Below, piece after piece: positions 1-64,000 of a stretch of DNA of 64,000 bases. The notes under the pieces were generated by a model. That model made no database searches and was not told where the DNA came from. It worked only from the letters and a program-made list of their open reading frames with translations. Source of the stretch: Aminiphilus circumscriptus DSM 16581 (lineage in GTDB: Bacteria; Synergistota; Synergistia; Synergistales; Aminiphilaceae). Both the position numbers and the translations under genes were made by a program. Position 1 is the stretch's first letter. Each line of letters opens with the position of its first letter. The stretch covers positions 558,001-622,000 of the forward strand of contig NZ_JAFY01000005.1 of the NCBI RefSeq assembly GCF_000526375.1, given 5' to 3'.

Positions 1-603
1 CTCCTCGTCGTCCACATGGTCGAGATACTTCACCAGAGCACGAAGGCTGTTGCCATGGGCGGCGATCAAAAGACGGTTTCCCTTCCTGATCTCCGGAGCA
101 ATGACATCCTTCCAGTAGGGAACGACGCGCGCCACCGTGTCCTTCAGGGACTCCGCAGAGGGCAGCTCCTCCCGGGACAGGGCTGCGTACCGGGGGTCCT
201 TTCCGGGGAAACGAGGATCCTCCGCGTCGAGCTCCGGAGGGCGTACCGAGTAGCTGCGCCGCCATTGAAGAACCTGGTCCTCACCGTATTGCGCAGCCAT
301 TTCGGCTTTGTTGAGCCCCTGAAGGGCTCCGTAGTGACGCTCGTTGAGACGCCAGGAGCGAGTGACGGGGATCCACATGAGATCCATTTCGTCCAAGACT
401 ATCCATAAAGTACGAATCGCCCTCTTGAGCACCGAGGTGTACGCCGCATCGAAGACGAAGCCTTCCCGCTTTAGAAGACGCCCCGCCTCGTGAGCCTCTT
501 CCACCCCTCTTGGGGAAAGATCCACGTCGGTCCACCCGGTGAAACGGTTCTCCTTGTTCCACTCGCTTTCTCCGTGTCGTAAAAAAACGATTTTGTAGGG
601 CAC
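1..603 (-). CDS. gpmA: 2,3-bisphosphoglycerate-dependent phosphoglycerate mutase (C-terminus off window)
   Basis: Interconverts 3- and 2-phosphoglycerate in glycolysis/gluconeogenesis (cytoplasm). The 201 residues present open with the phosphohistidine motif LRHGESEWN (His10), followed by the [17 protein letters not shown] segment typical of the dPGM class and a second catalytic histidine in [10 protein letters not shown] (His183). Family members have about 250 residues, so roughly 50 C-terminal residues lie left of the window. The start is a GTG at 603 with an AGGAGG ribosome site six bases upstream. It lies downstream of the dehydrogenase at 766-1749 on the same strand. Identification is secure; only the end is missing. 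Confidence 0.93.
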
Positions 604-765
604 GGACTTTCCTCCTCTCGATTCCTTTTGCACCTCGTACGAAAACGGACTATCCTGCATCGATTCCGGGGAGAACATAACAGAAATTCGACCCACCGGA
701 CTCCGCTATTTCCCTTACCAGACTCCTGAGCCTCTCACACATCCCCGCGCTGACGGAAAGAGAGG

Positions 766-1749
766 TCACAGGTACTCCTCTCTGTCCACCACGCCCTTCG
801 GCGCCTCGCCTCGGAGGAAGCGAGCGATATTCGCAGCGGCGAAACGCGCCGCCACGGGATTTATTCCCTCCACCCTGTTCGCGTTGTGGGGCGAGCCGAG
901 GAAATGAGGAAAACGGAAAAACGGGTAATTGACACGAAAACGCTTCCCCTCTTCAGGTTCGTTCCACCACGTGTCGATGCCCACCTTGAAGCGGGGATGG
1001 TCCCGCATGTGTTCGAAGAGGGCCTTCTCGGAAATGATGTCTCCGCGAGCGACGTTGACGAGAATCGCCTCGTCCTTCATCCACGAGAGTTCCCGGCTTC
1101 CCAGCAACCCCTTGGTGGCTCGCGTGAGAGGAATCGTCACGAAAAGCACGTCCGTGACACGGAGCATCGTCTCCAGATCTTCCAGAGAACCGAGAAAGTC
1201 CACCGGGACATCCGAGACACCACTGCGGTTGATCGCGTGAATTTTCATCCCCATGGGTCGCGCCAGAGCCGCGATGGCCTTGCCAATTCCCCCGAAACCG
1301 AGAATGCCGCATACGGAATTCCGGAACCAGAAGCTTTTCTCGGTGAAATCGTATTCACCCCTGGAAAGCTTGCCGTGGTTCCAGAAGAGAAGTTTTCCAA
1401 GCGCCAAGGCCATGCCGAGGGCGTGTTCCGCAAGAGGATCCGCCCAGGCACCTCCGTTGCTGCAAACGAGTGCTCCCTGCGGAAGCGCGGCGAAAGGGAT
1501 GTTGTCCACTCCCGCGAGCATGGACTGCAGGAAGACGAGTGAATCCAGGCAAGCCAGCTCCTCCGGAGAGAGCTCTGCGGAAAGAAAGAAGGACAGTAGG
1601 ATCTCAACTTCGCGGAGAACTGAGGCCCGCTCCCTGGAGGAAACGTCTTCCACGTAAAGTAACCGGGCGAGAGAACCGACTTCTTCCTCCAAAACTCTCC
1701 GCACCTCTCTCTGCGTGGGGAACGTCACGAAAATCGTCCGTTTTGACAT
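766..1749 (-). CDS. D-isomer-specific 2-hydroxyacid dehydrogenase
   Basis: NAD(P)-dependent oxidoreductase that interconverts a 2-keto acid and a D-2-hydroxy acid. The 327-residue length is normal for the family. The Rossmann glycine motif GFGGIG is at residues 151-156 and the catalytic triad is visible: Arg235 in NVARGD, Glu264 in WWNEP and His288 in SPHNAN. The N-terminal substrate domain is divergent, so the substrate (glyoxylate/hydroxypyruvate, phosphoglycerate or another keto acid) cannot be read from sequence. The ATG at 1749 has a GAAGGTG-like ribosome site. It is co-directional with gpmA 160 bp downstream, but no shared function is evident. Confidence 0.88.
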   Translation of the reverse strand: MSKRTIFVTFPTQREVRRVLEEEVGSLARLLYVEDVSSRERASVLREVEILLSFFLSAELSPEELACLDSLVFLQSMLAGVDNIPFAALPQGALVCSNGGAWADPLAEHALGMALALGKLLFWNHGKLSRGEYDFTEKSFWFRNSVCGILGFGGIGKAIAALARPMGMKIHAINRSGVSDVPVDFLGSLEDLETMLRVTDVLFVTIPLTRATKGLLGSRELSWMKDEAILVNVARGDIISEKALFEHMRDHPRFKVGIDTWWNEPEEGKRFRVNYPFFRFPHFLGSPHNANRVEGINPVAARFAAANIARFLRGEAPKGVVDREEYL

Positions 1750-1850
1750 GTCCGTTCACCTTCTTTCGTTCAGAAGTCTAGAGAGGATCTCTCCACGTCA
1801 CAGTTCCTCTGAATTTCATGACGTCTCATTCTAGCACGGGCCACGGAAAT

Positions 1851-1881
1851 TTCCGCACCATCGCTTTCTTCGTTGTATAAT
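1851..1881 (+). promoter_or_regulatory. Candidate promoter of the aldolase gene
   Basis: A perfect TATAAT hexamer is at 1876-1881, about 90 bp before the aldolase start. The best upstream partner is TTCCGC at 1851-1856 with a long 19-bp spacer, so the -35 element is weak. Confidence 0.35.
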
Positions 1882-1971
1882 TGAACGGGCATGGAATAGC
1901 TCTCCAGAAAATCCGTCACGCCATCCTCAAGACGGAACGTGTGCCTTCAGAACAAGAAGGAGGTTGAGAAC

Positions 1972-3033
1972 ATGAGCATTACTATGAAGGATATCGAAGC
2001 GCTTCTCGGTTCCGAAGCGGAGTATCTCCTCGCCCATCGGTGCAACACGATCCCGAAGGAATCCCTCCATGTGCCGGGTCCCGATTTCGTGGACCGCATT
2101 TTCGCCGCCTCGGACAGACCCATTCCCGTCCTGCGCTCACTCCAGACACTCTTCAACTCCGGAAACCTCGCCGGAACGGGCTATCTGTCGATTCTTCCCG
2201 TGGACCAGGGCATTGAACATTCCGCCGGCGCCAGCTTCGCCCCAAATCCCCTCTATTTCGATCCCGAGAACATCGTGCGCCTCGCCGTCGAGGCCGGCTG
2301 CAACGCCGTAGCCAGCACACTGGGTGTTCTGGGCATGGTCGCGAGAAAGTACGCGCACAAGATCCCCTTCGTCCTCAAGATCAACCATAACGAACTCCTT
2401 TCCTATCCGAACACCCACGACCAGATTCTTTTCGCCTCGGTGGAACAGGCCTGGAACATGGGAGCCGTCGCGGTGGGCGCCACGGTCTATTTCGGCAGCC
2501 CCGAGTCGAACCGCCAGATCCAGGAGATCTCCCAGGCCTTCGAACGAGCCCACGAGCTGGGTATGGCAACCATTCTCTGGTGCTATCTGCGCAACGAGGC
2601 ATTCAAAACGAAGGAGACGGACTACCACCTCGCGGCGGATCTCACGGGACAGGCAAACCACCTGGGCGTGACCATCGCCGCGGACATCATCAAACAGAAG
2701 CTCCCCGAAAACAACGGCGGGTACACGGCGCTGAAATTCGGCAAGACATCGAGTGCCGTCTACGACAAACTCTCGAGTTCCCATCCCGTGGACCTTCTCC
2801 GTTACCAGGTTGCAAACTGCTACATGGGCCGTGCGGGGCTCATCAGCTCCGGCGGCGCTGCAGGGCAGAACGACTTCGCCGAGGCGGTGAGGACGGCGGT
2901 GATCAATAAGCGCGGCGGCGGCATGGGACTCATCCTGGGGCGCAAGGCCTTCCAAAAGCCCTTCGACGAGGGCGTGAAGCTCATCTCCGCCGTGCAGGAC
3001 GTCTATCTGGAAAAGGAGATCACCGTGGCCTGA
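1972..3033 (+). CDS. fbaB: Class I fructose-bisphosphate aldolase (DhnA/FbaB type)
   Basis: Cleaves fructose-1,6-bisphosphate to dihydroxyacetone phosphate and glyceraldehyde-3-phosphate through a Schiff base. The 353-residue protein carries segments typical of the bacterial/archaeal DhnA-type class I family: LPVDQGIEH near residue 75, VLKINHNE near 140 and [10 protein letters not shown] near 240. The upstream GTG at 1939 is in frame, but the ATG at 1972 has an AAGGAGG site at the right distance and starts with [12 protein letters not shown], so it is preferred. A strong terminator follows at 3069-3107. With gpmA nearby, it is part of the glycolytic/gluconeogenic complement. Confidence 0.9.
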
Positions 3034-3068
3034 TGTTCCCGGCGTGGCACAACGAGGGCAATTCCACG

Positions 3069-3107
3069 GGTGGAGGAGCGGAAAGTCCTGCGTTCCTCCA
3101 CCTTTTT
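3069..3107 (+). terminator. Rho-independent terminator after the aldolase gene
   Basis: A perfect 9-bp stem (GGTGGAGGA at 3069-3077 with TCCTCCACC at 3094-3102) is followed directly by five T residues (3103-3107). Confidence 0.85.
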
Positions 3108-3151
3108 CCGACCGTTTTCCGCAAGCCCTCTCCTTCGGAAGGGGACATCCC

Positions 3152-3766
3152 ATGACACCTCTCGCCGAAAACATGGAGCGTCTTCTTCGTTTTCTCCGCC
3201 TCGTCCGCAAGGTGCCACTCCCGCAAGGCGCGCTCCTCCACATCTCCGACACACCCTCCACCATGTACGGCCATCTGCGACGTCTTCTGGGCAGACTCTC
3301 CCCCTCGTGGATCGTCCACACGGGTGACCTGGCGGACGACGTGAAACTCGAGCGGAGCCCCTGCTGTCTTGATCTGTACGAAAAGAGGGTCCGCATGCTT
3401 CTGAAACTCCTGGAGGGAACCACGGCTACAGAGGTCTATCTCGTTCTCGGGAACCACGACGACGAAAGGACCTTGCAAAAATTCGCCTCCCGGAGCATCA
3501 TCGTCCGGGGATGCACGGACATCTTTCCGGAGGGACGACACATTCGCATCGCCCATCGGAGCGAAGAACTCCTCCACAACCCCGCGCCGATCAATCTCTT
3601 CGGGCACGACGTCTCCCTGGAGGGAGGATTCCGAGAGGACAAGCTCTTCCTCAACGGAATCGAATTCATGCACCTCCTGGACCTGCACAAGAAGGAAATC
3701 TACTACCTCGACTACCCCTTCGGCACCGACGACGCAAGGCTGCTGCGCCGCCGATTCCGTGGATGA
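3152..3766 (+). CDS. Calcineurin-like metallophosphoesterase
   Basis: A 204-residue cytoplasmic protein with the dimetal phosphoesterase motifs in order: HISDTP (His30, Asp33; the first motif is normally DxH, so it is degenerate here), HTGDL (Gly58-Asp59), LGNHDD (residues 99-104) and a late LFGHD. Such proteins hydrolyse phosphomono- or diesters with bound divalent metals; the substrate is unknown. The open frame extends upstream to 3044, but the ATG at 3152 is preceded by GGAAGGGG and lies after the aldolase terminator, so it is taken as the start. The next gene begins 200 bp on; that gap contains no convincing gene. Confidence 0.75.
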   Translation: MTPLAENMERLLRFLRLVRKVPLPQGALLHISDTPSTMYGHLRRLLGRLSPSWIVHTGDLADDVKLERSPCCLDLYEKRVRMLLKLLEGTTATEVYLVLGNHDDERTLQKFASRSIIVRGCTDIFPEGRHIRIAHRSEELLHNPAPINLFGHDVSLEGGFREDKLFLNGIEFMHLLDLHKKEIYYLDYPFGTDDARLLRRRFRG

Positions 3767-3965
3767 CAGATCAACGGAGCGAAAGCCCGCGACGACGCGA
3801 ACGACGCATCGGAAATAGAAAACGACTGGAGGCACGAACATTCATGAGAGGGACTTCACTGAAACAGAAAAAACCGCCGCGCCGCACAAGCACCGAGCTT
3901 CCGGCTGCCGCAACGAACACGAGGAGTTTTCCACCCCTTTTCGTATCGAGGATGATGCAGCCATC

Positions 3966-4691
3966 ATGAAGAAACCGCTCATCGCCATACTCGGTGATTT
4001 CGCTCTCGATGCGAGGGGAAGAGAACGATGCGATCTCTCCCAGCGTTATGTCCAGGCCGTCGAGAAAGGGGGCGGTGTTCCCCTTGTGCTGCCTCTTCTG
4101 TCAAACCTGGAGGATCTGTCGGCTCAGGCCGAATCGGCCGCGGGGTTTCTTCTGCCCGGCGGTGACGACGTACATCCCTCGCTCTACGGGGAAGAGCCAT
4201 CCCTTGGTCTCGGCGCGGTCCATCCTCATCTGGACCATTTCCACATGAAGGCCGCGCATCTCGCGCTGGCCACGGGACGTCCCCTTCTTGCCATCTGCCG
4301 GGGCATCCAGGTTCTCAACGTCGCCCTGGGGGGCACGCTCTGGCAGGATCTTCCCTCAAGGCCGGAACCGACACTGCAACATTCCCAGAAATCCTTCCGT
4401 TTCGTCGCTACCCACGGTGTCACCACCCTGGAGGGATCCCTGATCCGGCGTCTTCTCGGAGCGACCTTCCTCGTCAACAGCTTCCACCACCAGGCCATTC
4501 GAGTTCCCGGAAAGGACGTGCTGGTCACGGCTTCCGCACCGGACGGTATTCCCGAGTGCGTGGAGGTCCAGGGGCATCCCTTCGCCCTGGGGGTGCAATG
4601 GCATCCCGAGGAAATGCTCACCGCGGGAGACGACATGCTCCCCCTTTTCACAGGCTTGGTGGAGACAGCGCGACACGTCGCAAAAAACTGA
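3966..4691 (+). CDS. Gamma-glutamyl-gamma-aminobutyrate hydrolase-like class I amidotransferase (peptidase C26)
   Basis: A 241-residue hydrolase of the glutamine-amidotransferase fold that cleaves gamma-glutamyl bonds, as in PuuD. It has the oxyanion/substrate segment LLPGGDDVHPSLYG (62-75), nucleophile Cys111 in AICRGIQVLNV, the SFHHQAI loop (172-178) and catalytic His213/Glu215 in QWHPEE. No synthetase domain is attached, which fits the C26 family. Other genes of a putrescine pathway are absent nearby, so the physiological substrate is uncertain. A strong terminator lies 33 bp after the stop. Confidence 0.85.
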   Translation: MKKPLIAILGDFALDARGRERCDLSQRYVQAVEKGGGVPLVLPLLSNLEDLSAQAESAAGFLLPGGDDVHPSLYGEEPSLGLGAVHPHLDHFHMKAAHLALATGRPLLAICRGIQVLNVALGGTLWQDLPSRPEPTLQHSQKSFRFVATHGVTTLEGSLIRRLLGATFLVNSFHHQAIRVPGKDVLVTASAPDGIPECVEVQGHPFALGVQWHPEEMLTAGDDMLPLFTGLVETARHVAKN

Positions 4692-4723
4692 CCCTTCCAC
4701 ACCATCCTGCACGAGACACGAAA

Positions 4724-4771
4724 GCTCTCACCCGAAGATCCGCGTCACACGCCTTCGGGTGAGGGCTTTTT
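4724..4771 (+). terminator. Rho-independent terminator after the C26 amidotransferase
   Basis: A 14-bp stem, GCTCTCACCCGAAG (4724-4737) with CTTCGGGTGAGGGC (4753-4766), contains one G-U pair and is followed by five T residues. Confidence 0.88.
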
Positions 4772-5167
4772 CGCCCTTTGCCGGCACACTCCCGACGCAC
4801 CCGCCATCGTTTCCGTTCCCCGACGGAAGGAAACCCGCTCTTTCGGAACACGGCCACGTCTCACGCTTCAAATCGTCGCATCAAGTTGTGCAAAAGGGTT
4901 TTCATGGTGTTTGGCGGTCGTCTGCGGCGATGAGCCACACTTTTCCAAGAGTGCCTTTTTGTGTTCGATCAACAGGTCCCTGCCCGAGGTAGCGACTGGA
5001 AAAAGCGAGAACCCTGCCACTTCCTCCCTTGCCTCGGATCCGACCTTGCGGGATAATCACGGTAGTGAATCGACGGAAAAGCGTGCAAAAGGCATGCTCC
5101 CTCTTCAACGCACGTGATGCCGGGGGCGGATCATCCTTATGTCATCCAGGAAAGGCGGTGCCCATCC
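4772..5167. other. Intergenic region before the large TPR protein
   Basis: About 400 bp without a convincing gene. The only readable element is the promoter-like pair at 5029-5057. Short open frames here overlap in several directions and lack ribosome sites. Confidence 0.5.
5029..5057 (+). promoter_or_regulatory. Sigma-70-like promoter for the 5168-8257 gene
   Basis: TTGCCT (5029-5034) and GATAAT (5052-5057) are separated by exactly 17 bp and lie about 110 bp before the predicted start. Confidence 0.5.
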
Positions 5168-8100
5168 ATGGCAAGAACGATTTTCGAAACTCCCGAAAAC
5201 CCATTTCCGCAGAACGGAAGAAGGGACGTTTCTCCGCACTCCCGGACAGGCCGCACCGAAGGAGCACGAGACGCCTCTTACGAGAAGAGCGCCCTGGAGC
5301 GTGCCGGCCTTTACGAAGGAACCTCTTCCCGACAATGGAACCACCATCCTGGGAAACATCCTCCTCTCCACTGGCCCCTGTTCCTGTTTTTTTTCGTTCT
5401 TTTTTCCCTCACCTTCCTTGGTTGTGTCTCTTTCGCCGACACGGCAACGGAGAATACCCCCGTCATGCCCGAAGACGACCTTCCGGCGCTGGAACTCGAC
5501 GGACAAGAAACGATCTCCGAAGAAGCGGAACAGATAGCGGCACTGCTCCATGATCTCGGCGTCGATCAGGTGGCCACGGAGATTCTCCGGCAAACCCCCT
5601 CGGAAAAACTTCAGGAATTCCTGAACGTCTACTCGGAACTCGTCCGTGTCCGGGAGAGCGCGGAAAAACATTTCGAAGAAGTGTCGGGTGAAAAACCCGA
5701 TCCCCGTCCCCTCACGGGATTGCCCCCCCTTACGGGAGATCCCCGCTTCGACGCTTCCCAGGGGAAGCTCTTTCTGACGGAGGCGGAACAACAGCGCGTC
5801 AAGATCCGACAGGCCCTCGAGTTTCTCAAGAAAGCCCCGCTGCACGAGACAGGCTTCGACGCGGAGGCGGAACGGAGGCTCTATCGCGTCCGTTTCGAAC
5901 GCGCTCACTGGAAGCTCGTCCAGGATGCAGCTCCACGGATACGAGCAACCTTCGCCTCCCTGAACATACCGCTTCCCGAGGACCTCTCCCGAAGGGAAAA
6001 CGATGCGGCGGCACGCATCGCAGCACTCTTCCGGGAAGAGGCTCAAATCCTGCGAAATTTCCGCGAGGGAGAGCCGGCGGGGACGGCCACGTCGGCGCTC
6101 CCTTCATTGACCCCGTCGGAATCTGTTTCGGAATTGCCCGTCCTGCCTCCTCTTCCTGAAGAGCCGGATTTTTCTCCGGCTTCCGCGTCCCGCACAGTCC
6201 TGCTGGAAAGATTGGATTCCGGAGAACCCGCCGTTCCCGGTATTCCCGTTCTCCTCCGGGCCGCTCTCGATCCGGAGGGCGGAGCACCTTCCGAAAGAGT
6301 GGTCTATCGTTTCGAATCCTCTCCGGCGGTTCCCTTCACCGTTTCGACGGAGGCAACACCGAACGAGGTAACCGCCATCTTCCCCGAGGCGGGAACCTAT
6401 GCCATTCGCTGCACCGTCCTCGAACAGGGCGAGGATTCCCTCCACCCCCTGGGTACCTCCGAGGAGTTTCTTCTCAACGTGGAACCCCTGATGCTCTCTC
6501 TCTCCGCCCTCCCCGAAACACCTTATATTGGACAGGAAGTGACGGTAACGGCTCACATCTCCCCCTCCATTCCCGAGACGAAGCGGGCCATCCTCTGGGA
6601 AACGGAAGGTGTCGCGGCGGCGGGCAAGGACGAGGGCACGGTCTTTCTCTTCCGCGCGCTCAAGACCGGAGAAGCCACTCTCACCGCCCACCTCACCGCC
6701 GGAGACCTGGGGGGAACGCTCGCCTCCGCCTCCATGTCCCTGCAGATCCGCCCTTACGACGTAACAGTCGATCTTCTCGGCCCGGAAGAGCCCAGAGCCC
6801 GGATCTGGAAGCCCGGTGAGGGGCTCGTCCCTCTGGAGGAAGAACTCGCGGTCTTCGAAAAGATGCGGGTTCGCGCCCTCATTTCCCCCGATTTCGGTGG
6901 AGAGGTGCTTTTTTCCTGGGCCACAAACGAAGGCTCCTCCGTCGTGGGCGAACTCCACGGTGCGGAGACGGCTTTCTCCAGACACACCATCGGAGAGTGC
7001 GAGGTTCTCGTGACCGCAACCGATCGGGAGGGGACCGAACTCGGACAGGGGAGGGCCGTTTTCTCCGTCACCGTGGACGAAAAAACTCTCGAGGACGCCA
7101 AGAAACGTGCCGACGCAGCGAAAAAGCTCGACGAGGGGCTGGCTGCCTGGGCACGGGGCGAGGGAGCGGAAGCCGTCGCCCTGCTTCGCGAGGCCCACGA
7201 ACTGGACCCGGAAAACATGGCTGCCGCGGCGGAACTCGCCCGGATCAGCGCGGAATTCGAGGAGCGACAGCGCGCTGCAGCGCTCCTGGTCGAAGGGGAT
7301 GCTCTCGCCGCGGAAGGACGCATCGAGGAAGCTTTGGAACGATACGAAGCAAGCCGCATCATCCTGGCCAATCCCGAGACGGACGAAAAAATCGCGGCGC
7401 TGACAACACGCGTTCAGGAACAGCAGGAACGCCTGGAGCGTGCGAAGACACTTCGGCTCGAGGGCGAGGATCTGCTGCACAAAGAACAGATTTCTCAGGC
7501 CCTGGCAAAGTTCCGGGAGAGCTTTGCCGCTGCCTCCGACCCAGCGGTGGCGCAACAGATAGAAACTCTCGAGACACGCCTCTCCAAGGCCCGGGAGCTG
7601 ATCGCCGAGGGAGTGACCCTGCAGAAAGCTCAATCCTACCCGGAGGCACTGGAGAAGTACCGGGAGAGCCTCACCTTCGTGAAAGACCCGAGGATCGCCG
7701 AGTACGCGCAAAAACTCGAGGAACTCCTCCGCAAGGAAGAAGAGCGGCAACGCAGGGAAGCGGAAGAGAAACGCCGCGCGGAAGAACAGGCCCGCCTCGC
7801 CGCGGCGAAAAAACTCCGCGAGGAGGGTGCGGCCCTGCAGAAGGCGGGAAAACTCGTAGAGGCCGTGGCAAAGTACCGGGAAAGTCTTCCCTTTCTGGCG
7901 GACCCGAAGCTTGAGGAGCACATCCGCATCCTCGAGGAACGTCTCCACCGCCTCGAAGCCCAGGAAGAGGCGAAACGACAGGAGGAGGAACGTCGCAAGG
8001 AAGAAGCCCGCCGCGCCGAGGAGGAAAGACGGCGCCTCGAAGAGGAGCGGAAGAACGAAGCGGCCCGCCTCGTTCGGGAGGGCGTGGAACTGCAGAAAGC

Positions 8101-8257
8101 AGAGCGTTACGAGGAGGCCATCATCCGTTTCCGGGAAAGCTTGTCCCTCGTCAGAGACCCTCGGGTGGAAGAACATGTGACGAAACTGGAAGCCTATGTG
8201 GCGGAACTGTCCAAGCGTATCACGCGCCCTGTCTCATCTCCCACGCCAGTGCCGTAA
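5168..8257 (+). CDS. Large membrane-anchored protein with Ig-like middle and C-terminal TPR-like repeats
   Basis: A 1029-residue protein of unknown function. Residues 1-67 are polar, residues 68-90 form one hydrophobic segment (LFLFFFVLFSLTFLGC, with a lipobox-like FLGC), and the rest is predicted extracytoplasmic. Residues about 370-640 look like two or three beta-sandwich (Ig/PKD-like) modules. From about 650 there are five clear copies of a ~45-residue unit ending in variants of ALEKYRESL...DP, separated in two places by highly charged Glu/Arg coiled coils. These resemble TPR-type scaffolds. The start at ATG 5168 follows GGAAAGGCGG; a 67-residue cytoplasmic tail before the membrane segment is unusual, so a later start is possible. 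It is followed 145 bp on by another TPR protein. Confidence 0.7.
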   Translation: MARTIFETPENPFPQNGRRDVSPHSRTGRTEGARDASYEKSALERAGLYEGTSSRQWNHHPGKHPPLHWPLFLFFFVLFSLTFLGCVSFADTATENTPVMPEDDLPALELDGQETISEEAEQIAALLHDLGVDQVATEILRQTPSEKLQEFLNVYSELVRVRESAEKHFEEVSGEKPDPRPLTGLPPLTGDPRFDASQGKLFLTEAEQQRVKIRQALEFLKKAPLHETGFDAEAERRLYRVRFERAHWKLVQDAAPRIRATFASLNIPLPEDLSRRENDAAARIAALFREEAQILRNFREGEPAGTATSALPSLTPSESVSELPVLPPLPEEPDFSPASASRTVLLERLDSGEPAVPGIPVLLRAALDPEGGAPSERVVYRFESSPAVPFTVSTEATPNEVTAIFPEAGTYAIRCTVLEQGEDSLHPLGTSEEFLLNVEPLMLSLSALPETPYIGQEVTVTAHISPSIPETKRAILWETEGVAAAGKDEGTVFLFRALKTGEATLTAHLTAGDLGGTLASASMSLQIRPYDVTVDLLGPEEPRARIWKPGEGLVPLEEELAVFEKMRVRALISPDFGGEVLFSWATNEGSSVVGELHGAETAFSRHTIGECEVLVTATDREGTELGQGRAVFSVTVDEKTLEDAKKRADAAKKLDEGLAAWARGEGAEAVALLREAHELDPENMAAAAELARISAEFEERQRAAALLVEGDALAAEGRIEEALERYEASRIILANPETDEKIAALTTRVQEQQERLERAKTLRLEGEDLLHKEQISQALAKFRESFAAASDPAVAQQIETLETRLSKARELIAEGVTLQKAQSYPEALEKYRESLTFVKDPRIAEYAQKLEELLRKEEERQRREAEEKRRAEEQARLAAAKKLREEGAALQKAGKLVEAVAKYRESLPFLADPKLEEHIRILEERLHRLEAQEEAKRQEEERRKEEARRAEEERRRLEEERKNEAARLVREGVELQKAERYEEAIIRFRESLSLVRDPRVEEHVTKLEAYVAELSKRITRPVSSPTPVP

Positions 8258-8402
8258 CAGCGCACGGTACGGTGAAAACCGTTTCTCCCGGCACGAAAGG
8301 CATCCTCGACGAGAGAAAGGCGCTCTCCCAGTTCGAAGAAAGAGACGGAACACCTCAGACCGAAACAAGCACTCCGAAGACCGACCGAGGGAGGATACGT
8401 TC

Positions 8403-10013
8403 ATGAAAAGATCCGACGTACAATCCTGGGATACTTGTTGCACCCGACGATCCTCACAGAGGAGGCGGAAAGCCTTCGCCGTACTTCTGTCGCTTTCTCT
8501 TCTGTTCTGCACCGTTCTCTCCTCCGTACCCGGCACAGCCGTGACACGGACCGATACACTCTACAAGCAGGCTCTCCAGGCCTACGGGGACAGAAACTAC
8601 GAGAGAGCCGTCATTCTCTACCGACAGATCCTCGAAGCAGAGCCGGGAAACGCCACGGCCTACGTGGATCTCGGCCTGGCCCTGAAGGAAATGGGAAAAC
8701 ACGAGGAGGCCGCGGCGGCCATCCGCCAGGGACTCGCCATGCGTCCCGGGATGGTCATGGGACACTATTACCTGGCCTCGACACTGGTTTCCCTGGAGCA
8801 ATGGGAAGAGGCCTCCAGGGCACTCAACGCGGCACTTACTCAAAAACCGGACCTGGAATTCTTCGGCGAGACGAACTACCTTCAGGGCATCATCGCGCTC
8901 GGCCTCGGACGCTTCGGCGAAGCCAGGGAAGCACTCGAAAAAGCCCGAAGCAACAATCCCGGCCTCGCTCCCGCCGTGGACATGGCCATGGCGAAAATCG
9001 CCCGGCAGGAAGCATCCGCGATGCCGGTGTCCACCCCCATGCCCACGCCTCCCGCAACGGAAGGGCTCCCGGGTCCCACTTCGGCCCCGCCGTTCCCTTC
9101 CGGGACAACATCCCTTCCGGCACCATCACCAACAGCGGAGGAACGAATCACTTCCGTTGAAGAAGGACTTCCCTCGTTGGAGGATTTGCTCCCCCCACCG
9201 CCGCCACTGGGCGGCACAAGCTCCCGGGAGGAGACGCTCCCACCTCCGCCGCCATTGCCTGAACCGACGGAACCTCCGCCGCCATTGCCTGAACCGACGG
9301 AACCTCCGCCCCCCGCTGGAGACGCGCATCCCTCTCCGGCGCCACCGCCGGGGAGCCAGGACGAATTGCCACCGCCGCCAGTGCTGGATCTCCAGGAAAA
9401 CACCACGGCAAACCGGACACCCCTGGATCAGACGGCGAACCCTCTGAACGCCTCCGGCCCACAGGACTGGATCGAACAAACTCCTCCGCTTCCGCTGGAG
9501 GAGCAGGAGCGTCTCGCGACGGAACTCTTTCAGACCCTGGCGAACACCGATGCGGACCAGATCGGAACCTTCATCTCCTTGTACGATCGGGTCCTCACCG
9601 AGTGTCCCGACGCGAAACGCGCCCCCGAGGCACTCTGGAGGCTCTCTAACCTCTACCTCCTCGCCTACGACGAGCCGAAGTTTCCCCAGGTCGCTCTTTC
9701 ACTCGAGCGCCTTCTCCGCCGCTATCCCTCTTCGCCCTTCGTTTCCGACGCACGCAAACGCCTGCTCAGGGCCTACGAGGAGATGGGACACTTTCAAAAG
9801 ACATTCCCCCTCTACGAGGCGATTCTCGCAGAGGAAACGGCCATGTCCGACGAGGATTTCACGGCCTGGGCGGTCGGATACGGACAGAACCTGGAAAAGA
9901 CGGGAGACACCGCGAAGGCCAAGGAGTGGTACGGCAAGGCTTTGGAACGGGACGCAGGAAAAGATTCCTTTTCCGCCCGCATCGCCCGGGAGCGCCTCGA
10001 CGCGCTTCAGTAA
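8403..10013 (+). CDS. Exported TPR protein with proline-rich linker
   Basis: A 536-residue protein. The N-terminus is Arg/Lys-rich and then hydrophobic (residues 24-45), a signal peptide or anchor. Residues about 51-185 form three to four TPR units (for example NYERAVILYRQILEAEPGNA). Residues about 200-330 are a Pro/Glu/Thr-rich linker containing a tandem repeat (9243-9302), and residues about 355-536 form a second TPR-like domain with ALWRLSNLYL and AKEWYGKALER. The ATG at 8403 follows GGGAGGATACGTTC. It probably forms an operon with the preceding TPR protein and acts as an envelope scaffold; the role is unknown. Its TAA stop overlaps the target duplication of a repeat element. Confidence 0.8.
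   Translation: MKRSDVQSWDTCCTRRSSQRRRKAFAVLLSLSLLFCTVLSSVPGTAVTRTDTLYKQALQAYGDRNYERAVILYRQILEAEPGNATAYVDLGLALKEMGKHEEAAAAIRQGLAMRPGMVMGHYYLASTLVSLEQWEEASRALNAALTQKPDLEFFGETNYLQGIIALGLGRFGEAREALEKARSNNPGLAPAVDMAMAKIARQEASAMPVSTPMPTPPATEGLPGPTSAPPFPSGTTSLPAPSPTAEERITSVEEGLPSLEDLLPPPPPLGGTSSREETLPPPPPLPEPTEPPPPLPEPTEPPPPAGDAHPSPAPPPGSQDELPPPPVLDLQENTTANRTPLDQTANPLNASGPQDWIEQTPPLPLEEQERLATELFQTLANTDADQIGTFISLYDRVLTECPDAKRAPEALWRLSNLYLLAYDEPKFPQVALSLERLLRRYPSSPFVSDARKRLLRAYEEMGHFQKTFPLYEAILAEETAMSDEDFTAWAVGYGQNLEKTGDTAKAKEWYGKALERDAGKDSFSARIARERLDALQ
9243..9302 (+). repeat. Two perfect 30-bp tandem repeats in the proline-rich linker
   Basis: Two identical 30-bp units (9243-9272 and 9273-9302) each encode PPPLPEPTEP-type residues in frame, and a partial third unit follows. 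Copy number could vary by slippage without breaking the frame. Confidence 0.9.
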
Positions 10014-10014
10014 A

Positions 10015-10114
10015 GAAATCTCTGAATAAGGCTACGTCAGCCCCGCAGGGCGCCTCGCAGAGCCTGATGCGACCCGAGTCAAGGAAAAGCCAAAGGTCTT
10101 TATTCAGAGCTTCC
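10015..10114 (+). mobile_element. 100-bp MITE-like repeat, copy 1
   Basis: Non-coding 100-bp unit with imperfect terminal inverted repeats: the left end is GAAATCTCTGAATAA and the right end is TTATTCAGAGCTTCC. It is flanked by a 4-bp direct repeat TAAA (10011-10014 and 10115-10118), which looks like a target site duplication; the left copy is part of the stop codon of the upstream TPR gene. Two more copies, each exactly 100 bp, are at 38149-38248 (inverted) and 40440-40539. The GGAA ends and 4-bp duplications resemble IS5-type elements, which is inference; no related transposase is in the window. Confidence 0.85.
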
Positions 10115-10183
10115 TAAAGGTTGATGCGGAAAGACCTGCCAAATTTTCCAAGAACTGCCCTTACCCCCGATTCTCAAGAACGC

Positions 10184-10216
10184 AAGAGGCGACGGAAGCA
10201 GCTTCCGTCGCCTCTT
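10184..10216. terminator. Perfect 16-bp inverted repeat, terminator-like
   Basis: AAGAGGCGACGGAAGC (10184-10199) is perfectly complementary to 10201-10216. There is only a modest T tract on either side. It sits between the MITE and the 3' end of the minus-strand GH3 gene and probably ends that transcript. Confidence 0.55.
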
Positions 10217-10321
10217 AGCCTACAGCGCCTCCGCGAAGCACTCGATGAAACTAACTCTCCGCGTGAAGAAACTCCAACAAAACACTTTGCCGAAAACTCT
10301 CCCCGAAGACGAGCACGATCT

Positions 10322-12094
10322 TTAGAACCGCTCCAATCCCCACCCTCTGGGATAGAACCCCGGAAGTTCCACAGGGAGATGCCCCTTCGGGGACGACACT
10401 CCCGAGAGAATGCGGCCGAGGGCTTTCATGGAGGCGGGACGGTCTCCGTAGGTCACCAGATATCCGCACACGTCCTCCACATGGAGCAGATCGTAGGGGG
10501 AACGAACGGAAAGGAGCACGAGCCGTTCCTCTCCAAGGCGACGCAGGAGAGCTTTCCACCCGGCGTTGCGGTGCAGATCGTAGCTCCCCGCAAAGACCGT
10601 TTCCCGCTCCTCCAGAGCCGCACATGCCTCCTCCATGTCCTCCGATGCCGGGTCGAGGGGAAGAAGCATCGGCACGAAGCCCGGACACTCCAGCAGGAGC
10701 GGCGCCAGAGCAGATTCGTATTCTTTAGGCCAGACGAGAGGAATTTTCTCTCCCGCAAGAGGAAGGACCGAGGCCTTCGCGCCTCCGGATACGGCGCATC
10801 CTCCGGAGCCCCTACGGTTCGGATTCCGCACCAGCGTCACGCTTCGCTCGGCGATCTCCTCCGCCACCGCGAGGGATTCCGGCGCCGCCAGCCGGTCCAG
10901 ATCGCCCTCTCTTGGCCAGGGGTCGTCAAGGATGCCCAGAGCTTCCTTCGCCCGAAGGATGCGGGCCACGGCCCCGTCGATACGGGATTCCGGAATCCGT
11001 CCGCTCCGCACCGCCTCGACGAGAAACGCGAAGACTCCATCCTGTTCCTCCGGTTCGTGCCCTTTGTCTGCGCCAAAGATGAGCATGTCCGCTCCGGCGA
11101 GCACCGCAAGAACCGAAGCCTCCTCCATGCCCCAGTGCTGGTCGATGGCCCCCATGCCCATGGAATCCGTCACGAGAAGTCCCTCGAATCCCATTTCCTG
11201 CCGGAGAAGATCCTGGAGGATTGCCGACGAAAGCGTGGCGGGACGGACTGCACCGTCGGGCTCCAGGGCGGGAACTTCCACATGGGCCGTCATGATCGCC
11301 GGCACACCCTGTCCGATCATGGCCCGAAAGGGAGCGAGTTCCACCTTCTCCAGTGCCTCTCTGTCCTTGCGGAGCACTGGCAGTCCCAGGTGGGAATCCG
11401 TGTCCGTGTCCCCATGGCCGGGAAAATGCTTTGCCGTGCAGAGGACACGCTCTCCTGCGTAGGGAACGATCATGGCCGTTCCCATGTCCGCCACGAGGCC
11501 CGGATCGGAACCGAAGGAGCGGATGCCGATGATGGTATTCGCGGGGTTGCTGTTCACGTCCGTCACGGGAGCATAGTTCCAGGTGATGCCCAGGATGCGC
11601 AGCTCCCGGGCCTGCAGACGCGCCTGCGTGGCGGCGAGAGACGTTTCGCCCGTCGCGCCGAGAGCCATGTTCCCCGGAAAGACCGTGACCCCGCTCGTGA
11701 GGCGGGAAATGAGCCCCCCCTCCTGGTCGATGGCGACGAAGAGCGGCAGGACACCGGCGCTTTTCGCGCACGTTTGGATTCCTCGCACGAGCCCGGCCAC
11801 TTGGGACGTGCTCTCCACGTTGCCGGAAACGCTGTAGAGGATGACACCCCCGAGACGTACCGTTTCAAGACGTCGGGCAAGTTCCGGAGACAGGGAGTTC
11901 CCCCGGAAAAAGCCGATCATCATCTGCCCGACCTTTTCCTCCACGGTCATGGAGACGAGGAGATCCTCCACCCTGTTCCCCGCGGCAGAAGCCTTCCGCG
12001 GCAAGGCGAGGGGAAAAAGCGCTCCCGCGAGGAGTGGCAGGAGCAACGCCAGGCGACACAACAACGAGACCTTGCGGAAAGAATGGAACGACAT
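10322..12094 (-). CDS. Glycoside hydrolase family 3 protein (beta-N-acetylhexosaminidase-like)
   Basis: A 590-residue exported enzyme. Residues 1-38 form a signal peptide (hydrophobic LLCRLALLLPLLAGALF, then ASAAG). The GH3 catalytic domain has DQEGG (123-127), the general-acid loop KHFPGHGDT (222-230, typical of NagZ-like members) and nucleophile Asp310 in TDSMGMGA. A C-terminal domain of about 190 residues follows, as in two-domain GH3 enzymes. It likely trims N-acetylglucosaminides from peptidoglycan or similar polymers outside the cytoplasm. Start: ATG 12094, with AGGAGG 10-15 bases upstream; a GTG at 12100 is an equally good alternative. It is divergent from the prepilin peptidase gene. 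Confidence 0.88.
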   Translation of the reverse strand: MSFHSFRKVSLLCRLALLLPLLAGALFPLALPRKASAAGNRVEDLLVSMTVEEKVGQMMIGFFRGNSLSPELARRLETVRLGGVILYSVSGNVESTSQVAGLVRGIQTCAKSAGVLPLFVAIDQEGGLISRLTSGVTVFPGNMALGATGETSLAATQARLQARELRILGITWNYAPVTDVNSNPANTIIGIRSFGSDPGLVADMGTAMIVPYAGERVLCTAKHFPGHGDTDTDSHLGLPVLRKDREALEKVELAPFRAMIGQGVPAIMTAHVEVPALEPDGAVRPATLSSAILQDLLRQEMGFEGLLVTDSMGMGAIDQHWGMEEASVLAVLAGADMLIFGADKGHEPEEQDGVFAFLVEAVRSGRIPESRIDGAVARILRAKEALGILDDPWPREGDLDRLAAPESLAVAEEIAERSVTLVRNPNRRGSGGCAVSGGAKASVLPLAGEKIPLVWPKEYESALAPLLLECPGFVPMLLPLDPASEDMEEACAALEERETVFAGSYDLHRNAGWKALLRRLGEERLVLLSVRSPYDLLHVEDVCGYLVTYGDRPASMKALGRILSGVSSPKGHLPVELPGFYPRGWGLERF

Positions 12095-12244
12095 GGACAC
12101 GAGACACTCCTCCTTGAGCGACCGCGCTGTTTTCCCCAGTCCGGACGACGAAAAAGAAACCAACGGAATTCCCCGGTGAATTTCCGAAAGAATACTGTTA
12201 TAACTATACCATTTACCGCACACGGAAACAGTGGAGGGGTGCCC

Positions 12245-13060
12245 TTGGTGTGGCTGGTCGTTCTTTTTTCTTTCGGCTTTCTGCTCGGAAGCGTTCTTGG
12301 ATCCTTCCTGAACGTGGTCGCCCGCCGTACCGTCGCGGGGGAATCCTGGTGGGGAAAATCCCGCTCCCGTTGCGACACCTGCGGGACTCCTCTCACGTCC
12401 TCAGAACTGATTCCGCTCCTTTCCTGGCTCGTCCAGAGGGGGCGCTGCCGCACCTGCGGCGCGGCCATCCCGAGATCCTATTTCTATGTAGAACTTGTCT
12501 GTGCCCTCATCGGCGCTCTCGTCACGGCACGCTGGGGACAGTTCCTTCCGGAAAGCGTTTCAAACGGAAAGGCCCTTCTCCCTCTCCTGCTCGCCTCGAT
12601 AGCGGCCTATTCCCTCTATCTGAACGCCCTTACGGACCTCTACAGCGGTTACATCTTCGACCTCTTCGCCCTCGCCCCGGGAGCCCTGGGACTCCTGCTC
12701 CGCGTCGGGGGCGGCGAACATGCCCTCATTGACGGCCTGCTCGGCGCCGCGCTCGGATACGGCATCATCGCCTGCATCATCCTTTTGAGTCGTGGAGGCA
12801 TGGGGTGGGGAGACGCACATCTCATGGCAGGACTTGGAGGAATCCTTGGATGGAAAATGACCGGCACCGCACTCTATTTCGGCTTTCTCCTCGGGGGATT
12901 CTGGGCGGTGCTGCTCCTTGTCACGGGGAGGGCAAAGCGCAAGGACGCCATTCCGCTCGGTCCGTTTCTCGCCCTGGGTGGAATCGCAGCGATCCTCTGC
13001 GGCCCGAGCTTCCTCGCCTGGTTCGGCATCGCTTCCGAGTGGCCGTGGAACACCTTGTAA
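12245..13060 (+). CDS. pilD: Type IV prepilin peptidase / N-methyltransferase (A24 family)
   Basis: An integral membrane aspartyl peptidase that cleaves the leader of type IV pilins and type II secretion pseudopilins, and usually N-methylates the new N-terminus. About 271 residues with some eight hydrophobic segments. The two cytosolic zinc pairs are present (Cys43/Cys46 and Cys68/Cys71), as are the catalytic aspartates Asp131 (ALTD) and Asp190 (MGWGD). There is no ATG near the N-terminus; GGAGG at 12233-12237 favours TTG 12245, or GTG 12248. No pilin genes are in the window, so its substrates are encoded elsewhere. Confidence 0.88.
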   Translation: MVWLVVLFSFGFLLGSVLGSFLNVVARRTVAGESWWGKSRSRCDTCGTPLTSSELIPLLSWLVQRGRCRTCGAAIPRSYFYVELVCALIGALVTARWGQFLPESVSNGKALLPLLLASIAAYSLYLNALTDLYSGYIFDLFALAPGALGLLLRVGGGEHALIDGLLGAALGYGIIACIILLSRGGMGWGDAHLMAGLGGILGWKMTGTALYFGFLLGGFWAVLLLVTGRAKRKDAIPLGPFLALGGIAAILCGPSFLAWFGIASEWPWNTL

Positions 13061-13221
13061 ACCATTTTTCCGGAAAGGGGAACAGAGACTTCCGCTGCAG
13101 TGTCCCGTTCGCAGCGTGGAAAGCCTTTAGCCGCTCCGGCTGAGAAAGTTTCCGGGGGAGTGTGCATTCCAGCGCTCCTTCGCACCACCATTCCTGTCTC
13201 ATCTCAAGGAGGAATCCGTTC

Positions 13222-13725
13222 ATGTCCGCCGGTGACCGCTATCACAAAACTTTCCCCGTCTCGTGGGAACAGCTTCATCGGGATTGCCGCGCTCTCGCAT
13301 GGCGTCTTGTCGCTCTTCGTCCCTGGACCCGGATCATCGCCGTCGCCAGGGGCGGGCTCGTTCCCGCGGCGATCATCGCCAGAGAACTCGACATCCGCCT
13401 CGTGGACACGGTGTGCATCTCCAGCTACACTCTGCGTACCCAAGGGGAACCCGCCATTCTCAAGCAAGCGCAATGTCTGGACAGGGAGGAGGAAACGCTC
13501 CTCATCGTGGACGACCTGGTGGACACGGGCAAGACCGCCAAGATTGTCCGCGACATCTTTCCCACCGCACATTTCGCCACGGTCTACGCAAAGCCCGATG
13601 GAAGACCGCTGGTGAACACGTTCATCACCGAAGTGAGCCAGGACACGTGGATCCTCTTTCCCTGGGACGCGGAAACACACGTGGAGTTCGTCCATCCCAT
13701 CGCGATGAAACGCACCGACGGATAA
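13222..13725 (+). CDS. gpt: Xanthine (guanine) phosphoribosyltransferase
   Basis: Purine salvage enzyme that transfers phosphoribosyl from PRPP to xanthine or guanine. The 167-residue sequence closely resembles enterobacterial Gpt: [19 protein letters not shown], then VDTVCISSY, the PRPP loop [13 protein letters not shown] (93-105) and [16 protein letters not shown]. The start ATG 13222 has AAGGAGG nine bases upstream; the longer frame to 13162 is not needed. The gene is monocistronic and converges on the thiolase gene. Confidence 0.92.
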
Positions 13726-13731
13726 CCCTTC

Positions 13732-13779
13732 CTCCGGAGAGCGCGAACCGCTCTGGGTGGCGCGGCGCGTTCTCCGGAG
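13732..13779. terminator. Hairpin between convergent gpt and thiolase genes
   Basis: A 14-bp stem, CTCCGGAGAGCGCG (13732-13745) with CGCGTTCTCCGGAG (13766-13779), has one G-U pair and no T run. Its position between two converging stops suggests a bidirectional transcript end. Confidence 0.5.
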
Positions 13780-13790
13780 TCGCGGAAACG

Positions 13791-14971
13791 TCAGGTCAGG
13801 CGACGGACGACGAGAGCCACACCCTGTCCTCCGCCAATGCAGGCGGTGGCAAGTCCGAGTTCCTTGTCCAGAGAACGGAGCGCGTAGAGAAGCGTGGTGA
13901 GAATCTTCGCTCCCGTGGCGCCGATGGGGTGCCCCAAGGCAATGGCACCGCCCCTGACATTGCAGCGGTCCATGTCGAAGGGAAGCGCCCGGTGCACCGC
14001 CAGAACCTGCGCGGCGAAGGCCTCGTTCAGCTCGATGAGTTCCATGTCCTCCAGGGCAAATCCGCTCCGCTGAAGCGCCTTCGGCACCGCGTAGACCGGG
14101 CCGAGCCCCATGTGATCGGGAGCGCACGCCGCCGATGCGTACCCCAGGATTTCCGCCATGGGGCGGAGCCCCTGTGCCGCAGCCCATTCTCCATCGGCCA
14201 CGACAAGAGCGCTTCCGGCGTCGCAGAGAGCCGAGCTGGTTCCAGCCGTGACGCTGCCCCCCTTCTTGAAAATGGGCTCCAGTGCGGCGAGCCTGTCCAG
14301 GGAGGTGTCCGCCCGAGGGATTTCCTCCGTGTCGAAGGCGATCTCTCCCTTTTTTTTGTCCTTCAATCGAACGGGGAAAACCTCGTCCCGGAAGGCCCCG
14401 GTCTCCACGGCCCGCACGGCCAGACGATGACTCCGCAGCGCGAATTCGTCCTGTTCCCTCCTGGAAATACCGTACTCCTCCACAAGAATCTCCGCCGTGG
14501 CGCCCATGAGCATCCCCGCCATCCGGCAGAAAAATCCGTCCGCATGAAGTGCGTCCAAGGTCGGCACGTCACCCATGCGATGCCCCCAGCGGGCTTTCTT
14601 GAGCAGGTAGGGCACATTGGAGGCGCTCTCCATTCCTCCCGCGAGAATCACCGCCGCGTCACCGAGACGCACCCGGTCTGCGGCGAGCATGACCGTACGC
14701 AAACCGGAGCCGCAGCGCTTGTTCACCGTGAACGCCGGAACTGTTTCAGGAAGGCCCGATTCCACCGTGGCAATACGGGCCGGGTTGGAACCGACCCCTG
14801 CCTGCCAGCCGTTGCCGAGGATGACCTCCTCTACGACATCGTCGTCGATCCCCGCCCTCCGCACCGCCTCCCTCAGAGCCAGCGCGCCCAGCCGAGGCGC
14901 ATCCATCTCCGCCAGCGCTCCGCCGAATTTTCCCCCCGCAGTGCGGCATGCGGCAAGGATCACCGCCCGTC

Positions 14972-14975
<4 letters not shown>
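13791..14975 (-). CDS. Acetyl-CoA acetyltransferase (thiolase)
   Basis: Condenses or cleaves acetoacetyl-CoA and longer 3-ketoacyl-CoAs. The 394 residues match the family length. The acyl-accepting cysteine is Cys88 in NKRCGSGL, the catalytic His349 is in GHPIGATGAK and the second cysteine is Cys379 in TACIGGGQG. Its ATG overlaps the TGA of the CoA-transferase beta gene in an ATGA junction, so it is the last gene of a TRAP-CoA-transferase-thiolase operon. This context suggests thiolysis of an imported and CoA-activated keto acid. Confidence 0.93.
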
Positions 14976-15647
<672 letters not shown>

Positions 15648-15664
<17 letters not shown>

Positions 15665-16337
15665 AGTAGGAATCCCCCTTCATGACGAGAATGTCCACGA
15701 GAATGCCCGGCGTGACGATATCCTCCGCATCGAGTCCTCCCGGCGAAAGAATCTCGTCCACCTCGGCGATGACCAGATCCGCTGCGGTCGCCATGACGGG
15801 ATTGAAATTCCGGTTCGTCCCCCGATAGGTCAGATTTCCCATGGTATCGGCGCGGAAGGCCCGCAGAAGAGCCACTTCCGCCCGGAGAGGCAGCTCCAGA
15901 ATATAGCGTTTCCCCTGCACTTCCAGAACCTGTTTTCCCTCCTCCACGACGGTTCCCACGCCGGTAGGCGTGAGTATTCCTCCCAGGCCGAATCCCCCCG
16001 CTCGGATCCGTTCCGCGAAGGTTCCCTGGGGAACGAGCTCCAACTCCATCTTTCCCTCGTTGAAGAGGCGCTGTGTAGTTTTATTGAGCCCCACATGCGA
16101 AGCGACGACTTTTTTCACCCGTCCTTCCCGGACAAGCCTCCCGTGCCCCACATCGTCGTAGGCCGTGTCGTTGGCAATAAGTGTCAAATTCGTCGCACCC
16201 TGCTCAAGAAGCGCCTCCACAAGAGTGTAGGGCACACCACCGTAGTTGAACCCCCCTATCATGACCGTTGCGCCGGAGGCAATGCCCGCCACGGCCTCTC
16301 GGGCTGACAGGACAGGTTTGACGATTCTCTTCGACAT
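15648..16337 (-). CDS. atoD: 3-oxoacid/acetoacetate CoA-transferase, alpha subunit
   Basis: Partner of the beta subunit at 14972-15664. The 229 residues contain the CoA-binding glycine signature GGFNYGGVP (28-36) and the ENGIL-region equivalent GILTPTGVGT. An in-frame GTG lies at 16343, but AGGAGG is seven bases before the ATG at 16337, which begins two bases after the TGA of the TRAP permease gene; the ATG is therefore chosen. Import and CoA activation are thus in one transcript. Confidence 0.92.
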
Positions 16338-16339
16338 AC

Positions 16340-18331
16340 TCACTCCTCCTTGCCGACACTGTTCGATGCGTGGGGAACCGCCACGGATGGGGCAACCCCC
16401 CGTCCCACCTTGTGTTTCTGCAGAAGATAGACACCGATGAGCAGTGCCAGTGCCACTGCATCGGTGTAGATATTCGGGACGATGAGCAGGAACGGTACGA
16501 TGAAGAGCGCGAGACGCTCAGGCAGCGAAAGAGGGGCCACATAATATCCCTGCACCGCCGCGGAAAGCCCGACGATACCCATGAGAGCCGTGACACACCC
16601 CAGCACGATGCGGAGCAGGTTTCCCTGAAAGAGGAGGTAGCTGTTGTAGACGAACATGTAGGGGACGAGAAATCCCGCCACGGCAACGCTCAGAGCCACG
16701 AATCCCGTCTTCAGAGGATTCGACTTGGAAAGCCCTGCCGCCGCGTAGGTGGCGAGCGCAACCGGGGGCGTCACGTCCGCGAGAACGCCGAAGTAGAGAC
16801 AGAAAAGGTGAGCCGACATGAGGGGTACGCCCATCTGGGCCAGGGCTGGGGCAGCAAGTGTGGAGGTGATGATGTACTGGGCCGTGGTGGGAACGCCCAT
16901 GCCGAGAATGATGGAACCCACCATGGTGAGCATCAGCGCCAGGGGCAGAATGCCGTGGGAGAGGCTCATCACGAAGGAGGAGAAAGCCAGTCCGACACCA
17001 GTGATGCCGATGACTCCGATGACGAGACCGCTGCACGCGCAAGCTGCGGCGACCTCCACGGCGTTGATCGCCCCGTTGATGAGGGAGTCCAGAATTCTCC
17101 GTGGCGTCATGCGGTATTTTTCCTGCCCGAGCCAGGAGGCGACGACAAGACAGATGATGGACCAGAAAACCGCCTTCACCGCGGAGTAGCCCGTCGCGAG
17201 GAATCCCACGAGGGCAACGATGGGAAGCAGCAGATGCCATCCCTCGCGGAAGACTTCCTTCACATTCCGCAGTTCCACTCCTGAAATACCCATGATCCCC
17301 CGTTTTCCTGAACGGAAATGCACCATGGCGATGATAGAGATGAAGTAGAGCGTCGCGGGAATCGCCGCGGCAACGACAATTTCCCAGTAGGAAATTCCGA
17401 GGAACTGGGCCATGATGAACGCCGCCGCTCCCATGACGGGGGGCATGACCTGTCCACCCGTGGATGCCGCGGCAACGACGGCCCCGGAAAATTCCGAGGT
17501 GTAACCCGCCCGCTTCATGAGGGGAATCGTGAAGGAACCCGTGGTCACGGCATTTGCCACCGAACTGCCCGAGACGGTCCCCATGAGGGCACTCGCGACC
17601 ACCGCCGCTTTCGCGGGTCCACCCTGACTGCGTCCCGTAAGGGCCAAAGAGAGATCGATGAAGAACTGCCCGGCCCCCGACACGTTGAGAATAGAGCCGA
17701 AGAGAACGAAGAGAAAAATGAACGACGCGGAGACACCCAGCGGAACGCCGAAGATGCCGTCGGTCCGGAGATACTGGAAGGGTGCGAGTTCCTCCAGCGG
17801 AAATCCGCCGTGGGCGAGCATCCCCGGAAAATACGGACCGAACAGCGCATAGAGCATCGCCACGATGGCCACGATGGGAAGGGGCCATCCCATGGAACGC
17901 CGCGCCGCTTCAAGAACGAGGAGCACCATGATGACACCGAGAGAAATGTCCGACGGAATCGCCATGCCCTCTCGCATGGAAATGGCGTCCCAGTTGAGAA
18001 TGATGTTCATACACCCGATCACGAGCAATCCCGCGAAAATCCAATCCCAGAAATCGATGCGGTCGCCGGGACGTTTCTTGGATATCGGGTAAAGAAGAAA
18101 GATCAACACTCCCATGAGCATCCAGTGGATGCTCCGCTGATAAATCGCCGCCATCAGGCCAAACGCCGCCGTGTACAGATGAAAGAGTGACGCGGCAATG
18201 GCGATGGTCGCCACGAGCCAATAGCGCCACCCCTGTAGATTCCGCTTGCGCCTTTCAAACTCCTCCAAAAGTTCCTTTTCCCCGAGGGGCGCCTCATCCG
18301 AAATTTTCGTCGTTTCGTTTTCGTTGATCAT
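16340..18331 (-). CDS. TRAP transporter permease, fused 4TM-12TM (DctQM) subunit
   Basis: A 663-residue inner-membrane protein that joins the small and large TRAP permease subunits in one chain, as usual for TAXI-type systems. A charged 35-residue N-terminus precedes a first block of about four helices (residues ~37-140); the DctM-like block follows, with features such as GTVSGSSVANAVTTGSFTIP and a second GMGVPTTAQYII segment. It drives ion-coupled uptake of an organic acid with the TAXI binding protein encoded upstream at 18541-19503. The stop is followed after two bases by the CoA-transferase alpha gene. Confidence 0.93.
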   Translation of the reverse strand: MINENETTKISDEAPLGEKELLEEFERRKRNLQGWRYWLVATIAIAASLFHLYTAAFGLMAAIYQRSIHWMLMGVLIFLLYPISKKRPGDRIDFWDWIFAGLLVIGCMNIILNWDAISMREGMAIPSDISLGVIMVLLVLEAARRSMGWPLPIVAIVAMLYALFGPYFPGMLAHGGFPLEELAPFQYLRTDGIFGVPLGVSASFIFLFVLFGSILNVSGAGQFFIDLSLALTGRSQGGPAKAAVVASALMGTVSGSSVANAVTTGSFTIPLMKRAGYTSEFSGAVVAAASTGGQVMPPVMGAAAFIMAQFLGISYWEIVVAAAIPATLYFISIIAMVHFRSGKRGIMGISGVELRNVKEVFREGWHLLLPIVALVGFLATGYSAVKAVFWSIICLVVASWLGQEKYRMTPRRILDSLINGAINAVEVAAACACSGLVIGVIGITGVGLAFSSFVMSLSHGILPLALMLTMVGSIILGMGVPTTAQYIITSTLAAPALAQMGVPLMSAHLFCLYFGVLADVTPPVALATYAAAGLSKSNPLKTGFVALSVAVAGFLVPYMFVYNSYLLFQGNLLRIVLGCVTALMGIVGLSAAVQGYYVAPLSLPERLALFIVPFLLIVPNIYTDAVALALLIGVYLLQKHKVGRGVAPSVAVPHASNSVGKEE

Positions 18332-18484
18332 GCCTACCGTACCTCCCAGGCTGTCTGGAGCGACGCACCGTTTTCGTTCTCCGGAAAAATCTCACGGAAA
18401 ATTCAGACATTCATCGAGTTCCCTCCACCATGTCTTCCTCCCCCGCGGCATTTCCCGCAACCGGCCAAAGCGGTGGAAATACCG

Positions 18485-18534
18485 GGCCCGTTCTGCGGCG
18501 GATCGGGACAATTCGATCCGCCGCAGAACGGGCC
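18485..18534 (-). terminator. Long hairpin between TAXI binding-protein and TRAP permease genes
   Basis: A perfect 21-bp stem (18485-18505 with 18514-18534) with an 8-base loop lies just after the binding-protein stop. There is no strong T run on the minus strand, so it may partly terminate or stabilise the binding-protein message to raise its level over the permease. Confidence 0.6.
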
Positions 18535-18540
18535 ATCAGC

Positions 18541-19503
18541 TTATTTCTTCATGGAAATGCCCTGTTCCTCGAAGTATTTCACGGCGCCGGGATGGAAATC
18601 GATGATACCGATGCTCGCCTTCTCGGGAACAAAATTCTCCGCCTGGGGAGTGATCTGGAGGAATTTTTCCCGGTTTTCCACAAGCGTCTTCACCAGATCG
18701 TAGGCGAGTTTCTCGTCCATGTCGTTCCGGACGACCAGATAATTGCCATCCGCCACGGTGAGAACATCCTCGGTCATGCCGGGATAGGTGTCTTTCGTGA
18801 TCTTGTGAGGAACCAGGAAGGGATTGTTCGCGACAACCTTGTCCACGACATCCTGGGGAAGGGGAACGAGGACCACGTCACGCTGTGCCGCCACCTCGAG
18901 GACGGAGGCTCCAGGAGCCGCGAAATTCCAGAACACCGCATCCACGTTGCCGTCCTTGAGCGCCATGACGCCTTCGGGCTGCGTGAGCTGTTGCTTAGAG
19001 ATATCCTTGTCGGGATCGATCCCCGCCTCCTTGAGGATGAGCATGGTGAGCACCTGGTCACCGCCGCCGGGAGCGCCCACGGAGACTCGTTTTCCCTTGA
19101 TGTCCTCAAGGGATTTGATTCCCGTCTTCGACGTGGTCACCAAATGCTGCGGGGCGGGATACATGTTCATGAGGATGTTCAGGGGAAGTTTGCCGTCCTG
19201 CTCGAAAGCTCCCACACCGAACGCCGCCTGGTATAGCGTGGATCCCATGGACATGCCGATCTGGACCGTATTTTTGGCGACGAGGCGGCAGTTCTCCCGG
19301 GATGCCGAAGTCGAACGGGAGGTGGCCTTCACGCCGATGTCCGCCTGACTCAGGACTTCAGCCATGGCACCGCCGAGGGGGTAATAGGTGCCTCCCACTC
19401 CGCCGGACCCGATGGTGATGAAGGTGGTCGCGGCGAACGCCGCCGCTCCCAGGAAAATCGCGCCGATAAGAGCCGCTGTCACAGTGATGGAGAATCTCTT
19501 CAT
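18541..19503 (-). CDS. TAXI-family TRAP transporter solute-binding protein
   Basis: A 320-residue periplasmic protein that captures the solute for the fused permease encoded downstream. A signal peptide (residues 1-24) ends in AAAFA-ATTFITIGSGG. The family signature GSGGVGGTYYPLGGAMAEVL and the later QIGMSMGSTLY and VSVGAPGGGDQVLTMLIL are present. TAXI proteins characterised so far bind compounds such as glutamate or alpha-ketoglutarate, but the ligand here is unknown. ATG 19503 has AGGAGG at good spacing. Confidence 0.93.
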   Translation of the reverse strand: MKRFSITVTAALIGAIFLGAAAFAATTFITIGSGGVGGTYYPLGGAMAEVLSQADIGVKATSRSTSASRENCRLVAKNTVQIGMSMGSTLYQAAFGVGAFEQDGKLPLNILMNMYPAPQHLVTTSKTGIKSLEDIKGKRVSVGAPGGGDQVLTMLILKEAGIDPDKDISKQQLTQPEGVMALKDGNVDAVFWNFAAPGASVLEVAAQRDVVLVPLPQDVVDKVVANNPFLVPHKITKDTYPGMTEDVLTVADGNYLVVRNDMDEKLAYDLVKTLVENREKFLQITPQAENFVPEKASIGIIDFHPGAVKYFEEQGISMKK

Positions 19504-19727
19504 GAGTCTCTCTCCTCCTTTTCTCATGGACACCTCCGGGAAAATCCGCTGTGGCCCTTTCCCGAAACAACCTCTCGCCTTGAATTTCGTCCTCCACCTC
19601 TCCCGTTGTTCCGTCTTCTCCTCGTCCTCACCACCTTCCTTCTGGGGCGTCGCACCTTCCTTCGCGGCGTCTTCTCTTTATGGCAACGCGGACCGAATAC
19701 TCTTTCCACCTGTATTCCGAAGGAAAA

Positions 19728-21071
19728 TCAGGAACGGAGACGATTCTCCGCGGCACGAAGCCCTTCCTCCAGACGTCCCACGATCTCGTCCACCTCCGTC
19801 TGGGTGACGATCAGGGGGGGAGCCACCATGAACTGATCTCCCGCGACACCGTCGATCTGTCCGCTGCCGGGATACACCACCAAACCTCGTTTCATGCATT
19901 CTCCGGTCACCACCGCCGCGGCCTTTTTCTCCGGCGCAAAGGGCTTCTTCGTCGCCTTGTTCTCCACAAGTTCGATTCCCCGCATGAGCCCCATGCCGCG
20001 CACCTCGCCGACGAGGGAAAGATCCGCGAGGGGAGCGAGCGCTTTCTCCAGTCGCTCTCCCATGACGGCGGCGTTTTCGAAGACCTTCGCCGCTTTCATG
20101 TAGCGGAGCGTCGCCGCCACCGCCGCTCCCGTGACAGGATTGGCATTGTACGTATGGCCGTGCATGAAGGAGCCGCTTCCCGAGCGGAGCACCTCCACAA
20201 TGTCGTCCCGGACAAACATGGCTCCCACGGGAGCGTATCCTCCGGACAGCGCCTTCGCGGAACAGATGATGTCGGGAACAACCTTCCAATGATCGACACA
20301 GAAGGGTTTACCCGTTCTTCCAACGCCCGTCATGATCTCGTCGGCGACGAGCAGCACGTCGTACCGGCTGCAGATCTCCCGCACGAGAGGCCAGTATCCC
20401 TCCGGAGGATTCAGGGCTCCGACGGTGGACCCCACAACGGGTTCCGCCAAAAAAGCCGCCACGTACTGGGGACCGATGCGGCGGATCGTCTGCTCCAAGG
20501 CATGGGCACATCGCAGATCGCAGGAAGGATGTTCCAGTCCGAAGGGACAACGGTAGCAGTAATGGGGCTCGATTTTCGGCCCTTCGAGAAAGAGCGGAGA
20601 GAACATCCGACGACGGGCCATGTTTCCGCCGAGTCCCATGGCACCGAGAGTACTGCCGTGGTAGGATGCCCAGCGGGCGATACACACCGACTTGGAAGAG
20701 GAAAGGCCATCCCGCTCCACAAAATACTGGCGAACCATCTTCACCGCCGATTCGATGGCCTCGCTGCCCCCGCTCACGAACCAGACGCTCCGGAGATCGG
20801 CCGGAGCAATGGAAGCGGCTTCCTTGGCCGCATCCAGAGCAGCGGCGTTCATCCACCGTGACGGATGCGCGAACTCCAGCGTTTCGAGCTGCCGCGTCAT
20901 GGCCGCCACAATCTCCTTGTTGCCGTGCCCTACACTGGAAAGAAGCGCGCCACTGCATCCGTCGATATAGGCGCGACCACTTTCGTCATAGATGTAGATG
21001 CCCTCGCCTCGGACAGCCATGGGCATTTCCGTCTTGTAACTTCTGGGAATCAGGTTCCCCCACTCGGACAC
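19728..21071 (-). CDS. Class III PLP-dependent aminotransferase
   Basis: A 447-residue fold-type I transaminase. The PLP-binding lysine is Lys273 in SAKALSGGYAP, the cofactor Asp is in ADEIMTG (243-249) and the phosphate-binding region SGGSEAIESAVK is at 100-111. It belongs to the group of omega-amino acid:pyruvate/DAPA-type enzymes; a cysteine cluster around residues 172-188 (YCYRCPFG...CDLRC) is seen in related enzymes acting on beta- or gamma-amino acids. The GTG start at 21071 has a GGGAG site; upstream codons to 21263 are unlikely. It lies between the RpiR regulator and the TAXI-TRAP genes on the same strand and may supply the keto acid used by that pathway. Confidence 0.88.
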   Translation of the reverse strand: MSEWGNLIPRSYKTEMPMAVRGEGIYIYDESGRAYIDGCSGALLSSVGHGNKEIVAAMTRQLETLEFAHPSRWMNAAALDAAKEAASIAPADLRSVWFVSGGSEAIESAVKMVRQYFVERDGLSSSKSVCIARWASYHGSTLGAMGLGGNMARRRMFSPLFLEGPKIEPHYCYRCPFGLEHPSCDLRCAHALEQTIRRIGPQYVAAFLAEPVVGSTVGALNPPEGYWPLVREICSRYDVLLVADEIMTGVGRTGKPFCVDHWKVVPDIICSAKALSGGYAPVGAMFVRDDIVEVLRSGSGSFMHGHTYNANPVTGAAVAATLRYMKAAKVFENAAVMGERLEKALAPLADLSLVGEVRGMGLMRGIELVENKATKKPFAPEKKAAAVVTGECMKRGLVVYPGSGQIDGVAGDQFMVAPPLIVTQTEVDEIVGRLEEGLRAAENRLRS

Positions 21072-21511
21072 ATCCTCATCTCCCTTCCCGCTCTTGTCAG
21101 TTCCGTCGTTCCGGCTCCTCCTGTTTGCGCCCTCTCCGACGAAACAGGATTTCTCGGGCCGTTTTCTCGATACGTTCCGAACCCGTGCCGCACCTTGTCC
21201 TGCCCGCCATCGCCCCCTCCAAACCCGCTCCTTCCTCTGGTTTTTCATGTCGAAGGGCAACAAAACAACAGCACGCCTCTTCTCGAGGCGTTCATTCCGT
21301 CCCTTCGTGAACTCGAAAATGCCTCTTCCTCACTCCTCAGGGATCGCGTTTCTCGTGGAACATCCCTTTTCTTGAAGGAAATTCGTCATCCACAACGGAA
21401 CACGGGAAGTCATCCTGCGAGAAAAACCCAGAAGGAGCGACGGAAAAAACAAGAACATCGTGTCTCACCCTAGGGAAAAAGGGCCGACATTACGGGGAAA
21501 GGCTCCAATCC
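21072..21511. other. Intergenic region between RpiR and aminotransferase genes
   Basis: About 440 bp with no supported gene. At 21373-21388 there is a half-conserved copy (TGAAGGA then TTCGTCA) of the palindrome seen in front of the RpiR gene, which might be a second regulator site. Confidence 0.4.
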
Positions 21512-22396
21512 TCAGCACCTGCGCGGTGGCTCTCCCGTCTCTCGGCGAGCCGCATCCGGTCGTACCACCCCGTCGTAGACGCGGTTTCTGCTCCAGTACT
21601 CCTCGAGCGCTTCGAGCTTCTCCGCCGCTTCCTCTCCGAGGTGGGAGGAGACGGACAGCACGAGACAGTTGATCACGGAAAGAGGGGCGGCGAAGGAATC
21701 GATGAAGGACACCGGGCGATAGGGAACGGTCACCACGTAGGTGGACCGCATCGCCAGAGGACTTCCGGGCGAATCCGTAATCGCCGCGGTGTGGAGTCCA
21801 AGGGTTTTCGCATCCTCAAGAACGCGAAGGGTCCAACTGGAATAGCGGGGAAAGCTGATGCCGACCACAAGGCTCTCGTGAGGCGCGTTGAAGAGGGTTT
21901 CGTAAGGAATGTCCGGGCTCAGAAGCTTGACATTGGGAAGAATCCAGGAAAGATAAAAAGAGAAATAATAGGCGAGTGCGAAGGAACTTCGGTTTCCCGC
22001 AATATAGACGGCTCCGGATGCGGCAAGCGCCCTTCCGAGGGCATCCACGTCACTCTCGGACGTGTTCGTCCGAATCGCGGCGACGGCCTCCAGATCATCC
22101 CGCACGACCCTGTCGAAAAGACTCGATTCTTCCTCCGGTGCATATTCCTTCATTCGCTCGAGCGTTGAAAGTCGCTGCAGAAGCGCGTCCCCAACAGCCT
22201 CACGGAACAGCGTGTACCCTTCGTAACCGAGAAAGGCCGCAAAACGAATCATCGTCGCCTCACTCACACCGATGCGTTCCGCCAGCTCCGCAGCGGAGAG
22301 AAATGCCGCATCCCGGAGATGCTCGAGCACGTATGCGGCGATTTTTGTCTGCGCCGGAGACATGTCGGAACGCTTTGCTGTAATGCGATCCCGCAC
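21512..22396 (-). CDS. MurR/RpiR-family transcriptional regulator
   Basis: A 294-residue DNA-binding regulator with an N-terminal RpiR-type helix-turn-helix (about residues 33-57, LSAAELAERIGVSEATMIRF) and a SIS sugar-isomerase-like sensor domain (about 115-245). Members usually sense phosphorylated sugars or related metabolites. The frame is open to ATG 22438, but the GTG at 22396 has GAGGGGG eight bases upstream and gives the usual family length, so it is preferred. A perfect palindrome 51 bp upstream suggests autoregulation; the co-directional aminotransferase and TRAP genes are likely targets. Confidence 0.88.
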   Translation of the reverse strand: MRDRITAKRSDMSPAQTKIAAYVLEHLRDAAFLSAAELAERIGVSEATMIRFAAFLGYEGYTLFREAVGDALLQRLSTLERMKEYAPEEESSLFDRVVRDDLEAVAAIRTNTSESDVDALGRALAASGAVYIAGNRSSFALAYYFSFYLSWILPNVKLLSPDIPYETLFNAPHESLVVGISFPRYSSWTLRVLEDAKTLGLHTAAITDSPGSPLAMRSTYVVTVPYRPVSFIDSFAAPLSVINCLVLSVSSHLGEEAAEKLEALEEYWSRNRVYDGVVRPDAARRETGEPPRRC

Positions 22397-22446
22397 GAAA
22401 AAACCCCCTCGCGAATGAATAAAAAGCATCATTGTCACTTTTTAAA

Positions 22447-22462
22447 TGAAGGATTTCCTTCA
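22447..22462 (-). promoter_or_regulatory. Palindromic operator candidate upstream of the RpiR gene
   Basis: TGAAGGATTTCCTTCA is a perfect 16-bp inverted repeat (7-bp arms, 2-bp centre) 51 bp upstream of the GTG start, where an autoregulatory site is expected. Confidence 0.55.
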
Positions 22463-23041
22463 CAGAATACTACGCAAAAAAATCTTTCTTGTCAACGCAT
22501 CCTTTTGTCGCTGTGACGGGACAGGGACAACGTCATTCCTGAAACGGGACGGGGGAAATGTCATCTGTCCTTCTCTGCGGACGATGAGACGTGATGTTTT
22601 TACGCCTGAAGGAAGCAAACAAAGCGAAGGTTCTGGACAGGACTGCGAAAGGAGAGAAAACGGCGGCGGAAGGATTCGCGGACTGTCGTCTTGTTTTGGA
22701 GCGACCTGCTCCTCTCAATTTTGCGAAAGACATTGCACGTTATGGTACGTTACCACTCCGTCCGGAGGGTACGGAATCGCATCGGCAACGCCACAAGGCG
22801 GTTTTTTACAGAGCCGGAAGCGGAAGGTGGGGAAAGGCGGCACACACAAAGGCGGAGCAACGGCCGGAGATGAAACGTTGCAGGCGAGGCAACACAGAAA
22901 GGAACACCGCAGGGAAAACCGTGTCCTCCAAAGCGACATGGCAAACACAGACGAGGGAGCCGCGGAGGCGATCCTTGTCGTCGGATCTCCCCCGCGGCTC
23001 CCTTGTACAGACAAAAACGACCCGTGATCGGTTGCGCCTCT
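22463..23041. other. Intergenic region between RpiR regulator and TRAP operon
   Basis: About 580 bp. No open frame here has a believable start and family resemblance. The notable elements are the operator at its left edge and the long hairpin at 22955-23003. Confidence 0.5.
22955..23003 (-). terminator. Terminator hairpin of the DctPQM operon
   Basis: AGGGAGCCGCGG (22955-22966) pairs perfectly with CCGCGGCTCCCT (22992-23003), and the interior has a further GATCC/GGATC pairing. It follows the last ORF of the TRAP operon on the minus strand; the T tract is short. Confidence 0.6.
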
Positions 23042-23266
23042 TCAGGAGGCGCGGCAGATTTTTCTCCAGGCAGACGTGACAACAGAACGGAATCCCTCCG
23101 CCCAGGGAGGATCGGCCCATTGCTTCTTCACCGCAGTCCTGGAAAAGGCACCACAGACCATACACCCCCAAAAGGCATAGGGGGAACCGGTAAGAAGTCC
23201 TCCAGCAAGGCAGAGAAAACAGAGCCCTGCAAAAAAGTTCCGATAGAAAGAGCTGCTCGCCGTCAC
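23042..23266 (-). CDS. Small hydrophobic protein at the end of the TRAP operon
   Basis: A 74-residue ORF that begins with GTG 7 bp after the DctM stop. The sequence begins MTASSSFYRNFFAGLCFLC and contains one or two hydrophobic segments (about residues 9-45), followed by a Trp-containing polar tail. No family is recognised. Codon choice resembles the neighbours and it fills the space before the operon terminator, which supports it, but the ribosome site is weak. It could be a minor membrane partner or a spurious frame. Confidence 0.4.
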   Translation of the reverse strand: MTASSSFYRNFFAGLCFLCLAGGLLTGSPYAFWGCMVCGAFSRTAVKKQWADPPWAEGFRSVVTSAWRKICRAS

Positions 23267-23273
23267 CGTAGCG

Positions 23274-24590
23274 TCACCAGGGCGTTCCCAGGATCACGTG
23301 GGGCAGAAAGAGCACCAGCTTGGGGCAATAAGCCGTGAAAAGCAGCACCGGCAGCCAGCAGAGCAACATGAACCACAGAGCGGGGCGCATCATTTCGTTG
23401 ATAGGTGCGTTGGCAAGGCGTCCCCCAAGGTAGAGCACCGGGGCGGCGGGAGGCGTGATGCAGCCGAGCCCCGTGTTGACGCCAACGATGGCCGCGTAGT
23501 GGATAGGATTGAACCCCAGCTCAAGAATGATGGGCATGAGAATGGGCGTGGTGAGCACCACGACACTGATGTCGTCCATGAGCATTCCCATGATGACAAG
23601 GAAAATGTTGATCATACAGAGGATCACCCAACGGTTTTCCGAGACGGACCTGAAGAGGATCAGAAGCCGCGAGGGGAGGTCCTCCAGCAGATAGAGGCGG
23701 CTCAGCATGGACACGGAGAAGAGCATGGCCATGATGACTCCCGTGGTCACTCCCGACTCCACCACCACATTCCAGAGTCCTTTGAGATCGAGTCCCCGGT
23801 AGACGAACATGCCCACGGGAATGGCGTAGAGCACTGCCGCCGCCGATGCCTCCGTGGTGGTCATGATACCGCCGTAGATTCCTCCGAGGACGATGACGGG
23901 AAGCATCAACGCCGGAAGCGCACGCTTTCCCCGCTCCCGGAAGAGCGCCCATTTTTCCTCCGCGCTCCGTCTGTGGGCCACGAGAACCGACTCGTTGTTC
24001 CGGAGGAGCCACATGTTCACCGCACAGATGAGCACTGTGGTGAGGATGCCCGGCATCACCGTGGAGAGAAAGCACGCCAGGACAGGCTGGCCGCTGATCC
24101 AGGCGAAGATGATGAGCGTGGCGTTCGGAGGGATGAGAAGCCCCAGCAGGGACGCGTTGGCCATGAGGGCCGCCGCGTGTCCACGCGGATACCCTCCCGC
24201 CTCGAGGCGGGGAAACATGATGGAACCGATGCAGGAAAGAGTGGCGCAGGCCGCTCCGGAGATGGAGCCGAAGACGGCGCAGGAGATAGTTCCCACGATG
24301 CCGAGCCCGCCCCGGAGATGTCCCACGAACACGTCCACCAGATCGATGAGTTTCTCTCCGATGCGCCCTCGTTCCATGATGCCCCCTGCCATGATGAAGA
24401 GAGCGATGGCGATGAGCGAGACGGAATTCATCTGGGTGAAAGCATAGGGAAGGAGCTGGCTTGGAGCGTAACCGCCGCCGCCGGGTCCGCCGAAGAAGAT
24501 CAACCATCCCGCCGAGGCCATGAAGCTGACTGGAACGGGAACACCGAGCATCAGCGACGCCAGGAGAATGACAATGGCCACGTAGATCAT
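23274..24590 (-). CDS. dctM: TRAP transporter large permease (DctM)
   Basis: A 438-residue, about 12-helix membrane subunit that forms the transport path in a DctP-type TRAP system. Typical segments include SGAACATLSCIGSIMFPRLEAGGY, ANASLLGLLIPPNATLIIFA and MDDISVVVLTTPILMPI, followed by GVNTGLGCITPPAAPVLYLGG. The ATG at 24590 overlaps the DctQ stop by four bases. With DctQ and DctP it imports an unidentified carboxylate. Confidence 0.95.
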   Translation of the reverse strand: MIYVAIVILLASLMLGVPVPVSFMASAGWLIFFGGPGGGGYAPSQLLPYAFTQMNSVSLIAIALFIMAGGIMERGRIGEKLIDLVDVFVGHLRGGLGIVGTISCAVFGSISGAACATLSCIGSIMFPRLEAGGYPRGHAAALMANASLLGLLIPPNATLIIFAWISGQPVLACFLSTVMPGILTTVLICAVNMWLLRNNESVLVAHRRSAEEKWALFRERGKRALPALMLPVIVLGGIYGGIMTTTEASAAAVLYAIPVGMFVYRGLDLKGLWNVVVESGVTTGVIMAMLFSVSMLSRLYLLEDLPSRLLILFRSVSENRWVILCMINIFLVIMGMLMDDISVVVLTTPILMPIILELGFNPIHYAAIVGVNTGLGCITPPAAPVLYLGGRLANAPINEMMRPALWFMLLCWLPVLLFTAYCPKLVLFLPHVILGTPW

Positions 24591-25147
24591 GACCGACCTC
24601 CGGAGAACAGGGATTTTGTGCTCTTGAACAACTCGAGACTGAAGTAGTAAAGCATGAAGATGAATCCGATGAAGATCGCCAGATAGGACGTCCACAGAGG
24701 AATGCGCCACACCGTCGTCATCGGAATGGCCACCCCGGTTCCCAAGGGTCCCATGAAGCCGAACATGAAGAAATCGTAGCCGTACCAGACAAAGAGGAGC
24801 GTAACGCCGACGGTCACGAGATTTTTCAAGAAGATCAGAAAGCGTTTTACATGCCCATCCGGGACATAGGACTGAACGAGGTCCGCAGAGACGTGCGTCC
24901 CGTTGAAAGCCCCGATGGCGGCTCCGGAAAAATAGAGCCAGAAGGCGAAGAGCTTCACCCACTCTTCGTAGCCGTAGAGATCGCCCTTGAGGACATAACG
25001 GACGAAAGTGGCGGCACCGATGAGGATCGTGAGCAGAAAGGACATACCGAAGGTCACGCTGGAAAAGGTAGTGATGACGATCCTGTCGAACAAGGTCTTG
25101 GGCTTTTTGCACCCGGAATTTTCCTCACAGACGGAACAGGAAGACAT
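24587..25147 (-). CDS. dctQ: TRAP transporter small permease (DctQ)
   Basis: A 186-residue subunit with four hydrophobic helices; the EEWVKLFAFWLYFSGAAIGA segment is the conserved DctQ core. An unusual Cys-rich N-terminus (MSSCSVCEENSGC) precedes the first helix. The start at 25147 uses a GGAGGGGG site; the ATG at 25168 is less well placed. It is translationally coupled to dctM through an ATGA overlap. Confidence 0.92.
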   Translation of the reverse strand: MSSCSVCEENSGCKKPKTLFDRIVITTFSSVTFGMSFLLTILIGAATFVRYVLKGDLYGYEEWVKLFAFWLYFSGAAIGAFNGTHVSADLVQSYVPDGHVKRFLIFLKNLVTVGVTLLFVWYGYDFFMFGFMGPLGTGVAIPMTTVWRIPLWTSYLAIFIGFIFMLYYFSLELFKSTKSLFSGGRS

Positions 25148-25315
25148 GAGACGTGCCCCCTCCCACATGCGAAAGTCCTCCCGCCCCTCGCCGGATGGGC
25201 ACGCCTCTCCGGCAGAGGGCCGAGGGAAGACTCCCCCTCAGCGTTTTTCATCGTGTTGCGTTCCGGGAAAGGTTTTCGCAGGGGACACCTCGCCCGGAAC
25301 GCAACGGATTCGGAG

Positions 25316-26341
25316 CTATTTCCCCGGCGCCATTTCCTTGCGGAACTCATCCATGAGTTCCTTGGTCATGTTCTTCTCCAACCGTGCCCACGTTCCGGCG
25401 CAGGCTTCGGAAAGGGGAAGGAGTTCACTCTCCTCGTAGGTGAACACTTGGATGCCCTTATCCCGCATGAGCTGCATGTACTTCTCATCCTCCGCCTTGG
25501 CCTGTTCGATGCTCTTCGCCGCCGCGTGGTTCACTGCCTCCTGAACGATGGCCCTGTCCTCGGGGGAAAGCTTCTCCCAAACCTTGCCGCTCATCATGTA
25601 GTTGATGCACTCCAGGGAATAGTTGGTCATGTACCAGTACTTGAGCACATCCCGGAGCATGGTGTAGGCGGCAGCGGTGGAGTAGCCGTTCACACCCTCG
25701 CAGACCCCCGTCTGAAGAGCCTGGTAGACGTCCGCATAGGGAATCGTGACGGTGCGGTAACCCATGGCCTCGGCACCAAGCTTGTACACATCCATGTTGG
25801 GAACGCGCACGAGCACATCCTTGGCAACCGTGGGATCAAGGGGATCCTTGGCGGGCTTCGTGGTGCCCGTACCGATCATGCCTTCCACGAAAAAGCCGAG
25901 AAGTTTCACGCCGAGACGGCTGTTGAGTTCATCCATCTTTCCGAAGAGCCACGCATCGGGGGCGAAGATTTTTTTCACATCCTCGTACCCTTTCACATAG
26001 CCGTTGATGTAGAGCAGTTCCAGGCGGGGATCGAACTGACTGGGCACGGACGTGCAGGACATGTCAATGGTGCCGCGAATGAGTTCCTCGTAGACCAGGG
26101 TGTAGTCACCCAGTTGATTGGCGGGGAAAATCTTGATCTCGATGCGACCGTTGCTCTTCTCGGCCACTTCCTGAGCAATCTCGTTCATCAGGATCGTCGC
26201 GGGATGGTCCGCGGGATTCTGCCCGGCGAAATTGAGGGTGATTTCAGGTGCCGCAAAGGCGGAACCCGTCAAAACGAACAGCATACAGGCGATCAGTGCT
26301 CCACTCAGGGAAAATCGTTTCTTGTTCGTAGTCACCGACAT
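25316..26341 (-). CDS. dctP: TRAP transporter solute-binding protein (DctP)
   Basis: A 341-residue periplasmic receptor. The signal peptide covers about residues 1-31 (LIACMLFVLTGSAFA-APEITL). The DctP fold shows in AGQNPADHPATILMNEIAQEV and in the ligand-arginine region VLVRVPNMDVYKLGAEAMG. The ligand is probably a dicarboxylate or keto acid but cannot be deduced. AAGGAG is only three bases from ATG 26341 and nine from the in-frame GTG 26335, so the GTG may be the real start. A strong palindrome lies 105 bp upstream. Confidence 0.93.
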   Translation of the reverse strand: MSVTTNKKRFSLSGALIACMLFVLTGSAFAAPEITLNFAGQNPADHPATILMNEIAQEVAEKSNGRIEIKIFPANQLGDYTLVYEELIRGTIDMSCTSVPSQFDPRLELLYINGYVKGYEDVKKIFAPDAWLFGKMDELNSRLGVKLLGFFVEGMIGTGTTKPAKDPLDPTVAKDVLVRVPNMDVYKLGAEAMGYRTVTIPYADVYQALQTGVCEGVNGYSTAAAYTMLRDVLKYWYMTNYSLECINYMMSGKVWEKLSPEDRAIVQEAVNHAAAKSIEQAKAEDEKYMQLMRDKGIQVFTYEESELLPLSEACAGTWARLEKNMTKELMDEFRKEMAPGK

Positions 26342-26773
26342 CCACTCCTTTTCGTCAAATCCGGATAGTGCCAGGAGAAACAATACGACAGGAACCGCCG
26401 ATTTCCCGACTCAAATTGCTGGGGCAACACCCCCTATGTGATGTATGATGTATTATATACTACATGAACAATGCTAGAGGTTCAGGCATCCTCTTGTCAA
26501 CCCTCTCTCTCTTCTTTTTTTGACCGCCTAGTCGAAAAAACACAACGAGAGAGACGGAAAACACCTTTCGAGATGTTCTCCATTCTCTCTCGTTATCTGC
26601 AAAAACAGAGGAAAGTCGAAAAAGGAGAAAGACTTTCGGAGCGTGGTTTCTTGTTTCTCTTGAGAGCAGTCCGCCGCATAAAAACCGGAGACGTATCGCT
26701 TGTTAAATAAAATTATTTTAAATCAAAACTATTCCTTCTCGAAGAACTCCGGGTGTCTTTCGTCTCTGATATT
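26342..26773. other. AT-richer intergenic region between TRAP and BMP operons
   Basis: About 430 bp. It contains the palindrome at 26446-26467. A 79-codon frame at 26471-26710 on the plus strand lacks a ribosome site and family resemblance. The 3' part (26701-26725) is an A+T-rich inverted repeat near the end of the BMP operon. Confidence 0.5.
26446..26467 (-). promoter_or_regulatory. GntR-like palindromic operator upstream of dctP
   Basis: A 22-bp near-perfect inverted repeat (18 of 22 positions symmetric) with arms TGATGTA and TACATGA around an AT-rich centre that contains TATATA. Its size and GT...AC symmetry resemble operators of FCD-type GntR regulators, which often control TRAP genes; no such regulator is in the window. 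Confidence 0.5.
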
Positions 26774-27703
26774 TCAGTCTCGCTCCTCTCGGTGATAGGG
26801 TTGTCCAAGTGACGCGGGAGCACCCCAAAGAATACCCTTTCCCTTTCTCACGGAAATGACGAAAAGAACAAAAATCGTGAACACGTAGGGAAGCATGAGC
26901 AGGAGAGGCGCGGGAATACTCGTTCCGGCAGCCTGGATGCGAAGCTGAAGCGCTCCCACTCCACCGAAGAGGTACGCGCCTCCCACAGCCCGAAGTGGGT
27001 GCCAGATGGCGAAGATCACCAGCGCCACGGCGATCCATCCTCGTCCCGCCGTCATGAGATCTCCCCACATTTTGGTATAAACCACGGACATGTACGCTCC
27101 GCCCACCGCGACGATGCCTCCACCGATCACGGTATAGAGATAGCGCAGCCTCGTGGAGGAAAGTCCCATGGCATCCACCACCCGAGGTGCGTCTCCAACG
27201 GCCCGGAGCGCGAGTCCCGCCCGTGTGGCCCAGAGAAACCAGGTCAGAAACACTGCCAGTCCGTAGGAAAGATAGACCAGCGGATCCTGGTCGAAAAATG
27301 TCGGGCCGAGAACGGGAATTTTCGAGAGGAGAGGAATCGCCATGCCGCCAATGCCGGGAATGGTTTCTCCGATGAAACCTCGCCCGAGCAGCGAGGAAAG
27401 CCCCGTGCCGAACATGGTCAGCGCAAGGCCGCTCACCACCTGGTTCGCACGCCCCGTGATGCAGAGAAAGGCATGCACGAGAGCGAGAAGACATCCGGAG
27501 AGAAAGGCGGCGGCGATGCCCAGCCAGGCGTTTCCCGTACCACTGGCGACACTGAATCCCGTAAAGGCTCCCACGAGCATGAGCCCCTCGAGTCCCAGGT
27601 TGAGAATGCCCGATCTTTCCGTGAGAATCTCCCCCAGAGTGGCGTAGAGGATGGGTGTGCCGCTGCGCACGGCGGCGGCGAGAATGGGAACGAGCATCTC
27701 CAC
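26774..27703 (-). CDS. BMP-type ABC transporter permease 2
   Basis: A 309-residue inner-membrane permease of the BPD_transp_2 family with about eight to nine helices and the family start segment TPILYATLGEILTERSGILNLGLEGLML, here at about residues 16-43. Such permeases pair with the gene upstream in nucleoside or lipoprotein-receptor (BMP) ABC importers. GTG start at 27703 with AGGAGG nine bases upstream and only a single base after the previous stop. Confidence 0.93.
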   Translation of the reverse strand: MEMLVPILAAAVRSGTPILYATLGEILTERSGILNLGLEGLMLVGAFTGFSVASGTGNAWLGIAAAFLSGCLLALVHAFLCITGRANQVVSGLALTMFGTGLSSLLGRGFIGETIPGIGGMAIPLLSKIPVLGPTFFDQDPLVYLSYGLAVFLTWFLWATRAGLALRAVGDAPRVVDAMGLSSTRLRYLYTVIGGGIVAVGGAYMSVVYTKMWGDLMTAGRGWIAVALVIFAIWHPLRAVGGAYLFGGVGALQLRIQAAGTSIPAPLLLMLPYVFTIFVLFVISVRKGKGILWGAPASLGQPYHREERD

Positions 27704-27704
27704 G

Positions 27705-28796
27705 TCAGTTCGCCTCCTTCGGAGAGTCTGGGGCGCTTCGGACGAAACGCACCCGATACGTGAGAAAGAATTCCGCCCCGAGCACCGCGAAGAGGATCAG
27801 GCCCTGCAGAACCTGAATACTCGACAGCGGGAGGCGCATGACCACTTGGAGCGTATCCCCTCCGACGAGCAGTGCGCCGAGAAGAAAAGCCACTCCCATG
27901 ATGGCGAGCGGATTCAGCCGGGCAAGCCAGGCTACGATGATCGCCGTATACCCATAACCTGGGGAAAAACCGTGCTGGAGACGTCCCTGCAACCCCGCCA
28001 TCTCGCACATGCCCGAAAAACCGGCGACGGCTCCGGAGACGAACATCACGAGCACCGCATTTCGGAGAAAATCTATTCCCGCATACCGGGCTGCTTTTGG
28101 ATTCGCCCCGATGACGCGCACCTCGAATCCCCATTTCGTCCACCGGAAAACGATATGGAGCAACACGGCGAAGAGCACGGCGAAAAAGATGCCCAGATGC
28201 ACCCGGCTGTCGAAAAACTGCGGCAGCCTCGCGGCAGCGGGAAAGGGAGCGGTCATGGGAAAACCGAGACTCGCGGGATCCTTCCAAGGACCGTAGACAA
28301 AGTAATCCACGACGTGGATGGCGATGTAGTTCAGCATGAGCGTGGTGATGATCTCGTTCACATTCCATCGGGCCTTGAGATACCCCGCGAAGGCACCCCA
28401 GGTGCCTCCGGCCAAAGCAGCCGCCCCGGCCATGAGACAGAACATGACAAGCGAGTTGTCCACGAAGGCGAAACGAACTGCCGCGGCCGCAGCGAGAGCC
28501 CCCATGTAGAGCTGGCCTTCCGCGCCGATGTTCCAGACCTGCATGCGAAAGGAGAGAGCCACCGCAAGCCCGGCCAACGTCAGGGGAACCGCCTTGACGA
28601 GGGTCTCGCTGATGCCGTACCAGTCGCCGAGAGAGCCCCGCAGCATGGCCGCATACGCGGCAAGGGGAGATACGCCGAGAAGCGCCAGGAGAATCGCCCC
28701 GGCGATAAGGGCGCCCACCACGGCTCCGACGGGAACGAGCACTTCGAGCCAGACGGGAACGCGCACCCGTTTTTCCGTCACGATTCTCAGGCCCAT
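27705..28796 (-). CDS. BMP-type ABC transporter permease 1
   Basis: A 363-residue permease with a short charged N-terminus, about nine helices and the conserved FRMQVWNIGAEGQLYMGALAA and NEIITTLMLNYIA segments. It is the usual longer partner in BMP/NupP systems. Its start overlaps the ATPase gene by 10 bp, so translation is coupled. Confidence 0.93.
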   Translation of the reverse strand: MGLRIVTEKRVRVPVWLEVLVPVGAVVGALIAGAILLALLGVSPLAAYAAMLRGSLGDWYGISETLVKAVPLTLAGLAVALSFRMQVWNIGAEGQLYMGALAAAAAVRFAFVDNSLVMFCLMAGAAALAGGTWGAFAGYLKARWNVNEIITTLMLNYIAIHVVDYFVYGPWKDPASLGFPMTAPFPAAARLPQFFDSRVHLGIFFAVLFAVLLHIVFRWTKWGFEVRVIGANPKAARYAGIDFLRNAVLVMFVSGAVAGFSGMCEMAGLQGRLQHGFSPGYGYTAIIVAWLARLNPLAIMGVAFLLGALLVGGDTLQVVMRLPLSSIQVLQGLILFAVLGAEFFLTYRVRFVRSAPDSPKEAN

Positions 28797-30457
28797 GGCG
28801 TCCTTCCCTCCTCGCCTTCCGACCGGAAGGCTTTTTTCTGTACTGCGCCGTCTCCGGCGAAAAACGTGCCCGGATCGCGAAGCGGCCCCGGAAGAGGAGG
28901 GTCACCGCGTTTCCTCCGTCCTTGGAGCACTTCCTCCAGCGGAGTTCCCGCCATGAGCAGGCCGAGTTCCTCCTCGTCCAGGGCTCTCGGGTCCTCCGTG
29001 ATGCCCATGATTCGCCCCTGATGGATCACCGCCAGGCGGTCGCTCAACGCGAGCAGCTCCTCCAGGTCCTCGGACACGAGAAAGACCGCCGCTCCGCGGT
29101 CCCGCTGCTCGAGAAGGCGCTCCCGAACATATTCCGTGGCCCCCACATCGAGCCCCCATGTAGGCTGGACCGCGATGATCGCCTTCGGGTTGTCGCTCAG
29201 TTCCCGGGCAAGCATGAGTTTCTGCAAGTTGCCTCCGGAAAGAGCGCGTATGGGGATGCCGAGACCCGGCGTGATCACGCCGAAGCGCTCCACGAGACGT
29301 CCCGTGTACCCCGCCACCACTTCCCAATCGATGAACCACCGACCCCGTGCGAAAGGTTTCTTCCAGTACTTGCGGAGCACCACATTCTCCCGGATGTTCA
29401 TGGAGGGGACGAGCCCCGTTCCCTTGCGGTCCTCGGGAATATAGGCAACCCCCCTGTCCAGAAAGGCTCTCGGAGAGGCATTGCGCATCTCCCGCCCCTG
29501 AACGAGCACGTCTCCGGATTCACTCCCGCGAAGTCCCACCATGGCCTCGCAGAGTTCAAGCTGACCGTTTCCGGTCACGCCGGCGAGGCCGAAGATCTCC
29601 TTCTGGCGCAGTTTCAGGGAGACCCCCTGGACGGCAATGTTTCCTCGTTCTCCACGAACGACGAGATCCCGCACTTCCAGAAAGACCGGACCTCTTTCCG
29701 TCGTCGGTGGAGCACTGTTGAAAAAAACCTGACGTCCCACCATCATCTCCGCCAGTTTTTCCTTGGTCGCCCCGACGGCGTCGAAGGTCCCGATCTTTCT
29801 TCCCTTGCGGAGGATGGAGATGCGGTCCGACACGGCGAGAACCTCATCGAGTTTGTGGGAGATGAAAACGATACCGTGCCCTTCGCCGCGCATCTGGCGA
29901 ATGGTGGCAAAGAGGCTCTGGACCTCCTGAGGGATGAGCACCGCCGTGGGTTCGTCGAGGACAAGAATCCTGGCATGTCGGTAAAGAGCCTTGAGAATCG
30001 CCACCCGCTGCTGCTCTCCAATAGAAAGCTGCCAGACCGGAGCCAGAGGGTCCACCCGAAGGGCGTATCTTTCGGAGATCTCCTCGATGCGTCGGACAAT
30101 GTCCTTGCGGGGAAGCACCTTGGGAAGCGCATCAAGGCCCAGAACCATATTCTCCCACACGGTTTGGGCGGGAACGAGCATGAAATGCTGATGCACCATG
30201 CCGATACCAGCAGCGATGGCATCTCGGGGGGTTCTGAAGCGACGGAGTTCGCCATCGATCTCTATATCCCCTCCGTCCGGTTTGTAAAGACCACAGAGAA
30301 CGTTCATGAGCGTGCTTTTTCCCGCACCGTTCTCCCCCAGCAGGGTATGCACCTCCCCGGCACGCACGTCGAAATCAATCGCATCGTTCGCCTTGACGCC
30401 CAGGAAACGTTTGGTTATCCCCCGCATGGAGACGAGGGGCGGAATTTCGGCTGCCAT
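28787..30457 (-). CDS. BMP-type ABC transporter ATP-binding protein (two ABC domains)
   Basis: A 556-residue cytoplasmic ATPase with tandem ABC domains, as in ribose/nucleoside importers. The first has GENGAGKST, the signature LSIGEQQRV and Walker B LVLDEPTAVL. The second has the degenerate Walker A GVTGNGQLEL, signature LSGGNLQKLMLARE and AVQPTWGLD, a pattern normal for this family. ATG 30457 follows GGGAGGGG. The extra tail after about residue 505 is poorly conserved. Confidence 0.94.
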   Translation of the reverse strand: MAAEIPPLVSMRGITKRFLGVKANDAIDFDVRAGEVHTLLGENGAGKSTLMNVLCGLYKPDGGDIEIDGELRRFRTPRDAIAAGIGMVHQHFMLVPAQTVWENMVLGLDALPKVLPRKDIVRRIEEISERYALRVDPLAPVWQLSIGEQQRVAILKALYRHARILVLDEPTAVLIPQEVQSLFATIRQMRGEGHGIVFISHKLDEVLAVSDRISILRKGRKIGTFDAVGATKEKLAEMMVGRQVFFNSAPPTTERGPVFLEVRDLVVRGERGNIAVQGVSLKLRQKEIFGLAGVTGNGQLELCEAMVGLRGSESGDVLVQGREMRNASPRAFLDRGVAYIPEDRKGTGLVPSMNIRENVVLRKYWKKPFARGRWFIDWEVVAGYTGRLVERFGVITPGLGIPIRALSGGNLQKLMLARELSDNPKAIIAVQPTWGLDVGATEYVRERLLEQRDRGAAVFLVSEDLEELLALSDRLAVIHQGRIMGITEDPRALDEEELGLLMAGTPLEEVLQGRRKRGDPPLPGPLRDPGTFFAGDGAVQKKAFRSEGEEGRTPWA

Positions 30458-30523
30458 AAAGTCCCCTCCCGGCTCTGTTTCGACTTGCCCTATCTTACAC
30501 GACATGGCTGCGGCGGTCGATGC

Positions 30524-30554
30524 GAAGGGCCGTGCGCGATGCGCACGGCCCTTC
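30524..30554 (-). terminator. Intercistronic hairpin between BMP receptor and ATPase genes
   Basis: A perfect 14-bp stem (GAAGGGCCGTGCGC at 30524-30537 with 30541-30554) and a 3-base loop lie 69 bp after the receptor stop. There is no T run, so it is more likely a processing or stabilising structure or a weak attenuator than a full terminator. Confidence 0.6.
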
Positions 30555-30622
30555 GACGCCCTCTCCAGGCTTTCGCCTCATCAGAAAAGGCAAAGAATCC
30601 GGCAGAGGATGACGGATGAAGG

Positions 30623-31708
30623 TTATTTCGGAATGTCCCCCTCGACGCCCTCCACAAACCAGTTGAAGCTGAGCATATCCGCATCGCTCATGACCGCTTT
30701 TTCGGGAATCCGTTCCGTTCCGCTCTGATCTCGAATGGGACCCGTGAAGACGTCCCACTCGCCCCGAACGATCTTCTGCTTTTCCTCTTCCACGAGAGCC
30801 TTCACATCCTCGGGGACATCCTTTCCGTAAGGCGAGAGCGCAACGAGCCCTTCCCGGAGGCCCCACCAGATATCCTGGGATTTCCATGTTCCGCCGATAA
30901 CCTCGCTGGCGATCTTCGTGTAGACTATGCCCCAGTTCCACACGGGAGCGGTGAGGTGTTTCGTGGGAGCATATTTGCTCATGTCGTTGTTGTACCCCAC
31001 CACATAGACTCCCGCTTCCTCCGCGGCCTGCGGCGCGGCTCCCGTGTCGGCGTGCATGGCGATCACGTCGGATCCGGCATCGATGAGAGCCTTTGCGGCT
31101 TCCTTTTCCTTACCAGGATCGAACCACGAGAAGATCCAGACCACTTTGACCTTCGCGTCGGGGTTGACCTTGCGAACACCCAGGGTGAAGGCGTTGATGC
31201 CCCGGATCACCTCGGGGATGGGGTGAGCCGCCACGTAGCCGATGACGTTCTTCTTCGTCATCTTCCCCGCCACGAGTCCCGACAGGTATCTGGCCTGGTA
31301 CATGCGACCGAAATAGGTCCCCACGTTTTCCGCTCGTTTGTAGCCGGAGCAGTGCATGAACACGACGTTAGGATATTTCTTCGCCACTTCGAGCGTCGCG
31401 TCCATATATCCGAAAGAAGTCGTGAAAACAAGCTTGGAACCATTCCGCACAAAGGTCTCCATCACTCGGGCGCTGTCAGGGCCCTCAGGAACGGATTCCA
31501 CGATGCTCGACACCACGCCCGGAAGCACTTTCTCCATGTCCAGGCGCCCCTGCTCGTGCATGTAGGTCCATCCGCCGTCACCGACGGGGCCCACATAGAC
31601 GAAACCAGGCTTCAGATCCTCCGGTTTCACCGGCGCGTTCGCCCAGGCCGGACCGAACAGGGCCGTCACCAACAGGACCGCCGCAACACCCAACAACAGC
31701 TTCCGCAT
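30623..31708 (-). CDS. BMP-family ABC transporter substrate-binding protein
   Basis: A 361-residue exported receptor with a signal peptide (residues 1-23, LLLGVAAVLLVTALFGPAWA). The fold is that of PnrA/BmpA purine-nucleoside receptors: VGPVGDGGWTYMHEQGR near the N-terminus, AGKMTKKNVIGYVAAHPIPEV in the hinge and DVIAMHADTGAAPQAAEEAG. Nucleosides are the usual ligands; autoinducer-like or other solutes are possible. It heads the operon with the ATPase and two permeases. Confidence 0.93.
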   Translation of the reverse strand: MRKLLLGVAAVLLVTALFGPAWANAPVKPEDLKPGFVYVGPVGDGGWTYMHEQGRLDMEKVLPGVVSSIVESVPEGPDSARVMETFVRNGSKLVFTTSFGYMDATLEVAKKYPNVVFMHCSGYKRAENVGTYFGRMYQARYLSGLVAGKMTKKNVIGYVAAHPIPEVIRGINAFTLGVRKVNPDAKVKVVWIFSWFDPGKEKEAAKALIDAGSDVIAMHADTGAAPQAAEEAGVYVVGYNNDMSKYAPTKHLTAPVWNWGIVYTKIASEVIGGTWKSQDIWWGLREGLVALSPYGKDVPEDVKALVEEEKQKIVRGEWDVFTGPIRDQSGTERIPEKAVMSDADMLSFNWFVEGVEGDIPK

Positions 31709-32106
31709 CTTCCATCACGCCTCCTCTCGGATTTCCGAAGCACCTCGGCTCCGGACGATCATAACATTACTCCCTTTTCCGCCGCCTCGCGCAAAAATGT
31801 TTTCTGTTTAACTCCCGACAACAACATTCTCGGCAAGGTGCCAAAACACCCTTCAAAATTGTATCATAGCTTCCTCTCTCCGCATTCCGCAAAAACATCG
31901 CGGAACCGATTTCGGAATGCAAAGAACTCCGATCCGACATGAAAAACGTCATCCCACAAAATCCATTCCATAATGAAAGGGCAAATGAAAAGGCGGCGGT
32001 TTCCCCTCAGGAAAACCGCCGCCCTATCCACATCACATCCAATGAGACCAGGGAAAAACAAAGCCATGCGCGCCGCAGCGCCCGTCTTCTCCGCCACTCC
32101 CCGCGA
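31709..32106. other. Upstream region of the BMP operon and 3' region of the cold-shock gene
   Basis: About 400 bp without a gene. The cold-shock terminator occupies 31987-32023; the rest should contain the BMP promoter, but no convincing hexamer pair was found. Confidence 0.45.
31987..32023 (-). terminator. Rho-independent terminator of the cold-shock gene
   Basis: A 14-bp GC-rich stem (GGCGGCGGTTTCCC arm at 31992-32005 with 32010-32023, one mismatch) is followed on the minus strand by TTTTC. Confidence 0.85.
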
Positions 32107-32307
32107 CTAGATCTTCGTTACGTTGACCGCCTGGGGTCCCTTCTGTCCCTGCGTCACCTCGAAGGAAACCTTCTGGCCTTCCGCGAGCGTCTTGAACCCG
32201 TCGCCGAGGATGGCGCTGTAGTGCACAAAGACATCCTTACCTTCGTCCGTGGTGATAAACCCATAGCCCTTCGTTTCGTTGAACCACTTAACCGTTCCCT
32301 GTGCCAA
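32107..32307 (-). CDS. cspA: Cold-shock domain protein (CspA family)
   Basis: A 66-residue single-stranded nucleic acid chaperone. It has the OB-fold RNA-binding motifs RNP1 (KGYGFITTD, from Lys13) and RNP2 (VFVHYSAI, from residue 26), with the standard GTVKWFN start. The only start consistent with the family length is TTG 32307, preceded by GGGAGG six bases upstream; there is no ATG or GTG. It has its own promoter and terminator and is monocistronic. Confidence 0.93.
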
Positions 32308-32674
32308 GGTAAAGCCTCCCAAAACCTTTGGATTTATCGGAATAGAATTCCCGACATCTATAACGATAATCCCCTCCGGCGGAATTGTCAAGCTACGCAT
32401 CATGGTCTCACGACGCAAACAGATTCGCAACAGGTTGTTGTCGATTTCACCAAAATGACTCTGGCAAGCTCCCCATGGCACGTGGGACAATGAACCCGTC
32501 ACCGCGGAGATCCGGATCAGGAAATGCACCCGAGGAAGAGACGTGGTCTCTCGAAAGGAACCTTCGTCACGGAAAGGATTTTTTGCTGGAAAGCCTCCGC
32601 ATCCGAGACGAAACGCGACAACGTATCTGGAAGTTCCCCTCTTGTGCCCCGCTCAATAAAAGCGGAGGGAGAAA
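32308..32674. other. Intergenic region upstream of cold-shock and histidine phosphatase genes
   Basis: About 370 bp between divergent genes. The promoter at 32363-32391 serves the cold-shock gene. Nothing else with support was seen. Confidence 0.45.
32363..32391 (-). promoter_or_regulatory. Promoter of the cold-shock gene
   Basis: Minus-strand TTGACA (32391-32386), a 17-bp spacer and TATCGT (32368-32363). The predicted 5' leader is about 50 bases, shorter than the long cold-responsive leader of enterobacterial cspA. Confidence 0.6.
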
Positions 32675-33577
32675 ATGCTCACCCGGGAGGTTCTCATCAT
32701 GGAAACGAATCGCATCCTTCGTGTCAAAGCTTCGCCCAAGCTACAGGAAGAACGGCTCCGGCGTCTGCTTCGGATTCTCCTGTTGCGTCACGGCGAGCCG
32801 CTCTTTCCCGGAAAAACACGACGCTTTCTCGGCTCCACGGACGTACCGCTCTCCCCGAAGGGGCGCGAACAAGCGGAAGCCATGCGCTCCGCCCTGCGGG
32901 ATCTCCCCCTGAGCCGCATCATCACCAGCCCTCTCCGACGGGCTTCCGAGACGGCGTCTCTTCTCGCGGCAGGCCACTCTTCACGAGTAGAAATCGTCGA
33001 GGCGCTCCGGGAAATCCACCTGGGAACATGGGAAAGTCGGACGTTCGACGACGTCGCCGCCGCCGAGCCCGAACTGTTCGCGGCACGAGGACGGGATCTC
33101 TGGAATGTACGCCCTCCAAAGGGAGAAAGCTTCCGGGACGCCGCTTCCCGCGCACTTCCGGTCTTCACGGCTCTTCTCGCCACGCGAAGCGGCTCTTCCT
33201 CCGGAGAACGCCGCATCCAGGAAGAACAGGAGATGCTGATTCCCCCCTCCCGCAGAGGACTTCCTTTTCCCGCTTCGACACAGCGCATCCCCGACGAAGT
33301 AATCCTCTTCGTCGGTCATGCGGGTATTTTCCGACTGATCCTCGCAGCAGCGCTGCGGATTCCCCTTGAGGCGACCTTCCGCATGGAGCAGGACTATTGC
33401 GGGGTCCACGTGCTGGAGCAACGGGAGCTCCTGAATGAGGAAACCGGCCATCTCCGGAGCAGGCATCAAGAGACGGAGGGAACCGCTCCCGCCGAGGACG
33501 AGAGCCCCACCTTTTCCGAGAATATGTCTTTCCGGCTCCTTCGTCTCAACTGGAACACCACTCTCCCGGAGGCATGA
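32675..33577 (+). CDS. Histidine phosphatase family protein
   Basis: A 300-residue cytoplasmic phosphatase or mutase-like enzyme. The phosphohistidine motif LLRHGEP is at residues 37-43 (His39), ITSPLRRASETA at 83-94, the acid residue in LREIHLGTWE (Glu113) and the second histidine in VGHAGIFRL (His215). The pattern resembles alpha-ribazole or other small phosphatases; the substrate is unknown. Both ATG 32675 (GGAGGG) and ATG 32699 (GGGAGG) have good ribosome sites. The C-terminal 60 residues are variable. It converges on the HD-GYP gene with only four bases between the stops. Confidence 0.85.
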   Translation: MLTREVLIMETNRILRVKASPKLQEERLRRLLRILLLRHGEPLFPGKTRRFLGSTDVPLSPKGREQAEAMRSALRDLPLSRIITSPLRRASETASLLAAGHSSRVEIVEALREIHLGTWESRTFDDVAAAEPELFAARGRDLWNVRPPKGESFRDAASRALPVFTALLATRSGSSSGERRIQEEQEMLIPPSRRGLPFPASTQRIPDEVILFVGHAGIFRLILAAALRIPLEATFRMEQDYCGVHVLEQRELLNEETGHLRSRHQETEGTAPAEDESPTFSENMSFRLLRLNWNTTLPEA

Positions 33578-33581
33578 TCTT

Positions 33582-34913
33582 TCACTCCTCTTGTCTCACG
33601 CCGGAAAGAGCGCGGAGGGATCGGAGAGGAGGCTCGCTCGGGACATGCTGCTCAACCTCCCGATTCCTCCCCTCCAGAAGAGGTGACAATTGCGATTCCG
33701 CCAGCGCTCTCCAGGGAGCGAGAAACGTGAGCTTCGCCACTTCTCCCGCGAGAACGCCCCGAAGGAGTTCCGGTTTCGCCGCGAGACGGCGCGCCAGTCC
33801 AAGAAATGAATTCCCCCCGCAGAGAATGTTGTCCCTGGGCACACCGATCCCTTGCCCGACAAGCGCCCGAGTTCTTTCGGAAAGTGAGCCCAGAACGGCA
33901 CACTCCACCACATCTCCTTCACGCTGTCCTGTCTGAACCACCGCAACCGCCCCGGAACGAAGAAGAAGAACAGCTCCTACGGGAAAATCCTCAACCACAT
34001 CGCGAACCAGCCCCACCAAGTGAGGATCAAAGTGGCTCCCACCGGCACGCTCGAGAATCTCCATGGCCTCCCACGGCAGAAAACCAGGTCTGTAGGGACG
34101 GTCGGACACGAGAGCATCATAAGCGTCGGCGATGGAGACGAGGCGTACGAGACAGGGGATGGCCTCTCCGGAGAGAAGGTCACCGCTGGAGGGCCCGTAT
34201 CCTTTGCCGTCCCATCGCTGGTGATGATGCACCACGATCCCTCTGGCCATGGGCATGATTCTTTCATGGCGACGCACGATGTCGAGCCCCCACTGAGGAT
34301 GTCCGCGCATGAGTTCCATTTCGTCCACCGAAAGCACGTCCGGTTTGTTGAGAATCTCCTCGGGGACTCGCATCTTCCCCACATCGTGGAGTATCGAGCC
34401 CAGGCCGAGGTTGACCCGGTCCTGCCAGTCCAGAAGAGAGAGCACGCCGTAGCCCACGGCTTTTCTTGCCAGGGCAAGGCTGAGTACCATGACCATCCAG
34501 GAATGCTCGTACGTGTATTCGTCGTGATTGGCAAGATGTTTCACGTTCGAGAAGAGCACTCCACCGTCGGAGAAAAGAGCGTCCGCCACTGCGTGGAGCG
34601 AGGCACTCAATCGGTCCAGCAGCGCAACAGGAAGGGTACGCCTCGTCTGGAGAAGCGTAAAGAGTTCCCGAATCTGGGATTTGACCTGCACCTCCCGATC
34701 CGCCGGAATGGAAGGAAGCACCTCTTCCCTCGGTTCCAGTTCGTCGAGGAGACGAACCTTCACTGACTCAATGGAACTCCGGCGCAAAGCGTCGATGATG
34801 AGGTCGGAGAGGATGGTCCCTTTGGCAAGCAAAAGCTGCCCGGAAGATCCCAGGAGAGTTTCCGCCACAACGAGTCCACTTTCAAGAAAGGCCACAGGAA
34901 CGATCATGGGCAC
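33582..34913 (-). CDS. HD-GYP domain protein (putative cyclic-di-GMP phosphodiesterase)
   Basis: A 443-residue cytoplasmic protein. After a ~120-residue N-terminal region of unknown type, an HD-GYP domain has His137 (YEHS), the HD pair in ILHDVGKMRVPEEILNKP (176-177), the HHHQRWDGKGYG motif (229-240, with GKGYG in place of GxGYP) and RLVSIADAYDALVSDRPYR. Such domains hydrolyse cyclic di-GMP or related cyclic dinucleotides using two or three metals. The start is GTG 34913 with AGGAGG eight bases upstream; the frame is open further, to 35003. The EAL gene remnant at 38.8 kb is the only other c-di-GMP gene seen. Confidence 0.9.
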   Translation of the reverse strand: MPMIVPVAFLESGLVVAETLLGSSGQLLLAKGTILSDLIIDALRRSSIESVKVRLLDELEPREEVLPSIPADREVQVKSQIRELFTLLQTRRTLPVALLDRLSASLHAVADALFSDGGVLFSNVKHLANHDEYTYEHSWMVMVLSLALARKAVGYGVLSLLDWQDRVNLGLGSILHDVGKMRVPEEILNKPDVLSVDEMELMRGHPQWGLDIVRRHERIMPMARGIVVHHHQRWDGKGYGPSSGDLLSGEAIPCLVRLVSIADAYDALVSDRPYRPGFLPWEAMEILERAGGSHFDPHLVGLVRDVVEDFPVGAVLLLRSGAVAVVQTGQREGDVVECAVLGSLSERTRALVGQGIGVPRDNILCGGNSFLGLARRLAAKPELLRGVLAGEVAKLTFLAPWRALAESQLSPLLEGRNREVEQHVPSEPPLRSLRALSGVRQEE

Positions 34914-35220
34914 GACGGCCGCCTCCTCGTGCCGCGACACGGAGAAACGATTCCGTTGCGGCGGGATGTCCCACGTAGCATACAGGGGAATTTTCCAAGG
35001 CACCAGCGGACGGAGACTCTGGGACCACCACCTCCGGAGGGAGCTTTCCCGTGCCTTTGGGCTCAGCTCTTTACCGACCTTTGGAAAGCAGAGGCAAGCC
35101 GGAGCCTCGTGGCTGTTTGAAAAAAATCACGAAACACTCGGGAAAACCAGAACATCGCTCTCCAAACCCAAGGAAACGCTCTCCGATGACATCGGCAAAA
35201 CGATCGCGACAACGGAGGCT
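34914..35220. other. Intergenic region between TauE-like and HD-GYP genes
   Basis: About 300 bp; no gene, terminator or clear promoter could be supported. Confidence 0.4.
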
Positions 35221-36171
35221 CTATTGGCCATGTTTGATCAGTTCTTTCTCCCTTTTTTCTCCGGAAAATCCCATAAAAACAAGCCCCCCAGCGGCGCCGA
35301 CAGCCAACCCCAGAAGAAGAACCAGAGAGAGGACGTGCCATCCAACCGCCTTCAGAGCCACGGCAAGGGAACCGCAATAGAAAAAGCCCGCCAGGGCCTT
35401 GCGAAGAACCATTTCGGGGAGAACTCGATTCACCCGGACACCGAGAGCCGAACCGAACCACGCACCCGCTGCCAGCGCCATCAGGGGAACGACGGAAATC
35501 TTTCCGGCGAGAAAATACAGTGCGGCCCCGTAGGGAGCGGTGATCATGATCACCAGGAGGCTTACGGCCACGGCCAGGTGCGCCTCGAAAGCACAGAGCG
35601 CCACCAGAAGGGGCACCATGAGCGATCCCCCCCCGATGCCGAGAAATCCCTGGAGAAATCCAACCAGAAGTCCCACGAAGAGGACGTTCCATACCGAAAC
35701 GGGGACATCGAGATCCTGAATCCGAAACAGCGGAGGAAGCCGCAGCAGCGTGTTCCCGGAAAGCTCCCCTTCCTGCAGTGCCTTTTTTCGGAGCACGAGA
35801 GTTCCCGACAGGATCAAAAGCATCACGTAGGCAACGCGGATCACTCCGTCCGCCTTTCCTGCCGTATCCAGAGCGAGAGCGAGATTCTTCGCGTAGGCGG
35901 TGGTGAAGAAACTGCAGAGCCCCATGGGCAGCACAACCTTGAAAAACATCTCCTTCGACGCACTCCCGCCGCGGAGATAACGAACTCCCGCCAACGTCGA
36001 AGTCCACGACGTATAGGCAATGCCCATGCCGACGGAAAACGTCATGGGGTGTCCAAGACCATGGAGCAGGGGGGTAATCACGAAAGCCCCTCCTATGCCG
36101 AAACAACCACTGAGTATTCCCGCACATCCTCCGAGAAGCACGAGCAATGCCAATTCGAGCAACTGGCCCAT
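35221..36171 (-). CDS. TauE/SafE family sulfite or sulfonate exporter-like protein
   Basis: A 316-residue membrane protein with eight to nine helices and an internal duplication: GGCAGILSGCFGIGGAFVITPLL near residue 13 and GLLVGFLQGFLGIGGGSLMVPLL near residue 185 are the paired glycine motifs of the family. It probably exports a sulfur-containing anion or related organic acid; the family is poorly characterised. Start ATG 36171 gives MGQLLELALLVLLGG; the ribosome site (GGAAG) is modest. The cupin gene lies upstream on the same strand but is separated by a strong terminator. Confidence 0.85.
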   Translation of the reverse strand: MGQLLELALLVLLGGCAGILSGCFGIGGAFVITPLLHGLGHPMTFSVGMGIAYTSWTSTLAGVRYLRGGSASKEMFFKVVLPMGLCSFFTTAYAKNLALALDTAGKADGVIRVAYVMLLILSGTLVLRKKALQEGELSGNTLLRLPPLFRIQDLDVPVSVWNVLFVGLLVGFLQGFLGIGGGSLMVPLLVALCAFEAHLAVAVSLLVIMITAPYGAALYFLAGKISVVPLMALAAGAWFGSALGVRVNRVLPEMVLRKALAGFFYCGSLAVALKAVGWHVLSLVLLLGLAVGAAGGLVFMGFSGEKREKELIKHGQ

Positions 36172-36577
36172 GAAACGTCTTCCACTCCTTTTTCGATTCG
36201 TCGCATTCGTGATCGTGCCGATATCCATGCCGGAACACGGGGACATTACGTCATCCCCTGTTCGCAAAACATGCACACATACCCGGACATTTTCCAACCC
36301 CCAGGCTGAACGGAAATGGTTCCGCCCACCTGGATGCGCACCTCCGCAGAAAAATGCGCGGGCAACACCGTGTTCCCTGCACACGAAAAACCGGCGAGGA
36401 TTCCGATCCCCTCCTGATCAAGGGGAGAACCTCCTCGCCGGTCCATATGTATTCCAATACCAGAGGAGCCTCAACCACAAGAAAAGTGCTTCAGACAGCA
36501 ATATCTGCTTTCCTCCGAAAGAACGTTTGTCCCAGACAGTGGCGTGCAAAACAGAACTGTCTGCACTCCTCCGGCTC
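36172..36577. other. Intergenic region between cupin and TauE-like genes
   Basis: About 400 bp; it contains the cupin terminator (36385-36442) and the presumed promoter of the TauE-like gene, for which no good hexamers were found. Confidence 0.45.
36385..36442 (-). terminator. Terminator of the cupin gene
   Basis: ACCGGCGAGGA (36390-36400) pairs with TCCTCGCCGGT (36432-36442), a second inner stem (TCCCCT/AGGGGA) lies within the loop, and the minus strand continues with TTTTT. Confidence 0.8.
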
Positions 36578-36928
36578 CTATCCTGCGATAAAAGCCAGGA
36601 AAACCAGAGGCTCCGTTCCCGTATTCCGAAGTCCGTGCCGTTCACCCCGAAACGTCACGGTCACATCGCCGGGCCCCACCTCGTACTCGGTGTCACCGTC
36701 GAGATAGACTCCAACCCCCGAAAGGACGACGTAGACCTCCTCGTCCACTTCGTGGGGATGTCCTCCGACGGCCGCACCCGGATCAAGGGCAATGCGTCCG
36801 ACCATTTTCAGATGACTTCCCTCCCGGGCGCTTCCCGGAGAAATGGCATAGGTGCACCAGCCGCCACCGGCCCCCTTCTGCAACCCCTCGCGGCGAATCG
36901 CTTCCGACGCATTCAAACGACAAAGCAT
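36578..36928 (-). CDS. Single-domain cupin protein
   Basis: A 116-residue small beta-barrel. The metal-binding cupin motif 1 is visible as GGHPHEVDEEVYVVLSG (about residues 55-71: His-x-His then Glu) and motif 2 as GPGDVTVTFRGERHGLRNTG with its histidine. Function is unknown; such proteins may be isomerases, dioxygenases or sensors. ATG 36928 has GGGAGGA eight bases upstream. Divergent from the quinone oxidoreductase gene. Confidence 0.85.
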   Translation of the reverse strand: MLCRLNASEAIRREGLQKGAGGGWCTYAISPGSAREGSHLKMVGRIALDPGAAVGGHPHEVDEEVYVVLSGVGVYLDGDTEYEVGPGDVTVTFRGERHGLRNTGTEPLVFLAFIAG

Positions 36929-37129
36929 ATTTTCATTCCTCCCTTGTCATGTCACGAATTTTTTGCACAGGGAATCCAAAAGTCCCGTTCCGGTGATTCT
37001 TTCGGATTATGGCACAAAACAATCTTTTCGTACTATGATAGCACCGTAAAGAAAGGCACGAGGTCTACTCTTTGTTTGATTGTACCGCAAAATCGTACCG
37101 CAAAACCGGTGCGAAAAGGGGTGGAGAAC

Positions 37130-38131
37130 ATGCGAGCAGTTGTCCTTCAAGACCATGGAGATCCGGAGGTACTGCAGATCAAGGAAATACGGACCCCGGT
37201 TCCAGAATCAGAGGAGGTGCTCGTGAGGATCGCCTATTCGGCCCTGAACCGGGCGGACATTCTCCAGCGACGCGGTCTCTACCCCGTGCCGGACATCGCC
37301 GGAAACGGCCCCGAAGTCCCCGGGCTGGAGTTCTCCGGGGTCATCGAGGAAGTCGGTGCCCGGGTTCCCAACCGCAAACGGGGAGACCGGGTGTGCGGCC
37401 TTCTCGGCGGTGGCGGCTACGCCGAATACGCGGCGGTTCATCACCTCATGCTTCTCGACATCCCGAACAACCTTTCCCTCGCCGAGGCAGCGGCAATTCC
37501 CGAGGTGTTTCTCACTGCCTTCGACGCCCTGGAGGACAAAGGCGCCCTTGCCACCGGAGAGACCGTGCTCATTCATGCCGGCGGGAGCGGCGTAGGGACT
37601 GCAGCAACGCAGATCGCCCGCGTCCTCGGGGCTTCCCGGATCTTCGTCACTCTCGGCTCGGACGAAAAAGCCGATGCAGCCCTCGCCCTCGGTGTCGATC
37701 GCGCCATCAACTACAACCGGGAGGACTTTGCCGCAGTCGTCCTTGAAGAAACCTCGAACGAAGGAGTCAACGTGATTCTCGATGTTGTCGGAAAAACCTA
37801 CATGGAAGGCAACCTCCGCGCTGCGGCCGTGGAAGGACGCATCGTCTGCATCGCCTACCTTGGAGGTGGCTTGGGAGAAATCCACCTCCCGACACTCCTC
37901 CGGAAGCGATTGCGCCTCCAGGGAACCCTGCTTCGGACACGCCCGACAGACCAGAAAATGGAACTCTCCACGCGCTTTTCCCGGCGAATGATGCCTTTTT
38001 TTGCCCAGGGAAAGCTACGGCCCGTGATAGACTGTGTCTTCTCCCTGGAAGATGCGGCCGATGCCCACGAGTACATGGAACACAACAGAAATTTCGGGAA
38101 AATTCTTCTCGCGGTGAATCCGGAGCTTTAG
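37130..38131 (+). CDS. NAD(P)H quinone oxidoreductase (zinc-independent MDR family, PIG3-like)
   Basis: A 333-residue reductase of the medium-chain dehydrogenase fold. The N-terminal GroES-like domain has YSALNRADILQRRGLYP, and the nucleotide-binding domain has the glycine motif HAGGSGVGTAATQIA near residue 147. The zinc-ligand cysteines of alcohol dehydrogenases are absent, as in quinone oxidoreductases. C-terminal RFSRRMMPFFAQGKLRPVID matches PIG3 relatives. ATG 37130 follows GGGGTGGAG. A repeat element starts 18 bp after the stop. Confidence 0.92.
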   Translation: MRAVVLQDHGDPEVLQIKEIRTPVPESEEVLVRIAYSALNRADILQRRGLYPVPDIAGNGPEVPGLEFSGVIEEVGARVPNRKRGDRVCGLLGGGGYAEYAAVHHLMLLDIPNNLSLAEAAAIPEVFLTAFDALEDKGALATGETVLIHAGGSGVGTAATQIARVLGASRIFVTLGSDEKADAALALGVDRAINYNREDFAAVVLEETSNEGVNVILDVVGKTYMEGNLRAAAVEGRIVCIAYLGGGLGEIHLPTLLRKRLRLQGTLLRTRPTDQKMELSTRFSRRMMPFFAQGKLRPVIDCVFSLEDAADAHEYMEHNRNFGKILLAVNPEL

Positions 38132-38148
38132 CCAGACGATCAATATAG

Positions 38149-38248
38149 GGAAGCTCTGAATAAAGACCTTGCGCTTTTCCTTGACTCGGGTTGCATCAAG
38201 CTCTGCGAGGCGCCCTGCGGGGCTGACGCAGCCTTATTCAGAGATTCC
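38149..38248 (-). mobile_element. 100-bp MITE-like repeat, copy 2 (inverted)
   Basis: Same 100-bp element as at 10015-10114 but in the opposite orientation: it begins GGAAGCTCTGAATAA and ends TTATTCAGAGATTCC on the plus strand. ATAG lies on both sides (38145-38148 and 38249-38252), a probable 4-bp target duplication. It directly abuts the transposase fragment. Confidence 0.85.
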
Positions 38249-38767
38249 ATAGAACAAAACTTTGTCACGGAGGCCCCGAATCAAGTCTGGGTAACGGATA
38301 TCACTTACATCCCCACAGCCGAGGGCTGGTTATATCTTGCCGGTCACAAGGATCTTTTTACCGGAGAGATTGTGGGCTACGCCATGGGAGAACGCATGAC
38401 AAAGAATCTGGTCACCCAGTCCCTGTTTCGCGCTGTCGCTGCCAAGAGGACTGCGGCTGGTTTGATTCATCATTCCGACCGTGGCAGTCAGTACTGCGCC
38501 GCGGGCTACCGAAAACTCCTTGACCAGTTCAAAATGCGGGCATCGATGAGCCGCCGGAGGAACTGCTATGACAACGCGCCCATTGAGAGTTTTTGGGGTG
38601 TGCTGAAAAACGAACTCGTTCATCATCGCCGTTACGAAACCCGGCAGGAAGCTATACGGCAGATCACGACGTACATCGAAATCTTTTACAATCGGCAGCG
38701 ACGGCAGAAGAGACTTGGTTCTCTCTCCCCTGCCGCCTATGAGAAACAATTTTTCAAAGAGCAGTAG
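38249..38767 (+). pseudogene. IS3-family transposase remnant (DDE domain only)
   Basis: About 172 residues of an rve-type integrase core read in frame from the edge of the MITE: NFVTEAPNQVWVTDITYI (first Asp), LIHHSDRGSQYC (second Asp), APIESFWGVLKNEL (Glu) and the C-terminal YNRQRRQKRLGSLSPAAYEKQF. The catalytic triad survives, but the HTH_21 N-terminal part and the OrfA partner are missing, so no functional transposase is expected. The right end of the IS is probably between 38770 and 38810, where EAL-gene sequence begins. Confidence 0.9.
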
Positions 38768-38805
38768 GCTGCTTACATGTTTTGGTGTCCGCTATTGACG
38801 ACCGA

Positions 38806-38914
38806 TCCCATTCCGCCAACGCAAAAGCGCTTCAAGTCCGATGAGGCGTCCCGTCACCACCTCCACCTGAGGTTGAGAGTAAAGCGCGAATTCCTCCCGC
38901 TTGTTCCCAGCCAT
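38806..38914 (-). pseudogene. EAL-domain (cyclic-di-GMP phosphodiesterase) gene fragment cut by the IS
   Basis: On the minus strand, ATG 38914 with GGGAGGG six bases upstream starts MAGNKREEFALYSQPQ, continuing with VVTGRLIGLEALLRWRNG. This is the conserved N-terminal part of an EAL domain, including the EALLRW signature. The frame is lost after about 36 residues where IS-derived sequence begins. The rest of the domain is not in the window. The gene is clearly non-functional. Confidence 0.8.
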
Positions 38915-39117
38915 GGAATTCCCTCCCGGCATCTTCCCATACGGGCCAAAGATCCTCCTCCTCCTTTTTACCGTAGCACAATTTTTGCGAAAAGAACTCC
39001 CGCAAGCCTCACGGACAAAACGACCACCGAACTCCATAGCAGAACGGAAAAAGGAACCAAGCCCCCCCTCGCGTGTGGTACAATTGCGCTACACCGAACG
39101 AAAAGGGAGGGATGGGT

Positions 39118-40227
39118 GTGGCGATTTACGTCCATATCAGCGGCGCCCCGGAGAAACTGAAGGCATGCCTGGAGAACAAAATTGCAATACTGCCTCAGGA
39201 TTTCGAGGGAGCCGCAAAGGGGCAAACGATTTACTACTTCTACGGGTTCCTCGAACAGACGTATGTCATGGCTCGTGCCGTTTTGACGAAAAGCAACGAC
39301 AAGGTTGCCGACGACACGGAGAACAGCAAGGTGTGGTCGGTAAAGAACCTTGAATACTGCACACCGCTTGGTCTCCACGAACTGCTCCTGCCTGAGACAT
39401 GGCACGTCCTCGAAAACAGTGCGGAAGAACTCCCCCCTGCGGTGGAAGAAATTCTCGCACCGGAATTCGAGACCCGCACGACGGGAGCGCCCATCGATCC
39501 TGATACATGGTGGAAGCCCATGCAGCCTCCGGCACAAACGGCCTTCCCCGAATCTCCGGAACCATCCTCCGAAGAGGATCCCTGCATGTGCGAGGACAAC
39601 CCCGAGGCATGTGAAATTCCGCCCCTTGATCCGCGCCATGTGGACGACAACCCCGGGGAAGAGACGAAAGCGACATGCCCCTCCTCCGAAGAGGAAGAGG
39701 CGGCGGCTTCCGTGCGGGAAACATGCACTGAGCCCCTCCCTTGGGAAACGGTCCCGGAGAGTTGCGAAGGACACGGAGACACAGGCACGATTCTGTCCCG
39801 AGAAGGGGAAGGGGGAGCATCTTCCATGGAGAAGAAAATGAAGCACGGTTTCGTCGTCGGCTTTGTGATTGTCCTCGCCCTGGCAGTGCTCGTCGCCACC
39901 CTTTCCCGGCTTGACAGCTTCCGGAGCGATCTGCGGAACGTAATGAGCATGCTGGAAAAGAGCGCCGCTGTGGCGGAACAGAACGCACAAGACATCTCCA
40001 AGATCACAGCCCGTCTGGGAGAACTGGAAAAGTCCATGCGAATGACTGCCCGAAACGATGCCGCCCTTGCAGGGGAAATCAAGAGCGTCAAGGAAGCGGT
40101 GGTGCAACTGCAATCTACCCCACCCCTCGATCCCGGCGCTTCGAAAGAACTGGTCCAACTCCTCCAGAACGAACTCCGGAATCGTGACGAGCTGATCCGC
40201 CAGCTTGCGACACCCAAACAGCAGTAA
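39118..40227 (+). CDS. Protein of unknown function with acidic linker, one membrane helix and coiled coil
   Basis: A 369-residue protein, no family recognised. Residues about 1-95 form a compact N-terminal domain (AIYVHISGAPEKLKACL...). Residues about 115-235 are an acidic, Pro- and Cys-rich low-complexity stretch. After KKMKHG there is one membrane helix (about residues 250-270, FVVGFVIVLALAVLVATL), then a coiled coil to the end. The N-terminal domain would be cytoplasmic and the coiled coil external, or the reverse. GTG 39118 is seven bases from GGGAGG and is preferred to ATG 39112. It is divergent from the dead EAL gene. Confidence 0.7.
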   Translation: MAIYVHISGAPEKLKACLENKIAILPQDFEGAAKGQTIYYFYGFLEQTYVMARAVLTKSNDKVADDTENSKVWSVKNLEYCTPLGLHELLLPETWHVLENSAEELPPAVEEILAPEFETRTTGAPIDPDTWWKPMQPPAQTAFPESPEPSSEEDPCMCEDNPEACEIPPLDPRHVDDNPGEETKATCPSSEEEEAAASVRETCTEPLPWETVPESCEGHGDTGTILSREGEGGASSMEKKMKHGFVVGFVIVLALAVLVATLSRLDSFRSDLRNVMSMLEKSAAVAEQNAQDISKITARLGELEKSMRMTARNDAALAGEIKSVKEAVVQLQSTPPLDPGASKELVQLLQNELRNRDELIRQLATPKQQ

Positions 40228-40584
40228 CAGCTTTTTGCGCAAGAATATCACCAGGGGAGGCCTACGGGCCCCCCTGTCGCATTTTCCGGAGAATCTTCCC
40301 ACTTCTCCGTGATCCTTCGAGCCATCGCTGGGAAACGCGCCGAGGAGGCCACCTTCCCACGGGAAAGGGCACCAGGGATCCCCACGGGCCATATAAATCC
40401 TGACTTTTTTCAATGCTGCCATAAAAGCAAAAGAACTATGAAATCTCTGAATAAGGCTACGTCAGCCCCGCAGGGCGCCTCGCAGAGCTTGACGCGACCC
40501 GAGTCAAGGAAAAGCCAAAGATCTTTCTTCAGAGCTTCCTTGAGCGAAATACCGCGCCCCACATCCAAAGGGGAGGATCCGCTT
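40228..40584. other. Intergenic region with weak hairpin and MITE copy 3
   Basis: About 360 bp. A GC-rich imperfect hairpin at 40252-40275 (CAGGGGAGGCC with GGGCCCCCCTG) may end the preceding gene; the MITE occupies 40440-40539. No gene seen. Confidence 0.5.
40440..40539 (+). mobile_element. 100-bp MITE-like repeat, copy 3
   Basis: The third 100-bp copy, in the same orientation as copy 1 and differing from it at only a few positions. Its right terminal repeat is TTCTTCAGAGCTTCC, one change from the other copies. No matching 4-bp duplication flanks it (CTAT left, TTGA right), which suggests later rearrangement. It ends 45 bp before the decayed ACT-domain gene. Confidence 0.85.
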
Positions 40585-40872
40585 ATGGAACAACGGCAGG
40601 AACATGCCGTCATTACCGTTCTCGGAAAGGACCGAGTAGGGATCATCGCAGGAATCGGCGCTGTTGTGGCCGAACGGAATGCGAACATTCTGGACATCAG
40701 CCAAGCCATCATCGGAGGCTTTTTCAGCATGATCACCGTGGTCGATCTGGGCGCATAGCGCGGCGCCTTTTCGGAACTCAAGGAGCTTCTCGAAGTGAGG
40801 GGAAGCGACCTGGGCATGCAGGCAACGACAATCCAGCACGAGGATGCCTTTCGGTTCATGCACCGAATTTAG
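40585..40872 (+). pseudogene. ACT-domain protein (UPF0237-like) gene with internal stop
   Basis: The frame reads as a typical ~95-residue ACT protein: HAVITVLGKDRVGIIAGIGA, NANILDISQAIIGGFFSMI, VVDLGA, then an in-frame TAG at 40756-40758, and continues as FSELKELLEVRGSDLGMQ and IQHEDAFRFMHRI before the normal stop at 40870. Conservation on both sides of the TAG shows a recent nonsense mutation. A good ribosome site (GGGGAGG) and the ATG at 40585 are intact. The truncated 57-residue product would lack the last strands of the domain. Confidence 0.88.
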
Positions 40873-40875
40873 GGA

Positions 40876-41139
40876 GGAAATCGCATCGCCGTCCCCGGTG
40901 ACACTCCCGCATCCACACTGAGCGCCATCATCGCCGACGAAGCCGTCATCGGCATGATCAACCGCAAGACCACGGCGGTGCGGATCATTCCCGTCCCCGG
41001 AGCTTCCGTGGGAGACCGGATGGAGTTCGGCGGCCTGCTCGGCAGCGCTCCCGTCATTCCCGTGCACAAAGAGGAGTCCCTACTCTTCATCAGTCGCGGG
41101 GGTCGCATTCCCGCTCCCGTGCAGGCCATGACGAACTGA
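40876..41139 (+). pseudogene. C-terminal remnant of a PFL-like UPF0210 (DUF711) gene
   Basis: From 40885 the frame reads [38 protein letters not shown] and [14 protein letters not shown], ending [14 protein letters not shown]: the conserved last ~85 residues of UPF0210 proteins, which are normally about 450 long and encoded directly after the ACT gene. The ribosome site GGGAGG after the ACT stop is still there, but no start codon follows; about 360 codons appear to be deleted just after it. Non-functional. Confidence 0.85.
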
Positions 41140-41189
41140 GCACTCTCAATTACGAAAACCAGAGACTGAACGAAAAAGGAGCTGCGTTC

Positions 41190-42065
41190 ATGAACACCGA
41201 TCGCCCCCGCATTTCACCCTACATACCGCTCTTTTTCGGCATCTGTGCCATCTCCACGGGAGCCATCTTCGCCCGCCTCGCCGATGCGCCCTCCCTGGCC
41301 ATCGCCGCGTACCGGGCAGGCCTGGCCTCCCTGATTCTGCTTCCCTTCGCCCTTGCGACCCGACGCAAGGAAATGGCCGCTCTTTCCAGAAGGGATTTGT
41401 ACCGGGTCATCGGCGCGGGATTTTTTCTCGCTCTCCATTTCGCCACGTGGATTTCCTCCCTCGCCTTCACCACCGTGGCGAGCAGCGTCGTTCTCGTGAA
41501 CACCATCCCTCTCTGGGTAGGCCTGCTCTCTCCCTTCGTGACGGGAGAGAGACTTTCCACCCTGACCAAAATGGGCATCGCCGCGAGCGTTGCGGGAGGC
41601 GCCGTGGTGGGATGGGGGGATTTTGCCCTCGGAGGCAAGGCACTTCTGGGTGATTTTCTCGCCATCTGCGGAGCGATCTCCGCCGCAGGCTATTTTCTCT
41701 TCGGCCGCATCGTCCGCCCCAAACTCTCCCTTCTCTCCTACGTCTTTCTCTGCTACGGCACGGCAGCGATTTTCCTCGCCCTTGTCGTCCTCGTTTCCGG
41801 CACCCCCGTCACGGGATTTTCCTCCACCACCTGGTGGATGTTCCTCGCCATGGCGATCATCCCGCAAATCCTGGGACATTCCAGCTACAACTGGGCGCTC
41901 CGATGGCTCTCCGCAGGGTTCGTGGCCGTGGCGCTTCTCGGAGAGCCCATCGGCAGCACGATCCTGGCCTATCTGCTCCTCGGTGAGAAAATCACCGTCA
42001 TCCGGCTCGCCGGAATGGCCCTTATCGGCTGCGGCATCGTCCTCGCCGCAAAAGGCGAGCGCTGA
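41190..42065 (+). CDS. EamA/DMT-family transporter
   Basis: A 291-residue inner-membrane protein with ten predicted helices in two EamA repeats: ISTGAIFARLADAPSLAIAAYRAG opens the first, and the second ends with EPIGSTILAYLLLGEKITVIRLAGMALIGCGIVLA, the strongly conserved family end. Such proteins export or exchange amino acids, nucleotides or other metabolites; the substrate is unknown. AAAGGAG precedes ATG 41190. It is intact although it lies right after the decayed ACT/UPF0210 genes. Confidence 0.92.
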   Translation: MNTDRPRISPYIPLFFGICAISTGAIFARLADAPSLAIAAYRAGLASLILLPFALATRRKEMAALSRRDLYRVIGAGFFLALHFATWISSLAFTTVASSVVLVNTIPLWVGLLSPFVTGERLSTLTKMGIAASVAGGAVVGWGDFALGGKALLGDFLAICGAISAAGYFLFGRIVRPKLSLLSYVFLCYGTAAIFLALVVLVSGTPVTGFSSTTWWMFLAMAIIPQILGHSSYNWALRWLSAGFVAVALLGEPIGSTILAYLLLGEKITVIRLAGMALIGCGIVLAAKGER

Positions 42066-42272
42066 TGTCCCCGAATGCATCCGGAACAGAAGCTTCTTCC
42101 GTCGGATTCGCTCCACCCCGGCGCCTCTTCGTGGTAAAATTGAAAAAAGATTTGCACCGGTAGCGATCAGGGAGTTTCTCCCGCACGATCCCCGGAGCAT
42201 TCTGGCGGTTTTTTCGTCATCATGGTGATGACACGGAATCTTTTCTCCATATCACGACAGGAGGGGTAAGGC

Positions 42273-42812
42273 ATGTCCGACGTGTACGAATTCGAGGGCA
42301 ACACGGCGAAGCAGGTGACCGAAGAGAGCACCGTCGAAATGGAGACATCTTCCCGAAGCGACACGGATTCCCTGATGCGGCGCATCAACAACCTGGAGAT
42401 GACGGTTCTTGCGGTGGCACTCGTCCTCGGCATCGGCCTCGGGTGGGTGTGGTGGAACGCCCGAGGGCTGGAACAGACCGTGGCAAGCCAGAAAGCCCTT
42501 CTCGAAACCCTTGGTGGTACGGTCGCATCCTACCAGGCGGAACTCTCCGGCCTGAGTGGACGCCTTGCCGCTGCCGAACAGGGACTCGGCACGGTGGAAC
42601 AACTCCGTGGGGAGACCGCTGCCGTGGCGAAGGAATTCGAGTCCATCCGGACCGGCGTTGACGTTCTCGCAGGAAACATGAAAGCTGTCTCCGAACAGCT
42701 GAATCGCCACAGCGACATCTTCACCAGGGACGCCGAGGCCAACAAACAGCTCATCGAGGCATTGCAACAGCACCTCCAGCTCCGCCAGTCGATCCTTGAA
42801 ACGGTGAACTGA
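42273..42812 (+). CDS. Single-helix membrane protein with coiled coil
   Basis: A 179-residue protein of unknown function. A ~38-residue acidic N-terminus is followed by a hydrophobic segment (about 42-60, MTVLAVALVLGIGLGWVWW) and a long Ala/Glu/Leu-rich coiled coil to the end (about 65-175). AGGAGGGG lies before ATG 42273. The topology resembles that of the 39118-40227 protein, without its N-terminal domain. A terminator follows. Confidence 0.75.
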   Translation: MSDVYEFEGNTAKQVTEESTVEMETSSRSDTDSLMRRINNLEMTVLAVALVLGIGLGWVWWNARGLEQTVASQKALLETLGGTVASYQAELSGLSGRLAAAEQGLGTVEQLRGETAAVAKEFESIRTGVDVLAGNMKAVSEQLNRHSDIFTRDAEANKQLIEALQQHLQLRQSILETVN

Positions 42813-42913
42813 ACCGGAAGCTACGAGCGCGCTCTTGTTCCCGAGGCAGAGAAAACCTTTTCCGGCTCTGCCATCCGTAACAGCGTGCCTTGCGAAAATC
42901 GACCATCCACAGA

Positions 42914-42950
42914 AGAACGCCGGTCCTTTGAGACCGGCGTTCTTTCTGTT
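42914..42950. terminator. Bidirectional terminator between coiled-coil and protease genes
   Basis: A perfect 12-bp stem (AGAACGCCGGTC at 42914-42925 with 42932-42943) and a 6-base loop, followed by TTCTGTT on the plus strand; it lies between converging genes. Confidence 0.8.
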
Positions 42951-43029
42951 CCACGGAGCACTTCGAAAATTCCAATGACCTCCAGGAAAAGAAACTCCTG
43001 AGAAGCTTCCTCGCACAACTCCCACCGGA

Positions 43030-44622
43030 TCATTTTTTCAGGAACAGCGCCACCGGAAGAAGAAGCAGCACCAAGCCCGGGGCCATGCCCATGTCACATC
43101 CGCCGCCACCGCCACCTCCCCCATGAGTGGGAGAAAGAGTAGGCGTGATGGTTCCCGTCACCGTCGGCGTGACCGGCACATCCTCGAACGTCGTGAAGGC
43201 CTTGAGACAGACGTTCGTGTTCGCCATGGCCGTCGTCATGTCGGTCCAGGTCGTTCCCGCAGCGCTGACGTAGCTCTGGTCCGCCAGAGCCGACGCCTTG
43301 TCACTGTAGTCGACCTCGGGGTTCTCGATGGGGATGGGGAAAGTATACCCCGGCGTGGTCAGCTCCACCACCACGGCGAAGCGCGTCCCCACAGGGAGCA
43401 CCACGTCCTGGGGAAGTCTCACCGTGTGATATCCGGGGACTTGGAGCGTTCCCGTGTGCACCAGTTGCCGCGTTCCGCTCATGGGATTTCCCGCAATGCC
43501 ACCGGTCCAGATCTCGATGCGGAATGTTGCATTCGCCGCCATGGCATAGAAGGCCACGGCCTTCAACACCTCCTGGGTCGCCGCCGAGGCTCCCAGCACA
43601 ACACCATGAGAGGTGAAGACATTGGCGAACCAGCCCGTCTCGCTGGTATATCCATATCCCGTGACCCGGCCCAATGGGTCATAATCGTAGATCCTGTCGA
43701 AATTCGTCTTGTCCGCGCCGACAAAGACCGCAGGGTACCCCAGAGTGGGCTCCGCATACGAAAGGTAGAAGTACCCCGACGCACCCCAGCTCGTGCCCCA
43801 GCTGTTCTTCACGATCCACGCACCGTTGGAGCCGGGATCGGTGCCGAAGTTCGTCGCCGCGTAGGCATCGTCCCAGCCCACGATGGTGACGATGTGTCCG
43901 CCTCCGGTCGAGGTGGCATTATAGTACGCGTTGGTCGCGCTGTTGAATGCCGCGTCGTCCCAGAGGATGCGGACGGCCACGGCACCGTAGGCGAGGATGG
44001 CGCCTTTCACCGTCGCCGCATTGAAGGCGGCACCGAGGTAATACACATGCTCCAGATGCTTCGCCACGGGGTCCGTCGCCAAGGGTCGGCTGGCATCAGG
44101 CCAAGGTTTGACGTTCTGATAGGGGCGGTCCGCCTCGTCCACCGCGCCGGACCATCGGGCGAGGAGTGCCGTGGCCTGCCACACATTGCCTCCTTGGTCA
44201 AAAATCGGATCTTTACCAGCCTCGACGACATCCTGCGTGAAAGACGGCTTGGACAAACTCTCGTCCTGGTACACGAAATAGGCAAGATGCCACTCGGAGA
44301 AATCCTCCACGTCCCCCGTGGCCTTTTTGAACGTGGACTCCAGAGACGCCATTGTTCCGAAAGCCCAGCACGTGCCGTAGGGGTTCTGATCCCGCACCGC
44401 CGTGACGTAGCCGTAGGTGCGCAAATCGTAGGCGTCGGGGGTGACCTTCTCGTGCAACCCTGGAAACACAATGGTCGAGGGATCGATATGGGAAAGATCG
44501 GTCGGCGCCGGGCGATATCCGAGGGGATGGCCGCTTTCCGTCCGGGTCTTCAGCAAGGCACCGGCGGCCACCTGCTGTCGGTACGCGAGATAGTCGGGAT
44601 TCAGCGGAGCAACCCTGCCCAC
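43030..44622 (-). CDS. Secreted papain-like (C1A) cysteine protease with Synergist-CTERM-like tail; signal peptide out of frame
   Basis: Peptidase with the papain triad: Cys85 in NPYGTCWAFGTMASLE, His243 in GGHIVTIVGWDD and Asn273 in VKNSWGTSWG. A beta-rich region (about 330-480) follows, then a PT-rich linker and a C-terminal tail of eight glycines, Cys, a hydrophobic stretch and LKK, matching the Synergist-CTERM sorting signal. The intact frame starts at GTG 44622 without a signal peptide. Upstream, the same frame encodes a hydrophobic APVLILLGVLILAFVTPVFA segment but has no ATG/GTG/TTG; one extra base in the A tract (complement of 44694-44697) or G tract (44661-44665) would join it to GTG 44720/ATG 44711. 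The gene is thus probably frameshifted or phase-variable. Confidence 0.82.
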   Translation of the reverse strand: MGRVAPLNPDYLAYRQQVAAGALLKTRTESGHPLGYRPAPTDLSHIDPSTIVFPGLHEKVTPDAYDLRTYGYVTAVRDQNPYGTCWAFGTMASLESTFKKATGDVEDFSEWHLAYFVYQDESLSKPSFTQDVVEAGKDPIFDQGGNVWQATALLARWSGAVDEADRPYQNVKPWPDASRPLATDPVAKHLEHVYYLGAAFNAATVKGAILAYGAVAVRILWDDAAFNSATNAYYNATSTGGGHIVTIVGWDDAYAATNFGTDPGSNGAWIVKNSWGTSWGASGYFYLSYAEPTLGYPAVFVGADKTNFDRIYDYDPLGRVTGYGYTSETGWFANVFTSHGVVLGASAATQEVLKAVAFYAMAANATFRIEIWTGGIAGNPMSGTRQLVHTGTLQVPGYHTVRLPQDVVLPVGTRFAVVVELTTPGYTFPIPIENPEVDYSDKASALADQSYVSAAGTTWTDMTTAMANTNVCLKAFTTFEDVPVTPTVTGTITPTLSPTHGGGGGGGGCDMGMAPGLVLLLLPVALFLKK

Positions 44623-44720
44623 ATCCGCAAAAACCGGAGTGACAAAGGCAAGAATCAGAACCCCCAGAAGAATAAGAACAGGGGCACATCGTGTTTTACA
44701 CAGGCAGACATGGACAACAC

Positions 44721-45041
44721 TTTCTTTCCTTCTTCACCTCGGCCACTCGTTTCCGGATGACCGGCGATCGGCACCACGCGGAGAAACTCCCGCTCCACAA
44801 GAGCAATCGTTGTCGGAGTACCCTCGGCAACATCCGCGAGGAGTGCGCAGAACAGGAAACGTTCCGTTTCACACGATGCCCTCTCCTTCTTCAGACCACC
44901 TCTCTTCCCTGCCGCAATGACGTCCTAACGTCCTCAGCCCGGAGAAACACGACAGGATCCTTCTTTAAAGTTTGCCTCTTCACTTTTCCACGGATTTACA
45001 GGAAAAGAAGACGTTTGCCCTGAAAAGAACACCTCCCTTTC
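44721..45041. other. Intergenic region between chagasin-like inhibitor and protease genes
   Basis: About 320 bp with no supported gene and no obvious terminator; it presumably holds the protease promoter. Confidence 0.4.
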
Positions 45042-45674
45042 CTATTTCACGGTGAGCGCGTAGACGTGCGTCCGAAGGGGGGGAAGGTCCTCCCAGGAAC
45101 GTGCGTAACGGAAGACCATCGTGCTCGTTCCCTTGCCGACGGCATGAAAAATCCAGAGCGCAGATCCCGAGGCCCCCGCACGTCCCCGATTGGAAGGATC
45201 ACCGGGCGGTTCGAAAAGGCTCCCCGAGAGAACCGCCACCTTTGGATCACTGGATTGAAACACGGTCCACCCGTACCCTGTCGAGGGATTCGAGGCGAGA
45301 CGCACCACCACGTCTCCGCCAACGCGAGTTTCCCCGTAGGAAAGACTCAGAACCGTGGCACCCTCTTTCCGAAGACGCACCCCGTCGAGGCGGACATCCC
45401 GCTGCCCCTTGCGCACCCAGCGTACCGAGAGATCCCGGTCCGTGGTCAATCCCACCAGGGAAAACATCCCTTCGGCATTGGTAACGGCCGTGTGCGTCGC
45501 CCGTCCGTCCCATACATGGACCTGCACTCCCGCAACCGGAGCACGGAAGGAATCCGTCACACGCCCCTCAAGCACTGCCTGAGACGCCCCGGCCGTGCCC
45601 GCTCCCTCACAGAGCCACAACACCACCCCCAATACCATTGCGCACAAAAGCAACATTCTTCCAGTTCCTCTCAT
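45042..45674 (-). CDS. Secreted chagasin-family (I42) peptidase inhibitor with a carboxypeptidase-regulatory-like domain
   Basis: A 210-residue exported protein. The signal peptide covers about residues 1-30. Residues 33-100 resemble a CarboxypepD_reg beta-sandwich (VLEGRVTDSFRAPVAGVQVHVWDG...NAEGMFSLVGL). Residues 115-210 fit the chagasin inhibitor fold with its three loops: SNPSTGYGW (128-136), the GRAGASGSALWIF region and a YARSWE loop in place of RPW. Chagasins block papain-like enzymes, and the C1A protease gene lies next downstream on the same strand, so the two are probably a matched pair. ATG 45674 has AGGAGG nine bases upstream. Confidence 0.78.
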   Translation of the reverse strand: MRGTGRMLLLCAMVLGVVLWLCEGAGTAGASQAVLEGRVTDSFRAPVAGVQVHVWDGRATHTAVTNAEGMFSLVGLTTDRDLSVRWVRKGQRDVRLDGVRLRKEGATVLSLSYGETRVGGDVVVRLASNPSTGYGWTVFQSSDPKVAVLSGSLFEPPGDPSNRGRAGASGSALWIFHAVGKGTSTMVFRYARSWEDLPPLRTHVYALTVK

Positions 45675-45795
45675 CTCCCCCGGCCTCCTTTCCAGATCGC
45701 CTGATTGCCTCTTCCTCCATCAAGCATTGTAGCACATCGCATCACAGGACATCGTTCCTTCCGAAAAAACCCTCTTCAGGGTCTACTCCATGGCT

Positions 45796-45827
45796 CCGGC
45801 CTTCGAAAAGAAGCTGCCGGCCTTTTT
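45796..45827 (+). terminator. Terminator-like hairpin in the region upstream of modA
   Basis: CCGGC-CTTC pairs with GAAG-(CT)-GCCGG around a GAAAA loop (45796-45820), followed by CCTTTTT. No plus-strand gene precedes it, so it is either an attenuator in a long modA leader or an insulating terminator upstream of the promoter at 45874. Confidence 0.5.
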
Positions 45828-45873
45828 GGCCGAATTCGACCGGATGGACAGAATGGAAAAACATCTCCGACAC

Positions 45874-45906
45874 TGTTATACTGCATGAAATGCAACAAGA
45901 TTGCAT
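45874..45906 (+). promoter_or_regulatory. Extended -10 promoter and palindromic operator of modABC
   Basis: TGTTATACT (45874-45882) is an extended -10 element; the -35 is weak. Eight bases downstream is an inverted repeat ATGCAA (45890-45895) and TTGCAT (45901-45906) with a 5-bp spacer, placed to block initiation. It does not look like an enterobacterial ModE site. Confidence 0.5.
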
Positions 45907-45926
45907 ATTCGAAGGAGGGGATTTTT

Positions 45927-46673
45927 ATGCGGTACCTACGAACTCAGCGTCTTGTCCAGATTCTCGTTCTTTGCCTCGGCCTTTCTCTGTGCGCTTCCAT
46001 GTCCGTCGCTGCGGAAGAATCCGTGGCGGTGGCAGCAAGCCTGGGACCGACGATGGAAAAACTCGCCGAACAATTTTCCTCCACCACGGGAAATCGCCTT
46101 ACACTCGTCAACGGAGCCTCGGGAAAACTCGCCGCCCAGATCGAAGCGGGAGCACCCTTCACTCTCTTCCTCAGCGCCAACGAGAAATGGGCGCGGCACC
46201 TCGAGTCGAAGGGGGTGCTCACGGACGTCCACCCCTACGCGGAATCGCCCCTGGTACTCTGGTGGGGCAAAGAAAGTGCACCGACAGTGGAGATGCTGAA
46301 AGAATCCACGATGAAGGTGGCCATCGCGGATCCGGCGGCGGCCCCCCTGGGAGAACTGGCGAAGGAATGGCTTATCCGCAAGGGAATGTTCCAGGTTCTG
46401 GAGCAGGAGAAACGGCTCGTCATCGCCGGGGATATCCTGAAAACAGCTCTGGCGGTAAAGAGTGGAGGGGCTGACTTGGCTTTCGTCGCCTTGGGGACGG
46501 CACAGGAGCTGGGTGGTGGATTCGTGCGGGTTTCCTCGCCTCCTGCGCGCTATTTCGGAGGACTCGTGAAGAATACTGCCACGAACGTCACCGCGGAGTT
46601 CTGGCGCTGGCTCCGCTCTTCCGAGGCCGCTCCCCTGTGGGAAAAGGCGGGTTTCGATCCGGCCCGGGAGTAA
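45927..46673 (+). CDS. modA: Molybdate ABC transporter substrate-binding protein
   Basis: A 248-residue periplasmic receptor for molybdate or tungstate. The signal peptide (about 1-28) has LVLCLGLSLCASMSVAA. The mature part opens VAVAASLGPTMEKLAEQF and contains NGASGKLAAQIEAGAPFTLFLSA, the anion-binding family motif (equivalent of GSSGxLxxQIxxGAPxDxFxSA). The start ATG 45927 follows GAAGGAGGGG; the frame is open further upstream but without signal. First gene of modABC. Confidence 0.93.
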   Translation: MRYLRTQRLVQILVLCLGLSLCASMSVAAEESVAVAASLGPTMEKLAEQFSSTTGNRLTLVNGASGKLAAQIEAGAPFTLFLSANEKWARHLESKGVLTDVHPYAESPLVLWWGKESAPTVEMLKESTMKVAIADPAAAPLGELAKEWLIRKGMFQVLEQEKRLVIAGDILKTALAVKSGGADLAFVALGTAQELGGGFVRVSSPPARYFGGLVKNTATNVTAEFWRWLRSSEAAPLWEKAGFDPARE

Positions 46674-46682
46674 GACGCCATC

Positions 46683-47327
46683 ATGCTCTCCGCCCTTCGC
46701 CTGAGCCTGCAGATCCTCGCCGGGGTGCTGCCGCTTCTTTTTCTGGCAGGGACCGCGCTGGGATGGATTCTCGCCAGAAAACATTTTCCCGGAAAGCGGC
46801 TGGTGACGTTTCTGCTCCACCTGCCGCTCGTTCTGCCTCCCACGGTGATGGGGCTGTATCTGCTTTTTCTGCTCGGGCACACACCGCTGCTCCGGGACAT
46901 GAAATTGCTTTTCACGCTGCCTGCGGCCATGCTCGCCGCCTTCACGGCGGCCCTGCCCCTGGTAATGACGGGGGCCCGAACAGGTTTCGCGGGCGTTCCG
47001 CAGAATCTGGAGAACGCCGCACGTTCCCTCGGCGACGGAGAATGGCGTGTCTTTTTTCGCATTTCTCTTCCCCTCGCCCGGCGACCGCTCTTCGCAGGAA
47101 TGGCTCTCGCAACGGCCAGAGCGCTGGGAGAATTCGGCATCACCCTCATGATCGCCGGCAACATGCCGGGACGAACCCAGACGCTTCCACTCTACATCTA
47201 CGGCCGGGTGGAGATGATGGATTTCTCCGGCGCCCACGCGGCGGCGTTCCTTCTGGTGTTCGTCGCGTCACTGTGTCTGTTGATCGTTCATCACCTTGAG
47301 GAGGGGCGCCATGACCTCTCCCGCTGA
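46683..47327 (+). CDS. modB: Molybdate ABC transporter permease
   Basis: A 214-residue inner-membrane permease with five to six helices. HLPLVLPPTVMGLYLLFLLG and the EAA-like loop (NLENAARSLGDGEWRVFFRISLPL), then ATARALGEFGITLMIAGNMPG, are characteristic of ModB. It begins 9 bp after modA and overlaps modC by 17 bp. Confidence 0.94.
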   Translation: MLSALRLSLQILAGVLPLLFLAGTALGWILARKHFPGKRLVTFLLHLPLVLPPTVMGLYLLFLLGHTPLLRDMKLLFTLPAAMLAAFTAALPLVMTGARTGFAGVPQNLENAARSLGDGEWRVFFRISLPLARRPLFAGMALATARALGEFGITLMIAGNMPGRTQTLPLYIYGRVEMMDFSGAHAAAFLLVFVASLCLLIVHHLEEGRHDLSR

Positions 47328-48690
47328 TGGAACCGCATCCGTGCTGCCGATCGCATCGGAGACGCGAGCTTTTTTTGAGCCGGAAGAAATGGCGTCCCGA
47401 ATCGAAGGCGTCACGCCGACGCCAGAGAGAGAGCACCGGAACACGCCGCCTTCGCCGACGCTGACCGCACGGGCATTGCTCCGGAAAGGGACTTTTCATC
47501 TCAACGTCGAACTGGATCTTCACCGGGAGATCACCGTGCTTTTCGGCCCGAGTGGCGCGGGGAAAAGCCTCACCCTGGGCCTCCTCGCCGGGTTTGAACA
47601 CCCGGAGAGAGGGCGCATCGTCCTTGATGACACAGTTCTCCTCGACACGGAAAATCATGTCCAAGTTCCTCCCGGAAAACGGCGAATAGGCATGGTCTTT
47701 CAGAATCTGGCCCTCTTTCCCCACCTCACCGTTTTGGAAAACGTCGCCTACGGTATCGGCAAAGAGCGTTCCGAAAACGCACGGACCGCCCCTGTGCCGG
47801 CAAAACCATTCCGAAAGTACTTTTTTGAGACAGCGCGGGAGATTTTTTCCCGACCCGGAAAGAAACCACCACGCCACGGCGAATGGGAACAGGCTCGCCT
47901 CTGGCTTTCCCGCCTAGGTATGGCGCATTTCGAGGACCGTTTCCCCTCGGAACTCTCCGGGGGACAGCAACAACGCGTGGCTTTGGCACGGGCACTGGCT
48001 CCGGAGCCGGATCTGCTGCTCCTCGACGAACCCTTCAGCGCCCTGGACGGGCCGGTCCGTCGCAATCTGCGGCGGGAACTCCGGAAACTTCAGCGCGAGA
48101 CCGGTGTCCCCATGCTGTACGTGACGCATTCCGTGGAGGATGTGTGCGCCCTCGGGGATCGCATGACCTTCGTCACGGAGGGACGTTTCGCGGGGACACT
48201 CCCCGTGGAAAAGCTTTGGGGGACTCCTCTTTCGGAACTCCACTGGAAAGTTCTCGGGTGGGGAACATTTCTCCGGGGGGAGCTCCGCCTTTCTTCAGAA
48301 GGCCCCCGTTTTTCCTGGGAGGGCGGAACCCTGCAAATCACTTCCGAAAGACTCCTCGCCTCCTCTCCTTGCAACGACGAGAGCGATTCTTTCTACGCGC
48401 TGCTCGGAAAAACCAGGCAAACCAGCCGGACCGCCGCGGTCTTCGTCGCCCCTCAGGACATAAAACTGATTCATCCTGACGCTCCTGTGGACCCGTTCCT
48501 TGAAACGAATCTCTTCGAGGGACACATCGTGGAGTCGATACATCTAGGGGGCATACTTCGCCTCACCGTCGAGACGGCGGGAACACAGTGGCAGATAGAA
48601 TGCGCTCCCGCAAATTTTCCGCAGAACTCCTTTGAGGAGGGGGCGATCTGCCGTTTCGCCGTACCTCCCCAAAACATCGCCGTTCTTTAG
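47311..48690 (+). CDS. modC: Molybdate ABC transporter ATP-binding protein
   Basis: A 459-residue ATPase. Walker A FGPSGAGKSLT, Q loop GMVFQNLALFPHLT, signature ELSGGQQQRVALARAL, Walker B LLLLDEPFSALD and the switch histidine in YVTHSVED are all present. It is longer than usual ModC (about 350): the first ~55 residues are extra, about 45 basic residues are inserted before the signature (near GKERSENARTAPVPAKPF), and a TOBE/Mop-like C-terminal region follows. The ATG at 47311 follows GAGGAGGGG and lies inside the end of modB. A strong terminator follows. Confidence 0.92.
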   Translation: MTSPADGTASVLPIASETRAFFEPEEMASRIEGVTPTPEREHRNTPPSPTLTARALLRKGTFHLNVELDLHREITVLFGPSGAGKSLTLGLLAGFEHPERGRIVLDDTVLLDTENHVQVPPGKRRIGMVFQNLALFPHLTVLENVAYGIGKERSENARTAPVPAKPFRKYFFETAREIFSRPGKKPPRHGEWEQARLWLSRLGMAHFEDRFPSELSGGQQQRVALARALAPEPDLLLLDEPFSALDGPVRRNLRRELRKLQRETGVPMLYVTHSVEDVCALGDRMTFVTEGRFAGTLPVEKLWGTPLSELHWKVLGWGTFLRGELRLSSEGPRFSWEGGTLQITSERLLASSPCNDESDSFYALLGKTRQTSRTAAVFVAPQDIKLIHPDAPVDPFLETNLFEGHIVESIHLGGILRLTVETAGTQWQIECAPANFPQNSFEEGAICRFAVPPQNIAVL

Positions 48691-48733
48691 GACCGCATAC
48701 AAGTGAAGGTCTTGCTGCAGGAAAAAAGCGAAG

Positions 48734-48766
48734 GAAAAGCGCCCCCGTTAAGCAGGGGCGCTTTTC
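48734..48766 (+). terminator. Terminator of modABC
   Basis: A 12-bp stem (GAAAAGCGCCCC at 48734-48745 with 48755-48766) whose 3' arm ends in CTTTTC; it works in both directions because the 5' arm is A-rich. Confidence 0.85.
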
Positions 48767-48835
48767 GTCCGGGAAGGAGTGGGCGAAACAGGGCCTTTCA
48801 GGCCCGACAGGAATTGCGCCTTTCCAAGATTTTCG

Positions 48836-51800
48836 TCACGAGTCGACGGGAGCTTGCTTCCTGAAACGGGACATGAGATCGCTCCGGACAGAAGCACCCA
48901 CGAGATGTATCAGCGGCACGACAAAGAGGGCCAGTATGCCCGAGATGGCAATCCCTCCCGCAGAGGCGATTCCGATGCCGTTGTTGAGTTCGCTTCCCAA
49001 ACCCCGTGCGATCGCCAGGGGGAGCATGCCGAGCACCGCCGCCAGGGTAATCATCACCACGGGACGGAATTGATCCACCAGAGCCTGGAGCATGGCTTCC
49101 CTGCTTTCCACGCCCCCCGCGCGGAGAGTTTGCATGCGATCCACCACGAGGATGGCGTTGTTCACCACGATGCCCACCAACATGACCGTTCCGAGCAGGA
49201 CGAAAATGGACATGCTCTCCCCCGTCAGAAAGAGCGCCCACAGAACGCCGATCAGGGCGAGAGGAATCGTGGCGAGAATCAAGAGAGGGCGCTTGAAGGA
49301 TTCCATGATCGCCGAAAGGGTCAGATAGGTAAGAAAGATCGCGAGCACCATGGCCTCTCCGAACTCCGCTCCGGCATCGCCCATGCGTTCATAGTCCCCG
49401 CGGAGACGCGCCTCGTACCCTGGAGGAAGCAGCCCGTTGCGGACGATGCCATTCGTCAGCATCTCTCCCGCCGTACCGAGGGGAACTCCGGGCAGGAGAT
49501 TCGAGAAGACTTTCGCCACGCGCTGTTTGTCGGAGCGGGTGACCTGCACGGGAGCGCGACGTTCCTCGATATCGGCGAACCCTGCGAGCATGACCGGCAT
49601 CCCCGAGGAGCCGGGGATCTGAAACTCTTCCACTTGTTTCTTGCCTTCCCGTTCCGCAAGTTTCACCCGAATGTCGAACGTCCGTGCTCCGCTGCGGTAG
49701 ACCCCTCCCTTGATTCCTTCAAGATTCGCGCGGAGAAGCACCCCCAGGGACTGGGGCGACATGCCGCTGTCGGAAAGGATGGCCCGTCGCGGGATCACAC
49801 GAAGTTCCGGTTTTCCCTCCCGAACGGACGTGTCGGGATCGACGAATCCCGGAAGACCTTTCGCCATTTCCTGTATCGCCGACGCGATGCGGTCCAATTC
49901 GACGAACTCTTCCCCGGCGACCTCCAATTCCACAGGCATGCTCTGCCCTCCAATGAGATCCCCGACATTCACCGTGACGATGCTGTCCGGATAATTGCGA
50001 AGACGTCTCCGTATTTCGTCGAGAATATCATCCATCCCGAACGCACGCTTCGTCTTGTCCGAGAACTTGAGGAGCATCTGGGCCAGATAGACGCCTTCCG
50101 AGACCTGGCCGGGCAGACTGTCCACTTTCCCCACGCTCGAATAGAGATGTCGCAGTTCCGGCAGATCGCGCAGCAGTGCTTCCGCCTCCTGAATCCGCTC
50201 CACGCTCCTCGAAAGGTCCTGCCGCGTGGGATATTCGAACTTGACGAAGACTTCGCCCCTGTCGATTTCAGGCGAGAAACTGAAACCGATCCGCGGCATC
50301 AGCGACAGGGAATGGGCAAAGATGCCCGCCACCAGGCACAGACAGAGCACGGCAACCCAACGCCGCGCCACAAGCCTCCGAAGAAAAGCCGCGTACTTTT
50401 CAGCGGCCTTCTGCAATAGTGTGTTCCAGCGACGCTCCATGCGGTTGAGGAAGGAATCCTGCCGCCCCCCGGCGCGGAGAAGAACGGCGCATAGAATGGG
50501 CGTGAGCGTGAAAGAGATGAAGAGGGACACCAGGTTCACCGAAAGCGCCGTCAGCGCGAAGGGGCGAAAGAAGATCCCCATCAGCCCTCCCATGAGGCCG
50601 ATGGGCAGGAGAACCACCACGTTCGTTCCCGCGCTGGCAATGACGGCAATGGCCACATCGGCCGTTCCCCGCCGTGCGGCCTCCCAGGGCGCGATCCCTT
50701 CACGGAAACGGCTCACCACACTCTCCAGCACGACGAGAGAGTTCGTCACAAGAATTCCCACGGAGAGACCAATGGCGAGCAGGGTGGAGATATTGAGAGA
50801 AAACTCGAGCAGGTTGAGAAAAAAGAGGGAGATGACGATGGTGAGCGGCATGGAGATGGCCACCACGAAGGTGGAGCGGAAATTGTAGAGGAAAAAGAAA
50901 AGGATCGCCGCCGTGAGGAGAATCCCCTGCCGAATGTTGCCGGTGGTGCTGTCCACCGTGGCTTGGATGAAGGAGCCCTCGTCGGAAACCCAGACGAGCT
51001 TCATGCCGCCGGGAAGCATCGTCCGCAGCCGCTCCACGGCGTTCCGAACGTTCTCCACCACTTCCACCGCATTGGCGTCGGCCTTCTTCACAATGCGGAT
51101 GCTGATGCCCTGTTTTCCGTCGAGAAATGCCTCGGTACGCCGTTCCTCCGTTCCCAGAGTCACCTCGCCGAGATCCCGAAGATAACGCCGCGCTCCGTCC
51201 CTTCCCGCCACCTGAAGGGATGCGATGTCGCGCACGGAGGAATATTCGGCGTCGAAGCGGACCGAGTATTCCGAACCGTAGTCGCGCACGCGTCCTGCGG
51301 GAGTGCTGTTCACGCCTTCCCGAAGGGCCTGGAGAATGTGCACGGAGGAAAGCCCCGCCGCGGCGAGGGCATCTCTGTCGAGGCGCACATGCACCTCCCG
51401 CTCTGCACCGCCGAGAAGTTCCACATTGGCCACACCGGAGATGACGGAAAGGCGGTCCTTGAGCGTATTGTCCGCGTAATCGTAGAGATCGTCCACAGGA
51501 AGATCTCCCGTGAGAACGAGCGTCACGATGGGAGTGGCGTTGATGTCGAACTTCTGCACCACCGGTTTCTCCACACCCTCGGGAAACTTGCTCATCTCGA
51601 GGTCGATCTTCTCTCTCACATCCGTGGCAACCACGTTCACATCCACACCGAGGTGGAATTCCAGCACCGTATTGACCACGTTTTCCATACAAATGGACGT
51701 GACATGCTTGAGGCCATCCACGGCGGAGACGGCATCCTCGATCCGCTTGGCCACATCGGTCTCCAGATCCGACGGCGTCGCTCCCGGCCAGACGGTTGTG

Positions 51801-51940
51801 ACGGTGATGTACGGGACATCCATTTTGGGCATGAGTTCCAGCGCCATCTTGCGGTAGGCATTGAACCCGAGCCCGGCGAGGGCGATGAGAAGACACGCCA
51901 TGGCTACGGGGCGGCGGAGGGAAGCATCGGACAGAAACAT
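48836..51940 (-). CDS. RND-family efflux pump inner-membrane subunit (AcrB/MdtB-like)
   Basis: A 1034-residue proton-motive-force exporter with the two 6-helix blocks and large periplasmic loops of the HAE group. The start of helix 1 (FLSDASLRRPVAMACLLIALAG) and the porter-domain PKMDVPYITVTTVWPGATPSDLE are typical. The helix 4 motif, normally with one or two proton-carrying aspartates, reads GILVTNSLVVLES (Thr399-Asn400), and helix 10 has GIVVNNAILVVD. ATG 51940 is one base after the adaptor stop and has GGAGG nine bases upstream; ATG 51979 lacks a site. Expected to form a complex with the adaptor and an outer-membrane channel encoded elsewhere. Confidence 0.95.
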   Translation of the reverse strand: MFLSDASLRRPVAMACLLIALAGLGFNAYRKMALELMPKMDVPYITVTTVWPGATPSDLETDVAKRIEDAVSAVDGLKHVTSICMENVVNTVLEFHLGVDVNVVATDVREKIDLEMSKFPEGVEKPVVQKFDINATPIVTLVLTGDLPVDDLYDYADNTLKDRLSVISGVANVELLGGAEREVHVRLDRDALAAAGLSSVHILQALREGVNSTPAGRVRDYGSEYSVRFDAEYSSVRDIASLQVAGRDGARRYLRDLGEVTLGTEERRTEAFLDGKQGISIRIVKKADANAVEVVENVRNAVERLRTMLPGGMKLVWVSDEGSFIQATVDSTTGNIRQGILLTAAILFFFLYNFRSTFVVAISMPLTIVISLFFLNLLEFSLNISTLLAIGLSVGILVTNSLVVLESVVSRFREGIAPWEAARRGTADVAIAVIASAGTNVVVLLPIGLMGGLMGIFFRPFALTALSVNLVSLFISFTLTPILCAVLLRAGGRQDSFLNRMERRWNTLLQKAAEKYAAFLRRLVARRWVAVLCLCLVAGIFAHSLSLMPRIGFSFSPEIDRGEVFVKFEYPTRQDLSRSVERIQEAEALLRDLPELRHLYSSVGKVDSLPGQVSEGVYLAQMLLKFSDKTKRAFGMDDILDEIRRRLRNYPDSIVTVNVGDLIGGQSMPVELEVAGEEFVELDRIASAIQEMAKGLPGFVDPDTSVREGKPELRVIPRRAILSDSGMSPQSLGVLLRANLEGIKGGVYRSGARTFDIRVKLAEREGKKQVEEFQIPGSSGMPVMLAGFADIEERRAPVQVTRSDKQRVAKVFSNLLPGVPLGTAGEMLTNGIVRNGLLPPGYEARLRGDYERMGDAGAEFGEAMVLAIFLTYLTLSAIMESFKRPLLILATIPLALIGVLWALFLTGESMSIFVLLGTVMLVGIVVNNAILVVDRMQTLRAGGVESREAMLQALVDQFRPVVMITLAAVLGMLPLAIARGLGSELNNGIGIASAGGIAISGILALFVVPLIHLVGASVRSDLMSRFRKQAPVDS

Positions 51941-51941
51941 T

Positions 51942-53177
51942 CTACCGGGCCTCCGACTGCGTTCGAAGAGGTGCGCCATCGTTCAAAAGGAACTGTCCCT
52001 TCACCACCACCATGTCGGACGATGTCAGGTCTCCCCCGGTGATTTCCACACGGCCTGCCGTTTCGAGTCCCGTCTCGACGCGAACCATGCGGGCAAAACC
52101 ATCGCGGGCGACGAAGACGACCTTGGCGCCCCCTCTCTCCAAAACGGCCGTCAGAGGGACACCCAGTCCTTCGTGCGAGGCAAGAACAATCCTCATGTCC
52201 ACAAGCACCCCAGGGACGATGCGAAGACCGTCCCCCTTCATGTCGCACTTGATCTCGAACGTGCGGAGCGTCGTGTCGACCACGGGGCTCTTGTACGTCA
52301 CCACCAGGTCCTCGGGACCCCAATCCGGAGTACCGATGCGCACTATGGTCTCTCCGGGAATGACTCTGGCGTAGAACTGCCCCGGCAGAAACGCCGATGC
52401 CTCCAGGGCCGTTACGTCGTCGATGCGCAGAATGGGTTTTCCCTTGCCGGCCATCTCCCCCGGCTCGGCCATGCGTTGACTCACGATTCCGTCGAGGGGG
52501 GCCACGGTGACGGCGTCGCGCAGCTCCTTCTCCGCAATGGCCAAAGCGCTCAGGGCCTTTCGTTCCGTCTCTTTGGCGAGATCGACGAGACTTCTGGCGC
52601 GCCGCTGAAGGAAAAGCAACTGCTCATAGAGACTCTGCCGCTCTTCGAGCGCGCTTTTGCTCACCGTCCCCTCCTCGTAGAGGTTCTTGTAGCGCCGGTA
52701 GTCGACCTCGGCCTTCCGGAGCTCCACCTCGGTCTTCTGGAGGTTCGCCGCCTGCTCCTGCATACCCAAACGGGCGGACTGGAGATCCCGCTGAGCAATC
52801 TGCACTTCTTTTTCGAGGCGCAGACCGTCCAGCCGGAACAGCTTCGTTTCGCCGCCCACGACACGATCTCCCTCCCGGACGAAAATTTCCTCGATGAGAT
52901 TGTCCGTCCGGGAGGAAACCAGTGCGAAGTTCTTCGCCTTCAGGTTCCCCTGAACCTTGATGACGTCTTCGAAACGAGCGGACTCCGCTTTTTCCAGCAC
53001 GACGATCACGGCGTCACGGTCGTCCCCCTCCGGAAGCGCCGGTCTGCCTGAGAGGGCATCACCGGAACTTTCCGAATCGGCCCGCTCCACATTTTTCGAA
53101 AGCCCGCAGGTGCTGACCAGAAGCAACAACAGGACGACAAAACCGAGACGTTTCTGCTTTTTCCATCCGTTCCTCAT
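51942..53177 (-). CDS. RND efflux periplasmic adaptor (membrane fusion protein)
   Basis: A 411-residue lipoprotein with a lipobox (LLLVSTC, Cys near residue 24). A barrel-sandwich half (VREGDRVVGGETKLFRLDG), a long helical hairpin (about 125-210, rich in Glu/Arg/Gln), the second lipoyl half (VTVAPLDGIVSQRMAEPGEMAGKGKPIL) and a beta-barrel domain follow in order. ATG 53177 is seven bases from GAGGG; ATG 53183 is too close. Translationally coupled to the pump gene. Confidence 0.93.
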   Translation of the reverse strand: MRNGWKKQKRLGFVVLLLLLVSTCGLSKNVERADSESSGDALSGRPALPEGDDRDAVIVVLEKAESARFEDVIKVQGNLKAKNFALVSSRTDNLIEEIFVREGDRVVGGETKLFRLDGLRLEKEVQIAQRDLQSARLGMQEQAANLQKTEVELRKAEVDYRRYKNLYEEGTVSKSALEERQSLYEQLLFLQRRARSLVDLAKETERKALSALAIAEKELRDAVTVAPLDGIVSQRMAEPGEMAGKGKPILRIDDVTALEASAFLPGQFYARVIPGETIVRIGTPDWGPEDLVVTYKSPVVDTTLRTFEIKCDMKGDGLRIVPGVLVDMRIVLASHEGLGVPLTAVLERGGAKVVFVARDGFARMVRVETGLETAGRVEITGGDLTSSDMVVVKGQFLLNDGAPLRTQSEAR

Positions 53178-53340
53178 CGTCATCCCTCAATTTCCCTTTC
53201 GCTCCGGATTCCGCCGAATCTTCCGGCATGCGGCGGAAAACGGTTTCCTCTTCGGGAACATTTCCCCTTCATCTGTACGGCAGCCCTCGGAGAAACAATC
53301 CGCCTTTTCCGCAACCATACCCGAAAAGCGAGCACCCGCC

Positions 53341-53907
53341 TTATTCCGAATCAGCCTCTCCGGCGAAGCGAAGCAGCGCCTTCACGATCCGCTTCACCTC
53401 CCCTTCGTCGAAAGGAAGACCATCGAGGACATCCATATGCATGATTCCATCCACGGCAAGGCAGACGATCGCCGCCCGCTCGAAAGAAACTCCGGAAGCC
53501 ACGATCTGCTCAAAGATCCATCTATACTTTTTCCTGAGCGGCTCCATGATCGAGGAATCATGGGCCACCGCAGCGAGGAGCGCCGCGTGAATCCTTTTCC
53601 TCCCCGTCTCGCGCCCCGAAGTGAAATATGTATTCCAGGCATGCACGTGCGCTTTCAGTTCCCGGCTCGGGGTATCCGGCAACCTTTTCCGCGCCTCGAA
53701 CCGCGCCTCTTCGTATTCTTCGATGAAACGCTCGATGAGTGCCTGAAGAAGCGCATGTTTTGTCGGAAAATGATAGAGCAGACCACCCTTGCTGAAACCA
53801 GCCCGCACGGCCACGGCATCGAGACTCAAATTCGCCGTCCCCATCTCGACAGCCACGGTCTCCGCGGCATCGAGGATCACGTCTCGGGAGTTCGCCCGGG
53901 AACTCAT
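53341..53907 (-). CDS. TetR-family transcriptional regulator
   Basis: A 188-residue repressor with an N-terminal helix-turn-helix (about residues 25-45, LSLDAVAVRAGFSKGGLLYHF, then PTKHALLQALIERF) and an all-helical ligand domain of low similarity. The start ATG 53907 has AGGAGG. It lies upstream of the adaptor and pump genes on the same strand, the usual arrangement for a local repressor of an RND pump, and is divergent from the DUF2000 gene whose promoter carries a tandem operator. Confidence 0.92.
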   Translation of the reverse strand: MSSRANSRDVILDAAETVAVEMGTANLSLDAVAVRAGFSKGGLLYHFPTKHALLQALIERFIEEYEEARFEARKRLPDTPSRELKAHVHAWNTYFTSGRETGRKRIHAALLAAVAHDSSIMEPLRKKYRWIFEQIVASGVSFERAAIVCLAVDGIMHMDVLDGLPFDEGEVKRIVKALLRFAGEADSE

Positions 53908-54012
53908 TGCCGTTCCTCCTTCGCGTTGCACCAAACGCAACTGAACCGACTGGACGGTATGTTACGGAGTCCCTCTTCCTTTGTCAAGAGAGAAACCACT
54001 CGACATCCCCTC

Positions 54013-54068
54013 TTGACGATGCGTAGGGAAACACCTATGCTCTTTATAGTGACTACCTTAGTGGCTAC
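54013..54068 (+). promoter_or_regulatory. Promoter with tandem operator in the TetR/DUF2000 divergent region
   Basis: TTGACG (54013-54018), 17-bp spacer and TATGCT (54036-54041) form a good promoter toward the DUF2000 gene. Just downstream are two direct copies, TAGTGACTAC (54047-54056) and TAGTGGCTAC (54059-54068), 12 bp apart; each begins with a small palindrome (TAGT-G-ACTA in the first). They fit a cooperative TetR site over the transcription start. Confidence 0.65.
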
Positions 54069-54090
54069 TATTTTCGAGGAGGGAACACCC

Positions 54091-54549
54091 ATGAGCGAAA
54101 AAAGTTTCGTCACCACGTGCCATTCTCTGGAAATTCCCCTGCAGGAAAAACCGAACCGCTGTGTGCTCGTCATGGACAAGAGCCTGACGGGGGGGCATCT
54201 CGCAAACGCCGTTGCCGTCATCGCTCTCACGGCAGGACAACGACATCCGGTCCTCGTCGGTGCGCCTCTGGTGGACGCGTCGGGAGTCGCCCATCCGGGC
54301 CTGATACCCACAGGAATCCCCATGTTATGTGCGTCTCGGGAGGAATTAAGAGAACTCCGGGAAAAAGCCCTCGCTGAAGGATGCGATGTGGTGGATTTTC
54401 CGGTTCAGGGACAGCGGACGAAGAGCTATGTGGAATTCATGGAGGCCATGACGCGAATCGAGACCGAGGATATCGAGTACACCGGCGTTGCGCTCATCGG
54501 ACAGAAAAGCACCATAAACAGGCTGACGAAAAAACTCGGCCTCCTGTGA
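54091..54549 (+). CDS. DUF2000 family protein
   Basis: A 152-residue cytoplasmic protein of the DUF2000 family: NRCVLVMDKSLTGGHLANAVAVIALTAGQ near the N-terminus and SREELRELREKALAEGCDVVDFP. The family resembles peptidyl-tRNA hydrolase-like folds, but its biochemical role is not established. GAGGAGGG precedes ATG 54091. The tandem operator over its promoter suggests control by the neighbouring TetR protein, linking it to the efflux system. Confidence 0.8.
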   Translation: MSEKSFVTTCHSLEIPLQEKPNRCVLVMDKSLTGGHLANAVAVIALTAGQRHPVLVGAPLVDASGVAHPGLIPTGIPMLCASREELRELREKALAEGCDVVDFPVQGQRTKSYVEFMEAMTRIETEDIEYTGVALIGQKSTINRLTKKLGLL

Positions 54550-54627
54550 GAGAGCATTCCGGCCGCAGCGTCGGACACCGCTCCATATCGCGGAGAGTCT
54601 CGCGACGGCCTTCGGAGAGGGAAACAC

Positions 54628-54666
54628 GGGGAGGTGCTTCGGAGAAATTCTTCAGAGCACCTCCCC
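54628..54666. terminator. Hairpin between convergent DUF2000 and TrmB genes
   Basis: GGGGAGGTGCT (54628-54638) pairs with AGCACCTCCCC (54656-54666); the interior adds partial pairing. It lies between convergent stops; T tracts are weak. Confidence 0.65.
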
Positions 54667-54675
54667 GCTTGAGGG

Positions 54676-55518
54676 TTACTTCTGAAGGGCGGAAGGAACG
54701 TAGTGTTTTTTGAGGGTGTCGTCCATCATGAACTTGTTTCGCAACGCCACAAGATCGGCTCCGAATCGCTCCTCCAGGACTCCACGAAATTCCTTGAGGA
54801 TTTCCATGATGTAGAGATCGTGAATGATCACCTCGGTAATGGGCATGACCAGTCCCGGATGCATCGTCCACGCGGCGCGGCTGCTTTCGCCCAGGGAGAG
54901 AATACCCGCCACTACCTCCCGGTCGTCCACGCTGAACACGATCCACCGGCCACCGTACTCCGAGGTGATCTGCTCGCTCATGTCATGGTGGTACACCTCA
55001 GCAAAGTCAATCTCCAGAGCCCCGTAGGAAACGATGACGATACGCACTCCTCTTGCACTTGCCTGTCGCAGCGTGGGCAGAAGCTCCTCCGCGTCCTCCC
55101 GCCAGATTTCCAGCAGGATACGCTGCCCGGCCTTTGCGATTCCATCCCGAACGCGGTCCAGAATGGCCCCGCGCCCCGAGATGTTCCAGATGCCCTCGAG
55201 CGTACGCACCGAACGGGCATAGGTATTCAGACATTCCCGCGCAACGTCCAACCGGCGCTCCGCATCGTGCCTTCTCCGTGAAATCAGTTCCTCCGGGGAC
55301 AACGGCATGTAGACCGGGGTCTCTTCGTTGTTCACGAAGACATCCCCCCGAGTCACCAAATTTCCGAGAACCTCATAGATTTTCGAGCGCGGGACCCCGG
55401 ACTGCAGCGATACGGCATATCCGGAAAGCGGCGCATTTTTCAGGAGAGCCATATAGGCTTTTGCTTCGTATTCCGTGAAATTCAATTCCTTCAGCACCGA
55501 AACAAGTTCCGACGTCAT
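54676..55518 (-). CDS. TrmB-family transcriptional regulator
   Basis: A 280-residue protein. The N-terminal winged helix-turn-helix (LNFTEYEAKAYMALLKNAPLSGYAVSLQSGVPRSKIYEVLGNL, residues about 13-55) is typical of TrmB. The C-terminal part has a phospholipase-D-like fold segment (ILDRVRDGIAKAGQRILLEIW...IVIVSYG) found in TrmB relatives that may bind sugars or other ligands. ATG 55518 follows GGAGG. It is co-directional with the MFS gene upstream and may regulate it. Confidence 0.88.
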   Translation of the reverse strand: MTSELVSVLKELNFTEYEAKAYMALLKNAPLSGYAVSLQSGVPRSKIYEVLGNLVTRGDVFVNNEETPVYMPLSPEELISRRRHDAERRLDVARECLNTYARSVRTLEGIWNISGRGAILDRVRDGIAKAGQRILLEIWREDAEELLPTLRQASARGVRIVIVSYGALEIDFAEVYHHDMSEQITSEYGGRWIVFSVDDREVVAGILSLGESSRAAWTMHPGLVMPITEVIIHDLYIMEILKEFRGVLEERFGADLVALRNKFMMDDTLKKHYVPSALQK

Positions 55519-55801
55519 TCGTGCTTTCCTCCGCCCCACACGTCTCGTGCAAACCTCTTTCTCAGGAATCTCCAAAGAAGAGTGGCACCCCTGAACAGAA
55601 CAAAAGTTCCGGGGCTGAATCCCGTACCCGCACTTCCCGGCGACACGCGCAGCCGATAACGCGTGCGCTCGTGTCGGAAAAACACCCCGGCAACCACGTC
55701 CAATGATAGAGGAAGACGAGAAAAACCCAAAGAATTCCCGAAAATCACCCCGGTGTCTTCCACTATCGCCCTTTTCCTCGCCGCCGGGCAAGAAAAGTCG
55801 G

Positions 55802-57229
55802 TCATCCGAGGCGACCATGGTGCAACGTTCCTCTGGAAAGAGAGAACCAGATTCCGACGAAACAGAAGAATGCCGACGCGGAGAAACAGATCCGGACGCT
55901 CCGGAGAAAAGCGTCGTAGCGGGAAGGATCGATATCGCCATGCCCCAGAAGCATGGCGAATGTCATGGCCGTGACGGTCATGCTGAGCATCTGCCCCAGA
56001 AGACGCATGGTCGCCACGGAGCCGGAGGCGATCCCGTAGTGGCGGCTTTCCACGGAACCCATGATGGCGTTCATGTTCGGCGAGGAGAAAAGGCCGAATC
56101 CGACACCGAGAAGTGCCAGGCTTGCGGATACATAGGTCAGGGACGTGTTCCGATCGAGGAAAATCAGCAGACCGAGCCCCAGGACGGTGAGCCCCATGCC
56201 CGAGGAAGCGAGAACGCGGGGTTCCACCCGGTCGGAAAGACGACCCGAAAGGGGCGAACAGATGGCCTGCAGCACGGGCTGCACCACCAGAATCAACCCC
56301 GCCTCGCCGGAGGACATGCCTTTGATGTACTGGAGATAGAGGCTCAACAGAAAGGCGACGGAGAATGTGGCCGCATAGTTCACCAGTGCGGCGAGGTTGG
56401 AGAAAGCGAACACGCGGTTCGCTTCGAAGAGGCGCACGTCGAAGAGGGGATCTTCGGCGGCACGCATACGCCGGACGAAAAGTACGAGAAAAACGGCCCC
56501 CGTCAGGGTGAGAAGGGTCCCGTTCCAGGACGGAAGACGGGATGTTCCCAGCATGAGGCACACCAGAGCGCATCCGTAGATGAAGCCTCCTCGAACGTCG
56601 ATCCTCCGGTTTTGCGTCTCCACCCACTCGGCCCGTATGAACCGGAAAACGAGAAGGAGGGCAAAAACGCCCACCGCCGCATTGGACAAGAAGATTCCCC
56701 GCCATCCCAGCTGATGCACGAGCCACCCGCCGAGAAAGGGTCCTGCGGAGGCCCCCGTGTAGACCGCCGCAACGTTGATCCCCAAAGCCTTTCCTCGCTC
56801 TCCCGGAGGAAAGACCGAGGAGAGGATGGCCATGCCGGAGGTGAGCATGAACGCTCCCCCCACACCCTGAAGCGCCCGCAAGGCGAGAAAGAGCGCCATG
56901 GAAGGAGCTGCTCCCGCCCCGATCGTGGCAAGGGTGAACAGGCCGAGCCCCAGGGCGAGGACACGTTTTCTTCCGTACATATCTCCGACTTTGCCCGCAG
57001 GAACGAGAAAAATCGCCGTGGCGAGAAGGTTCGCCGCTGCAACCCAGCTCAGAAGGATCGCACCGGCGGAGAATTCCTCCTGAATCGCCGGGAGAGCGAT
57101 GTTCACCGCGGAAATCATGAAGGGCGAGAGGAACGCCGTGATCGCGGAGACAACAAGCACGACCCGTTTCGAGACGGCCCCTCCTTCAACGACGTTTCTC
57201 CCAGGGGTTTCTTCGTCACACAATGTCAT
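55802..57229 (-). CDS. MFS transporter (DHA2-like drug:H+ antiporter)
   Basis: A 475-residue permease with about 13-14 helices. ISAVNIALPAIQEEFSAG in helix 1, motif A-like GKVGDMYGRKRVL, the RALQGVGGAFMLTSGMAIL antiporter region and the GASAGPFLGGWLVHQLGWRGIF motif C region mark the DHA2 subfamily of exporters. ATG 57229 follows GGAGG by seven bases. The substrate is unknown; it could export a toxic metabolite sensed by the TrmB regulator. Confidence 0.9.
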   Translation of the reverse strand: MTLCDEETPGRNVVEGGAVSKRVVLVVSAITAFLSPFMISAVNIALPAIQEEFSAGAILLSWVAAANLLATAIFLVPAGKVGDMYGRKRVLALGLGLFTLATIGAGAAPSMALFLALRALQGVGGAFMLTSGMAILSSVFPPGERGKALGINVAAVYTGASAGPFLGGWLVHQLGWRGIFLSNAAVGVFALLLVFRFIRAEWVETQNRRIDVRGGFIYGCALVCLMLGTSRLPSWNGTLLTLTGAVFLVLFVRRMRAAEDPLFDVRLFEANRVFAFSNLAALVNYAATFSVAFLLSLYLQYIKGMSSGEAGLILVVQPVLQAICSPLSGRLSDRVEPRVLASSGMGLTVLGLGLLIFLDRNTSLTYVSASLALLGVGFGLFSSPNMNAIMGSVESRHYGIASGSVATMRLLGQMLSMTVTAMTFAMLLGHGDIDPSRYDAFLRSVRICFSASAFFCFVGIWFSLSRGTLHHGRLG

Positions 57230-57612
57230 CGAGCGACCTCCATTTCTCAGGATCGGAAAGACCTGCCGCCACAGAGTTCGCCTCTCCGCAAACGTCCGCA
57301 CTCCCGACCCGGGTATTTTTCGGCTGAGACATCTCCGGAGAGGACAGGGAGAGTTTCCTCTTCCTCCGGGGAACGTTTTCGCCCGGGGGATGAGGCGCTG
57401 CGATGCATACCCAACCCCCCTATCAAAAATCCGTGCCCCTATTCTCCCAGATCGACGGGGAGAAGCAAACAGCCAAAACTCACACAAACGAACGTTCCCC
57501 GGAGGAAAGATCTGGAGTATGCTGGTTTTCGCGAGCGAAACGATTTCGGAACGACATCTCCATCCTGCGCAACAACAGGAAACCACATACCGCCACGAAG
57601 GAGGTCTTCGCA
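57230..57612. other. Divergent intergenic region between MFS and class V PLP genes
   Basis: About 380 bp; it contains the promoter/palindrome pair at 57518-57540. Longer frames reading through from 57403 lack a ribosome site. Confidence 0.45.
57518..57540 (+). promoter_or_regulatory. -10 element with adjacent palindrome upstream of the class V PLP enzyme
   Basis: TATGCT (57518-57523) is followed by the perfect palindrome TTTCGCGAGCGAAA (57527-57540), where a repressor would cover the transcription start. The -35 is poor. Confidence 0.4.
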
Positions 57613-58881
57613 GTGAAAAAGACGACACGCACCACGACATCCGAAACACTCTTTTCCGAGCGGCGCAAGGATTTCCCCTCACTCTCCAGAACGCACAACG
57701 GCCTGCCGCTGGCCTATCTGGACGGGCCGGGAGGAACACAGATCCCTCGGTACGTCATCGAAGCCATGGTGCACTATTATTCGAACTGCAATGCCAATTC
57801 CCACGGATTCTTCGTCACGACACAGGAATCGGACTGCGTCATCGAAGAGGCCCGTAAAGCCATGGCGACGTTTCTCGGTGCGGAAGGGCCGCACACCATC
57901 TCTTTCGGGGCGAACATGACCACCTTGAATTTCTCCCTGAGCCATGCCCTGGAATCCACCCTCCAACCCGGAGACGAAGTGCTCATCACTCAGCTCGACC
58001 ACGAGGCCAACCGGGGCCCCTGGCTCCGCCTCCGCTCAAAGGGCGTTCTGGTTCGGGAGATCGCCCTCCGGAAAGACGGAACGCTGGACTACGACGATTT
58101 CCGGAGTAAAACGAACGAACGCACTCGCCTGACGGCTCTGGGGTTCTCCTCAAACGCTCTCGGGACGGTGAACGACATCGCCCTCGCCAGAGAACTCACC
58201 TATCGGGCGGGTTCCCTCCTCCTGGTGGATGCCGTACACGGAGCACCGCACTTTCCTCTGGACGTGCGCGCGCTCGGGCTGGACTTCCTCCTCTGCTCCG
58301 CCTACAAGTTCTACGGCCCCCACGTGGGGATCCTCTATGCCCGGGAAGGCCTTCTGGAGCGCCTGAACCCCGACCGTCTCCGCACCCAGGATCAGCGGGC
58401 ACCCTTCCGCATCGAGACGGGAACGCTGAATCACGCCGCCATTGCGGGTGTCAAGGCCGCCGTGGAGTACATCGCCTCCTTCGGAGACGGGGCGAACCTC
58501 CGGGAAAAGATCACAAGTGCGATGAACCGCATCGGTGAGGCCGAACACGTCCTTGCAAAGGAACTCTACGAAGGACTCCGGAATATTCCCGGCGTGACCG
58601 TCCACGGTCCGTCCTTCACCGTCCCCGGCAGGGCCCCCACCGTCTCTTTCACGCTCGAAGGACACAGACCGCCTGAAATCTGCAGCTTCCTGAACGAAAG
58701 AGCCATCTGTGCCTGGGACGGAGACTTCTATGCCATCCGTCCCGTCGAAATCCTCGGTCTTCTCGAGCAGGGCGGACTCGTGCGGCTCGGCCTCTCCCTC
58801 TATAACACGAGAGACGAGGTACAACGCGCTCTCGATGCCGTCAGGGAGCTGGCGGAAACCGCGAAGAAGCGAAAGAAGTGA
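57613..58881 (+). CDS. Class V PLP enzyme, cysteine desulfurase/selenocysteine lyase-like
   Basis: A 422-residue fold-type I PLP enzyme. YLDGPGGTQIPRYVIEAM near the N-terminus, the PLP-stacking QLDHEAN (127-133), Asp206/His209 in LLVDAVHGAPH and the Schiff-base Lys232 in LLCSAYKFYGPHVG define the family. No IscU or suf genes are nearby and a clear active-site Cys loop is not obvious, so it may act on a sulfur amino acid or be a related lyase/aminotransferase. GTG 57613 has AGGAGG eight bases upstream. A terminator follows. Confidence 0.87.
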   Translation: MKKTTRTTTSETLFSERRKDFPSLSRTHNGLPLAYLDGPGGTQIPRYVIEAMVHYYSNCNANSHGFFVTTQESDCVIEEARKAMATFLGAEGPHTISFGANMTTLNFSLSHALESTLQPGDEVLITQLDHEANRGPWLRLRSKGVLVREIALRKDGTLDYDDFRSKTNERTRLTALGFSSNALGTVNDIALARELTYRAGSLLLVDAVHGAPHFPLDVRALGLDFLLCSAYKFYGPHVGILYAREGLLERLNPDRLRTQDQRAPFRIETGTLNHAAIAGVKAAVEYIASFGDGANLREKITSAMNRIGEAEHVLAKELYEGLRNIPGVTVHGPSFTVPGRAPTVSFTLEGHRPPEICSFLNERAICAWDGDFYAIRPVEILGLLEQGGLVRLGLSLYNTRDEVQRALDAVRELAETAKKRKK

Positions 58882-58927
58882 GCCGAAGGAATCAGAAAAA
58901 CAAGGACTGCTGTGACGTGCGACAGGG

Positions 58928-58958
58928 ACCTTCGATACTGTCGTCATCGAAGGCTTTT
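58928..58958 (+). terminator. Terminator after the class V PLP gene
   Basis: CCTTCGAT (58929-58936) pairs with ATCGAAGG (58946-58953), followed by CTTTT. Confidence 0.7.
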
Positions 58959-59077
58959 CATGCATAATGATTCAGCAGTTCGCTTTTCAGAAAAAGAGAC
59001 GAGATCCATACAGCCGGGAAGGGCCACCGAAACGTAACGACTTCGGGGGTACGGCAGGACGACACGGAGGTCGAAAA

Positions 59078-60685
59078 ATGCCCGTTTCTCGCGAAGAACG
59101 CACCATCGTCCGTATCGCGATCGGCTTCGGCCTCCTCCTGGGATGGCTCGACACGCTCATGCGGGGAAGAGACGCCCTGTCCGGTCTCGTTCGAAACGAC
59201 ATCTTTCCCGAAGGCAACGCCCTTCCCGCCTTCGTATTTCTTGCAGCGCACATTTTCTCCTTTCTCGCCGTCGCCGTCGCAGCCCGGTCTCCGGGCTTTC
59301 TTCCGGGAAGACGGTTTCTTCAGTTGTCCGGCGGCATTCTCGCCCTTGCGTTTCCGCTTGCCGCCTCGCTGGGCTCCCTCTTCGGCGAAGGAGCGATTCT
59401 TCTCGCCTCCGGCCTCTCCGGAGCGGGAACGGCTTTCCTCGTAGGAGGATGGGCAGCCGCCTTCTGCACTCTTCCCAGGCAGGAGGCGGCTCTCGCCTAC
59501 GGTCTCGCCGCCTTTTTCGCCGTCCTCTCCGTACTCTACGCCTCCGCGTGGAACGGTGCGGCCATCCTGCTGCCCTTCGCGGGGCCCGTCGTCTCCGCGT
59601 TGCTCCTCTTCACCGCGCCACCGCCAGGAGAAGCGAGCGACACGTTTTCGGAGAAGGTCGATACGGAGACGCTCCGCCCCTGGAGATTCGCCCTGTTTCT
59701 CACAACCGCCTATATCCTCTACGGTCTTGGAAGCGGCATGTTCTCCCTGCTCACCTCCACGCTCTCCCGCCATGCGTACGACAACTATCTCGTGGCCCGG
59801 GGCGTGGCGCCGCTCGTCGCCCTCGGACTTCTTTCCGTGACATCCCGGGAACTTCCCAGCCCTTTCTATCGCTTCTCTCTCTTTCTCGTGGGAGCGAGCT
59901 TTCTTCTGCTCCCCCTGCCCAGACTCTCGGGAATCTCCGCCTACCTGCTGGAGGGCGGGCTTGCCATTTTCGATCTCTACGCATGGCTTCTCCTTATCCG
60001 GTGGGGCCGCTCCGCAGGCCCCCACAAAGACTCGGTCCTCCATTTCGGCCTGTTCCTCATCTCCGGAGCCCTCGCGGTGGGGACACTCAACCCTCTTGCC
60101 GTCGCAAAGACGACATTCTCACTCTTCGCCGAGGGGCATGCCTATCTCGCCCCCTTCCTCACCGCCATCCTTCTGCTTCTCTGCGCACTCTACGTCCCTG
60201 AAGGCCCGGCGAAAAACCGGAACTTCGGCGGCGGCCTCCCTCCGGACAAGGACCAATCCCCTGACACCCCCCTTCCACCTGTTTCGGGAAACCGCTCCGC
60301 GCCGCCGCTCTTCCTCCAGACACATCATGCCGCCGAAGCATTATCCTCCGGACAGACGGAACTTTTTCCCTCCACAGAAGCGCGCCACGGTGAAAAAGAC
60401 GTCTCCCACCCCGAAAAAGAGAACCGTGCGAACAACGAGGTCGATACGGAACTGCAGGAGTTCTCCCTTCGCCTTCGCCTCGAATCTTTAGGCCTGACCC
60501 GCCAGGAAAGCAGTATCGTCCTGCTCCTGCTCCAAGGACTCAAGGATCAGGAGATGTGCACTCGCCTCGTCATCTCCCGGAATACACTCAAGTACCATCT
60601 GCGCAACATCTATCGCAAACTGGCGATTTCCAGCCGAAAGGAGCTTCCAGGACTTTTCGAAGCGGACAGAACAGCCTCTTCCTGA
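59078..60685 (+). CDS. Membrane-embedded LuxR-type transcriptional regulator
   Basis: A 535-residue protein. Residues about 10-390 contain some twelve hydrophobic segments resembling an MFS-type bundle. A polar linker (about 395-465) leads to a C-terminal GerE/LuxR helix-turn-helix (about 470-520: LGLTRQESSIVLLLLQGLKDQEM, then ISRNTLKYHLRNIYRKL). Such MFS-LuxR fusions act as membrane sensors that bind DNA directly, but ligands are unknown. GGAGG precedes ATG 59078. Downstream lies an HTH-only relative and then pspA. Confidence 0.87.
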   Translation: MPVSREERTIVRIAIGFGLLLGWLDTLMRGRDALSGLVRNDIFPEGNALPAFVFLAAHIFSFLAVAVAARSPGFLPGRRFLQLSGGILALAFPLAASLGSLFGEGAILLASGLSGAGTAFLVGGWAAAFCTLPRQEAALAYGLAAFFAVLSVLYASAWNGAAILLPFAGPVVSALLLFTAPPPGEASDTFSEKVDTETLRPWRFALFLTTAYILYGLGSGMFSLLTSTLSRHAYDNYLVARGVAPLVALGLLSVTSRELPSPFYRFSLFLVGASFLLLPLPRLSGISAYLLEGGLAIFDLYAWLLLIRWGRSAGPHKDSVLHFGLFLISGALAVGTLNPLAVAKTTFSLFAEGHAYLAPFLTAILLLLCALYVPEGPAKNRNFGGGLPPDKDQSPDTPLPPVSGNRSAPPLFLQTHHAAEALSSGQTELFPSTEARHGEKDVSHPEKENRANNEVDTELQEFSLRLRLESLGLTRQESSIVLLLLQGLKDQEMCTRLVISRNTLKYHLRNIYRKLAISSRKELPGLFEADRTASS

Positions 60686-61054
60686 TTTCTCGGGAAGGTC
60701 TTTGTCTCACCCCATACCCCCTCCCCGAAACGTTCTCTCGGAATCTCCACGAGCATATCGCTCCGGGTCACTCCCCCTTTTTAAGTCGAACGAAAACATT
60801 CCAGCGCAATGAGTGCAAGCCCCTTTCCCTCCGATGAGGGTGGGGGAAACCACCCTTGTTTCTCCACGAAATCGGCGGGAAATCCTACCCGCACTCTTCC
60901 CCGAGGGGTGATGGACAGGCGGAGAGACTTCCTCTACTTTCGAAAGCGGATTCATAGAGTACAGACAGAAGTGATTTCCTGTTTTTTCTATAATGTATCA
61001 TCTATTCACATAAACATCCGTCTTCGAAAATTCCCTATCGGGAGGGAGCGTTCC
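60686..61054. other. Intergenic region between the two LuxR-type genes
   Basis: About 370 bp. It contains a small hairpin with GGGTGG (60838-60843) and CCACCC (60850-60855) followed by TTGTTT, a likely terminator of the membrane regulator gene, and a TATAAT hexamer at 60989-60994 without a clear -35, 61 bp before the next start. No gene seen. Confidence 0.5.
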
Positions 61055-61363
61055 GTGAGCGCAAAAACGCATCTTCCAGAGCACCCGGATGGCGAACTTC
61101 GGGAAAGGCGCGGTAGAAACCCGACTCGAGCGGCGCTTTTACTGCGATTACAACTCGATCCTTTTTCTCTCACAAAAAAGGAGGCGGGCATCGTCCTGCT
61201 CCTTCTCGAGGACCGGAGCAACGAGGAAATAGCCGATACCGAGGCCATCACCCGGAACACGTTGAAAACCCATCTGCGTCACATCTACCGCAAACTGCAT
61301 GTCACCGGAGGAGACCGGACATCCCGGATCACGGAAATCGCCACCAGGCTGGGACTTCGGTAG
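61055..61363 (+). CDS. HTH-only LuxR-type protein
   Basis: A 102-residue protein made almost entirely of a GerE helix-turn-helix (about 40-90: FSLTKKEAGIVLLLLEDRSNEEI, ITRNTLKTHLRHIYRKL). This core is strikingly similar to the C-terminus of the membrane regulator just upstream, so it looks like a partial duplication that lost the sensor. It could compete for DNA sites, form mixed dimers or act as an unregulated activator. GTG 61055 has GGGAGGGAG nine bases upstream and the gene has its own -10 element. Confidence 0.78.
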   Translation: MSAKTHLPEHPDGELRERRGRNPTRAALLLRLQLDPFSLTKKEAGIVLLLLEDRSNEEIADTEAITRNTLKTHLRHIYRKLHVTGGDRTSRITEIATRLGLR

Positions 61364-61489
61364 GCACACTCCCAACAAGGCACTCCGGACATGACGCCCC
61401 GGAAGCCGGAGAAGGAAAAGGGAACTATCTGTTCGGGCGGAAAGCATCAAATCAGGCGCCCCGAAAACGTGCACGGAGGAGGTGCGGCA

Positions 61490-62161
61490 ATGAGCATTTT
61501 CGGCAAAATGACGGACATTTTCAAAGCCAACGTGAATGACATGCTTGACCGCATGGAGGATCCGGAAAAGATGGTCAAGCAGATGATCGTGGAGATGGAA
61601 GAAGGGCTCACCAAAGCCACCTCTTCCCTGGCAAAGGCCATGGCAAACGAACAGAGCCTCCGCAAACAGCACGCGGCAGCGAGCGAACAGGCACGCCAGT
61701 GGGAAGAGAAAGCCGGCATGGCGATGAAGGCCGGTAACGCCGATCTGGCCCGTCAGGCGCTGGAGAAGAAACTGTCCTTCGACGGGCAGGCGAAACAGTA
61801 TGAGACCATGACCGCTCAGGCTTCCGCCACCACCGCACAGCTCCGCTCCCAGCTCGATGCGTTGAAAATGAAACTCGACGAGGCACGGATGAAACAATCC
61901 ACTCTCGTGGCGAGATCTCAGGCCGCGAAGGCGCAGAAGGAATTCTCCACCGCCATTGGGACCGCCACGGGAAGCGGAGCCTTTGCCAAATTCGAGAAAA
62001 TGGAACGCAAAATCGAGAGTATGGAGGCGGAAGCCCAGGCGTTCTCCGAAATGGGAGGCACCCTTCCTCAGGATGATCCCTTCGCAAAACTGGAAAAAGA
62101 CCAGCAGCTCGAAGCGGAGATGGCGAAGCTCATGGAAAAGATGGGACAAGGAGGGGTCTGA
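61490..62161 (+). CDS. pspA: PspA/IM30 family protein
   Basis: A 223-residue membrane-remodelling protein of the ESCRT-III-like Psp family, acting at the inner face of the cytoplasmic membrane under envelope stress. The N-terminal amphipathic helix (MSIFGKMTDIFKANVNDML) is followed by EDPEKMVKQMIVEMEEGL, a long coiled coil (about 30-165) and a C-terminal FEKMERKIESMEAEAQA helix. ATG 61490 follows GGAGGAGG. The next gene starts three bases after the stop, so the two are co-translated. Confidence 0.93.
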   Translation: MSIFGKMTDIFKANVNDMLDRMEDPEKMVKQMIVEMEEGLTKATSSLAKAMANEQSLRKQHAAASEQARQWEEKAGMAMKAGNADLARQALEKKLSFDGQAKQYETMTAQASATTAQLRSQLDALKMKLDEARMKQSTLVARSQAAKAQKEFSTAIGTATGSGAFAKFEKMERKIESMEAEAQAFSEMGGTLPQDDPFAKLEKDQQLEAEMAKLMEKMGQGGV

Positions 62162-62163
62162 TC

Positions 62164-62601
62164 ATGCGCAAGTTCGCCCTGCTCAAGGACGGAAGCAACG
62201 AGGCACTCCTGGCGAAGACGAAGAACACCGTGACGGCGCTTCTCGGTGAACTCTTCGACCCGGAGGATCTGACCAGCGTGGAGGATCTCCACTCCTTTCC
62301 CTTCGGCAGCGCCACCATCCAGATCCAAGTTCTCCCCTGGCATGCCGAGGATGTACTCGTCCGTGTCTTCTCCTATCTCGTGGAAAACGTGGATCCGTCG
62401 AAGGAGGGCCTCTGCGAGAAACTTCTCCGGCTGAATGCCACGGTACCCCTTGGGGCATTCAGCCTCGTCTTCGACGGCACGATCATGTTCTCCTGCTCGC
62501 TGGCGGGGGCCAATCTCGACAAAAACGAACTGCTCGGCGCGCTCCAGACCGTCGCCGCCTACGCGGACCAGTACGACGACATTCTGAAGGCGCTTTTCTG
62601 A
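62164..62601 (+). CDS. YbjN/CesT-like small protein
   Basis: A 145-residue soluble alpha/beta protein. Its pattern (ATIQIQVLPWHAEDVLVRVFSYLVENV, then LLRLNATVPLGAFSLVFDGTIMFSCSL, and a final helix) resembles YbjN-type proteins with a type III secretion chaperone-like fold. Assignment is by overall pattern and moderate. It directly follows pspA (two bases between stop and start) and is likely a functional partner. Confidence 0.65.
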   Translation: MRKFALLKDGSNEALLAKTKNTVTALLGELFDPEDLTSVEDLHSFPFGSATIQIQVLPWHAEDVLVRVFSYLVENVDPSKEGLCEKLLRLNATVPLGAFSLVFDGTIMFSCSLAGANLDKNELLGALQTVAAYADQYDDILKALF

Positions 62602-62750
62602 CGGCCCCCGAATCGAGCGCAAAACAAGGCGGCCCGGAGATTCGCCGGAGGAGCGGAGCGGTTCGGAAAAAATCCCGGACGAAGGAGTGGAAACGCGGCT
62701 CGCCGGAAAGTGCCGCCATTCGAGAAAAGGACCGGAGAGGAGAGATGTCC

Positions 62751-63536
62751 ATGAGCCCGCTTTCTCTTGGAATCGGAGCGGTTCTCGCTCTGGGAGGCGC
62801 CTATCTCGCCTTCATCCAGAAAAAAAAGAGCGAGGGCGTCGTCACGGAACTGAAATTTCTGAAGGCCACACCTCTCGCGGAACTCCACGCCGCGTGGAAA
62901 GCCATCACCGAGCAGGGGTTTTCGGGAAACTACCGGGAGTTCGTCGAGACCAACGGAAAAGCCGCAACGGAGGGAGAACTCCGCTCCCCCCACGGAAATA
63001 TCCCCTGCGCCTATTTTGTCGCCACCGTGGAACGCCAGTTCGAGCGCGAGGAGACGACCAGGGACGAAAAAGGGAACGTCCAAAGGCGCAGGGTACGCTC
63101 CTCCGAGAACGTCTCCTCTCAGAAAAGCGCCTCTCCGCTCTATCTGGAATCCGCAGGAATCCGTATTCCCCTCGACCTCGACGGAGCCTCCCTGGACCTG
63201 AAGGATGGAAGTGATCGTTTTGAGCCCTACGAAAGCAACCGCACCTATTCCTTTTTCAACGCAGCCTCCATTCAGACGGGAACAAAAACGCTGGGCTTCC
63301 GTTATTCGGAGAAGATCATCCCTTTGGGGCACCCGCTCTACGTCGTGGGAGAAGCAAAGGATTCCTCGGGAGAATTGCGGATCGGAAGCCCTTCGGAAAA
63401 GGGGAAACCCTTCATCGTGTCGGTGAAATCCGAGGATGAGGTGATCAAGAGCAGAGAAAGCGGCGCCAGGACGCAATTCTACCTGGGGATAGCCCTTATC
63501 GTCGCCGGGATCGCCGTGGCGCTCCTCGTGAAATGA
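62751..63536 (+). CDS. GIDE-domain membrane protein (bacterial relative of mitochondrial E3 ligase MULAN)
   Basis: A 261-residue protein with an N-terminal membrane helix (about 3-22, LSLGIGAVLALGGAYLAFI) and a C-terminal one (about 240-260, FYLGIALIVAGIAVALLVK). The domain between has features of the GIDE module: GNYREFVETNGKA, then CAYFVATVERQFERE, and late YSEKIIPLGHPLYVVGEA. No RING finger is present, as in other bacterial members, so it is not itself a ubiquitin ligase. ATG 62751 is eight bases from AGGAG; ATG 62745 is also possible. It follows pspA and the YbjN-like gene on the same strand. Confidence 0.72.
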   Translation: MSPLSLGIGAVLALGGAYLAFIQKKKSEGVVTELKFLKATPLAELHAAWKAITEQGFSGNYREFVETNGKAATEGELRSPHGNIPCAYFVATVERQFEREETTRDEKGNVQRRRVRSSENVSSQKSASPLYLESAGIRIPLDLDGASLDLKDGSDRFEPYESNRTYSFFNAASIQTGTKTLGFRYSEKIIPLGHPLYVVGEAKDSSGELRIGSPSEKGKPFIVSVKSEDEVIKSRESGARTQFYLGIALIVAGIAVALLVK

Positions 63537-63574
63537 CGCATCCCCGATGTTCCTTTCGGAAAGGAGGTATCCCC

Positions 63575-64000
63575 ATGCATCGGCAACGGACTCTCGCTCT
63601 TCTCTGCGCGCTCCTCTGCCTGATCGCCGTTCCCGCACTGGCCACACCCAGGAATGCCCTCGCACCCTGGCCCGAGGACGCGATCTTCGCCGTGGTGGTC
63701 CTGGAAAATGTGAAGGACATGGCAACCGAACTCGCTCCGTCGGTGGAAACCATGTTCCCGGAAGGGGCGCTCGTCGCGGAATGGCTCCGGAGCGTTCCCG
63801 TCAAATCCGTCGCGGTCTCCTTCGGCTACAAAGACTGGGTCTTCCGTCTCCAGGGAGCGCTTTCCTTCGGCCCGGAAAAACGCACGATCCTCGATCGCAT
63901 CGCCGGTGGCACGGCGGAACCGGGCGATCTCGACGCCCTTCTCGACAATCCCGCTGAAGGCGCTTTCGACTTCGTTCTCCACGAGAACGCCACGTATCTG
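63575..64000 (+). CDS. Exported protein of unknown function (3' end off window)
   Basis: The first 142 residues are present. A signal peptide (residues 1-23, LALLCALLCLIAVPALA) is followed by APWPEDAIFAVVVLENVKDM and a mixed alpha/beta sequence (SVPVKSVAVSFGYKDWVFRL). It resembles the start of periplasmic DUF3352-like proteins, but this is weak. AAAGGAGG precedes ATG 63575 by seven bases. Probably co-transcribed with the GIDE-domain gene 38 bp upstream. Confidence 0.75.
   Translation, partial: MHRQRTLALLCALLCLIAVPALATPRNALAPWPEDAIFAVVVLENVKDMATELAPSVETMFPEGALVAEWLRSVPVKSVAVSFGYKDWVFRLQGALSFGPEKRTILDRIAGGTAEPGDLDALLDNPAEGAFDFVLHENATYL

Follow-up and report, generated by a model that had tools for sequence, protein, structure and literature searches.

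A conserved pspA-ybjN-GIDE core with LuxR-type regulators in Synergistota: a candidate variant of the Psp membrane-maintenance system

Introduction

PspA is very widespread, and the partners that accompany it depend on the lineage. In operons of the B. subtilis type (pspA-ydjGHI), pspA is joined by genes for a zinc-ribbon protein and an SPFH protein. A CesT/YbjN-PspA dyad has also been described, in the YjfI-YjfJ and BacA-BacB operons, by Ravi et al. 2024 (PMC11237479), and a paper on P. aeruginosa BacA (PMC10948618) refers to unpublished evidence that BacA and BacB interact. The further partners in CesT/Tir-PspA operons are spermidine synthase, DUF350, band-7/flotillin or AAA ATPase proteins (PMC11237479). 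The BAM/GIDE domain lies between two TM helices in mitochondrial MAPL/MULAN/GIDE, and its ancestral role is an open question for MAPL (PMC4457424). The only studied relatives of LuxR-type regulators with 10-12 TM helices that we found are DadR, HcdR and CadR of Eggerthella, which respond to small molecules (PMC9734109).

Here we describe a locus at the end of a 64-kb stretch of the Aminiphilus circumscriptus genome (the window; C5:558001-622000 of a 99.9%-complete assembly of 3.22 Mb in 7 contigs). As in the CesT/Tir-PspA operons, a small gene for a CesT/YbjN-fold chaperone adjoins a pspA-family gene without PspBC, whereas its other partners are GIDE, LRR, DUF2207, SH3 and LprI proteins and a LuxR pair. 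PspA as effector is common to the locus and E. coli pspFABC, but the locus lacks PspB and PspC, has no PspF above the curated cut-off and carries regulators of the LuxR type. It resembles B. subtilis-type operons, as several other Synergistota PspA loci do, in combining PspA with a candidate membrane adaptor; unlike them, it has no SPFH or zinc-ribbon partner, and the palindrome described below is absent from the B. subtilis-like loci of Synergistota. We read the locus as a variant, in Synergistota, of the PspA/ESCRT-III (Psp) system for membrane maintenance, under control of the LuxR pair, at a probability of roughly 0.55.

Results and Discussion

The preliminary description of this DNA listed six co-directional genes, and on re-reading all six were present at their coordinates on the + strand, with family models that agree with their names. 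The first (59078-60685) encodes an MFS-like LuxR-type regulator of 535 aa, MFS-LuxR, a candidate membrane sensor and activator. About 10 hydrophobic segments between residues 10 and 376, found in a plain Kyte-Doolittle scan, precede a GerE domain (PF00196, E=1e-9, residues 473-523), which is the DadR-type architecture of 10-12 N-terminal TM helices and a C-terminal LuxR HTH. It is followed by an HTH-only LuxR-type protein of 102 aa, the HTH twin (61055-61363, GTG start; GerE, 3.9e-10). A possible -10 element, TATAAT (60989-60994, + strand), can be read from the sequence ahead of the twin; it is weak, with no good -35 hexamer, and is not among the elements listed by the promoter scan. The recognition helices of the two regulators are alike (NTLKxHxRxIYRK), so both could use one site.

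The third gene (61490-62161) encodes a PspA/IM30-family protein of 223 aa with a full-length PspA_IM30 domain (PF04012, 2.5e-51, 174.8 bits, residues 2-217). Its best PDB matches are Vipp1, PspA and sll0617, with E-values down to 1.9e-43, and it is single-copy in the host genome. The classical partners had been reported absent, and this was borne out across the host genome, which contains no match to the PspB and PspC families and, for PspF, only an NtrC-type relative located elsewhere that stays below threshold (220.9 bits, where the cut-off is 443.6). No SPFH partner was found among the genes scanned around the locus. The ybjN-like gene (62164-62601) starts 2 bp past the pspA stop codon and encodes a chaperone-fold protein of 145 aa of the YbjN/CesT-like (TY-Chap1) type (PF22551, 1.4e-15; YbjN, 9.5e-8), with further matches to CesT (0.0029) and to PDB entry 2plg, the Tll0839 protein (E=0.004).

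The GIDE/BAM-domain membrane protein (62745-63536, 263 aa; PF12483, 4.3e-36) has a TM helix at each end, at residues 5-25 and 241-263, and the chain ends with the second helix at 263. This placement of the domain between two helices is shared with mitochondrial MAPL/MULAN/GIDE (PMC4457424). The hint at a mitochondrial ligase in the preliminary description was misleading: a family scan found no C-terminal RING domain of the GIDE/MUL1 E3 ligase kind in the bacterial protein, which is therefore not expected to have ligase activity. A conserved QKKK behind the first helix and the positive-inside rule suggest a BAM domain on the cytoplasmic side of the membrane, next to PspA, a topology probably opposite to that of the mitochondrial protein. 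The sixth gene encodes an exported protein with a signal peptide (ExpP); its ATG at 63575 is preceded by AAAGGAGG, and its reading frame leaves the window, so that only the N-terminal part (63575-64000) lies within it.

Downstream DNA was fetched as L002, in which a coordinate equals the window coordinate minus 57000, and there the complete exported-protein gene spans 6575-8254. The genes first assigned to 59078-64000 are real, and the locus extends past 64000: the operon goes on for about 12 kb, with genes for the exported protein and for LRR, small exported, DUF2207, SH3 and LprI proteins. In the host genome this downstream part is partly broken by insertion sequences, with transposases identified by eye. 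A 555-bp exact duplication stands on both sides of one transposase gene. Another transposase gene interrupts DUF2207, whose pieces match an intact relative at residues 6-201 and 200-650.

The preliminary description took these genes for a conserved unit, and a survey of 188 Synergistota genomes for their separation in relatives upheld that view. By profile search PspA is found in 27 genomes and GIDE in 15; a YbjN relative occurs in exactly those 15, always adjoining GIDE. The phylum has 17 GIDE loci, and the order pspA-ybjN-GIDE is directly visible in all 15 that can be judged; the other two are truncated by contig ends, which leave the last 18 residues of YbjN in G018 and a partial YbjN in G026. 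Two families with at least five genera between them show complete co-occurrence and adjacency of the triad, and pspA-ybjN-GIDE is the invariant core of the system. This context belongs to the high-scoring type of Synergistota PspA, while the lower-scoring proteins lie in zinc-ribbon/SPFH (B. subtilis-like) or GYF-like contexts, as judged by eye rather than by Pfam. Against the nearest relative, UBA5560, whose DNA is about 96% identical, dN/dS is 0.075 for PspA, 0.061 for YbjN and 0.06-0.075 for GIDE, and these three proteins are under strong purifying selection; the corresponding values are 0.17 for ExpP and 0.27 for MFS-LuxR.

Around the core, members are kept while their order changes. In family f5, a divergent rubrerythrin gene is followed by MFS-LuxR, F7, F2 (one or two copies), pspA, ybjN, GIDE, LRR, the HTH twin, ExpP, DUF2207, SH3 and LprI. 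In the window's own family, f1, the twin stands between MFS-LuxR and pspA, whereas a twin homologue lies within the operon of f5 relatives, in most of them downstream of LRR; ExpP precedes LRR in f1 and follows it in f5. Because membership persists under reordering, a common function is better supported than by plain synteny. Of the 12 genomes that could be assessed, 11 have MFS-LuxR upstream of the triad and on its strand (G000, G017, G024, G025, G028, G039-G043 and G103). The exception is G037, whose operon is divided in two: MFS-LuxR is on a separate contig with the twin, F7, F2 and DUF2207, and no MFS-LuxR adjoins the piece with pspA, ybjN, GIDE and LRR. In G017, the nearest relative, the twin seems to be frameshifted and may therefore be dispensable, although this is a metagenome assembly and the frameshift could be an error.

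A search for one binding motif ahead of both 61055 and 61490 had been proposed, and it was productive. The palindrome GGGTGG-N6-CCACCC was first seen in an intergenic alignment and then searched as a pattern, so that the stem is identical across the listed copies by construction and only the spacer is free. The window holds a single copy, the 18-bp dyad GGGTGGGGGAAACCACCC (60838-60855, no strand assigned), between MFS-LuxR and the twin; it is the sole match in 64 kb, where shuffling gives an expectation of 0.00. All 12 triad genomes whose contigs extend that far have the palindrome upstream of the operon containing the triad, as compared with 0 of 9 fetched loci of the other Synergistota PspA types. 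G039, G041, G042 and G043 have no second copy anywhere in the genome, and both pieces of the split G037 operon carry it. In the triad-less genome G036 a copy lies at what is probably the start of an MFS-LuxR gene, with SH3 and LRR relatives adjoining.

We infer that the palindrome is a DNA operator, possibly of the LuxR pair, rather than an RNA hairpin. The alternative, that as an RNA hairpin it separates the regulator gene from the operon, being an intrinsic terminator or a leader attenuator, while the LuxR proteins bind elsewhere, is rather unlikely but draws on several features. The spacer is G-A-A-A-rich on the coding strand of the operon only, and GAAA-like in nearly all copies. T-runs lie behind about half of the copies, including most of the f5 copies before F7, and predicted RNA hairpins are strong, with z between -2.4 and -3.3 in three of four cases and -1.0 in the window copy. 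The one-sided spacer and the T-runs are what keep a hairpin or terminator in consideration. Against this, about half of the copies have no T-run, among them both in G037 and the one before pspA in G024:C42. The stem sequence is constant across families, although a terminator needs pairing only; a second dyad class without the A-rich spacer, GGGTGA-N6-YCACCC, adjoins the palindrome in most f5 loci; and a terminator scan of the window does not list the palindrome. The T-run-less copies, the single stem sequence and the second dyad class favor the operator, which would give a LuxR regulator that spans the membrane a concrete site on the DNA.

The signal to which such a regulator responds bears on a further alternative, in which the triad module is real and the 10-12-TM LuxR protein senses a specific small molecule, as Eggerthella DadR does, to switch an envelope-remodelling operon with no general role in envelope stress. 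DadR, HcdR and CadR of the Coriobacteriia share the domain architecture of MFS-LuxR and have their target genes adjacent, and they activate neighboring genes when catechols are present (PMC9734109). In addition, homologues of MFS-LuxR or of its HTH domain occur in genomes that have no triad. We nevertheless consider this alternative unlikely, since the neighbors of MFS-LuxR are PspA and exported envelope proteins, whereas the targets of DadR, HcdR and CadR are metabolic enzymes. The available part of PMC9734109, the paper defining the 10-12-TM LuxR family, does not mention pspA in association with DadR-type regulators, and a term search of the paper for a palindrome or inverted repeat gave no match. 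That the co-directional genes are chance or mere neighbors without shared function is hardly credible, and we rejected it: insertion sequences have broken the downstream part in the host and G017 seems to have a frameshifted twin, but the linkage of the triad survives rearrangement across genera and families.

As a variant of the Psp system, the locus would work as follows. PspA would polymerise on the inner membrane as the effector. The YbjN/CesT-like protein may be a co-translated soluble chaperone or adaptor that holds or loads PspA, as proposed for the CesT/Tir-PspA dyads (PMC11237479) and for BacA (PMC10948618). The two-helix GIDE protein would be the membrane dock in place of PspB/PspC or SPFH proteins, and the exported LRR, DUF2207, SH3, LprI and ExpP-family proteins would carry the response to the periplasm and outer envelope. 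The 10-12-TM LuxR protein, with the HTH twin where present, would switch the operon by binding the palindrome, presumably in response to envelope stress; the LuxR pair may stand in for PspF, as the preliminary description suggested. More tentatively, it is possible that the whole is a self-contained alternative Psp circuit, in which the membrane LuxR sensor and its twin use a single palindrome to control an operon for PspA, a CesT-like chaperone and a GIDE dock.

In support of the Psp-variant reading we counted triad linkage, membership kept under reordering, MFS-LuxR at 11 of 12, the palindrome at 12 of 12 versus 0 of 9, the G037 split, selection and the absence of PspB and PspC, together with one independent precedent, the CesT/YbjN-PspA pairing (PMC11237479; BacA/BacB, PMC10948618). 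Counted against it were the studied 10-12-TM LuxR proteins, which answer metabolites rather than envelope stress (PMC9734109); the G037 pspA piece that has no MFS-LuxR; the G017 twin frameshift; the one-sided A-rich spacer and T-runs of the palindrome; and the insertion sequences of the host.

To call the system undescribed, as had been suggested, goes too far where the CesT/YbjN-PspA dyad is concerned, since that pairing is known. A search of the open-access literature gave no account of GIDE or 10-12-TM LuxR proteins alongside PspA, nor of the palindrome, an absence that is weak evidence. BacA was the only relevant find in the literature on PspA with YbjN or GIDE, and the terms GIDE, LuxR, YbjN and Synergist do not appear in the main text of PMC11237479. 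The self-contained circuit, if true, would provide the first functional context for prokaryotic GIDE domains, in membrane stress as in mitochondria. The fixed pspA-ybjN-GIDE core offers a function of prokaryotic BAM/GIDE proteins that can be tested. A GIDE profile search of genome contigs outside Synergistota, weak because the probe peptides are Synergistota-biased, returned three loci only; their fetched flanks contain no PspA, and all three genomes have PspA somewhere.

Some accessory proteins were characterized further. The N termini of F7 and F2 resemble signal peptides, and neither protein matches a known family; F7 has no copy in the window's genome, and the predicted model of F2 is all-helical, with no convincing match in a structure search. 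An equation of P186 of the window with F28 of the relatives was rejected, as the two belong to different families. A PDB sequence search with the ExpP and F7 profiles gave no relative. The exported family to which ExpP belongs is large, with members in 100 of the 188 Synergistota genomes, so that specificity is limited to the operon copy, whose full-length homologues (about 29% identity) sit in f5 operons. A Foldseek search with the ExpP AlphaFold model (pLDDT 74.5) gives a match to TP0453, a treponemal lipoprotein, at a probability of 1.00 but a TM-score of only about 0.2/0.4, a predicted resemblance that we regard as a lead rather than a result.

Exported proteins and other features of the operon

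ExpP, one of the exported proteins of the operon, belongs to a family of exported proteins that is widespread in Synergistota (100 of 188 genomes; one member lies at G000:C2:1253636-1255291) and that is matched by no known family model, its fold showing weak similarity to treponemal TP0453. The conserved exported proteins F7 and F2 (L041:5021-9339, a fetched locus) could not be placed in any known family. Genus g29 of family f6, which does not have the pspA-ybjN-GIDE triad beside it, carries F7 as well, with as many as three copies. The triad itself is present in two copies in two genomes, G103 and G024.

A copy of the GGGTGG-N6-CCACCC palindrome with a GAAATC spacer, flanked by two exported-protein genes in G026 (L102:5231-5248), possibly marks a further regulon member.

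Downstream of the operon in the Aminiphilus genome (L002, numbered as window position minus 57000), an exact 555-bp repeat (9531-10085 and 12236-12790) lies either side of a transposase gene (10281-12107); it is either a genuine duplication or an error of assembly. A second transposase gene (13877-15073) interrupts the DUF2207 gene (13226-16551), and the pieces on either side both match an intact relative. In the nearest relative, the metagenome assembly UBA5560, the HTH-only LuxR-type twin as read carries a frameshift and the LRR gene is shorter by about 1 kb (L077:8150-8660 and 12443-12847).
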